Source: Treponema sp. (GTDB lineage: Bacteria > Spirochaetota > Spirochaetia > Treponematales > Breznakiellaceae). From it: a stretch of DNA of 40,445 nucleotides. The notes below the pieces were generated by a model. The model saw only the letters and a program-made list of their open reading frames with translations. It did no database searches and was not told where the DNA came from. Of this stretch, positions 1 to 40,445 are shown one piece after another (position 1 is the stretch's first letter; each line of letters starts with the position of its first letter). A program made the position numbers and the translations under genes. The stretch covers positions 1 to 40,445 of the forward strand of contig JAITEL010000048.1 of assembly GCA_031282065.1 (NCBI GenBank), in the 5' to 3' direction.

Positions 1-61
1 CAGCACCTATGACATGGCCCGTGTCATACCTATTGACGTGGCCAAGTCAGATCCCTTGATA

Positions 62-978
62 GCAGAACGGGGACTTTTCGGACTGGATTGCTTCGGGGCT
101 ACGCCCCTCGCAATGACGGGTTCACTGCGCCCCCCGCCACCCCCCACATTCGGGAGACCCTAGCCCCGTCATTGCGAGCAAAGCGAAGCAATCCATTCCC
201 CCAGCCCTGGGGGTCTGAACGGGGACTTTCCGGACTGGATTGCTTCGGGGCTTTGCCCCTCGCAATGACGGGTTCACTGCGCTCCCCGCCACCCCTCACA
301 TTCGGGAGACCCTAGCCCCGTCATTGCGAGCAAAGCGAAGCAATCCACTCCCCCAGCCCTGGGGGTCTGAACGGGGACTTTCCGGACTGGATTGCTTCGG
401 GGCTGCGCCCCTTCCAATGACAGGTTCACTGCGCTCCCCGCCATCCCCCACATTCGGGAGACCCTAGCCCCGTCATTGCGAGCAAAGCGAAGCAATCCAC
501 TCCCGCAGCCATGGGGGTCTGAACGGGGACTTTCCGGACTGGATTGCTTCGGGGCTGCGCTCCTCGCGATGACGGGTTCACTGCGCCCCCCGCAATGAGG
601 AAAGCCCCCCGTCATTGCAGGGGAGCCCCTCGTCATTGCGAGCAAAGCGAAGCAATCCATTCCCGCAGCCCTGGGGGTCTGAACGGGGACTTTCCGGACT
701 GGATTGCTTCGGGGCTTTGCCCCTCGCAATGACGGGTTCACTGCGCTCCCCGCCACCCCCCACATTCGGGAGACCCTAGCCCCGTCATTGCGAGCAAAGC
801 GAAGCAATCCACTCCCGCAGCCCTGGGGGTCTGAACGGGGACTTTCCGGACTGGATTGCTTCGGGGCTGCGCCCCTCGCAATGACGGGTTCACTGCGCTC
901 CCCGCCACCCCCAACATTCGGGAGACCCTAGCCCCGTCATTGTGCGAGCAAAGCGAAGCAATCCACTCCCCCAGCCCC
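62..978. repeat. Tandem array of 152-bp units made of inverted arms
   Basis: The motif GGATTGCTTC recurs at 85, 237, 389, 541, 701 and 853. Spacing is 152 bp except for one 160-bp interval (541 to 701) that contains a rearranged segment. Each unit holds a right arm (TGGATTGCTTCG, a short GC-rich loop, TCGCAATGAC) and an inverted left arm (GTCATTGCGA ... CGAAGCAATCCA), so the array alternates inverted repeats and could extrude cruciforms. The arm sequence resembles the CATTGCGAG...GAAGCAATCC palindrome scattered through many bacterial genomes (from memory). Apparent reading frames on both strands are a by-product of the repeats. The last left arm (933-964) has a two-base insertion. I see no gene in 1-1137. 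Confidence 0.95.
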
Positions 979-1137
979 GGCAACCGAACTTCCAGCCCCG
1001 ATGTTCTAACCCGCCGCCCTGGGGGGAGGCATAAGCGGGTAAGCCTCCCGAACGCGGTACAGGGCCTCCTGCGTGCTCCCGGCAGCCGTGCATCCTTCCT
1101 ACTTCCCATAGTTTTCGCTTCTGGAGTACCATGAGCT

Positions 1138-2475
1138 ATGGCTACTTTCATTGAACCGAGAATCCTCAAAGGCTTTAGGGACTTCCTGCCTCCTTTGGAG
1201 ATTGCCCGCAGGGCCTTGCTGGAGAAGCTCGAATCCTGTTTCCGGTCTTTCGGCTTCGTACCGATTGATACCCCTGCTTTGGAATACGCAGACATCCTCT
1301 TAGGCAAGGGCGGCGGAGAAACAGAAAAACAGATATACCGCTTTACGGATAAGGGAGGCAGAGACGTGGCCCTGCGCTTTGATCTCACCGTACCCTTTGC
1401 CCGGTTTGTGGCAGAACACCGGGGGGAACTGTCCCTGCCCTTTAAGCGCTACCATATAGCCAAGGTATGGCGGGGGGAAAATACCCAGCGGGGCCGGTAC
1501 CGGGAGTTCACCCAATGCGACTTTGATATCGTAGGCAGCGACAGCCCGGCTGCGGATTTTGAAATCCTCCTTATCATGCGTACGGCCCTGCTCGGCCTTG
1601 GGGTAGGGGACGTATGTATCCGGCTGAACCACCGGGGCCTTTTCAACCGCTTCCTCTCCCGTCTTGGCGCAGGGGAGCAATCCGTGGAAATCCTGAGAAC
1701 CGTGGATAAGCTTGCGAAGATAGGCAGGGAAGCCACGGAGGACCTGCTTGCAGGGCTCCTTGACCGTGCCAGGGCCAGGGACATCCTGAGCTTTATCCAG
1801 GTTCAGGGCAGCTTTGAGGAAACCCTGGCAAGCCTTGCCCAGGCAGTCGGGGAAGCTTCTCCTGAAGTGCAGCGCCTTGCCCTGCTGCGCCGTTTCATGG
1901 CGGATACGGGTACGGCATCTTCCTTTGTGCTGGATCCCTCCATTACCCGGGGCCTGGATTACTATACCGGGGTGGTCTACGAAACCTTTCTGCACGATGC
2001 GCCGGATATAGGCTCGGTGTGTTCCGGGGGCAGGTACGATAACCTGGCGGGCCTCTATTCCCGGGAGACCATCCGCGGGGTGGGCTCCTCCATCGGGCTC
2101 GACCGCCTTATGGCTGCACTGGAGGCCCGGGGAACGCTCCCTTTTCGCGCCTCCTATACCCGTGTTGCCATTGCCTGCATGGAGGAAGGTGAGGCAGGGC
2201 ACTACCAGGCCCTGGCAGCCCGCCTCCGGCACGGGGGCATCCCCTGTGAGGTGCTCCTTGAGCCGGGAAAACCCTCGAAACAAGCCATGCTGGCCGAGAA
2301 GAAGAGCGCCCGCTGGCTGGTGATTCCGGGGCCAGAGCCCCTGGCAGATCCCCTGACCCTGCGGGATCTGCACACGCGGACCAACCAGGAAGGGCTTACT
2401 CTGGAGCAGCTTATCGAGCGGCTGCAACAGGAGGGCGCAATGCGGGGGCTTGACTCTTTTGCAGGAGTTCCTTAG
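1138..2475 (+). CDS. hisS: Histidyl-tRNA synthetase (archaeal/eukaryote-like type)
   Basis: Charges tRNA-His with histidine in the cytoplasm (class II synthetase). The 445-residue product has the class II catalytic core, with motif 2 at the WRGENTQRGRYREFTQCDFD stretch, the histidine-specific GLDYYTGVVYE segment, the CSGGRYDNLAG segment, and motif 3 at GVGSSIGLDRL. A C-terminal anticodon-binding domain follows, about residues 340-435. The motif 2 context, with REFTQCDFDIVG, resembles archaeal and eukaryotic enzymes more than typical bacterial HisRS. HisZ is the alternative, since a his operon follows, but the complete anticodon domain and the long-form HisG next door (which needs no HisZ) favour HisS. 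The ATG has GGAG 11 bases upstream. A 7-bp hairpin (1024-1049) lies in the leader. The gene sits between the 152-bp array and the his operon. Confidence 0.93.
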   Translation: MATFIEPRILKGFRDFLPPLEIARRALLEKLESCFRSFGFVPIDTPALEYADILLGKGGGETEKQIYRFTDKGGRDVALRFDLTVPFARFVAEHRGELSLPFKRYHIAKVWRGENTQRGRYREFTQCDFDIVGSDSPAADFEILLIMRTALLGLGVGDVCIRLNHRGLFNRFLSRLGAGEQSVEILRTVDKLAKIGREATEDLLAGLLDRARARDILSFIQVQGSFEETLASLAQAVGEASPEVQRLALLRRFMADTGTASSFVLDPSITRGLDYYTGVVYETFLHDAPDIGSVCSGGRYDNLAGLYSRETIRGVGSSIGLDRLMAALEARGTLPFRASYTRVAIACMEEGEAGHYQALAARLRHGGIPCEVLLEPGKPSKQAMLAEKKSARWLVIPGPEPLADPLTLRDLHTRTNQEGLTLEQLIERLQQEGAMRGLDSFAGVP

Positions 2476-2485
2476 ACTGAACGGC

Positions 2486-2554
2486 ATGAACCGGATTCTG
2501 GTGTTTTACCGCCATCTTAAGATATTCAAGCATTGCCAGCATCCGGTGTATTAA
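2486..2554 (+). CDS. Possible his operon leader peptide (22 aa)
   Basis: A short ORF, ATG at 2486 to TAA at 2552-2554, starts 10 bases after the hisS stop. Codons 10, 16 and 19 are CAT (His), so three of the 22 residues are histidine, well above the usual frequency. It ends 23 bases before the terminator hairpin in front of hisG. This is the layout expected of a transcription-attenuation leader peptide. Against it, the His codons are not consecutive as in the enteric hisL, and the nearest Shine-Dalgarno-like sequence (AGGAG at 2463-2467) is about 18 bases from the ATG, which is long. No gene symbol is assigned. Confidence 0.35.
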   Translation: MNRILVFYRHLKIFKHCQHPVY

Positions 2555-2577
2555 GAGGTAGCCTCAAGGCACCTAGG

Positions 2578-2604
2578 CCGTGGATGAGTCCACGGCTTTT
2601 TTTT
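2578..2604 (+). terminator. Intrinsic terminator or attenuator in the hisG leader
   Basis: A perfect 7-bp stem CCGTGGA / TCCACGG with a TGAG loop is followed by C and eight T residues (2597-2604). A second hairpin precedes it: AGGT-GCC / GGC-ACCT with a TCAA loop, about 2556-2574. The T-tract ends only 21 bases before the hisG ATG (2626). This leaves no room for a downstream promoter with a normal leader, so the operon must be transcribed through this site. It therefore probably acts conditionally, although it could simply end most hisS transcripts. Confidence 0.8.
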
Positions 2605-2625
2605 GGAATGGAGCGTTTTGAGTCT

Positions 2626-3483
2626 ATGCGGGATATACTGCGTATTTTGATACCCAAGGGGCGTATTTTTGATAAGGTGGCCCGGCTTTTCGATGAGGCA
2701 GGGTTCCCTATAAGCCTTACGGAACGAACCTACCGGCCCCTGATTGGCGCACCCTGGCTTACGGGGAAGATCATGAAGCCTCAGAATGTCGGGGAGCTTT
2801 TGGAGCTGGGCAGCCATGATGCGGGATTCACCGGCCTTGACTGGATCCAGGAGAGCCGGGCTCAGGTACAGGAAATCATGGACTTAGGGTTTGACCAGGT
2901 CCGTATTGTGGCGGCAGTTCCCGCGGACCTGGACGAGCAGGCCCTTAAGTCCAGGCGGCTGCGGGTGGCCACTGAATATGTGCACCTTGCCGAACAGTGG
3001 CTCCAGGCATCAGGCTACCCCTACCGGATACTGCGAACCTACGGTGCCACCGAGGTGTTTCCCCCGGATGATGCGGACATGATCATCGACAACACCGCTT
3101 CCGGGAGAACCCTCAAGGATAACGGCTTGCGGATCATCGCCACCCTCGTGGAATCCTCCACCCATTTCGTTGCTTCTCCCCTGGCTATGGCCGATGAGGT
3201 AAAACGCACCCGTATTGAGGAGTTGGCCATGCTGTTTAAGGCGGTCCTCGACGGCAGGGAGCGGGTCATGCTGGAGATGAATGTGAGTAAGTCCCAGTTT
3301 GCCGCGCTGGTTACGGGGCTTCCCAGTATGCGCAGTCCCACCGTGGCGCCCCTCTATGGGGACAGCGGCTACGCGGTGAAGATAGCCGTTAAGAAAAGCG
3401 ACGTTCCCGCGATGATTCCCCGCTTGAAAAAGCTGGGGGCTGCGGATATTGTGGAATACGATCTGCGGAAAGTGGTACCTTAA
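2626..3483 (+). CDS. hisG: ATP phosphoribosyltransferase, long form
   Basis: Catalyses the first step of histidine biosynthesis, joining ATP and PRPP. From the ATG at 2626 the protein has 285 residues, the usual length of the long HisG with a C-terminal ACT-like regulatory domain. The start MRDILRILIPKGRIFD matches the family N-terminus. The PRPP-binding loop is ADMIIDNTASGRTLKDNGL (about residues 152-170), and the C-terminal domain includes the SPTVAPLYGD region and ends in VEYDLRKVVP. Upstream in-frame codons (2533, 2608) would extend into the terminator, so 2626 is preferred, with GGAG at 2610-2613 as ribosome site. The regulatory domain implies feedback inhibition by histidine (family knowledge). 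First gene of the his operon, behind a putative attenuator. Confidence 0.95.
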   Translation: MRDILRILIPKGRIFDKVARLFDEAGFPISLTERTYRPLIGAPWLTGKIMKPQNVGELLELGSHDAGFTGLDWIQESRAQVQEIMDLGFDQVRIVAAVPADLDEQALKSRRLRVATEYVHLAEQWLQASGYPYRILRTYGATEVFPPDDADMIIDNTASGRTLKDNGLRIIATLVESSTHFVASPLAMADEVKRTRIEELAMLFKAVLDGRERVMLEMNVSKSQFAALVTGLPSMRSPTVAPLYGDSGYAVKIAVKKSDVPAMIPRLKKLGAADIVEYDLRKVVP

Positions 3484-3486
3484 AGG

Positions 3487-3529
3487 TATGGGGGGCCGAA
3501 AGGTCCCCCAAGCCCCCCGGAAGTGCGTC
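3487..3529 (-). repeat. GC-rich palindromic dispersed repeat (copy 1, inverted)
   Basis: Located between hisG and hisB. Read on the minus strand it is ACTTCCGGGGGG-CTTGGGGGACC-TTTC-GGCCCCCC, which matches the copies at 19809-19850 and 40289-40330. The core hairpin GGGGGGCC-GAAA-GGTCCCCC has an 8-bp stem with a GNRA-type loop. It lies inside the his operon, where it could act as a processing, stability or partial termination element. Confidence 0.8.
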
Positions 3530-3577
3530 TGGGCCATCGCAAAGGACGCTGCCCCCTGGGGGGAAGGAGATGAGTAT

Positions 3578-4183
3578 ATGGAGAGAATGGCTGAAATCAG
3601 GCGCAGCACCCAAGAGACCGACCTTTTCATAAAGCTCTCCCTGGACGGCTGCGGAAAGATACAGTTGGATTATCCCATTGGCTTTATGAAACACATGCTG
3701 AGCACCTTTGCCCGGCATGGGCTTTTTGATCTGTATGTGCAGGCATCCGGGGACATTGCCGTGGATCAGCACCATCTGGTAGAGGATACCGGTATAGTCC
3801 TGGGCCGCTGTTTCGCCCAGGCCCTGGGAGAGAAGCGGGGAATTCGCCGCAATGGCAGCTCCCTCTTCCCTATGGATGAAACCCTCGCACGGGCGGTGGT
3901 GGACCTTTCAGGCCGCTCCTTCCTGGTCTTTCAGGCCAAGCTCTCCGGGATCCCCTTGGTTTCCGGTACTTCCTCATTCCAGACCGACACGGTGGAGGAT
4001 TTCTGGCAGGGTTTTGTCCAAGGGGCAGAGGCTACGCTCCATCTGGACATACTCCGGGGACGCAGCGATCACCACCAGATCGAAGCCCTGTTCAAAGCTG
4101 CGGCCAAGGCGCTTAAAGAGGCGGTGAGCCGGGATCCTTGTGCCCCCGACCTGGTGCCCTCTACCAAAGGGGTCTTGGTATGA
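3578..4183 (+). CDS. hisB: Imidazoleglycerol-phosphate dehydratase
   Basis: Dehydrates imidazole glycerol phosphate to imidazole acetol phosphate. It is a single-domain enzyme of 201 residues with no histidinol-phosphatase domain. Both manganese-binding repeats are visible: DQHHLVEDTGI near residue 60 and SDHHQIEALFKA near residue 165. The N-terminal motif usually written FFDHML is FMKHML here: the metal-ligand His is kept and the preceding Asp is replaced by Lys. The ATG at 3578 is preceded by AAGGAGA at 3564-3570. A further upstream in-frame extension runs through the palindromic repeat and is not homologous. The stop overlaps the hisH start (ATGA), indicating translational coupling. Confidence 0.94.
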   Translation: MERMAEIRRSTQETDLFIKLSLDGCGKIQLDYPIGFMKHMLSTFARHGLFDLYVQASGDIAVDQHHLVEDTGIVLGRCFAQALGEKRGIRRNGSSLFPMDETLARAVVDLSGRSFLVFQAKLSGIPLVSGTSSFQTDTVEDFWQGFVQGAEATLHLDILRGRSDHHQIEALFKAAAKALKEAVSRDPCAPDLVPSTKGVLV

Positions 4184-4821
4184 TAGGGGTGGTGAACTAC
4201 GGCGCAGGGAACCTGGGTTCCGTGATGAACGCCTTAGCGCGGCTTGGACTTGCCGCCCGCTTTGCCTTAGGGCCGGAAGAACTGTCCCCGGTGCCTGGGG
4301 CTTCCCCTTTTGAGCGCATCATCTTCCCTGGAGACGGTCATTTTGCCTCTGCTATGGAAGCCCTGGAACAATCCGGTTATGCCGGGGCCCTGAGGGAATG
4401 GATCGCCGCGGATAAGCCCTTCTTGGGGATCTGTATCGGCTTACAGCTCCTCTTCGATTCCTCTGAAGAGGCCCCTGCGGTGGATGGCCGGGTATGGCAG
4501 GGCCTTCAGGTGATCCCCGGCAGGGTCCGGCGTTTCCCCGGACGGAAGGTTCCCCAGATTGGGTGGAACCGCACGTTTTTTGCTCAAGCCCCGTGGGCTT
4601 CTAAGCTCTTCCGGGGGATGGGGGAACATACCTTTTTCTACTATATTCATTCGTATTATGCGGATCCCCAGGTACCTGAGTTTACGGTTGCCCGGGCCCG
4701 GTACGGGCTGCCCTATTGCGCTGCCATAGAACGGGGCGCTCTGGCGGCGGTCCAGTTTCATCCGGAGAAATCCGGTATCCAGGGCCTTAAGGTCCTGGAA
4801 AATTGGGCAGACCATGCGTAG
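4180..4821 (+). CDS. hisH: Imidazole glycerol phosphate synthase, glutaminase subunit
   Basis: Supplies ammonia from glutamine to HisF in the IGP synthase heterodimer. The product has 213 residues in a class I glutamine amidotransferase fold: N-terminus MIGVVNYGAGNLGSV, an oxyanion-strand region FPGDGHFASAM, the nucleophile Cys in LGICIGLQLLF (about residue 86), and the His/Glu pair in VQFHPEKSG near the C-terminus. The usual PGVGAF is PGDGHF here. The start overlaps the hisB stop by four bases (ATGA at 4180-4183), and hisF follows after 14 bases, so the two subunits are probably produced in balance. Confidence 0.95.
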   Translation: MIGVVNYGAGNLGSVMNALARLGLAARFALGPEELSPVPGASPFERIIFPGDGHFASAMEALEQSGYAGALREWIAADKPFLGICIGLQLLFDSSEEAPAVDGRVWQGLQVIPGRVRRFPGRKVPQIGWNRTFFAQAPWASKLFRGMGEHTFFYYIHSYYADPQVPEFTVARARYGLPYCAAIERGALAAVQFHPEKSGIQGLKVLENWADHA

Positions 4822-4835
4822 GAGCGGGCTAGTTC

Positions 4836-5654
4836 ATGGGTGATGCAGGGTATGGGACCTTGGCCAAACGGATTATCCCCTGTTTGGACGTAGACGACGG
4901 CCGGGTAGTGAAAGGGGTCAAATTTCAGGGCTTACAAGACGCAGGAGACCCGGTGGAACTCGCCCGCCTCTACAACCGCGAAGGGGCGGATGAGCTGAGC
5001 TTCTTGGACATCGGGGCCTCCTATAAAAGCCGGGCTACCCTCTTGGAGGTGGTCCGTCAAGTGGCCGCGGAAGTGTTCATCCCCCTGTGTGTAGGCGGGG
5101 GCATTCGGCAGGTAGCAGATATGCGAGAGGCCATGAACGCGGGAGCGGACAAGGTCGCGGTTTGTACGGCGGCCTTACAAAACCCCGAACTCTTACGGGA
5201 CATGGCCCGCGCCTATGGCAGTCAGTGTGTGGTCTTATCCCTTGACGCCAAACGGGTTGGGGAGGACCCGGAGGGCAGGCCCCAATGGCACGCGTTTTCC
5301 CAGGGCGGCAGGATCGATACGGGAATAGACGCCATAGCCTGGGCATGCAAGGCCGTTGAACTGGGCGCCGGGGAGATACTCCTCAATTCCATTGACGCCG
5401 ACGGTACGGGCTCAGGCTATGACCTTCCCCTCACCAAGCGGATATTGGAAGCCGTACCGGTACCGGTGATCGCCTCTGGGGGTGCGGGGACCTTGGAGCA
5501 GATCGCCCAGGTGCTCTTAGCCCCCCAGGAAGGAGGCGAGGACCGGGCTGATGCAGACGCGGCCCTGGTGGCCTCCCTGCTGCACTTTGGGAAAAGGAGT
5601 ATCCCGGAAATCAAGGCGTATATTGCATCACAAGGAGGGTGTGTCCGATGGTAA
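4836..5654 (+). CDS. hisF: Imidazole glycerol phosphate synthase, cyclase subunit
   Basis: Converts PRFAR plus ammonia to imidazole glycerol phosphate and AICAR. The 272-residue (beta/alpha)8 barrel shows the catalytic Asp in [15 protein letters not shown], the phosphate loop CVGGGIR, the second catalytic Asp in [13 protein letters not shown], and IASGGAG at the C-terminal phosphate site. TAGGAG at 4819-4824 serves as ribosome site. Its end overlaps the following hisA-IE start by seven bases. AICAR released here feeds back to purine synthesis, the pathway to which the purL of this window also contributes. Confidence 0.96.
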
Positions 5655-6964
5655 TTGCTTCTATAGATATACGGCACGGTCAGGTGGTTCAGCTCAGACA
5701 GGGAAGGGACCTGGTTTTACAGCAAGACAATGCCGGGGAATTGGCGGAAACCTTTGACCGCTACGGAGAGGTGGCGGTGATTGACCTGGACGGAGCTATG
5801 GGGGACGGCTCCAATCTTGAAATGATAAAGCCCCTCCTGCGTAAGGCTGAATGCCGCGTGGGCGGGGGCATTCAGACCCTGGAGCAGGCCCGGGAACTGG
5901 TGAGCCTGGGCGCTCGGAAGATCATCATCGGCTCACGGGCCTTTCGGGAGCCCCGAAAGCCGCAGACCTTCCAGGCGGAAGGAGCCTTTGAGCTTAAGAC
6001 CGACTTCCTCAAGGCCCTGGTTAAGGAGATAGGCCGGGAACGGATCATGGTGGCTGTGGATGCCCGGCCAGATACCAGAGGGAATTATGAAATCCTGGTA
6101 GATGGCTGGAAGACCCCTACCGGCCTTTCCCTCATTGAAACTGCCCAAGCTGTGGAGCCTTTTGCCGCAGGGCTGCTCTTTACCTGTGTGGAGCGGGAAG
6201 GAACCATGACCGGTATTGACCGGACAGGGGTACGCCGTCTTCGGGAAGCGATCTCCTGCGCGCTTACCGTGGCGGGCGGGGTTTCCACCTTGGAAGAAAT
6301 CGAAGCGCTTTCTGCCCTGGGCTGCGATGTGCAACTGGGCATGGCCCTGTACACCGGCAAGATCGATCTGGGAGCGGCCTTTATCCGTTCCCTGAACTGG
6401 GAAAAAGGCGCTTCCCCCCAAGGAGCGCTGCTTCCGGTCATAGCCCAGTCTCCGGACGGCCAGGTTATGATGACCGGTTTTGCCGACCCCCAGGCCTTGG
6501 CAGCATCCTTCAGCCGGGGCAGGCTCTGTTTCCACAGCCGTACCCGCAATACCCTCTGGATGAAAGGGGAACACTCAGGCAATACCCTAAGACTCCTGCG
6601 GCTTCGTGCGGATTGCGACCGGGACGCGCTGCTTGCGGTGGTGGAAGCCGCAGGACCGGTCTGTCATACGGGGGGCTACTCCTGTTTTGAAACAGGCCGG
6701 CGGTATACCTGGGAGTATCTGCAAAGTATTATTGCAGACCGCTTGAGCAAGCCGCGGCCTGGTTCGTATACCGCCACCTTGGATGACAAGCTCGTGCGCG
6801 AGAAGATCCGGGAAGAGGCCGAAGAGGTCTGTACAGCCAAAACCCATGCGGATGTGGTCTGGGAAGCGGCGGACCTGCTCTTTTTCACCACCGCGCTTAT
6901 GACACGGGAAGGGGTTACGGTCGCAGAAGTGCTGGATGAGCTTGACCGGCGGCATAAGAAGTAG
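5648..6964 (+). CDS. hisA: Trifunctional HisA-HisI-HisE fusion
   Basis: The 438-residue product appears to join three consecutive activities. Residues 1 to about 245 form a HisA barrel (ProFAR isomerase): catalytic Asp in [29 protein letters not shown], and [11 protein letters not shown]. Residues about 250-340 are phosphoribosyl-AMP cyclohydrolase (HisI): [28 protein letters not shown] and the zinc site CHTGGYSCF. Residues about 350-438 are phosphoribosyl-ATP pyrophosphatase (HisE): [14 protein letters not shown] and WEAADLLFF. HisI and HisE act before HisA, so one chain carries steps 2, 3 and 4. The usual HisA RDGT is REGT here, a conservative Asp-to-Glu change near the active site. The ATG at 5648 has AAGGAGGG eight bases upstream; a GTG at 5639 lies within that site. 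Last gene of the operon; hisC and hisD are absent here. Confidence 0.93.
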
Positions 6965-7048
6965 GGCTTTACCCGGCGCGCTGACCGGGGGGCATCCCGG
7001 CGCGTATACGGGCGGGCTCGGTGTATAGGTAAACAGTAAGGAGTAATG

Positions 7049-8050
7049 ATGGGTGTACAACTACACAATGGAACGTCTCTGCCGAATATCCCCTGGGAGG
7101 AGCGGCCCCAGGCAGGCAGGCATGAGGTGCTATGGCGGTATTCCGGGAATCCGGTTATTCCCCGGAATCTGACCGCCTCGGCAAACAGCATTTTTAATAG
7201 TGCGGTCGTCCCTTTTAAGGGGGGCTTTGCAGGGGTGTTCCGTTGTGATAATACCAGCCGGCAGATGAATATTTACGCAGGACGCAGTAAAGACGGCTTG
7301 CAGTGGGCCATTGAGGATGAGCCCATTGCGTTCAGCAAGACCGATCCGGAACTGCCCGATGCAGAGTATAAATACGATCCCAGGGTGATCTTTATCGAGG
7401 ATCGCTGGTACCTCATGTGGTGTAACGGCTACCATGGCCCCTGTATAGGGCTCGGGTATACCTTTGACTTTGAGCGCTTTTATCTTTTGGAAAACCCCCT
7501 CATGCCCTTTAACCGCAATGGGGTCCTCTTCCCCCGGAAGATCCGCGGCAGCTATGCCATGCTGAGCCGTCCCAGCGATTCAGGGCATACCCCCTTTGGG
7601 GACATCATCTATTCTGAAAGTCCGGATCTCACCTATTGGGGAAAGCACCGGCATGTTATGGCGCCCCTGGGCTGGCAAAGCGCCTGGCAGAGTACCAAGA
7701 TAGGCGCAGGCCCGGTACCCATTGAAACCTCCGAAGGCTGGCTCCTGTTCTACCACGGGGTCTTGACCAGTTGTAACGGGTTTGTGTATTCCTTTGGTGC
7801 GGCCCTGCTGGATTTGGAGCAGCCCTGGAAGCCCATTGCCCGCTCCCGGCCCTATCTCTTATCCCCTCAGGCTTTGTATGAGTGTGTCGGGGATGTGCCC
7901 AATGTTACCTTTCCCTGCGCCTGCCTGGTGGACGCTGACACGGGGCGCTTAGCCATCTACTACGGCTGTGCAGACACCGTTACGGGGCTGGCTTTTGGGT
8001 ATATTGATGAAGTGCTTGACTTTGTGAAGCGGCATAATTGTCTTAACTAG
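7049..8050 (+). CDS. GH130 family beta-mannoside phosphorylase
   Basis: Likely a cytoplasmic phosphorylase that splits beta-mannosides (for example mannobiose or mannosyl-glucose) with phosphate to give mannose 1-phosphate. The product has about 333 residues and no signal peptide. The five-bladed propeller of GH130 is suggested by repeated strand motifs such as [79 protein letters not shown] and [12 protein letters not shown]. The catalytic Asp of the family is probably that in KYDPRV. The exact substrate cannot be read from the sequence. AAGGAG at 7038-7043 fits the ATG at 7049 better than the one at 7046. Its stop codon lies inside the first unit of the 23-bp repeat array. Confidence 0.85.
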
Positions 8051-8184
8051 GACAAGGGGCTTGGCTAAGCTAGGACAAGGGTCTTGGCTAAGCTAGGACA
8101 AGAGGCTTGTCTTAACTAGGACAAGGGTCTTGGCTAAGCTAGGACAAGGGGCTTGGCTAAGCTAGGACAAGGGGCTTGGCTAAG
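8047..8184. repeat. 23-bp palindromic minisatellite, array A (6 units)
   Basis: CTAGGACAAG starts at 8047, 8070, 8093, 8116, 8139 and 8162, an exact 23-bp period. Each unit ends with CTTGGCTAAG or CTTGTCTTAA, an approximate inverted copy of its beginning. A partial unit follows at 8185. The GH130 stop codon (8048-8050) is part of the first unit. The repeat is related to arrays at 17183 and 24361. There are no unique spacers, so it is not CRISPR. Confidence 0.95.
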
Positions 8185-8251
8185 CTGAAGGTCAGATGGG
8201 GCATAGGCGAGCCCTCTGGGGAATGTGTTAGAGAGGAGGCAGTGAAGGCCC

Positions 8252-8785
8252 ATGAAAAAAGAGCTACGGATCGCTATATCAGGAAAAAGCGGCTGCGGCA
8301 ATACCACGGTAAGCAGGATAGTGGCGCAATCCTTAGGCCTGCGGTTTATCAACCTTACCTTCAGGAACCTGGCTCAGGAACAGGGTAAGGAACTTTCGGA
8401 AATCCTCGCCTTAGCGGCTGAGGATGATGCTTGGGACAAGGAGCTGGACCTGCGGCAGGTGGCCCTGGCACAGGAAGAGGGGGGCTGCGTGCTCGGTTCC
8501 CGGCTGGCTATCTGGCTCCTGAAAGAGGCGGATCTCAAGGTATACCTTACCGCGAGCAGCGAGACCCGAGCCGCGCGTATTGTGAAACGGGAAGGGGGGA
8601 TCCCGGCAAAGGTAGCCGCGTTTACCCAGGAGCGGGACCGCCAGGACAGGGAACGGTATCTGCGGATCTACGGCATTGACAACGACGCCTACGCCTTTGC
8701 CGACCTCATCATCCCTACGGATGACCTGGACCCCCCGGCTATTGCCCGGCGTATTATTGAGCAGGCCCGGCAGCAGGGCCCGTGA
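8252..8785 (+). CDS. Cytidylate-kinase-like P-loop protein
   Basis: A 177-residue nucleotide kinase fold similar to archaeal-type cytidylate kinase, which phosphorylates CMP/dCMP. The N-terminal P-loop reads ISGKSGCGNTTVS: at the position of the usual Walker A lysine (GxxGxGK-T/S) there is Asn, while a Lys occurs earlier in the loop. NMP-site and lid features include the NLTFRNLA segment, VLGSRLAIWLL, and the Arg-rich RDRQDRERYLRIYGID, with the C-terminal DLIIPTDDL typical of this kinase family. Whether it is catalytically active is unclear. It has GAGGAGG at 8233-8239 upstream and overlaps the following mutY-like gene by one base. Confidence 0.8.
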   Translation: MKKELRIAISGKSGCGNTTVSRIVAQSLGLRFINLTFRNLAQEQGKELSEILALAAEDDAWDKELDLRQVALAQEEGGCVLGSRLAIWLLKEADLKVYLTASSETRAARIVKREGGIPAKVAAFTQERDRQDRERYLRIYGIDNDAYAFADLIIPTDDLDPPAIARRIIEQARQQGP

Positions 8786-9624
8786 TGGAAGTGCGCCCCC
8801 CTGCCCCCTTACCGGAAACGTATACAAGCTTCAGGGACAGCATCTATGCCCATTATGCACGGGCCGGGCGGGTTTTCCCCTGGCGGGAACCTACAAGCCC
8901 CTGGGGGGTTCTGGTTTCCGAATTCATGCTGCAACAAACCCAAACCGAACGGGTGGTCCCCTATTGGGAACGGTGGATGTCTTTGTGGCCAACCCCTCAA
9001 AAGCTCCACCAGGCATCTTTGGAGGAGGCCCTGCGGGAATGGAGCGGTCTGGGGTATAACCGCCGCTGCCGGTATGTGAAAGCCTGCGCCCGGATCATCA
9101 CCTTGGATCAGGGCGGGGAGGTGCCCAGGACCCCGGAGGAACTGCTCCCCCTGCCGGGGATAGGCCCTTATACGGCCGGGGCCATTGCCTGTTTTGCCTA
9201 TAATTACCCCGGGGTTTTCATTGAGACGAATATCCGTGCGGCGGTGCTCCATTTCTTTTTCCAGGGCCGGGAGGGGGTGAAAGATACGGAAATACTCCCT
9301 GTCCTCCAGGCCAGCCTGGACCGGGAAAATCCCCGCAGGTGGTATTGGGCGCTCATGGATTACGGCGCGGCATTAAAGAAAGTAACCCAGAACCCTAACC
9401 GAAAGAGCGCCCATTATACCAGGCAGTCTCCCTTTGCCGGTTCTTTCCGGCAGCGCCGGGGGGCGGTCATCAAGTCCCTCCTCTCCCAAGGCCCTGCAAG
9501 GCTCCCGGAGCTGGGTAAGCGTACCGGCATGAACGCAGATGACCTGTACGAAGTCTTGAAAGCCCTGGAAAAGGAGTCTATGGTAGCCGAGGAAGGGGGG
9601 ATTTACCAGATCAGCCCGGGGTGA
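8785..9624 (+). CDS. MutY-like DNA glycosylase without Fe-S cluster
   Basis: A helix-hairpin-helix GPD-fold base-excision glycosylase, 279 residues. The MutY-type N-terminal signature VFPWREPTSPWGVLVSEFML-QQTQ is present with the catalytic-type Glu, followed by WSGLGYNRRC and the HhH motif LPLPGIGPYTAGAIACF. The position of the usual catalytic Asp (D-x-N-V) is Glu (IETNIRAAVL). The four cysteines of the Fe-S cluster are missing after MDYGAALKK. The C-terminus (about 215-279) looks like a winged helix (AVIKSLLSQGPARLPELGKR) instead of the NUDIX-like domain of MutY. Clusterless relatives of this form exist (from memory); substrate specificity is uncertain. The ATG at 8785 overlaps the previous stop; a GTG at 8782 is also possible. 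Confidence 0.8.
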   Translation: MEVRPPAPLPETYTSFRDSIYAHYARAGRVFPWREPTSPWGVLVSEFMLQQTQTERVVPYWERWMSLWPTPQKLHQASLEEALREWSGLGYNRRCRYVKACARIITLDQGGEVPRTPEELLPLPGIGPYTAGAIACFAYNYPGVFIETNIRAAVLHFFFQGREGVKDTEILPVLQASLDRENPRRWYWALMDYGAALKKVTQNPNRKSAHYTRQSPFAGSFRQRRGAVIKSLLSQGPARLPELGKRTGMNADDLYEVLKALEKESMVAEEGGIYQISPG

Positions 9625-9666
9625 TACCGCTCAAAGGGCCCCTGGTGTTTGAGGGCCTGCCTGTAC

Positions 9667-9672
9667 TATAGT
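9667..9672 (+). promoter_or_regulatory. Possible -10 element of lipA (leaderless start)
   Basis: TATAGT lies seven bases before the lipA ATG (9680) and no Shine-Dalgarno sequence is visible. A start of transcription near 9679-9680 would give a leaderless mRNA. No good -35 hexamer is seen. Confidence 0.4.
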
Positions 9673-9679
9673 CTATCCT

Positions 9680-10594
9680 ATGGCTCTCCCTCCCTCGGAT
9701 ATACCTTCTTTATCCTCTAAGCCCTCCGCAAAACCTCCCTGGATCCGGGTGAAGCTCCCCGGCGGAGCAGCCTGGAAGCAGGTGGAAGGGATCCTGGAAA
9801 AATACCGCCTCCATACCGTATGCGATGAGGCCCGTTGTCCCAATAAGGGGGCCTGTTGGGGAGCAGGGACCGCCACCTTTATGATCCTGGGGGACAGGTG
9901 TACCAGGGGCTGCCGTTTCTGCGCAGTCTCCACCGGTGTCCGGGGGCAGGATCTCCGCGAGGATGAGGGAAGGGCCATTGCCGCGGCTGCGGCGGAACTC
10001 AAGCTGCGTTATCTGGTCCTCACCTCGGTGGATAGGGATGATCTGAGCGATGGGGGAGCCGGGCACTTTGCCGCTTGTCTGAGGGCCATCAAAACCGGGA
10101 ACCCGGGTATCCCGGTGGAACTGCTCATCCCTGATTATGCGCTTGCTGAACTCGCCCCTCTGGTGGCCGCAGGGCCTGCGGTCATTGCCCATAATGTGGA
10201 AACCGTCCCTTCCCTGCAATGGGTTCGGGACCCCCGCGCTTCTTTTGCGAAGAGCCTTGCCACCCTGAGGGCCGCCAAAGCCTTGGGTATGGGACTAACC
10301 AAAACCAGCCTGCTCCTGGGGCTCGGTGAGCAAAAGGCCGAAGTCTTAGGGGTGATGGATACCTTACGGGAAGCCGGTGTGGACATCCTCGTCCTGGGCC
10401 AGTACCTGAGGCCCTCGCCCAAACAGATCCCCGTGGCCGCATACCTAAGCCCGGAAGACTTTGAAGCCTATGCTGCAGAAGCACGGAACCGGGGCTTTGC
10501 CGGGGTACTCTCCTCCCCCCTGGCCCGGACCAGTTATCATGCCTATGAAGCCTGGCAACAGCAGACCCAAGGCAGGGGGCATGATGGTCCTTGA
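9680..10594 (+). CDS. lipA: Lipoyl synthase
   Basis: Radical SAM enzyme that inserts two sulfurs into the octanoyl group on lipoyl domains of 2-oxoacid dehydrogenases or the glycine cleavage H protein. In 304 residues both Fe-S clusters are evident: the auxiliary cluster cysteines C48, C53 and C59 (VCDEARCPNKGAC) and the radical SAM cysteines C74, C78 and C81 (CTRGCRFC). The C-terminal RSSY motif, which helps bind the auxiliary cluster, is RTSY here (SSPLARTSYHA), keeping the second Ser. It starts at ATG 9680 without an obvious ribosome site. It overlaps the downstream ligase accessory gene, forming a lipA-lplB-lplA operon. Confidence 0.96.
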   Translation: MALPPSDIPSLSSKPSAKPPWIRVKLPGGAAWKQVEGILEKYRLHTVCDEARCPNKGACWGAGTATFMILGDRCTRGCRFCAVSTGVRGQDLREDEGRAIAAAAAELKLRYLVLTSVDRDDLSDGGAGHFAACLRAIKTGNPGIPVELLIPDYALAELAPLVAAGPAVIAHNVETVPSLQWVRDPRASFAKSLATLRAAKALGMGLTKTSLLLGLGEQKAEVLGVMDTLREAGVDILVLGQYLRPSPKQIPVAAYLSPEDFEAYAAEARNRGFAGVLSSPLARTSYHAYEAWQQQTQGRGHDGP

Positions 10595-10880
10595 AGGGCT
10601 GGGAAAACCTCCGGGGTGTAAGCTCATACGGCTCAGGGCGGATCTGGAGGGAGGGCTCATCCGAAGTATACGCATTCGGGGGGATTTCTTCGCCAGCCCC
10701 GAAGAGGGCTTTGATAGGGTGGAACAGCAGCTTGCAGGCTTGTCCCTTTGGGAAGTAGCCGCAGCCTTTGACGGCTTGTTGCAGGAGGCGGGGGTGGAGG
10801 TATTCGGCATTTCAGGGGAAGGGCTGGCGTCGGTGCTGTTTGCTGCCTTGACCCGGACCCGCCCCGGGGAGGGAACATGA
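10581..10880 (+). CDS. lplB: Lipoate-protein ligase accessory domain (LplB type)
   Basis: A 99-residue stand-alone protein resembling the C-terminal domain of lipoate-protein ligase. The family pattern is seen in PPGCKLIRLRADLEGGLIRS and in IRIRGDFFASPEEGFDRVEQ, followed by an alpha/beta tail. In bipartite ligases such as that of Thermoplasma, this piece is separate and is required for lipoate adenylation (family knowledge). The start is at ATG 10581 (or 10584), within the end of lipA. Its stop overlaps the start of the catalytic subunit (ATGA, 10877-10880). A longer in-frame upstream reading has no similarity to the family and lies inside lipA. Confidence 0.8.
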   Translation: MMVLEGLGKPPGCKLIRLRADLEGGLIRSIRIRGDFFASPEEGFDRVEQQLAGLSLWEVAAAFDGLLQEAGVEVFGISGEGLASVLFAALTRTRPGEGT

Positions 10881-11671
10881 CGGGCTCCTCTGGCTCGCTC
10901 ATGCAGCCGCCCTTCCCTTTCCGCTTCATTAACAGCGGCTTCCATGATGGATACTATAACATGGGTTTGGACGAAGCCCTCCTTGAAGGGCTTGCTCAGG
11001 GAAGGTCCCTGCCGGTGTTACGGTTTTACAGCTGGAAACCCCCGGCGGTTTCAGTGGGGTATTTCCAGGGACTGAGCGAAGAAGTGGACCTGGAATCCTG
11101 TCGCCGTCATGGGGTGGACGTGGTCCGCCGTATCTCCGGCGGGGGAGCGGTGTTTCACCATGAAGAGCTTACCTACAGTATTATCATGCCCCTCGGTCAT
11201 CCGCTGGCAGGGGAGAGCCTCCAGGGTTCCTACCAGAGGATCTGTACGGGGATAATCCGGGGACTGGCCCTCTTAGGGGTTTCCTCCCGCTTCGCCGGCA
11301 TTAACGACATTCTTGTGGAGGGCCGAAAAATATCCGGTAATGCCCAAACCCGGCGTATGGGCTGTGTCTTGCAGCACGGCACCCTGTTATTGGCCAGCCA
11401 TGCGGACCTCATGTTTGAGCTGCTGCGGGTTCCCCGGGAAAAACTCAAGGATAAATGTATCCGGGATGTTAAAGACCGGGTAACGAGCCTCAAGGCGCTC
11501 CTTGGCCGGGATATTGCGTATGAGGAAGTGGCCAATGCCTTAGCTCAAGGCTTTTGCCAGAGCTTGTCCTTGGAGGGTATTCCCGCGCCTTTGCAGCTGG
11601 AGGAGGAAACGCGGGCCAGGGAATTAGCCGCAACCAAATTCGCCACTCCCCAGTGGCTGTATAGCCGCTAG
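10877..11671 (+). CDS. lplA: Lipoate-protein ligase, catalytic domain
   Basis: Attaches lipoate or octanoate to lipoyl domains through an acyl-AMP intermediate. The 264-residue product is the catalytic domain only. It shows the N-terminal NMGLDEALLE segment, LRFYSWKPPAVSVGYFQ, the RRISGGGAVFH loop, the lysine-containing motif NDILVEGRKISGNAQ, and VLQHGTLLL. The missing C-terminal domain is provided by the overlapping gene upstream. Because lipA is in the same operon and no lipB is visible, the ligase may load octanoate for LipA as well as scavenge free lipoate (inference). A GTG or later ATG start is possible, but the ATGA overlap supports 10877. Confidence 0.92.
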   Translation: MTGSSGSLMQPPFPFRFINSGFHDGYYNMGLDEALLEGLAQGRSLPVLRFYSWKPPAVSVGYFQGLSEEVDLESCRRHGVDVVRRISGGGAVFHHEELTYSIIMPLGHPLAGESLQGSYQRICTGIIRGLALLGVSSRFAGINDILVEGRKISGNAQTRRMGCVLQHGTLLLASHADLMFELLRVPREKLKDKCIRDVKDRVTSLKALLGRDIAYEEVANALAQGFCQSLSLEGIPAPLQLEEETRARELAATKFATPQWLYSR

Positions 11672-11687
11672 GGGTTCCTGGAAGGAT

Positions 11688-12632
11688 TTAGTCTATGACC
11701 GTTACCTTAGAGGCCCGGTACCGGGGAGTTCCGTCCCGTTTGCTTCGTTCCATATCCTCTTCACACAGATACCGCACTTTCATGCCCACCTCTAACTCGT
11801 CAAAATCCCTATTGGTAACCGTATCATAATAAAAAAAGACATTGTTTGTTTTTTCATCCTTGATGAATCCAAAACCGTTTTTGATGCTGCAGATGACTGA
11901 TACCAAGTCGGGATCGCTTCGGGGACCGCTTGAGCTTAGTGAAATCCTCGTGTCGGTATCTTCCTCATCGGTATCTTTCTTTTCCTTAACAAAAAGACCA
12001 CTGATACTTTCTGTGGGGGTTTGCCGGTTGATCCGTTCATGCATAAGCACTGGATAGAGTACTTCGTCTAATAAGGGCCGGGATGTTTTGGTTTCTGCTA
12101 GGGCGCCGTTTTCATTGTAATAACTGTAATCCCAACAGATAAGCATCACCCTGGTTCCCAGGGTATTTAATTTTCTCACCAGGGGTACATAGTCGCCATC
12201 TCCAGCAACCAGCACCAGAATATCAAAGCGTTTATAGATAGCCAATTCATAGGCTTCCAGGGCAAGCCATACATCTATGCCTTTTTCCTGCCAGGTGTTA
12301 TTTTCCCCTGCATACCGCAAGGGAAGGTAATGGGTAACGATATTTTCACGCATTAAAATGTCTTCAAATACCCGTTCACTCTGTACTTTTTCTCCCATAT
12401 CTCGTGCAGAAGAACGGCCCCGGAAGTAATGGGCGTCAATGATCTGGCAATGGCGCAGATCCGCTATGCCCATGATGGACGCAATCTCGTTGCGGATAAA
12501 ATCATGCAAACCGGAAATACTTATCCTGGATTTTCTTTTGTGTCCGTACTTGTAATAATTACTGACTTTGTAGAAATAATAACCGTCATAAAATATGCCA
12601 ATACGGATGAGATTTTGTATGTGAGTATTCAT
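11688..12632 (-). CDS. NYN-domain (PIN-like) protein with C-terminal cold shock domain
   Basis: A 314-residue probable RNA-processing or RNA-binding protein. The N-terminal NYN/LabA-like domain (about 1-195) has conserved acidic positions in GIFYDGYYFY, KGIDVWLALEAYELA and ILVLVAGDGDYVPLVRKL, as expected of a metal-dependent PIN-like ribonuclease. An acidic linker (KEKKDTDEEDTDTR) leads to a cold-shock OB fold near residues 240-314, containing GFGFIKDEKTNNVFFYY and DELEVGMKVRYLCEED. NYN plus a nucleic-acid-binding module is a known combination. Base composition is lower in GC than the flanking genes, and the neighbour upstream is a decayed gene, so lateral transfer is possible. No function is assigned beyond the domains. 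Confidence 0.82.
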   Translation of the reverse strand: MNTHIQNLIRIGIFYDGYYFYKVSNYYKYGHKRKSRISISGLHDFIRNEIASIMGIADLRHCQIIDAHYFRGRSSARDMGEKVQSERVFEDILMRENIVTHYLPLRYAGENNTWQEKGIDVWLALEAYELAIYKRFDILVLVAGDGDYVPLVRKLNTLGTRVMLICWDYSYYNENGALAETKTSRPLLDEVLYPVLMHERINRQTPTESISGLFVKEKKDTDEEDTDTRISLSSSGPRSDPDLVSVICSIKNGFGFIKDEKTNNVFFYYDTVTNRDFDELEVGMKVRYLCEEDMERSKRDGTPRYRASKVTVID

Positions 12633-12644
12633 CGGTGTAGTGCC

Positions 12645-13046
12645 TTATAACCATTCTTTGTATATGATTGATACCGAATGGGATACATTTCCTGTTTGTA
12701 TCCCCCTGGATTGTAGACTACCATAGTATAATTTCCTTTCATTAACAACATCGTTATTGTTCATTTCTCCCGCAAGCAAAGGCGAAAATTGATTATGTTG
12801 TCTGAAATTATTTGTAACAATACTTTAACGGTAGTTTGCATAACAATATACACAAATATCAATGCTTCCAACACAGCCACATTCACGTTTACACGGGAGT
12901 CTTATTTCTATATCCCTATCATAAGGATTAAGCGTAAATTGGCAGTAGTACGCATATTCTTTAACGGAGCGTTCCTTCCTCCTGTTAAAAAACCAATCTG
13001 AGTAATAGGCGGAAATGTCTGTTCTTCTGTCTGCACTGATAATCAT
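12645..13046 (-). pseudogene. Remnant of a DUF1848 gene with internal deletions and a stop codon
   Basis: Reading the minus strand from ATG 13046, the first residues MIISADRRTDISAYYSDWFF are the characteristic N-terminus of DUF1848 proteins, which are normally about 300 residues. After roughly 45 residues the frame jumps to the family's C-terminal cysteine region: CKRECGCVGSIDI then CVYCYANY, missing the usual stretch between. A TAA at 12825-12827 interrupts the frame, but it remains open afterwards and continues with HNQFSPLLAGEMNNNDVVNE, again like the family's tail, to a stop at 12645-12647. More than half of the protein is missing. This is a recognition from memory of the family pattern; a homology search would settle it. 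Confidence 0.7.
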
Positions 13047-13433
13047 ACTATTTCTTGTTCTTATATTCAGAAAATACCATTTATTGCTTTATAAACCGTC
13101 ATACAAACAACAAGACATTTGTTGATAATAATAATTCCCGCATTGCGTTAAAACCTGGTAACACATTGTACATTTCCCCATTATCTATCGATTTTTATAA
13201 GTATAAATATATATTTTGAAGATGTCAAGCCTTCGTGTTGCCTCATGAAAAATGTTACCGGACATGACTTATGCCTCAAACTGAAAAGATTACCCCCATT
13301 AAAATAAGGATGCTTAACGGAGGGTTCCTAATGGGCTTAACCATGCAAGCAAAATAATACAGGCCCTGTTACCGGAATGCAACGAAAGAGAAGAAACGGG
13401 GAGATGGGCATTGCGGTGTCCGCCAGAGGTGTT
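13047..13433. other. AT-rich intergenic stretch, no gene recognised
   Basis: Markedly AT-richer than the window average around 13060-13320, with poly-AT patches near 13190-13220. A 28-codon ORF with a GGAGGG motif inside it (ATG 13271 to TAA 13355-13357) has no recognisable homology. I see no RNA gene or convincing riboswitch. Confidence 0.5.
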
Positions 13434-13462
13434 TTGATCCTCCCCTTATCTTGTGTTATTAT
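13434..13462 (+). promoter_or_regulatory. Promoter of xdhABC
   Basis: TTGATC (13434-13439), a 17-base spacer and TATTAT (13457-13462). The xdhA ATG begins six bases later and has no Shine-Dalgarno sequence, so the transcript is predicted to start at or very near the ATG and be leaderless. Confidence 0.55.
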
Positions 13463-13468
13463 TGAAAA

Positions 13469-15757
13469 ATGAGCATAGGAAAAAGCGTTCCCCGTATCGA
13501 CGCCTTTGAAAAGGTTACCGGCAGGGCCAAATATACCGACGACCTGGTAGAGCGGCATGCCCTCATTGCAAAGGTACTCCATGCCACCATTGCCCACGGA
13601 CTGGTAACGCATATTGATACGAGGGAGGCTGCCCGGATACCCGGGGTGGTCCAAATCCTTACCTGCTTCGATGTGCCGGATATCCCCTTTCCCACCGCAG
13701 GGCACCCCTGGTCAACGGATCCTACCCATCAAGACCCTACGGACCGCAAACTCTTAAACCGCCATGTCCGCCTGTATGGAGATGACATTGCCGCGGTGGT
13801 TGCCCAAGACGAAGTAGCGGCTAGCCGGGCCCTGCGGGCCATCAAGGTGGACTACGAGACCTATCCTTTCTTGCTCACCCCAGAACAAGCCATGCAGGAA
13901 GGGGCCCCCAGGATACACGAGCACTGCCCCGGGAACATACTCAAGCACACCGCTATGGAAGACGGCGATTTTGCCAAAGCCACTGAGGAAGCAGGGCTCC
14001 TGCATTTTGAGGAAACCTATGAGACCCCTATAGTACAGCACTGCCATATTGAACCTGCGGTATCCTTTGCCTACATGGAAGGCGGCCGGGTGGTGGTGGT
14101 TTCCTCTACCCAAATCCCCCATATTCTCAGGCGCATCGTGGCCCAGGCCCTGGGGCTTCCCTGGGGTAAGGTGCGGATCATAAAGCCCTTTGTAGGCGGC
14201 GGCTTTGGTAACAAGCAGGACGCCCTCTATGAACCCCTCAATGCCTACCTGTCCCTGCGTTTAGGGGGAGCTTTGGTGAAGCTGGAATTAAGCCGGGAGG
14301 AGCTATTCTTTGCCACCCGGGTGCGCCACGGCATGCAGATACGGCTCTCCTCATACCTGCGTCCCAACGGAAGACTGGTGGCCCGCCAGTATACGGCCTA
14401 CTCCAACCAAGGGGCCTACGGCTCCCACGGCCATAGCATTGCCGCTAAAGGAACCAATGTGTTCCGCCAGCTCTACCAGGACGAAAAAGCCCGAAAGCTT
14501 GACATATTTACCGTCTATACGAACACCGCTACTGCCGGGGCCATGCGAGGATACGGAACCCCCCAGACGGTGTTTGCCATCGAATCCCACATGGACGATA
14601 TGGCCAGGGCCCTTAACCTAGACCCTATCGACTTCCGCTTTATGAACCTCATGCCCCAGGGTTACAAGGATCCTTTTTCCAAGAACGTCAATTACTTTGA
14701 TTCCTTTCAGCAGTGTGTGGAGCAGGGCAAAGCCTATATGCACTGGGACGAAAAGCGGCAGGCCTATCAGCACCAGAGCGGCCCGCTGCGGCGGGGCGTG
14801 GGTATGGCCCTGTTTTGGTATAATACCGGGGTGTGGCCTATTTCCATTGAAGTGTCTTCCTGCAGGATGGTTTTGAATCAGGACGGAAGTGTGCAGGTAC
14901 AACTGGGGGAAACGGAAATCGGCCAAGGGGCAGATACGATCTTTGCCCAGATGACCAGCCACACTTTAGGGATCCCCCTGGAAGCGGTCCATGTGGTCAG
15001 TACCCAGGATACGGACATTACCCCCTTTGGCACGGGAGCCTATGGGTCCCGCCAAAGCTATGTGGGAGGCATGGCGGTGCATAAGACCGCCCTGATACTC
15101 AGGGAAAAGGTCCTCAGCCTGGCCGAGACCTATACGGGTATGCAAGCCGCTAGCCTGGATATTTGCGGGGGGATTATTGTGCTGAGGTCCCTCAATAACA
15201 AGCCCGTGATGAGCCTGGGAGAGCTGGCTACCGAGGTGCTCTACAGCCCGGTCCATGCAGAGCACCTCACCGCAGAGACCACCCTTCAGGCTAAGAGCAA
15301 TGCCTACAGCTTTGGCTGCGCGTTTGCCGAGGTTGAGGTGGACATGCCGGTGGGCAAGGTGCGGCTCCTTGATATGATAAACCTGCATGACTGCGGTAAG
15401 CTGCTCAATCCCCAGCTTGCCCAGGCCCAAGTGCATGGGGGCATGAGCATGGCTATAGGCTATGCCCTGTCGGAACAGCTCCTCTATGATACCCTCACCG
15501 GCAGGCTCCTGAACGGTACCTTTCTCGATTACAAACTGGCTACCATCATGGATCATCCCCGCCTTGCCGCGGCCTTTGTGGAAAACTATGAACCCAGCGG
15601 TGCCTACGGCAGTAAGGCCCTGGGAGAGCCGCCGGCAGTGCCCGGGGCTCCTGCGATTCGTAATGCAGTCCTCCATGCCACGGGGGTGGGGATACCCCGC
15701 ATTCCCCTTACCCCCCATGTCTTGGTTCCTGCCTTTAAGCAAGCGGGGCTTATATGA
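13469..15757 (+). CDS. xdhA: Xanthine dehydrogenase-type molybdenum hydroxylase, large subunit
   Basis: Molybdopterin-binding subunit of a three-subunit purine hydroxylase (hypoxanthine or xanthine oxidation). The 762 residues show the usual N-terminal IGKSVPRIDAFEKVTGRAKYT segment, FVGGGFGNKQ, the AMRGYGTPQ motif with its substrate-site Arg, LGETEIGQGADT, the FGTGAYGSRQS loop and the C-terminal GSKALGEPP, which carries the catalytic Glu. This matches the family at its typical length. The absence of a ribosome site and a -10 box six bases upstream suggest a leaderless start at 13469. It is followed by xdhB (FAD) and xdhC (2Fe-2S), the order seen in E. coli xdhABC. Guanine deaminase downstream supports a role in purine catabolism. 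Confidence 0.92.
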   Translation: MSIGKSVPRIDAFEKVTGRAKYTDDLVERHALIAKVLHATIAHGLVTHIDTREAARIPGVVQILTCFDVPDIPFPTAGHPWSTDPTHQDPTDRKLLNRHVRLYGDDIAAVVAQDEVAASRALRAIKVDYETYPFLLTPEQAMQEGAPRIHEHCPGNILKHTAMEDGDFAKATEEAGLLHFEETYETPIVQHCHIEPAVSFAYMEGGRVVVVSSTQIPHILRRIVAQALGLPWGKVRIIKPFVGGGFGNKQDALYEPLNAYLSLRLGGALVKLELSREELFFATRVRHGMQIRLSSYLRPNGRLVARQYTAYSNQGAYGSHGHSIAAKGTNVFRQLYQDEKARKLDIFTVYTNTATAGAMRGYGTPQTVFAIESHMDDMARALNLDPIDFRFMNLMPQGYKDPFSKNVNYFDSFQQCVEQGKAYMHWDEKRQAYQHQSGPLRRGVGMALFWYNTGVWPISIEVSSCRMVLNQDGSVQVQLGETEIGQGADTIFAQMTSHTLGIPLEAVHVVSTQDTDITPFGTGAYGSRQSYVGGMAVHKTALILREKVLSLAETYTGMQAASLDICGGIIVLRSLNNKPVMSLGELATEVLYSPVHAEHLTAETTLQAKSNAYSFGCAFAEVEVDMPVGKVRLLDMINLHDCGKLLNPQLAQAQVHGGMSMAIGYALSEQLLYDTLTGRLLNGTFLDYKLATIMDHPRLAAAFVENYEPSGAYGSKALGEPPAVPGAPAIRNAVLHATGVGIPRIPLTPHVLVPAFKQAGLI

Positions 15758-15784
15758 CAGCGCCAGCGCAGAGGAAGAAAGGCT

Positions 15785-16666
15785 ATGTATGATATAGAAG
15801 CCTTATACGAAGCCCGGAGCCTGGATCACGCCATCGCGCTCTTGGAGGAACACCCGGACGCCCGCATCATTGCCGGGGGCAGCGATATATTGATTCAGAT
15901 TAGGGAAGGCAGGCTTGCCGGGGCAAAGCTGGTGAGTATCCAGAAACTCGATGAGCTGCGGGGCATATCCCGCTCAGAGGACGGGGCCATCCGCATCGGG
16001 GCGCTTACGAGCTTTTCCCATATTGCCCAAAACCCTTTGATTCAAGCGCACCTGGGCGTGCTGGTACAGGCGGTGTCTTCTATAGGCGGCCCCCAGATAC
16101 GCAACATCGGTACCATAGGCGGGAACACCTGTAACGGCGTAAGCTCGGCAGACAGTGCGGCAACCCTTATGGCCTTGGATGCGCTCATGGAATACCGGGG
16201 ACCCCAGGGGAGGCGCGTCCTTCCCATACAGGCCCATTATGTGGGCGCAGGAAAAACCGCCCTGGCCCATGCAGAGCTGCTTACCGCTATCTCCATACCC
16301 AAGGAAAGTTACCATGCCTGTTACGGGTGTTACCTGAAGTACGCCATGCGGAATGCCCTGGATATAGCCACCCTGGGCTGTTCCGTGAACCTGCGGCTTA
16401 GCCAGGACAAGCAGCGCCTGGAACGGGTGCGCATCGGCTTTGGGGTGGCAGGTCCTGTACCGATACGGGCCCCCCATGCAGAGGCCGCGCTCAAGGGGAA
16501 GGCGCTCAGCGAAGAGACCCTACGCGAGGCAGGGACCGCGGTCCTCCTGGACGTACAGCCCCGTTCAAGCTGGCGGGCAAGCAGGGAACTGCGCTTACAG
16601 CTTGTGGAAGAGCTCACGAAACGGGCTTTACGCTGCTCCATACGCCATGCGGGAGGTATACTATGA
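15785..16666 (+). CDS. xdhB: Xanthine dehydrogenase FAD-binding subunit
   Basis: Carries FAD and passes electrons from the molybdenum and Fe-S centres to NAD or another acceptor. The 293-residue product has the FAD-binding PCMH-type fold: the IIAGGSDILIQIREGRL loop, IGALTSFSHI, and the second FAD motif GGPQIRNIGTIGGNTCNG with SSADSAATLMALDA. The C-terminal CO-dehydrogenase flavoprotein domain occupies about 170-285. The gene begins 27 bases after xdhA and its end overlaps the start of xdhC by four bases (ATGA), so the complex is probably translated together. Confidence 0.93.
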   Translation: MYDIEALYEARSLDHAIALLEEHPDARIIAGGSDILIQIREGRLAGAKLVSIQKLDELRGISRSEDGAIRIGALTSFSHIAQNPLIQAHLGVLVQAVSSIGGPQIRNIGTIGGNTCNGVSSADSAATLMALDALMEYRGPQGRRVLPIQAHYVGAGKTALAHAELLTAISIPKESYHACYGCYLKYAMRNALDIATLGCSVNLRLSQDKQRLERVRIGFGVAGPVPIRAPHAEAALKGKALSEETLREAGTAVLLDVQPRSSWRASRELRLQLVEELTKRALRCSIRHAGGIL

Positions 16667-17139
16667 GTCCAAGACAATGGGCGGAGGTTCACTGTGTCAT
16701 CAACGGGAGAGCCTGCCAGACCGTGGTGGATGTACGGGCTTCTTTGGCGGATATGCTTCGTGGGGAGTACCGGCTCACCAGCGTAAAGCAGGGCTGCCAG
16801 GTCGGCGAGTGCGGGGCCTGTACGGTGCTCATCAACGGGGAATCTTTTAACGCCTGTATTTACCTTGCGGTATGGGCGGACGGCAAGGAAATCCGCACCC
16901 TCGAAGGGGTGAGCAAGGCCGATGGGGAGCTTTCCGCGGTACAGCGGGCCTTTGTTGAGGAAGGGGCCATACAATGCGGTTTCTGTACGCCGGGCTTTGT
17001 GATGACCGCCGAAGAGATTGCCGCGCAGGGGAAAGGCTACAGCGATGAAGAACTACGCACGCTGCTTTCCGGTCATTTGTGCCGCTGTACCGGCTATGAG
17101 AACATACTCAAGGCGGTACGGCGGGTTGCCGGCACGTAG
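16663..17139 (+). CDS. xdhC: Xanthine dehydrogenase 2Fe-2S subunit
   Basis: Small electron-transfer subunit with two [2Fe-2S] clusters, 158 residues. The plant-ferredoxin-type cluster is bound by C45, C50, C53 and C65 (GCQVGECGACTVLING). The second cluster, in the helical C-terminal half, uses the CGFCTPGF and CRCTGYEN motifs. Length is typical of the family. The symbol follows the E. coli xdhABC naming, in which XdhC is the Fe-S subunit; in other systems xdhC is a chaperone. A 23-bp repeat array begins about 45 bases after the stop codon. Confidence 0.93.
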   Translation: MSPRQWAEVHCVINGRACQTVVDVRASLADMLRGEYRLTSVKQGCQVGECGACTVLINGESFNACIYLAVWADGKEIRTLEGVSKADGELSAVQRAFVEEGAIQCGFCTPGFVMTAEEIAAQGKGYSDEELRTLLSGHLCRCTGYENILKAVRRVAGT

Positions 17140-17182
17140 CGCCTTTAAGCCTGTCCCCCTTTGGGTATTCCCCTTGGCTTAA

Positions 17183-17320
17183 CTGGGACAAGCCCCTTGT
17201 CTTAGCTAGGACAAGCCCCTTGTCTTAGCTGGGACAAGCTCCTTGTCTTAGCTAGGACAAGCCCCTTGTCTTAACTAGGACAAGAGTCTTGCCCTAGCCG
17301 GGACAAGCCCCGCGAAGCCG
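17183..17320. repeat. 23-bp palindromic minisatellite, array B
   Basis: CTAGGACAAG or CTGGGACAAG/CCGGGACAAG begins at 17183, 17206, 17229, 17252, 17275 and 17298, an exact 23-bp period. Units continue with CCCCTTGTCTTAG, so each is a near palindrome. It shares its half-site with arrays A and C. Located between xdhC and the next gene. Confidence 0.95.
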
Positions 17321-17396
17321 GCGGGGTATTTTCACCGCTGCTTGTAACCGATAGTATGGGTATGAACATTGAGAAAGAGAAAAAAGGAATAAAACC

Positions 17397-17990
17397 ATGA
17401 TGTACCGACTGCCGTATCTGCTGCTGCTGGCGGCCGCTTTAGCGGCGGCTCCTGTGCTTATGGCCCAAAGCCCCGCAGGGGAGGGAACGCCGCAAGGGGC
17501 AGGGGGCCAGGCCTCGGAAGCAAGGCCTGAACTGCCGCGGGTATACCGGGAGCTTTCCCTGGGTATGAGCCTGGAAGACCTCAAGGCGGCCTTGAAAGCG
17601 GACGAGCTCTTTAACTTCCGGGGAGACCGGGATGTTTCATTCCTCCCCCTGGGGGAGCAGAACGTGGTGGAGACCGCGGGGTTTTCCTTTATCAAGCGGG
17701 CATTGTTTCAGCTTAAGGAAGGCAGGCTCTTTGCTATGGCTTTTACCATGAACAGGGACCTGGTGGATCATTATTCGATCTTCACGGTGTTTGTGGAAAA
17801 ATACGGGGAGCCGGATCTCCTTGACCCCAGGCAGGCGGTGTGGGAATCAGAGGCCACGAGAATCGTCCTGGAACGGCCTTTGACCGTAAGCTACATGGAT
17901 ATGCCGGTGTTTAAGGCACTCCTTGATACGGCTCAAACCAGAGAATCCCAGGAACTGCGCCTGCGGGAGGATTTCCTGAATGGATTCTAG
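17397..17990 (+). CDS. Exported protein of unknown function
   Basis: A 197-residue protein not recognised as a named family. It has an N-terminal signal peptide (hydrophobic LLLLAAALAAAPVLMAQ, likely cut after AQ near residue 24), then a low-complexity Gly/Ala/Glu-rich segment to about residue 45. A folded part follows, with the pattern YRELSLGMSLEDLKAALKAD, charged helices and a FVEKYGEPDLLDPRQAVWES segment. This pattern (LGMSLEDVK, KYGEPD) recalls small periplasmic proteins common in treponemes (impression only). AAGGAA precedes the ATG. The gene overlaps the following DUF192 gene by 11 bases, suggesting co-transcription. Confidence 0.7.
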   Translation: MMYRLPYLLLLAAALAAAPVLMAQSPAGEGTPQGAGGQASEARPELPRVYRELSLGMSLEDLKAALKADELFNFRGDRDVSFLPLGEQNVVETAGFSFIKRALFQLKEGRLFAMAFTMNRDLVDHYSIFTVFVEKYGEPDLLDPRQAVWESEATRIVLERPLTVSYMDMPVFKALLDTAQTRESQELRLREDFLNGF

Positions 17991-18447
17991 GGGCGGTTTC
18001 CGTATCCTGCGGGTCATCAGCATAAGCCTTTGCTTTGTCTTTACCGCAGTTACCTGTATGGCCAGAGGCCCGGACTTTGAAACCAGGGAGCTCAGTATAG
18101 AGACCAGCCAAGGGGCGCTCATCCCGATTAGTACAGAGATTGCCCGCAGCGATGAGGAGCGCTCCCAGGGGCTTATGAACAGAAAGAACCTGAGCGATGG
18201 CAAAGGCATGCTCTTTGTCTTTGAGAAGGATCAGATCCTGTCTTTCTGGATGAAAAACACCCTCATTCCCCTGTCCATTGCGTTTATTTCCGCTGAGGGG
18301 AGGATACTCGAAATCCACGATATGGAACCGGGGAACATAAAGCCCCTGTATTCAAGCCGCTCTGCCCGCTATGCCCTGGAGACGCCCCGGTCCTGGTTTA
18401 GCCGGGTTGGGGTTAGCGTGGGGGACATCCTCCGCCTGGAACGGTAG
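17980..18447 (+). CDS. DUF192 family protein
   Basis: A 155-residue protein with an N-terminal hydrophobic segment (ISISLCFVFTAVTCMA), so probably exported or membrane-anchored. The DUF192 core is clear: ISTEIARSDEERSQGLMNRK, then GMLFVFEKDQILSFWMKNTL, PLSIAFISAEGRILEIHDMEP, and the end VGVSVGDILRLER. The biochemical role of DUF192 is not established. It overlaps the preceding exported protein gene and lies six bases before guaD, which suggests one transcript, but no functional link to purine breakdown is evident. Confidence 0.85.
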   Translation: MDSRGGFRILRVISISLCFVFTAVTCMARGPDFETRELSIETSQGALIPISTEIARSDEERSQGLMNRKNLSDGKGMLFVFEKDQILSFWMKNTLIPLSIAFISAEGRILEIHDMEPGNIKPLYSSRSARYALETPRSWFSRVGVSVGDILRLER

Positions 18448-18453
18448 CGCGGC

Positions 18454-19773
18454 ATGGAAGGGACGAGTTTTGTGCTCAAAGGGGACATCTGCTACAGCAA
18501 GACCCCGACTTCCCTCTTTACCGCGGAACAGGGCTTTCTGGTGTGTACCCAGGGAACATCCGCCGGGGTCTTTGATAGGTTCTCCCGCATACCTCAGGAA
18601 TACCAGCACCTGCCCTGCATAGACTGCAGCGGAAAGCTCATCATACCGGGCCTGGTGGACCTGCACATGCACGCCCCCCAGTTTGCCTTCAGAAGCCTGG
18701 GCATGGATCTGGAACTGCTGGACTGGCTTGAAACCTGGGCTTTCCCCGAAGAAGCCAAGTACCAGGATATAAGCTACGCCCTTCGAGCCTATAGGGCCTT
18801 AGTGGCGGACTTACAGCAAGGCCCCAATACCCGGCTTTGCATCTTTGGGACGGTCCATGTACCGGCCACCCTCCTTTTGATGGAGCTCCTGGAGCACTCG
18901 GGGCTTGTGTGCATGGTCGGTAAGGTCAACATGGACCGCAACAGCCCCGACAGCCTGCGGGAAGCGGATGCTGAACGCTCTGAGGCGGCTACCCGGCAAT
19001 GGCTTGAGCAATGCAAGACATACCGGCGCTGCAAAGCCATCCTTACCCCGCGCTTTATTCCCTCCTGTAGTGATGATCTTATGCGCCGCTTGTCCGCGAT
19101 ACAGCGGCAGTATGGGCTTCCCGTGCAGTCCCATGTATCGGAGAATCTGCGGGAAGTCGCCTGGGTACGGGAACTGAGCCCGGAGGCAAGCTGCTATGGG
19201 GATGCCTATGCCCGTTTTGACCTGTTTGGGGGCGAGGTACCGACTATCATGGCCCACTGTGTCTATTCAGGGAGCAAGGAGATAGCGCTTATGCAGCGCC
19301 GGGGAGTCTATGTTGCCCACTGCCCCCAGTCAAACATAAACCTTTCTTCAGGGATAGCGCCGGTACGACGCTTTCTTGAGGCAGGGCTCTCAGTGGGTTT
19401 GGGCAGCGATGTGGCCGGAGGGGTGCATACCTCAATCTTTCGGGCCATGAGCGATGCCATTGGGGTCTCCAAGCTGCGCCGGTGTATGGGGGCAAAGGAT
19501 GAGGCGCCCCTGAGCTTAGAGGAGGCCTTTTATCTGGGCACCCGGGGAGGGGGTTCTTTCTTCGGCCAGGTGGGGTCTTTTGAGGCAGGGTATGAATTCG
19601 ACGCCCTGGTTATGGAGGACCCCAAGCCCCTTCCGCCCTTTGCGCTGACGGTGAAGGAGCGGCTTGAACGGATAGTGTGGTGCTCCGATGATCGTTCCAT
19701 CCTGAAAAAATACATCCGCGGCACCCCCCAGCCCGCCAGCGGGTTTAAGGCCCCTGACGGGCAGTGGCGGTAA
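18454..19773 (+). CDS. guaD: Guanine deaminase
   Basis: Zinc amidohydrolase converting guanine to xanthine and ammonia, which would feed the xdhABC enzyme. The 439 residues show the metal motif GLVDLHMHAPQFAFRSLGMD, the guanine-deaminase-type LLDWLETWAFPEEAKY, TPRFIPSCSDDLM, metal-site His in QSHVSEN and AHCVY, and the catalytic-site Asp in GLGSDVAGG. It begins six bases after the DUF192 gene without a strong ribosome site. The last codons, encoding GFKAPDGQWR, lie inside a dispersed repeat that also follows gyrA, so the C-terminus may have been replaced or extended by repeat-derived sequence. Confidence 0.9.
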   Translation: MEGTSFVLKGDICYSKTPTSLFTAEQGFLVCTQGTSAGVFDRFSRIPQEYQHLPCIDCSGKLIIPGLVDLHMHAPQFAFRSLGMDLELLDWLETWAFPEEAKYQDISYALRAYRALVADLQQGPNTRLCIFGTVHVPATLLLMELLEHSGLVCMVGKVNMDRNSPDSLREADAERSEAATRQWLEQCKTYRRCKAILTPRFIPSCSDDLMRRLSAIQRQYGLPVQSHVSENLREVAWVRELSPEASCYGDAYARFDLFGGEVPTIMAHCVYSGSKEIALMQRRGVYVAHCPQSNINLSSGIAPVRRFLEAGLSVGLGSDVAGGVHTSIFRAMSDAIGVSKLRRCMGAKDEAPLSLEEAFYLGTRGGGSFFGQVGSFEAGYEFDALVMEDPKPLPPFALTVKERLERIVWCSDDRSILKKYIRGTPQPASGFKAPDGQWR

Positions 19774-19850
19774 GGAATCGAAGCGCCCCTTGCCTCCAGA
19801 TGAGCAGGACAGAATTCCGGGGGGCTTGGGGGGCCCTTCGGCCCCCCATA
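19741..19850 (+). repeat. Dispersed repeat with GC-rich palindrome (copy 2)
   Basis: This stretch matches 40216-40330: GGGTTTAA-GCCC, TGACGGGCAGTGG, AAGCGCCCCTTGCCT, GAGCAGGAC versus GATCAGGAC, TTCCGGGGGG and GGGGGGCC-TTCGGCC, in the same order. It starts within the guaD coding end. The palindromic part (19811-19847) forms a GGGGGGCC-CTTC-GGCCCCCC hairpin between the convergent guaD and TPR genes and may end transcription from both sides, although no T-tract follows. Confidence 0.85.
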
Positions 19851-19855
19851 TAACA

Positions 19856-20695
19856 TTATGGGCTAAGGCGGCGTTCAACCTGGAGCGCTTCTTCTTCCAA
19901 AAAGACGGCTCTGAAAATAGCCGCTGCACGGCGGTACGCCTGGGCCGCCTCAGCGCTTTTACCCATTTTTTCGTACACATCCCCTTGAGCCTGCCAATCC
20001 TTGCCAAGACCATAGCTGTTCTCCGCCCGGCGGTCAAAGCCTATGGCCTTTCCCAGGGCTTCCAAGGCCCCCGCATACTGTCCGGCTCTGGAACGGACCG
20101 ATGCGATAAGAAACCAATCATAGGCAGCCTGTTCCAGGTAGTTGTCTTTTTCATGGATAGCCAGGGCTTTTTGGAGGGCCCCTTCCGCTTCGCTCCACCG
20201 GCCTTGTTCCTTTTCCGCCAGGCCTATGACGGTCCAGCCCAAGGCAAGGGAGAGCGTATCGGATCCTATGGCTGCCAGGTGGCGGCTTACCTGGGTCTTG
20301 ACCGCCTCTGCGCTTGTGCCGTCTGCCAAAAGCATGCTTCTGGCCTTATGTATCCGCACTACCCCGGCAAGCTCCGCTGCACCGGCCTGTTCTGCTTCGG
20401 CTAAGGCAGCGTTCCAAAGCGCATCTGCCTCCTCGGTACGGCCCAGGGCGTACAAGACATTCCCCCGTGCAAGTCCCTCCCGGATAAGCAGTTCCGGATC
20501 ATCGCTGCTCACCGCAAGGCGCCGGGCTTCCTCAAGAAGGCTTAGGGCCTGCCCGTAATTCCCCTGATCCATGGCCTTATGCACCAGTTCCAACTGGGTG
20601 CCCGCCTGGTTCTTGAGGGTGAAAACCGCTACAGGCCGTTTAGGCGCAGAGGAACAAGCCCCAAGCAGGGCTAAACCGAACAGCCCTAAGCACAT
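19856..20695 (-). CDS. TPR-repeat lipoprotein
   Basis: A 279-residue outer-surface or periplasmic lipoprotein. The start at 20695 gives MCLGLFGLALLGACSSAPKR, a signal peptide with lipobox LGAC; longer in-frame starts would bury this signal inside ilvB. The rest is helical tetratricopeptide repeats, for example MDQGNYGQALSLLEEARRLA, EQGRWSEAEGALQKALAI, AGQYAGALEALGKAIGF and KMGKSAEAAQAYRRAAAIF. Such proteins usually act as scaffolds, and no partner is evident. GGAG in the ilvB stop region lies about 10 bases upstream, and the gene directly follows ilvB on the same strand. Confidence 0.82.
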   Translation of the reverse strand: MCLGLFGLALLGACSSAPKRPVAVFTLKNQAGTQLELVHKAMDQGNYGQALSLLEEARRLAVSSDDPELLIREGLARGNVLYALGRTEEADALWNAALAEAEQAGAAELAGVVRIHKARSMLLADGTSAEAVKTQVSRHLAAIGSDTLSLALGWTVIGLAEKEQGRWSEAEGALQKALAIHEKDNYLEQAAYDWFLIASVRSRAGQYAGALEALGKAIGFDRRAENSYGLGKDWQAQGDVYEKMGKSAEAAQAYRRAAAIFRAVFLEEEALQVERRLSP

Positions 20696-20708
20696 CCCTG
20701 CCTGACTC

Positions 20709-22430
20709 CTAGAGGATTTGCTCGTCAATCGGCTTACCCCCAGGAACCATAGGCAGCACCTGTTCGTCGCAGGGGATGAGCGCGTCAATCAACGCCGCAT
20801 TACCGCGGTGGAGTTCCGCTACGGCCTTAGCCAGGGCATCTGTAAACGCCCCCTCATCCTCCGCACGGTAGCCCCTAAGCCCGTATGCCTCAGCGAGCTT
20901 CACGAAATCCGGGGGCCGGTCCAGGGTGGTCTCCGAATACCGTCTTTCGTAGAAAAGGGTTTGCCACTGCCGGACCATACCCAAGACCCGGTTGTCCAAG
21001 ATAAGGATAAGCAGGGGAATCCGGTAGGCCGCAAGGGTACCCAACTCAGCGCAGTTCATCCTGAAGGAGCCGTCCCCGGTAAAAAGCACCACCGGCTTAT
21101 CCGGGTTGGCGATCTTCGCCCCTTCGGCAGCACCCAGGCCAAAGCCCATAGTCCCCAGCCCGCCTGAGTTGAGGAAGGTCCGGGGCCGGGTAATCGGATA
21201 AAACTGGGCGGCCCACATCTGATGCTGCCCTACATCGGTAACCACCAGGGCATCCTTTCCCAGGGCTTTGGCGGTCTGTTCAATGACGAACCGGGGGTGG
21301 AGGCCCTGCCTGCCCTCTTGCGTATGGGCCTTGGGAACCAGGGTTTTCCAGGTCTCAATAGCCCCCTTCCAGGCCGTTTCCAGCTTGGGCGGGAGCTTTT
21401 CCAGCACCTTGGAAAGGGTCTTTTGGATATCCCCCACTACCCAGGCTTCAGCTTCAACGTTCTTGTTGATCTCCGCAGGGTCTATGTCAAAGTGCAGCAC
21501 CTGAGCGCTCGGGGCGAACGTATCCGTGCGGCTGGTAACCCGGTCGGAAAACCGGGCGCCTATGGCAATGAGGAGGTCCCCTTGCTGCACCGCCCGATTG
21601 GAAGCCACGGTCCCGTGCATCCCCAAGAGCCCTATGTTCAGGGGATGATCCTGGGGAATGGCCCCGATACCCATGAGGCTCACCGAAACCGGCGCTTGCA
21701 GGCGCTCTGCCAGGAGCCGGAGTTCGGCAGAAGCCCCGGAAAGGATCACCCCGCCGCCTGCGTAGATCACCGGGCGCTTTGCCGCGGTAAGCATGGCCAC
21801 TGCCCGCTCTATATCCTCCCCGGTGAAGGTTTCTTCCTCAAAGCGCCGGGTAAGCCGCCGCGCCCGGGCCTTACGAATGGGGTCGCTGAGGGGTTCCCCC
21901 TGGGCACGGGGAACCCATTCCCCCTTTATCGCGGTAATGTCCTTGGGGATATCAATGAGCACCGGGCCGGGCCTGCCGGAGACGGCCACCTGGAAGGCTT
22001 CACGGACCACCTCGGCTAAGTCCCCCACGTCTTTGACGATCCAGTTGTGTTTGACAATGGGCATGGTAATGCCGGCTATGTCCACTTCCTGAAAACTGTC
22101 CTTACCGAGGAGGCCGGTCGCCACATTGCCGGTAATGGCCACCAGGGGTGTTGAATCCATAGCCGCAGTGGCGATACCGGTTACCAGGTTGGTAGCCCCC
22201 GGTCCGGAGGTGGCGATACAGACCCCCACCTTGCCGGTAGACCGGGCATAACCGTCTGCGGCATGGGCCGCGTGCTGTTCATGGCTCACCAGGATATGGC
22301 GGATCCGGTCTTTCTGTTGGTATAACTCGTCATAAATAAACAAGACCGCGCCTCCGGGATACCCAAAAACCGTATCCACGCCCTGTTCAATCAGGGCTTC
22401 CACGAGGATCCTCGCGCCTGTATACTGCAT
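20709..22430 (-). CDS. ilvB: Acetolactate synthase, large (catalytic) subunit
   Basis: Thiamine-diphosphate enzyme that makes acetolactate or acetohydroxybutyrate, the first common step of valine, leucine and isoleucine synthesis. The 573-residue product shows the N-terminal FGYPGGAVLFIYDEL, the catalytic Glu in SHEQHAAHAADGYAR, LLGKDSFQEVDI, the central FAD domain, and the ThDP-binding GDGSFRMNCAELGTL with downstream Asn in ILDNRVLGMVRQW. The family length is typical. It lies 21 bases after ilvD with GGGAG ahead of its ATG. No ilvN regulatory-subunit gene is present in the window, so valine regulation would depend on a gene elsewhere. Confidence 0.95.
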   Translation of the reverse strand: MQYTGARILVEALIEQGVDTVFGYPGGAVLFIYDELYQQKDRIRHILVSHEQHAAHAADGYARSTGKVGVCIATSGPGATNLVTGIATAAMDSTPLVAITGNVATGLLGKDSFQEVDIAGITMPIVKHNWIVKDVGDLAEVVREAFQVAVSGRPGPVLIDIPKDITAIKGEWVPRAQGEPLSDPIRKARARRLTRRFEEETFTGEDIERAVAMLTAAKRPVIYAGGGVILSGASAELRLLAERLQAPVSVSLMGIGAIPQDHPLNIGLLGMHGTVASNRAVQQGDLLIAIGARFSDRVTSRTDTFAPSAQVLHFDIDPAEINKNVEAEAWVVGDIQKTLSKVLEKLPPKLETAWKGAIETWKTLVPKAHTQEGRQGLHPRFVIEQTAKALGKDALVVTDVGQHQMWAAQFYPITRPRTFLNSGGLGTMGFGLGAAEGAKIANPDKPVVLFTGDGSFRMNCAELGTLAAYRIPLLILILDNRVLGMVRQWQTLFYERRYSETTLDRPPDFVKLAEAYGLRGYRAEDEGAFTDALAKAVAELHRGNAALIDALIPCDEQVLPMVPGGKPIDEQIL

Positions 22431-22451
22431 AGTTCTTACTCCCTCTCTCTC

Positions 22452-24104
22452 TTAGTCCCTTAGAATGGCCCCTGAAGCGGCAGAACTCACCTGCCGGGCA
22501 TACCGGGCCAGGTAGCCGCTCTGCACCTTGGGGGGCAGGGGCTTCCAGGCGGCTTTACGTTCTTCCATCACCTGAGCAGGGGCCTTGCAGTTGATGCTCC
22601 GGCCTTCAATATCAATGGCGATGATATCCCCTTCTTCAAGCAGCGCAATAGGGCCGCCCTCGGCAGCCTCCGGGGAGACATGGCCTATGGCCGCTCCCCG
22701 GGTGGCCCCGGAAAAGCGGCCGTCCGTGATGAGGGCCACCTTATCGTCCAGGCCCATACCCGCTAAGGCTGCGGTAGGGGCCAGCATTTCCTTCATGCCC
22801 GGCCCGCCTCGGGGGCCCTCGTAACGGATGACGATCACGTCTCCGGCTTTGATCTTTCCTGCCATGATCGCATCAAAGGCGGCTTCTTCCGCATCAAAGA
22901 CCCGGGCAGGCCCTTCGTGCTTCAGCATGGACGGGGCCACGGCACCGCGCTTTACCACACAGCCTTCAGGGGCCAGGTTACCCTTGAGTGCGGCAAGACC
23001 TCCGGTAGGGGAATAGGGATCCTCTATGGGCCGGATAACTGCGCTGTTCCGGTTCACCGCAAGGCTGTCCCCCAGCACGCCGTAGACCGTAGCCGCTTCC
23101 AATCTCAGGAGCTTTCTTTTAGCCAGTTCCCCCAGCACTGCGGGAACCCCCCCGGCAGCGTGGAGGGCTTCGATGGGGGTGGAACTAGCCGGGGCCAGTT
23201 TGCAGAGATTCGGGGTTACCGCGCTTACCTGGTTCAAAAGGTCCAGCCCCAAGGTGAATCCCGCTTCATGGGCAATGGCCGGCAGGTGCAGCGCCGTATT
23301 GGTGGAACAGCCCAGGGCCATATCCAGGGCCAGGGCGTTCATAAAGGCGTTTTCCGTAAGGATAGACCGGGGCCGGAGGTCTTTCTTCCACAGCTCCAGG
23401 GCCAAAACCCCGGTCTTTTTGGCAAGCCGCAGCCGCTCAGCCATGACCGCGGGGATGGTCCCGTTCCCGGGCAGGGCCATTCCCAGGGCTTCGGTAACGC
23501 AGTTCATGGAATTCGCGGTGAACATCCCTGAACAGGACCCGCAGCCCGGGCAGGCCGCCTCTTCCAGGGCCTTAAGCTCCGATTCGTCCATCTTGCCGGC
23601 GGCCACGGCTCCCACCGCCTCATACACCGTCGTAAAGGTCAGGGGTTTACCGTCCTTTGTTCCTGCCAGCATAGGCCCGCCGGAGACAAAGACCGCAGGC
23701 AGGTTGAGCCGGGCTGCCGCCATAAGCATCCCAGGGACTATCTTGTCGCAGTTAGGGATGCAGATAAGGGCATCGAAACCGTGGGCCATGACCATACATT
23801 CGATGGAATCGGCGATGAGTTCCCGGGTTGCTAAAGAATAGCGCATCCCCTCATGGCCCATAGCGATCCCGTCGCATACCCCTATCACCGGGAAGCGGAC
23901 CGGGACTCCCCCTGCCAGGCGTACCCCCTCTGCTGCGGCCCGGGCAATGCTGTCCAGGTGTACATGACCGGGTACGATCTCGCTTTGTGCCACTGCAATA
24001 CCGATGAGGGGTCTTGCAAATTCTTCATCAATGAACCCCAGGGCCTTAAACAAGGACCGGTGGGGTGCCCGGGCAATACCGTTCTTTACCACATCACTTC
24101 TCAT
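22452..24104 (-). CDS. ilvD: Dihydroxy-acid dehydratase
   Basis: Fe-S dehydratase for the third common step of branched-chain amino acid synthesis. The 550 residues include the cluster cysteines in [13 protein letters not shown] and [36 protein letters not shown], the [12 protein letters not shown] motif and [20 protein letters not shown] near the C-terminus, all family signatures. GGAGGAG stands directly ahead of the ATG. A promoter (TTGACG/ACAATA) about 130 bases upstream would drive ilvD-ilvB and possibly the TPR gene. Its leader contains an unbroken 37-codon ORF that has no Leu/Ile/Val run, so attenuation is not supported. Confidence 0.95.
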
Positions 24105-24232
24105 AGAGTGCTCCTCCGCGTAAAACTACGACGTCTTGTGTTCCATTCAGGGAGATACGAGGCATAGCTCCTGGAACCGCTGCCCTCTCCTGCATGGTAA
24201 CGAGGGAACGCCATAATCCTGCTCGTATCCCT

Positions 24233-24261
24233 TATTGTGCCTATTTAAAAGGCTGCGTCAA
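24233..24261 (-). promoter_or_regulatory. Probable promoter of ilvD-ilvB
   Basis: On the minus strand, TTGACG (24261-24256), a 17-base spacer and ACAATA (24238-24233). The -35 element abuts the edge of the 84-bp repeat copy at 24261-24336. The predicted leader to the ilvD ATG is about 120 bases. Confidence 0.5.
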
Positions 24262-24336
24262 CACCTGCGGTGGGCGTAGCGGGGGGCGGCGTAGTGAGGG
24301 AACACGGCGCAGTCCCTTCGTTCCTGCCTCTGGCAG
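24261..24336 (-). repeat. Single intergenic copy of the purL 84-bp repeat
   Basis: ACACCTGCGGTGGGCGTAG (24261-24279) and GTCCCTTCGTTCCTGCCTC (24312-24330) are exact matches, in the same order and orientation, to units of the minisatellite inside purL (for example around 27663-27732). The middle of this copy has diverged. It lies between ilvD and the 23-bp array C. Confidence 0.85.
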
Positions 24337-24360
24337 AGAGCAGCTTACATAAAAGGCTAG

Positions 24361-24690
24361 TCCTAGGGTAAGGCCAGGGGCTTGTCCTAGGTAAGCCAAG
24401 AGGCTTGTCCTAGGTAAGGCAGGAGGCTTGTCCTAGCTAGGCCAGGAGGCTTGTCCTAGCTAAGGCAAGGGGCATGGCCTAGCTAGGCCAAGGAGCTTGT
24501 CCTAGCTAGGCCAAGGGGCATGTCCTAGCTAAGCCAAGAAGCATGTCCTAGCTAAGCCAAGAAGCATATCCTAGCTAAGCCAAGGGGCATGTCCTAGTTA
24601 AGCCAAGAAGCATGTCCTAGTTAAGGCCAGGGGCATGTCCTAGCTAAGGCAAGAGGCTTGTCCCAGCTAAGGCCGGGAGGCTTGTCCTGC
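24361..24690. repeat. 23-bp palindromic minisatellite, array C (about 14 units)
   Basis: TCCTAG anchors (one GCCTAG, one TCCCAG, one TCCTGC) occur at 24361, 24385, 24408, 24431, 24454, 24477, 24500, 24523, 24546, 24569, 24592, 24615, 24638, 24661 and 24685: twelve intervals of 23 bp and one of 24 bp at each end. The units (CTTGTCCTAG, CTAAGCCAAG) are the reverse complement of array A units. It fills most of the 734-bp gap between ilvD and the next gene; no gene is seen in the gap. Confidence 0.95.
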
Positions 24691-24824
24691 CCGATGGACT
24701 TGCTTGCGTTGACCGGGGCGCCGGAGAGCTCCTGTTCACCGGCCAGAGGGTAAAGCGCGCTTTGAAAAGCAGTACTGCTGCTTGCAGGGTGCAGCCCAGG
24801 TCATTGCGTGAAGGGGCTCAGATG

Positions 24825-24830
24825 TATACA
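24825..24830 (+). promoter_or_regulatory. Possible -10 element of the SDR-like gene
   Basis: TATACA lies eight bases before the ATG at 24839, and no Shine-Dalgarno sequence is present. ATTGCG near 24803 may be a weak -35. This would give a leaderless or nearly leaderless mRNA. Confidence 0.35.
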
Positions 24831-24838
24831 CTGGTGGT

Positions 24839-25519
24839 ATGACCAGGGGTATCTTACTAGCAGGAAATGAATCATCTTTGTCCTCTGCGGTGGCAGTGGA
24901 AGCGGCTAAACGGGTTGAGTACTTTGCCGCAGCGTTTATTCCCAATCGGCTTACGGAACCCATAGGGCCTAAGACCCTTCCTGCGGCAGAATCCCTGATT
25001 CCCCTTCACTGGAATCCGGGAAGCCCGGTTTCGGCCCGGACCCTTATCTTGGCAACGGAAAACCGCCTGGAGCATATCAATGAAGCCCTCCTCATCTGTG
25101 TGCCCCCTTCGGTACGCAGGCACCCGGGAGAGCTGGTGGCCACGGAAATCGAAATCATGGTCAACGATCACATCAAGGGCTGGTTCTTCCTGGTCAAGGA
25201 ATTAACCGCCCTCTTTCGGGTGAAGAAAACCGGAACCCTGGCCCTGGTCCTCTCTGAGCTCGATCCCGGAGGGGGAAGGGAGGAAGCCCCGGACCTCCTG
25301 GGGGCTTGCGCCGTAGAGTCATTTCGGGCCTTTACCCAGGGCTTACTGTATTCTTCCCTGGAAGAGCCCTTCCGAATCCTGGGCTTTTGTGCTTCTGAAT
25401 CCAGCAATGATCCGGATTTTGCCGCCTTTATCTTTAAAGTCCTGGAAGAAGGGGGGAAGCGGAATAACGGCAAGTGGCTGAGGTTTGGTAAAGGCCGCGG
25501 CATCTTCGGCAGATACTAG
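24839..25519 (+). CDS. SDR-like protein of unknown function
   Basis: A 226-residue protein with a degenerate Rossmann, short-chain-dehydrogenase-like layout. The N-terminal ILLAGNESSLSSAVAVEAAK resembles the cofactor loop. The segment VATEIEIMVNDHIKGWFFLVKELTALFR resembles the SDR helix 5, followed by a strand TGTLALVLSE and a helix ACAVESFRAFTQGLL. The catalytic Tyr-x-x-x-Lys is not found and the loop lacks the classic glycines, so it may be non-catalytic. This assignment rests on pattern resemblance only. Its stop overlaps the purL stop (convergent genes, 4 bases). The start has no ribosome site. Confidence 0.6.
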   Translation: MTRGILLAGNESSLSSAVAVEAAKRVEYFAAAFIPNRLTEPIGPKTLPAAESLIPLHWNPGSPVSARTLILATENRLEHINEALLICVPPSVRRHPGELVATEIEIMVNDHIKGWFFLVKELTALFRVKKTGTLALVLSELDPGGGREEAPDLLGACAVESFRAFTQGLLYSSLEEPFRILGFCASESSNDPDFAAFIFKVLEEGGKRNNGKWLRFGKGRGIFGRY

Positions 25520-28500
25520 CTGAAATACCCCACGCCTGCCTCAAAAATACCCTGGTATTTGTTTCCCGGAATGTTGCGGTGCACGTATGCTCCTGCACGC
25601 TCACTATGCCCCATCTTCCCCAGGATCCTTCCGTCAGGGCTGGTGAGCCCTTCTATGGCAAAATCCGAGCCATTGGGATTATCCGGTTCAGCCGCAGTGG
25701 GCAGCCCCTCCTCATTCACATAACAGAAAGGAACCTGCCCTGCCTTGAACAGGGCCTCTCCCTGGGCCTTGTCTATGACCAGGCGGCCTTCCCCGTGGCT
25801 TACGGGGATCACCTGGATGGTCCCCGGGGCTTCCTGGGCAAGCCAAGGGGACAGGTTAGACATCACCTTGGTACGGACCATCCGGGACACATGCCGGCCG
25901 ATACGGTTGCAGGTCAGGGTCGGCATGGCGGGGTCAGCCTCACGGTAGGTACCGTAGGGCACCAGCCCCAGCTTGATGAGGGCCTGGAACCCGTTACATA
26001 TCCCCAGGATAAGGCCGTCCCGTGCCTCCAAAAGCCCGTGCAGCCCTTCCCTGATACGGGGCGCCCTGAACACATTGGCGATAAACTTCCCTGAGCCCTC
26101 CGGTTCATCTCCTGCGCTGAATCCCCCTGAGAGCGCGAGTATCCGGGCTTCTCCCAGGGCTGAGGCTAATTCCTTAATGGATGCCTGAATCTGCTGCCGG
26201 TTTTGGTTTCTGAATACCAGCAGGCGGGTGGACCCGCCGGCCCTGCGAAAGGCCCGTGCCATGTCCCATTCCCCGTTGGTTCCGGGAAACACCGGCAGGA
26301 TCACCAGGGGGCCCTGGCGGTTCAGGAGGGAAAAAGGGGGCCTGGGTTTAGGTGCGGCAGGGCTCCCCTTGTTTCGCCAATCCTGAGGCTCAAAGGCAAA
26401 GGTTTCCTCCTTCCCCGGATCTTGCTCGGCTACGGTCCTTCCCTGGGAGGTCTGGGGATAGACCCTGTTGAGGGGACCTTCATAAGCCTGTCGCAGCAGG
26501 GCCAGGGAAACACCTGCCGTGGGCGCGCCTGCGGCGGGCATAGAGGGAGCGGCGGACTGAGGGGGTACGGCATACGTCCCTTCGTTCCTGCCTCCGGCAC
26601 CTGCGGGCTCGCCTGCGGTGGGCGCGTCTGCGGTGTGCAAAGGGGGAGGGGCGGACTGGGTGAGTACGGCATACGTTCCTTCGTTTCTGCCTCCGGCACC
26701 TGCGGGCGCGCCTGCGGTGGGCGCGTCTGCGGTGTGCAAAGGGGGAGGGGCGGACTGGGTGAGTACGGCATAGGTCCCTTCGTTTCTGCCTCCGGCACCT
26801 GCGGGCACACCTGCCGTGGGCATAGGGGGAGTGGCGGACTGAGGGGGTACGGCATACGTCCCTTCGTTCCTGCCTCCGGCACCTGCGGGCACACCTGCGG
26901 TGGGCATAGGGGGAGTGGCGGACTGAGGGGGTACGGCATACGTCCCTTCGTTTCTGCTTCCGGCACCTGCGGGCGCGCCTGCGGCGGGCGTAGAGGGAGC
27001 GGCGGACTGAGGGGGTACGGCATACGTCCCTTCGTTTCTGCTTCCGGCACCTGCCGGCGCGCCTGCGGTGGGCGTAGAGGGAGCGGCGGACTGAGGGGGT
27101 ACGGCATACGTCCCTTCGTTTCTGCCTCCGGCACCTGCGGGCACACCTGCGGTGGGCAAAGAGGGAGTGGCGGACTGGGGGAGTACGGCATACGTCCCTT
27201 CGTTCCTGCTTCCGGCACCTGCGGGCGCGTCTGCGGTGTGCAAAGGGGGAGCGGCGGACTGGGGGAGTACGGCATACGTCCCTTCGTTCCTGCCTCCGGC
27301 ACCTGCCGGCGCACCTGCGGTGGGCGTAGAGGGAGTGGCGGACTGGGGGAGTACGGCATACGTCCCTTCGTTCCTGCCTCCAGCATCTGCGGGCGCGCCT
27401 GCGGTGGGCGTAGAGGGAGCGGCGGACTGAGGGGGTACGGCATACGTTCCTTCGTTTCTGCCTCCGGCACCTGCGGGCACACCTGCGGTGGGCAAAGGGG
27501 GAGGGGCGGACTGAGGGAGTACGGCATACGTCCCTTCGTTTCTGCTTCCGGCACCTGCGGGCGCGCCTGCGGTGGGCGTAGAGGGAGTGGCGGACTGAGG
27601 GGGTACGGCATACGTCCCTTCGTTCCTGCCTCCAGCATCTGCGGGCGCGCCTGCGGTGTGCACACCTGCGGTGGGCGTAGAGGGAGTGGCGGACTGGGGG
27701 GGTACGGCATACGTCCCTTCGTTCCTGCCTCCGGCACCTGCCGCCTCGCTGGCGAGGCGTATCCTGAAAAGGGGTTCTCCTATGGTCTTTGCGGCAAGCG
27801 CCCATGCCCCGGCTCCTGCAAGGCTCCGGGCCAGGGCATCCGGGGAACAGGCGCCCGCGTCGAGTTCCACCAGGACCGCGCCCTGGTAGCTGCTCTGGTC
27901 AAGCAGGGAGCAGGCCTGCGCCTCTGCTTCAAGGCCCGCCCTATTGCCAAAGGCCATGAGCGCCAGGCTCGCGGCTATGCCCCCGGGACCTACCGGGTAT
28001 GCCGCCCGGACCAGTCCCGCCCGGTGCAGGGCCATGAGGGTCTCCATATTCGCCTTAAAGCACTCCCATTCGTCCTTTTGAGGCTCCTCATACAGCAGAA
28101 CTATGGGGTTTCCCGGGGCTCCGCTGAGGGCGCCGGAACAGATAGACCCTGCCGGGGCCGTACCCGCGGCAAAGGCCACCAGGCTTGGGGGAACACATAG
28201 GGATATGCCCTGCTCCTCATCATGATAGGTTCCCGACATGGAATCCTTGCCTCCAATGGCAGGCACCTGCAAGGCTAGCTGGGCTTCCAAGGCCCCTAAG
28301 AGCGCGGCCGCGGGTTTTCCCCAGGAGGCCGGCCTTTCCGGGCGTTCAAAGTATTCCTGTAAGGAAAGCCGGCTGGTCCAGGGATTTCCCCCCAGGCAGG
28401 CGAATTTGGCGAGGGCTTCTTTGATGGCGCCCTTGGCTCCCCTATAGGGGTTTTGACCGCTCAGCTCCGGGTTGTACCCATAGCTCATAAGGCTTGCGGT

Positions 28501-30669
28501 AGCACTGCACCGGTCTGTCGTGGAGATGAGGCTTGCCATGCCGCATTCAGGGGTTCCCTGTTCTTTGCCCCCCCAGGGGAAGAGCACCGAAGCGGCCCCC
28601 ACCGAGCCGTCGAAGCCTTCTTGCAGCCCCCGCCTGCTTCCTGAGCGCAGGGAGCCGAGTTCTTGTTGCAGCCGTTCCAGTACCTGCTCCGGCGAGAAGT
28701 GCGGCGCCTGTGGCGCACTTCTGCTTGAGGCTCCCGTGGGAAGGAGGACCTGGGCAAACCGGGGAGCGCCGCCTGAGTTGAGAAAGTGCCGGGACAGGTC
28801 TACGATACATGTACCCCGCCAGTGCATACAAAGCCGCGGACCTGCTTCTCCGGGGCCCAGGGCAGCCGCATCCTGGCCGCCTGCCAGGACTTCCGCGATG
28901 ACCGTGGCCTCAAGGTTTTCCTCCCGGGCATAGCGGATGAAGCGCTCCGCAGCATCCGGGGAGAGGACCACCGCCATGCGCTCCTGGGATTCGGAAAGGG
29001 CCAGCTCCACCCCGTCAAGGCCGGTATATTTCTTGGGGATACTATCCAAATCCACCCTGAGACCCGATGCCAGTTCTCCCACCGCTACCGCAAGCCCTCC
29101 GGCGCCAAAGTCATTGCACCGTTTGATAAGGCTGCTTACCTGGGGATTACGGAAGAGGCGCTGCAGCTTCCGTTCTTCCAGGGCATTGCCTTTCTGCACT
29201 TCCGCAGCGGAACCGGCCACCGATGCCCCATGATGGGCCTTGGAAGAACCGGTGGCCCCTCCTATACCGTCCCTTCCGGTTTTACCCCCCACCAGGAGCA
29301 CCAGATCCCCCTTTTTCGGTTCCTCCCGCCTCACCCAAGCTGCGGGGACCGCCCCCATCACGGCCCCCAGTTCCATGCGTTTTGCAAGAAACCCGGGATG
29401 GTACCATTCGCTTACCTGTCCTGTGGCAAGCCCTATCTGGTTTCCATAGGAAGCAAAGCCCTGTGCGGCTTCCCTGGCCAGCTTGATCTGGGGGAGCTTC
29501 CCCGGAAGCGTCTCAGAGAGCCGGGCCCGGGGATCCCCGCCTCCACAGATACGCATGGCCTGATGTACATAGGCCCTCCCGGAGAGGGGATCCCGAATGG
29601 CTCCCCCTAAACAGGTGGCAGCTCCTCCAAAGGGTTCAATCTCCGTAGGGTGGTTATGGGTCTCATTCTTAAACAGGAGCAGCCAGGGCTCCTGCCGGCT
29701 TATACCTGCATCCCTGAATTCCACCGGTACCTTGACGGTACAGGCGTTGATTTCCTCAGATACATCCACATCCTCCAGGAGCCCTTGTTTCTTGAGCACC
29801 TTTGCCCCAATGGTGGCTATGTCCATAAGGGTCTTCGGCGGGGCTTCCCCATGGGCATACACATACCGGCGGGCAGCTTCGTAGCGCGCCAGGGCCTGTT
29901 TGAGGCCGGGATCGAGGCTGGTTTCATCCCCATTGAGGATGTGCAGCGCGGTGGTAAAGGTGCTGTGCCGGCAGTGATCAGACCAGTAGGTATCCAGCAG
30001 GCGGAGCTCGGCCAGGCTCGGCTCCCGGGAGCAGGAGGAGAAATAGGACTGGCAGCAGCGCAGATCCGCTTCGGACATGGCCAGCCCATAGCGCGCTTGC
30101 AGCGCTGCAAGGTCCCCAGTCCGGGAAAATCCGGTCAGCACCGGAATATCCTGGACCGCTGCCTGGGCTTCCTCGAAAAGGGCATAGGGAGAAGCCTCCC
30201 GAGAATCCACGGGGTTTATCAGGTACTGTTTCACCCCTTCCAGGCTGGCATCCGAGAGGGGAGCTGAGGAGTGGAACAGATAAAACCGGGCGGTCTTCAC
30301 CCGCGGTTTTACCCCGGTTACCAGTTCAATGCACTGTTCTGCTGAATCCGCCCGTTGATCGTATTGGCCCGGCAGGTACTCTATCCCAAAATACCGGTCT
30401 TTCGCTGCTGCGGGAATCAAAGGGCCGTAAAACACCCTATCGCAGGGGGCTTCAGAAAGCACCAGGGCCACTGCCTGCCTCCATTGGGCTTCGCTCAGAC
30501 CGGCCACATCGTAGCGCTGGAGGATCCGTATTCCCTGTAAGGAGGCCAGGTCAGGATAGCGGCTCCCCAGAAAACCGGTGAGATCCTGGAGGAGATCCCC
30601 GGCCTCCCGGCTAAAGCCCTCGCGTTTTTCTACATATACCCGTTGGATAGTCTCCTGTAGTGCTTTCAT
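25516..30669 (-). CDS. purL: Phosphoribosylformylglycinamidine synthase with large repeat insert
   Basis: FGAM synthase: ATP- and glutamine-dependent fourth step of de novo purine synthesis, single-chain form. The 1717 residues compare with about 1250-1300 in the family; the excess equals a 412-residue repeat insert (residues about 974-1385). Synthetase signatures are TYWSDHCRHSTFTT, FKNETHNHPTEIEPFGGAAT, CNDFGAGGLAVAVGEL, and AIGGKDSMSGTY. After the insert, GVSLALLRQAYEGPLNRVYP resumes the domain, and the glutaminase domain follows: PVFPGTNGEWDMA, nucleophile Cys in LGICNGFQALIKLG, PVSHGEGRLV and GKMGHSERAGAY. AAGGAG precedes the ATG. No frameshift is visible, so the enzyme is probably functional despite the insertion. 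Confidence 0.93.
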   Translation of the reverse strand: MKALQETIQRVYVEKREGFSREAGDLLQDLTGFLGSRYPDLASLQGIRILQRYDVAGLSEAQWRQAVALVLSEAPCDRVFYGPLIPAAAKDRYFGIEYLPGQYDQRADSAEQCIELVTGVKPRVKTARFYLFHSSAPLSDASLEGVKQYLINPVDSREASPYALFEEAQAAVQDIPVLTGFSRTGDLAALQARYGLAMSEADLRCCQSYFSSCSREPSLAELRLLDTYWSDHCRHSTFTTALHILNGDETSLDPGLKQALARYEAARRYVYAHGEAPPKTLMDIATIGAKVLKKQGLLEDVDVSEEINACTVKVPVEFRDAGISRQEPWLLLFKNETHNHPTEIEPFGGAATCLGGAIRDPLSGRAYVHQAMRICGGGDPRARLSETLPGKLPQIKLAREAAQGFASYGNQIGLATGQVSEWYHPGFLAKRMELGAVMGAVPAAWVRREEPKKGDLVLLVGGKTGRDGIGGATGSSKAHHGASVAGSAAEVQKGNALEERKLQRLFRNPQVSSLIKRCNDFGAGGLAVAVGELASGLRVDLDSIPKKYTGLDGVELALSESQERMAVVLSPDAAERFIRYAREENLEATVIAEVLAGGQDAAALGPGEAGPRLCMHWRGTCIVDLSRHFLNSGGAPRFAQVLLPTGASSRSAPQAPHFSPEQVLERLQQELGSLRSGSRRGLQEGFDGSVGAASVLFPWGGKEQGTPECGMASLISTTDRCSATASLMSYGYNPELSGQNPYRGAKGAIKEALAKFACLGGNPWTSRLSLQEYFERPERPASWGKPAAALLGALEAQLALQVPAIGGKDSMSGTYHDEEQGISLCVPPSLVAFAAGTAPAGSICSGALSGAPGNPIVLLYEEPQKDEWECFKANMETLMALHRAGLVRAAYPVGPGGIAASLALMAFGNRAGLEAEAQACSLLDQSSYQGAVLVELDAGACSPDALARSLAGAGAWALAAKTIGEPLFRIRLASEAAGAGGRNEGTYAVPPQSATPSTPTAGVHTAGAPADAGGRNEGTYAVPPQSATPSTPTAGAPAGAGSRNEGTYAVLPQSAPPPLPTAGVPAGAGGRNEGTYAVPPQSAAPSTPTAGAPADAGGRNEGTYAVLPQSATPSTPTAGAPAGAGGRNEGTYAVLPQSAAPPLHTADAPAGAGSRNEGTYAVLPQSATPSLPTAGVPAGAGGRNEGTYAVPPQSAAPSTPTAGAPAGAGSRNEGTYAVPPQSAAPSTPAAGAPAGAGSRNEGTYAVPPQSATPPMPTAGVPAGAGGRNEGTYAVPPQSATPPMPTAGVPAGAGGRNEGTYAVLTQSAPPPLHTADAPTAGAPAGAGGRNEGTYAVLTQSAPPPLHTADAPTAGEPAGAGGRNEGTYAVPPQSAAPSMPAAGAPTAGVSLALLRQAYEGPLNRVYPQTSQGRTVAEQDPGKEETFAFEPQDWRNKGSPAAPKPRPPFSLLNRQGPLVILPVFPGTNGEWDMARAFRRAGGSTRLLVFRNQNRQQIQASIKELASALGEARILALSGGFSAGDEPEGSGKFIANVFRAPRIREGLHGLLEARDGLILGICNGFQALIKLGLVPYGTYREADPAMPTLTCNRIGRHVSRMVRTKVMSNLSPWLAQEAPGTIQVIPVSHGEGRLVIDKAQGEALFKAGQVPFCYVNEEGLPTAAEPDNPNGSDFAIEGLTSPDGRILGKMGHSERAGAYVHRNIPGNKYQGIFEAGVGYFS
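26515..27750 (-). repeat. 84-bp in-frame minisatellite inside purL (14 copies)
   Basis: The encoded motif NEGTYAV occurs 14 times. The 28-residue unit is approximately GAPAGAGGR-NEGTYAV-PPQSATPSTPTA, and neighbouring copies such as 26851 and 26935 are exactly 84 bp apart. Variation is concentrated in the Pro/Ser/Thr part, with a few extra 12-bp to 15-bp insertions (THTAGAPA-, DAPTA-type). The encoded segment is Gly/Ala/Pro-rich and likely disordered. No stop occurs in any copy, and other frames on both strands are also open across the array. It lies between two strands of the C-terminal synthetase domain (FRIRLASEA ... VSLALLRQAYEG). Confidence 0.95.
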
Positions 30670-30769
30670 ACTACTCCTTCCTGCTCATCTAAGGCGCTTC
30701 CCCCATACCGGTCTTTGGAAGCGCACCATGTATCTCTGGACAGACCCGCCTTTAAGCCCGCACATCCTT

Positions 30770-30806
30770 GAGTCGCCCGTTTCAAACACCTTGAAACAGG
30801 CGGCTC
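30770..30806. promoter_or_regulatory. Long inverted repeat between purL and tRNA-Arg
   Basis: Arms of 16 bases (GAGTCGCCCGTTTCAA and TTGAAACAGGCGGCTC) around a 5-base ACACC loop pair except for one mismatch and one G-T. There is no T-tract. It lies about 100 bases upstream of the purL start and 43 bases before the tRNA promoter, so an operator or a leader hairpin is possible. Confidence 0.6.
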
Positions 30807-30848
30807 AGTCGCTCCGCTTTGACCCGCGCCGCCTAGGGGAACCCCTGC

Positions 30849-30877
30849 TTGACAAGGCGCGCGAAGAACAGTATACC
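30849..30877 (+). promoter_or_regulatory. Promoter of tRNA-Arg
   Basis: TTGACA (30849-30854), a 17-base spacer, TATACC (30872-30877), with the mature tRNA 5' end at 30886. Confidence 0.8.
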
Positions 30878-30885
30878 TAAGCCAA

Positions 30886-30958
30886 GGTCCAGTAGCTCAG
30901 GGGATAGAGCGGCCGCCTCCTAAGCGGCAGGTCGGCCGTTCGATTCGGCCCTGGATCA
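30886..30958 (+). tRNA. tRNA-Arg, anticodon CCT
   Basis: All four stems pair: acceptor GGTCCAG with CTGGATC (one G-T), D stem GCTC/GAGC, anticodon stem GCCGC/GCGGC with loop CTCCTAA, T stem GGCCG/CGGCC with loop TTCGATT. The anticodon CCT (30919-30921) reads AGG codons. Discriminator A at 30958; CCA is not encoded. A strong promoter stands directly upstream. It is transcribed toward trpS, whose stop lies six bases away on the other strand. Confidence 0.96.
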
Positions 30959-30963
30959 AAGGC

Positions 30964-31962
30964 TTAGCCTGCAATGCCTATTGCCCGGCGCAGCCGGTTT
31001 ACGGTGGCCTGGGCCAGGGGCCTGGCCTTGGCAGCGCCCTGGGCAAGTATCCTGTCCAGGGCAGCCGGATCCGCCATGATTGCTTCAAAACGGTTTCGTA
31101 AAGGGCTCAGTTCCCGTTGTACTACCCGCAGCAGTTCTTCCTTGGCATCCCCCCATCCCATACCCCCTTCACGGTACTGTTTCGCCAGGGTCTTTTGTTC
31201 TTCCTCTGAGGCAAAGAGTGTATAGAGCAGGTATATCTGGGAGGTCTGCGGGTCTTTAGGCTCCTGTACGCCTTGAGAGTTGGTTACGATCCGCATGATG
31301 CGTTTTCGCAGCTCTTTTTCCGGTGCGAACAGGGGGATGGTGTTCCCGTAACTCTTGCTCATCTTCCGTCCGTCCAGGCCGGGGACCACCGCCACGTCTG
31401 CCTGCACCGCGGCCTTGGGGACTTTGAGGATCTCCCTTTTATAGGTAAAGTTGATCCCTTGGGCAATGTCCTGGGCCATTTCCACATGCTGGACCTGATC
31501 CTTGCCCACAGGGACCACATCCGAATCAAAAAGGAGGATATCCGCGGTCATGAGCACGGGGTAGGTAAAAAGCCCCATATTGATCCCCACATCAGGATCC
31601 TCATGCTTCTCCAGGTTTTCCTGTACTGCCGCCTTGTACGCATGGGCCCGGTTCATAAGCCCCTTGCCGGTGAAGGCCATGAGTATCGTGGTAAGTTCAA
31701 AGGTTTCGGGGATGGCACTTTGGCGGTAAAAGATGACCTCCTCAGGATTGAGTCCCGCGGCAAGCCAGCCTGCGGCCACTTCCCGGATATGGGCGGACAG
31801 GACCTGAGGGTCTTTGACCGTATTGAGGGCATGGTAATCCGCGATGAAATACCGGGCATCGTAGTCCTTAGCCAAATGGAGCGCGGGTTTAATGGCCCCG
31901 AAATAGTTGCCGATGTGGAGTACCCCCGTGGGTTTAATGCCGGTAAGGGCGATGTGCTTCAT
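30964..31962 (-). CDS. trpS: Tryptophanyl-tRNA synthetase
   Basis: Class I synthetase that charges tRNA-Trp. From the start at 31962 the protein has 332 residues, the typical bacterial length. The nucleotide-binding signatures are TGVLHIGNYFGA (HIGH type) and the KMSKS motif in GRKMSKSYGN; the substrate-binding QVQHVEMAQDIA region is also present. Further in-frame starts upstream (31992, 31974) add residues that are not typical of the family. No clear ribosome site is visible; TATGGT stands seven bases upstream of the ATG and may indicate a leaderless mRNA. The gene converges on tRNA-Arg. Confidence 0.95.
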   Translation of the reverse strand: MKHIALTGIKPTGVLHIGNYFGAIKPALHLAKDYDARYFIADYHALNTVKDPQVLSAHIREVAAGWLAAGLNPEEVIFYRQSAIPETFELTTILMAFTGKGLMNRAHAYKAAVQENLEKHEDPDVGINMGLFTYPVLMTADILLFDSDVVPVGKDQVQHVEMAQDIAQGINFTYKREILKVPKAAVQADVAVVPGLDGRKMSKSYGNTIPLFAPEKELRKRIMRIVTNSQGVQEPKDPQTSQIYLLYTLFASEEEQKTLAKQYREGGMGWGDAKEELLRVVQRELSPLRNRFEAIMADPAALDRILAQGAAKARPLAQATVNRLRRAIGIAG

Positions 31963-32071
31963 ATATACCACCATACATTGCGTTGGGAACACTGTACCGG
32001 GAAAGCGCGGGACTGTAAAGGGAGGAAGGGAGCCGTACCTCTCCCCTCTATATCAGGGGCACGGGCAGGAT

Positions 32072-32077
32072 TATACT
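32072..32077 (+). promoter_or_regulatory. Possible -10 element of the AMMECR1 gene
   Basis: TATACT stands six bases upstream of the ATG at 32084, consistent with a leaderless transcript. The nearest purine-rich motif (GCAGGA, 32065-32070) is too far (13 bases) to be a good ribosome site. Confidence 0.4.
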
Positions 32078-32083
32078 CATACC

Positions 32084-32653
32084 ATGTGTACCATTACTCA
32101 GGAAGAACAGAACTTCCTCCTGGCGGCGGCCAGGGAAAGCATCGCCGCCAAACTCGGTGAAAGGGCGCCCCGCTACCCCGTGGAGCCGGCAGGTAAAGCG
32201 CGGGGGAACTCGGCCTTGACTCGGTCCTGCGGAGCCTTTGTTACCCTGCATAAAGGGAAACAGCTTCGGGGCTGTATCGGGAGGATGAGCGCCTCCGAGC
32301 CTTTGGCAAAGACCGTCTGTACCATGGCCATAGAGGCGGCCTTTGGAGACCCCCGGTTTCTCCCCCTCGGCAAGGATGAACTGCCCCAATGCCGCCTGGA
32401 AATATCCGTACTTTCTCCCCTGGAGCCCTGCCCGGATCCCCGGTCGGTTCAGGTGGGGGTCCACGGCCTCTACCTCATACACCAGGGCCGTTCCGGGGTT
32501 CTGCTTCCCCAGGTCCCCCTGGAACAGGGCTGGGATTTGGATGCCTACCTGGATTACATCTGCGTCAAGGCAGGACTGCCTCCCCAGGCATACCAGGCCC
32601 CGGGAGCCAAGCTCTATACCTTTACGGCCCAGGTTTTTGGGGAAGCTCGGTAA
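32084..32653 (+). CDS. AMMECR1 domain protein
   Basis: A 189-residue protein consisting of the AMMECR1 domain, found in bacteria, archaea and eukaryotes; its biochemical role is not established. The family core is plain: FVTLHKGKQLRGCIGRM, AIEAAFGDPRFLPLGKDEL, LEISVLSPLEP, SGVLLPQVPLEQGWDLDAYL, KAGLPPQAY and YTFTAQVFGEAR. In other organisms AMMECR1 proteins are often next to MEMO-like and radical SAM genes, but neither is seen here. An upstream in-frame extension overlaps trpS and lacks similarity. The last 32 bases overlap the convergent fumarate hydratase beta gene. Confidence 0.88.
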   Translation: MCTITQEEQNFLLAAARESIAAKLGERAPRYPVEPAGKARGNSALTRSCGAFVTLHKGKQLRGCIGRMSASEPLAKTVCTMAIEAAFGDPRFLPLGKDELPQCRLEISVLSPLEPCPDPRSVQVGVHGLYLIHQGRSGVLLPQVPLEQGWDLDAYLDYICVKAGLPPQAYQAPGAKLYTFTAQVFGEAR

Positions 32654-33203
32654 ACCGGCTTATGTATGCGGCTCTGCCGATCTGGTAGAGGTTGTTTCCC
32701 CGGCTGTCAATGATCACCACCGTGGGGAAGTCCTCTACGGTGAGGCAATGGACCGCTTCGGTACCCAGCTCCGCAAAGGCGATGATCCGCGCTGCTTTGA
32801 TGCGGTCCGCCAGGAGCGCGCCCAGGCCCCCTATGGCGCCTAGGTACACGGCCCCGGTTTCCCGCATCTTCTGAACCACCGCAGCTGAACGGGTACCCTT
32901 ACCGATCATCCCCCGCAGCCCCAAGGAAAGTAAGGCAGGCGTATAGCTGTCCATCCGGGAACTGGTGGTAGGGCCTGCGGCACCGATGATCCGGCCCGGT
33001 CTTGCCGGGCTCGGTCCCACATAGTAGATAATCTCGTCCTTCAGGGGGAAAGGCAGGGCTTCACCTGTTTCCAGTAAGTGGAAAAGGCGCCGGTGTGCCG
33101 CATCCCGGGCGGTGTAGATGATACCGCTTAAGAAAAGGAGATCCCCTGCATGGAGGAGGGCGGCTTTCTCCCCGGTCAGGGGCAGGTTCATCCGGTGTTC
33201 CAT
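32622..33203 (-). CDS. fumB: Fumarate hydratase class I, beta subunit
   Basis: C-terminal half of a two-subunit iron-sulfur fumarase (or the related tartrate dehydratase beta subunit), 193 residues. The beta-subunit motifs are LLFLSGIIYTARDAAHRR, YYVGPSPARPGRIIGAAGPT-TSSRMDSYTP, GMIGKG and YLGAIGGLGALLADRI. AAGGAGG precedes the ATG. It follows the alpha-subunit gene by 10 bases and must form a complex with it to convert fumarate to malate or the reverse; substrate cannot be fixed from sequence. The symbol denotes the beta subunit, not E. coli FumB. It converges with AMMECR1, with a 32-base overlap. Confidence 0.88.
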   Translation of the reverse strand: MEHRMNLPLTGEKAALLHAGDLLFLSGIIYTARDAAHRRLFHLLETGEALPFPLKDEIIYYVGPSPARPGRIIGAAGPTTSSRMDSYTPALLSLGLRGMIGKGTRSAAVVQKMRETGAVYLGAIGGLGALLADRIKAARIIAFAELGTEAVHCLTVEDFPTVVIIDSRGNNLYQIGRAAYISRFTELPQKPGP

Positions 33204-33213
33204 AAGAGCCTCC

Positions 33214-34053
33214 TTACAGGACCATGCGGGCATGGCGGCTCACATGGCAGTTCAGATTGACCGCACAGGGGAGTCCGGCAATATGGGTAGGCATAGTTTC
33301 CACGGCCACTGCGAGGGCCGTGGTGGCCCCTCCGAAGCCCTGAGGGCCAATGCCCAAGGCATTGATCCGCCTCAGGAGCTGGGCTTCCAGATCCGCGTAA
33401 TAGGGATTCCCGTGAGGGCTTCCCAGGGGACGGAGCAGGGCTTTCTTGGCTAAGTAGGCGGCCTTGTCAAAGCTGCCCCCTATGCCCAGGCCTACGACCA
33501 CCGGCGGGCAGGGGTTGGGCCCTGCGCTTTCCACCACCTGCAGCACAAAATCCATGAGCCCCTGGACCCCCTCGGCAGGGTGGAGCATCTTAATCTGGCT
33601 CATGTTCTCGCTCCCAAAGCCCTTGGGGGCTACGGTAATGGTGAGGGCATCACCGGCCACAAAGTCAATGTAGCAGAGGGCAGGGGTATTGTCCCCGGTG
33701 TTTACCCGTTCCAGGGGGTCGCTTACCACCGACGCGCGGAGAAACCCTTCCCGGTACCCTTGACGCACCCCCTCATCCACCGCGGCAGGGATATCCCCCT
33801 CCAAGTGCAGGTCCCTGCCGATTTCCAGAAACACGCAGGCCATCCCCGTGTCCTGACAGATAGGGATCTCCAGGGAAGGGGCCAGTTCAAAGTTGGCGAT
33901 GATCTGGTCCAGCACTTCCTGGGCTAGAGGCCAGGGTTCCTGTTCCCGGCAGCTTCGGATACATGCCTGGACATCTTCAGGCAAATGGCGGTTCGCTTCG
34001 ATACACAAGTGTTTTACTGCTGCGCTTACCGCTGCACTGGGTATGATTCTCAT
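33214..34053 (-). CDS. fumA: Fumarate hydratase class I, alpha subunit
   Basis: The N-terminal Fe-S subunit of a class I fumarase (or tartrate dehydratase alpha), 279 residues. Cluster and active-site features are IPICQDTGMACVFLEIG, GDNTPALCYIDFV, APKGFGSENMSQIKML, CPPVVVGLGIGGSFDKAAYLAK, GPQGFGGATTALAV and the C-terminal NCHVSRH. The cysteines in ICQDTG, NPCPP and NCH are the probable cluster ligands. GGAG about 15 bases upstream of the ATG is a loose ribosome site. A good promoter (TTGCAG-N17-TATAAT) lies about 75 bases upstream. The beta subunit follows immediately. Confidence 0.9.
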   Translation of the reverse strand: MRIIPSAAVSAAVKHLCIEANRHLPEDVQACIRSCREQEPWPLAQEVLDQIIANFELAPSLEIPICQDTGMACVFLEIGRDLHLEGDIPAAVDEGVRQGYREGFLRASVVSDPLERVNTGDNTPALCYIDFVAGDALTITVAPKGFGSENMSQIKMLHPAEGVQGLMDFVLQVVESAGPNPCPPVVVGLGIGGSFDKAAYLAKKALLRPLGSPHGNPYYADLEAQLLRRINALGIGPQGFGGATTALAVAVETMPTHIAGLPCAVNLNCHVSRHARMVL

Positions 34054-34123
34054 AATGCCGTACGCTCCATAAACGAGTTATGCAGGAAACCGGCATAGCT
34101 GCCCGGACTACTGCATGTCCTGT

Positions 34124-34152
34124 ATTATACCGCAAGCCTTTGGCATCTGCAA
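34124..34152 (-). promoter_or_regulatory. Promoter of the fumarate hydratase operon
   Basis: On the minus strand, TTGCAG (34152-34147), a 17-base spacer and a perfect TATAAT (34129-34124), giving a leader of about 65 bases to the fumA ATG. Confidence 0.8.
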
Positions 34153-34455
34153 AAGCACGGATCTCCTGGCGCCATGGTTTCTCTCTGAGGGCTACCCTGT
34201 GGATCCTATTGACGAATTCCTCATAAACTGGTATTTTCCATAGTAATGACAAGTATGGAGTGGTCCCAGAGACGCATATCCTCTAGTAAGCTCCCGTGCA
34301 GGCTATCCTGGATTCACTTGTTTTGTCAAAAAATCGCTCATCATAGATGCATAGTAGGTGATACCAGCCTCTATAGAACAAGGCCCCAAGGGGAGCTTCC
34401 CTGGAAGTGCCTGATGTATGTGTGAAAAGACCTTCGTTATTAAAGAGGAACCAGA
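34153..34455. other. Intergenic region upstream of tig
   Basis: About 300 bases between the fumA promoter and tig. A 91-codon minus-strand ORF (33977-34252) crosses the promoter and the fumA start, so it is not considered a gene. TTGTCA (34325-34330) is a possible -35, but no confident -10 is seen at the right distance. Confidence 0.4.
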
Positions 34456-35838
34456 GTGACCATATCTAAAGAAATAAGCCGACTTGAACATTCTGCAATA
34501 CAAGTAACTATCACGGTAGGCAAAGAGGATCTTAATGCTGAGTATGATCAACTAGTGGCCGATTACCGTAAGACCCTCCAGATTCCTGGGTTTCGTAAAG
34601 GGAAGGTCCCCAAAACGGTGCTGGAACGAAAATTAGGGGATGGGCTTAAAGCAGAGACCTTGAGCCGTATCCTGGAGCGGGCAGTTACGCAAGTCCTTGA
34701 GGATCCCTCGTTCCCCGAGGCAGATCGCCCCCTGTCCTGTTCTACCCCTGAGATACAGGGTGAACCGAAACTGGATTTGGGGACAGACCTGGTGTTTTCG
34801 GTGTTCTATGAGGTGTTGCCTCCGGTGAGCCTGGGAACCTGGCAGGGACTTGTCGTGGAGGTTCCCCAGGTGCAGATTACCGATGACGATATAAATCGGG
34901 AACTGGAAATCATTCAGGATCGGAACGCCATCATATTTGACAGGGCTGATGAGGCCGAAGCCGCGGCAGGTGATATGGTTACCATCCAGTATAGTGAGCT
35001 CAGCGATACGGGAGAGCCTGTCCCAGGTACGGAGCGGCAGGATTTTGAGTTTACCTTGGGTTCAAGGCATAATCGGTATCATATAGACGATGAGATGCTT
35101 GGGATGAAGCGCGGTGAAACCAGGGACATTGAAAAGACCTATCCTGAAGATTTTTACGATACGGAGCTTGCGGGGAAAACCCTGAAGATCCGGGTAAGCC
35201 TGACTGCCCTCAAGGAAAAGGATCTCCCCGAGATCAATGACGACCTGGCCCAGGATGTGGATGAAAAGTACCGGACCCTGGAGGATCTCAAGGCGAGTAT
35301 TCGTTCCTCCCTCATGGAAGATGTGGATCGGCGGCTGCAAGCGAGTAAGATCGATAAGCTCCTGGAAAAGATCCGGGAGACCACTCCGATGGATCTTCCT
35401 GAATCCCTGATCCGCTTCGAGCTTGAAAGACGCTTGCAGAATGTAGCCCGCAATATGCAGCTTCCTTTAGAAGAGTTGCCGAATCTTATAGAACGCAAGA
35501 ATGGCAGTTTCAGCGCCCTGGTAGAGGCATTGCGGCCGGAAGTAATGAGGGAACTGCATAGCCGGCTCATTATTGATGCCCTTATGAAAGATCGGGGTAT
35601 TGCTATCTCCGATGAAGAGATGGAACAGGAATATGCACACATGGCAGCCCAGACCGAGACCCCGGTGGAAGAGATACGATCCTATTATGAAGCTCAAAAA
35701 GAGCGGAAGGATCTGCTTATGGAGGCCATGAAAGATCGAAAGGTGCATGCCTTGCTGCTGGCAGAAAACACCATCACCACGGGCAAGCCCCTGTCGTATC
35801 TTGATCTGGTAGAACATAAGGATAGCAATACGCTATGA
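34456..35838 (+). CDS. tig: Trigger factor
   Basis: Ribosome-associated chaperone with peptidyl-prolyl isomerase activity, 460 residues. The N-terminal ribosome-binding domain (about 1-120) contains the signature [11 protein letters not shown], which docks on protein L23. The FKBP-like PPIase domain is near 165-250 ([10 protein letters not shown] ... [18 protein letters not shown]). The remainder is the helical cradle of the chaperone domain. The GTG start at 34456 follows an AGAGGA site. The stop overlaps the clpP start (ATGA), and the tig-clpP-clpX order is conserved in many bacteria, linking folding with proteolysis. Confidence 0.95.
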
Positions 35839-36449
35839 ACGAAAAAATGAACAGCCTGGTACCCATGGTAGTTGAGCAAACCGGCATGGGGGAGCGCGCC
35901 TACGATATCTATTCCCGTTTATTAAAAGATCGGATCGTTTTTCTGGATGGAGAGATCAACGATCTTACCGCGGACTTGGTGGTGGCGGAACTGCTTTTTT
36001 TAGACGGCCAAGATACGGATAAGGATATAAACCTCTACATCAATACCCCCGGCGGTTCGGTTACCGCAGGGCTGGCCATTTATGATACTATCCAGTATGT
36101 CAAGTCCGATGTACAAACCATTTGCGTGGGCCAGGCAGCCAGTATGGGCGCGCTTATTCTTACCGCAGGGGCCCGGGGTAAGCGCTACGTGCTGCCTTCT
36201 TCTCGGGTGCTCATCCATCAGCCCTGGGGAGGTGCCCAAGGGCAGGCCCGGGACATAGGGATTCAGGCAAAAGAGATCCTGCGCTTAAAAAAGATCCTGG
36301 TAGAGTATTTTGCCACGCATACCGGTAAAGCGGTCCAACAGATAGCTTTGGATATGGAAAGGGATTTTTATATGTCTGCTGCTGATGCGGTGGCCTATGG
36401 AGTGGCTGATTCGGTCTTAACGAGGGAAAAATATGGCAAGAATTCGTAA
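35835..36449 (+). CDS. clpP: ATP-dependent Clp protease proteolytic subunit
   Basis: Serine protease that forms tetradecameric rings with ClpX. The 204 residues show the catalytic triad: Ser in [13 protein letters not shown], His in [12 protein letters not shown] and Asp in [12 protein letters not shown]. The N-terminus [20 protein letters not shown] is the usual start of the mature enzyme, so any propeptide is very short. The ATG overlaps the tig stop and the end overlaps clpX by 17 bases, indicating a tightly coupled operon. Confidence 0.97.
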
Positions 36450-37686
36450 TGGTTCCGGTGGATTTGAGCGTTCCTGTTCCTTTTGTGGAAAAGGTCCGGA
36501 TATGGCAAGGCATCTTATTGCCGGGCCGAACGATGTATTTATCTGTGATGAATGTATAGATGTCTGCCGTAAGATCATCGCCGAAGAGAGTTATGAGCTT
36601 CCCACTCAGTTCACCGGTGAGATTCCAACCCCTCGGGAGATAAAAAACTACCTGGATCTCTTCATCATTGGACAGGATATGGCGAAACGGGCCCTCTCGG
36701 TAGCGGTGTATAACCATTATAAACGGATAGCCAATCCTCGCAAAGGGCAGGATGAGGTAGAGATCGAGAAGTCCAATGTGCTGCTTATTGGCCCTACGGG
36801 CACGGGGAAAACCCTCCTTGCGAAAACCTTAGCCAAGAAGTTGAAGGTTCCTTTTGCCATTGTAGACGCCACTACCCTTACTGAAGCGGGGTATGTGGGA
36901 GAGGATGTGGAGAACATCCTCCTCAAACTGATTCAGAGTGCCGGAGGAAACATCCCGGCAGCAGAACGGGGAATCGTCTACATTGACGAAATCGATAAGA
37001 TCGCCCGCAAAGGCGAGAATATTTCCATTACCCGGGATGTATCCGGGGAGGGGGTTCAGCAGGCCCTGCTTAAGATCATCGAAGGGACCGTTGCGTCGGT
37101 ACCTCCCCAGGGAGGGCGTAAACACCCGAACCAGGAAATGCTGCGGATTGATACCACGGATATACTCTTCATCTGTGGCGGGGCTTTCGTAGGCTTGGAA
37201 AAGCTCATTGAACGGCGGGTGCTTCAGCATCCTCTGGGCTTTGGCGCGGAGGTGAGAGAAAAGAACAGTAAAAACCTGAAAGAACTCTACGATGCCCTGC
37301 ACCCGGATGATCTCATCCATTTTGGGATGATTCCTGAATTCATAGGGAGACTCCCTATTACCGTGAGTCTGGAAGAGCTGAAACGGGATGAGCTTAGGCG
37401 TATCATCACCGAACCCCGAAATGCCATTGTCAAACAGTACCAAGCATCCCTGGCCATGGACGAGGTTATGCTTGAGTTTACCGAAGGGGCCATCAACGCC
37501 ATTGCAGATACCGCGATCAAGCAGAAGACCGGCGCTCGAGGGCTGCGGGCCATTGTGGAGAAACTCATGACCGATATTATGTTTGAAATTCCCTCTATGG
37601 AGGGAAGCAAGCGGGTTGTCATTACCCAGGAGGTAGTGGAGAAATCCGAATCCCCTGAAATCCTTCCGTTCCAAAAAAGCGCATGA
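36433..37686 (+). CDS. clpX: Clp protease ATP-binding subunit ClpX
   Basis: AAA+ unfoldase that recognises substrates and feeds ClpP, 417 residues. The N-terminal zinc domain has four cysteines (CSFCGKG ... CDECIDVC). Walker A is [15 protein letters not shown], Walker [11 protein letters not shown], and the pore loop is in [10 protein letters not shown]-type sequence. The ClpP-docking loop IGF is replaced by LGF in the HPLGFGAEV segment, a variation of the usual motif. Sensor [13 protein letters not shown] is present. It overlaps clpP by 17 bases and ends 98 bases before gyrA, which has its own promoter. Confidence 0.96.
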
Positions 37687-37730
37687 ATCTCCTTCTGGTC
37701 GGTTGCTTCTATGTTGCTTGCTGTACAGCT

Positions 37731-37760
37731 TTGACAAAAATCTGCGTTTCATAGTATAGT
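37731..37760 (+). promoter_or_regulatory. Promoter of gyrA
   Basis: TTGACA (37731-37736), an 18-base spacer and TATAGT (37755-37760), 24 bases before the GTG start. Confidence 0.8.
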
Positions 37761-37784
37761 GGCACCTGTTAAGGATATTACCTC

Positions 37785-40223
37785 GTGCTTAAAAGTGGAA
37801 AAATTATATCGGTTGCCATAGAAGATGAAGTAAAGACGGCGTATCTGAACTACGCCATGTCGGTTATTGTGGCCCGGGCCTTGCCGGATGTGCGGGACGG
37901 CTTAAAACCCGTGCACCGCAGGCTGCTGTATGCTATGGACGAGCTGGGACTGCGGCCTAATGCAGCCACCAAGAAGAGCGCCCGCATCACTGGTGACGCG
38001 ATGGGTAAGTACCACCCCCATGGGGACGCCTCCATTTATGACGCCCTGGTTCGTATGGCTCAGGACTTCTCCTTGCGCTATCCCTTGGTACAAGGCCAGG
38101 GTAACTTCGGCTCCCTCGACGGCGACCCTCCTGCGGCTATGCGTTACACCGAAGCCCGGCTTTCCCGTATCGGCGACGAACTGCTCTTGGATCTCAAGAA
38201 AGAGACCGTGGATTTTGTTCCCAATTACGACGAATCCCTTATGGAACCTCTGGTCCTCCCTGCTGCGGTACCGAATCTGCTCATCAACGGGTCCAGCGGC
38301 ATTGCCGTGGGTATGGCCACTAACATGGCCCCTCATAACCTGGTGGAAGTCTGTCAGGGGATCTGCGCATACATTGATAACCCCGATATTACCCTGGAAG
38401 CCCTGATGCAGCATATAAGCGGCCCGGACTTTCCCACCGGAGGCATCATCCTGGGCCGCCGGGGCATAAAAGAAGCCTATAAGCTGGGCCGGGGTAAGAT
38501 CATGATTCGGGGCCGCTTCACCGTGGAGACCACCAAATCCGGCAGAGAGATCATCGTTTTCCATGACATCCCCTATACGGTGAACAAGGCCTCCCTGATT
38601 ATTCGGATTAGCGAACTCATTCGGGACAAGATCATAGACGGTATTGCCGAACACCGGGACGAATCTGACCGGGAGGGCCTGAGGATCGTGATTGAACTCA
38701 AAAAGGGGGCCATCCTCAAGGTCGTGCTGAACCAGCTCTTCTCCCATACGACCTTGCAATCCTCCTTCAGTATCATCAACCTGGCCCTGGTCCAGGGTAA
38801 ACCCCGGTGCCTGGGCCTCAAGGAACTGATCCATTACTTTGTGGAACACCGGGTTGAGGTGATCACCCGGAGAACCCGCTATGAGCTGCGCAAGGCGGAG
38901 GAGCGCTCCCATATTGTACAGGGGCTGCTCATCGCCCTGGAACACATTGATGAGGTGGTGGCCGGGGTGAGGGCTTCCCGGGACATCAACGTGGCCAAAA
39001 CCCGTCTGGAGGAGCGCTTTCACCTGTCCCCTATCCAGGCTTCTGCCATTGTGGACATGCGTCTTGGCAGGCTCACGAACCTAGAAACCGAGAAGGTCCG
39101 ACAAGAACTGTCCGAACTTTCCCTCTACATCGCATATCTGCGTTCCCTTTTGGAGGATGAGCGGAAACTGCGGGAACTCATCAAAGAGGAAACCCGCAGT
39201 ATTGCCGAGCGCTACGGGGATGATAGGCGCACGGCAATCATGAGCGGGGAAGTGGAGAACATCAATATCGAAGACCTCATCAAAAAAGAAGAAATGATGA
39301 TTCTCATTTCCAACCTGGGCTACATTAAGCGGATCCCGGTATCGGCCTACCGGAACCAGAGCCGGGGCGGTAAGGGCATGGTCAGCGCCCGCCTTGCGGA
39401 AGACGACTTTGTGGAGCAGATCTTCGTGGCTTCCACCCACGAGTACATCCTGTTCATCACCAGCGAGGGCCGGGCCTACTGGATGAAAGTCCACGAGCTC
39501 CCTGAAGGTTCCCGGATTTCCAAAGGGGTCCATATCAAGACCCTGCTCAAGGTTTCCTCCAATGAGGATATTACCGCGGTGGTGTCCCTCAAGGACTTTA
39601 CGGATGATCAGTACCTCTTCATGAGCACTGCCCGGGGCCTGGTCAAGAAGGTGCAAACCAGCATGTTTGCCAGTGCCAAAACCCGGGGAATTCATATCAT
39701 CAAGCTCAAGGAAGGGGATAAGCTGGTGAACGCCCTGCTCACCAGCGGAGATGATGCGGTGGTCTTCATCTCCCGCAAAGGCCTGGCCCTGCGTACGGCA
39801 GAGGATCAGATACGGGTCATGGGCCGCTTCAGCGGGGGGATCATCGGCATGAAGCTCGACGACGATGACGAGCTCACCGGCGTGCTCCGGGTGGATGATA
39901 GGGAGACCATGCTGCTCATCTCTGAATACGGCTTTGGCAAGCGGGTGAGTTTTAGCGAGTTTACTTCCCACGGCCGGGGAACCGGCGGGCAGCGCATCTA
40001 CACGGTGAGCGAGAAAACCGGCGAATTGGTGGGCTGCGTCAATGTCCGTGATACCGAGGAGATCATGGGTATCACCAGCCAAGGGAAGTCCCTCAAGCTT
40101 AAGGTGGAGGGCATCCGGGTTATGGGCCGGGCCGCCCAGGGGGTGCGCATCCTCAGTATCGACAAGCCGGACTTTGTTATCGGTGTGGATAGGATCGTCG
40201 GGGAAGCCCCCCAGGGGGTTTAA
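37785..40223 (+). CDS. gyrA: DNA gyrase subunit A
   Basis: Breakage-reunion subunit of gyrase, 812 residues. The catalytic Tyr is Y121 in [10 protein letters not shown]. The quinolone region reads [14 protein letters not shown]82 stands where E. coli has Ser83, and D86 matches Asp87. The C-terminal pinwheel domain contains QSRGGKG, close to the gyrase-specific box QRRGGKG, which favours GyrA over ParC. Start is GTG 37785 with AAGGA upstream. Repeat-derived sequence begins just at the stop codon. No gyrB is present in the window. Confidence 0.94.
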
Positions 40224-40330
40224 AGCCCATGACGGGCAGTGGTAATTAGGCAGCTAAGCGCCCCTTGCCTGTAGCTTGGGATGATCAGGACGAACTTCCG
40301 GGGGGTTTATGGGGGGCCTTTCGGCCCAGG
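40216..40330 (+). repeat. Dispersed repeat with GC-rich palindrome (copy 3)
   Basis: Matches 19741-19850 along about 110 bases: GGGTTTAA-GCCC, TGACGGGCAGTGG, TAAGCGCCCCTTGCCT, GATCAGGACGAACTTCC, GGGGGG, GGGGGGCCTTTCGGCC. It overlaps the gyrA stop codon. The GGGCC-TTTC-GGCCC hairpin may help end the gyrA transcript. Confidence 0.85.
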
Positions 40331-40339
40331 GCAAACTCA

Positions 40340-40368
40340 TTTACCTCTTTTTGAGGGAAGGCTAGAAT
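40340..40368 (+). promoter_or_regulatory. Possible promoter of the last gene
   Basis: TTTACC (40340-40345), a 17-base spacer and TAGAAT (40363-40368), about 30 bases before the ATG at 40398. Confidence 0.5.
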
Positions 40369-40397
40369 AGTATCTGTCCCAATGGGAGGAGCTAGAT

Positions 40398-40445
40398 ATG
40401 GAAATAGACGCGCGAAGCATCGAAAAACTGGAAAAGAGCTTTGAA
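40398..40445 (+). CDS. Start of an unidentified gene (partial)
   Basis: ATG at 40398, preceded by GGGAGGA and a plausible promoter, opens a frame that runs off the window after 16 codons (MEIDARSIEKLEKSFE). Too short to identify. Confidence 0.55.
   Translation, partial: MEIDARSIEKLEKSFE

Follow-up and report, generated by a model that had tools for sequence, protein, structure and literature searches.

The window, i.e. the whole stretch of DNA that was analysed, comprises 40,445 nt of contig JAITEL010000048.1 of Treponema sp. (GCA_031282065.1; whole genome 2.65 Mb). It contains ilvD and purL, an array of repeat modules inside purL and a lone copy of the same module beside the ilvD promoter (Table 1). 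This promoter, TTGACG-16-CACAAT (16-nt spacer), is the sole promoter-like site of the region in a consensus scan, and the stretch is conserved in several sister genomes. The terminal hairpin of the lone copy starts at the base adjoining TTGACG (24261–24256, minus strand), in agreement with the first-pass annotation of this DNA, which had the edge of the repeat touching the −35 box. The match of the lone copy to the family profile extends to 24352 (profile position 94), and the element proper begins at the hairpin C, at 24262.

Table 1 Features of the window that bear on the repeat family
Feature	Position	Strand	Basis
Module B, covering the 3′ end of an amidohydrolase-family ORF	19731..19796	-	Genome search, profile, Pfam
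ilvD (dihydroxy-acid dehydratase)	22452..24104	-	Pfam ILVD_EDD_N + ILV_EDD_C
ilvD promoter, −10 box CACAAT	24234..24239	-	Consensus scan; conserved in sister genomes
ilvD promoter, −35 box TTGACG, directly abutting the element	24256..24261	-	Consensus scan; conserved in sister genomes
Lone module A copy	24262..24335	+	Whole-genome search + family profile
Module A 5′ terminal hairpin CACC-TGC-GGTG	24262..24272	+	Covariation in 38 copies
23-bp tandem array after the lone copy, at synteny breakpoint	24354..24688		Tandem Repeats Finder
purL, 1717 aa including array	25516..30669	-	Pfam GATase_5, AIRS_C, FGAR-AT_linker
In-frame antisense array of 14 head-to-tail A modules within purL	26521..27741	+	Profile hits
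Module B, covering the 3′ end of a GyrA-family ORF	40204..40277	-	Profile, sequence, Pfam

The lone copy had originally been recognized by two 19-base matches to the purL units, and both proved to be exact. The 19-mer ACACCTGCGGTGGGCGTAG is located at 24261–24279 and occurs a second time at 27662, and GTCCCTTCGTTCCTGCCTC is located at 24312–24330 and recurs at six places of the purL array. Order and orientation are the same as in the purL units, with the array 2.2 kb away (first unit at 26521). Local alignment of a purL unit with the lone site gave a score of 77. The best score was 28 when the site was shuffled 2,000 times with dinucleotides preserved, and 34 when the whole window was shuffled 20 times. 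A search of the whole 2.65-Mb genome returned the site with E = 8e-13. Since these scores are far above those of the shuffles and the genome-wide E value points in the same direction, the match is real and not an accident of low-complexity sequence.

Alignment of 24 long copies yielded a full unit of approximately 190 bp, in which a middle stretch, M, separates module A (positions 1–77) from module B (122–195). Module A, of about 75 bp, is the unit that was noted originally. The parts of the earlier reading that concern dispersal, entry into purL and amplification stand, but it was incomplete, since what it took for the unit makes up just the 5′ module of a two-ended repeat; it also lacked the synteny breakpoint and the 23-bp tandem array beside the lone copy, as well as the preference of the copies for stop codons. 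Module A opens with a covarying hairpin and module B closes with a different one (CCCGC-TG-GCGGG). The A hairpin has the consensus C-N-CC-TGC-GG-N'-G, and 94.7% of the cells pair in a set of 38 diverse copies, where the second pair is found as A-T, G-C, C-G and T-A with 17 two-sided changes. The covariation score was not reached by any of 500 shuffles, and a one-base shift of the partner destroys the covariation. Only this terminal hairpin is claimed for module A, because RNAalifold found almost nothing in the fold of the whole module consensus; a second pairing, in columns 29–48, is weak. A scan of the window and three element loci against Rfam gave only a tRNA, with no match above the gathering score for the element. 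Units are seen singly, as head-to-tail arrays of the ~190-bp repeat and as fragments, and the copy on contig C65 of the same genome consists of A-M-B followed by more B. Module B is the abundant module in this genome, with about 47 matching places, two of them within the window.

The family is found almost only in one spirochaete genus. Besides the copy on C65, the window's genome carries a short array on contig C103, so that the case named earlier as a refutation, a genome with no further copies, does not apply. With two queries, nine of the ten other genomes of the genus have 1–34 detected matches and the tenth (G010) gave none; neither query matched any of 29 genomes of other genera. When the 189-bp consensus was compared with 150 genomes of the taxonomic family, matches were obtained in six genomes of the genus and in one of a second genus. 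All genomes compared are draft assemblies. The papers on termite-gut spirochaetes that our searches covered contain no description of the repeat.

The A hairpin starts directly behind a same-strand stop codon at 13 of 135 sites, whereas 0.06 would be expected from random placement in the same loci. This count covers 135 copies with distinct left flanks and ORFs of at least 100 aa from simple ORF calls in draft assemblies, with some non-independent sites contributed by close relatives. The abutted stops are TAA (10) and TAG (3), with no TGA, as compared to a background of 29% TGA (106/360). At the sites compared, the genes abutted by module A end where the genes of relatives end, which indicates that these stops are native; at several sites, however, the stop and its counterpart in the sisters do not share the third base. 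Module B behaves as a mirror image. When B is read from the hairpin end, a gene often takes its last codons and a TTTAA stop from it (distance −16), and other B copies sit 1–4 bases behind a stop. At one locus (G002:C23), a single full copy spans the whole space from the terminal TAA of one gene to an opposite-strand ORF whose TGA directly abuts the B hairpin. Closeness to stop codons as such is already known, since the REPs of Escherichia coli are reported to lie often 1–20 nt behind stops and to reduce translation when they are less than 16 nt away (PMC12306157). What is unusual is that the contact with stops is exact and that it occurs at either end of a two-headed unit. It is possible, although we consider it doubtful, that this reflects a boundary-seeking repeat, in which insertion chemistry or later trimming would set the element base to base against TAA or TAG stops and the −35 box of ilvD, and some full copies would occupy the space between two convergent stops.

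The array in purL consists of module A only, in units of 84 or 99 bp. It separates the GATase_5 domain from the synthase part, and the reading frame of the gene is kept across it. The assembly is a draft and mis-assembly of the array is possible, though the units differ among themselves. No insert is present at the array site in seven sister purL genes (G001, G003, G005, G006, G007, G009 and G010). Read in antisense, module A has no stop codon in any of the three frames, which makes this orientation tolerable in purL; in the sense direction, two of the three frames contain stops. These empty sites and the stop-free antisense strand bear out the earlier proposal that a repeat entered purL in a frame free of stops and was then amplified. 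Codon-position bias was considered as a sign of selection and rejected, as the minor alleles in ten 84-bp units are spread evenly over the codon positions (17, 16 and 17); nothing therefore suggests selection on the inserted peptide itself. In the set of copies examined, no other clear insertion was seen in the interior of a long conserved gene. By our judgement, which is no formal test, other ORFs that overlap copies appear to be frames that stay open across the arrays themselves.

At ilvD, the element is absent from all nine sister upstream regions that were compared, and the 23-bp array at 24354–24688 has no counterpart in the sister loci compared. On the far side, the window has no match in those sister upstream regions that were readable, and some of these contain, as judged by eye, ABC-transporter-like coding sequence. 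Furthermore, orf226 faces ilvD in the window but adjoins purL in the sisters, having kept its own conserved upstream stretch. The unshared far side and the placement of orf226 locate the lone copy and the 23-bp array at a synteny breakpoint. The 23-bp arrays (CTAGGACAAGGGGCTTGGCTAAG) constitute a second dispersed family, which occupies several intergenic places (8047–8186, 17170–17311 and 24354–24688 in the window) and is also found on contigs C175, C141, C150 and C74.

Compared with known systems, the element resembles REP and BIME sequences in being dispersed, hairpin-forming, mostly located outside genes, mosaic and clustered, and often close behind stops. The GTAG/CGTC REPs are defined by a unit of about 20–40 bp, a constant terminal tag and a link to a RAYT (PMC3733652), whereas the present unit measures ~75–190 bp and has two different terminal hairpins, its GTAG motif is variable (GTAG, GTTA, GAAG, GTTG) and lies on the 3′ side of the 5′ hairpin, and none of the 20 Y1 loci examined is flanked by the repeat. 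Exact contact with stop codons is a further difference from REPs. Like the bacterial MITEs (Correia, ERIC, RUP and others), the element is short, non-coding, multi-copy and presumably moved in trans, and some MITEs also sit at promoters, but the pair of terminal inverted repeats and the target-site duplication of MITEs were not found. With the Rickettsia palindromic elements it shares the presence of a dispersed repeat in frame in a metabolic gene, here purL only; unlike those elements (PMC10969869), nearly all copies are outside genes or at gene ends.

Several other explanations deserve consideration. The proximity of the purL array and the two common 19-mers could suggest that the lone copy is a local duplicate of a purL unit, but this is extremely improbable in view of the similarity ranking: the lone copy is closest to copies in G009 and on C65 (86%), as compared to 80% for the purL units, and it scores 70 bits against the family profile, where the purL units reach 35–60 bits. 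An origin as a purL offshoot was discarded for this reason, and the earlier view, that of a dispersed element rather than of purL sequence expanded in place, is upheld. The chance that the copies are integron attC sites is negligible. Such sites also sit just behind the stops of cassette genes, and those of T. denticola measure 63–68 bp (PMC3607928). However, no integron integrase exceeded the TIGR02249 cut-off in any of the 11 genomes, the R-box AAC triplet is missing from the TAG|CACC junctions, housekeeping genes lie alongside the copies, and no integrons were found in the termite-gut treponemes studied (PMC3607928). Selection might also keep the hairpin flush with stops because of a role in RNA, such as termination or 3′-end stability, as proposed for E. 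coli REPs. The covariation of the hairpin, the exact adjacency to stops and the ribosome stalling reported for REPs within 15 nt of a stop (PMC12306157) would fit such a role, which is nevertheless quite unlikely, as most copies do not follow a stop codon and many sister genes have no element at the corresponding place.

Two further alternatives concern the enzyme by which the repeat would be moved. Mobilization by a RAYT, an IS200-like Y1 enzyme that recognizes and pastes single-strand hairpins, agrees with the hairpin ends, with the fact that no target duplication was found and with the occurrence of Y1 proteins in 10 of the 11 genomes of the genus, two proteins in the window's genome having a full-looking catalytic region. 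On the other hand, a module was present within about 1.5 kb at only one of the 20 Y1 loci and none of these loci was flanked, a constant GTAG or CGTC tag is missing, and G006 (66% complete) combines 34 detected element matches with a single Y1 match, so we regard this route as unlikely. A MITE of the classical type, for which a DDE transposase acts on terminal inverted repeats and duplicates the target site, would likewise be short, non-coding and multi-copy with defined ends. Here the two ends are different hairpins instead of an inverted pair, and the comparison of flanks for target-site duplications that followed from the first-pass annotation revealed none: in 17 clean full copies, the words shared by the two flanks do not exceed in length those obtained when the pairings are shuffled (P = 0.64). 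This makes a classical MITE very unlikely. The idea of a TA target dinucleotide was also abandoned, since copies located elsewhere than behind genes do not conform to it.

The explanation that we favour, with a probability of roughly 0.8, is that in the lone copy we see the 5′ portion, module A, of a non-autonomous, hairpin-capped interspersed repeat whose family belongs to this spirochaete genus and resembles REP, BIME and MITE sequences. Because neither a linked transposase nor a target-site duplication was found, the movement of the element is itself something that we infer. Full A-M-B copies of ~190 bp would have been spread in trans by some enzyme and would survive mostly between genes, especially flush behind stops, after which they may duplicate, shrink and be tandemly amplified through recombination or slippage. 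A single module A probably entered purL in antisense and was amplified, presumably along such a route, to 14 in-frame units that would form a passive and neutral insert. Another module A has come to rest at a rearrangement breakpoint, its hairpin set against the −35 box of ilvD and the promoter left intact, and is likely to be neutral for this gene. The purL array is of interest as a natural instance in which a non-coding dispersed repeat has turned into a 14-unit in-frame insert of a purine-synthesis enzyme, with the corresponding sites of close relatives empty. The filled and empty sites across the genus provide a way to ask how short interspersed repeats reach stop codons, an adjacency also reported for E. 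coli REPs.

Some additional observations were made. The last codons and the stop (TTTAA) of the GyrA-family ORF come from its module B copy (40204–40223). At one orthologous site, a 15-bp hairpin unit has replaced the last codons of the gene in loci L103 and L146 (G004:C170 and G008:C14) as compared to L308 and L355; the unit is present in both close relatives and has later diverged (CACCTGCGGTGAGCG versus CACCTGCACTAA), which shows turnover of the 5′ hairpin unit. Multi-copy Y1_Tnp-like proteins of ~150 aa with an INNREPLF motif, which have apparently lost the HUH motif of intact Y1 proteins, are encoded seven times in the window's genome (G000, contigs C58, C99, C153, C90, C154, C55 and C112; L395–L401). 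Many copies are also present in G009 and G005, where Y1 matches number up to 18 and 25, respectively. Finally, Tandem Repeats Finder detected an array of a ~152-bp unit containing CCCCGTCATTGCGAGCAAAGCGA at positions 65–977 of the window.
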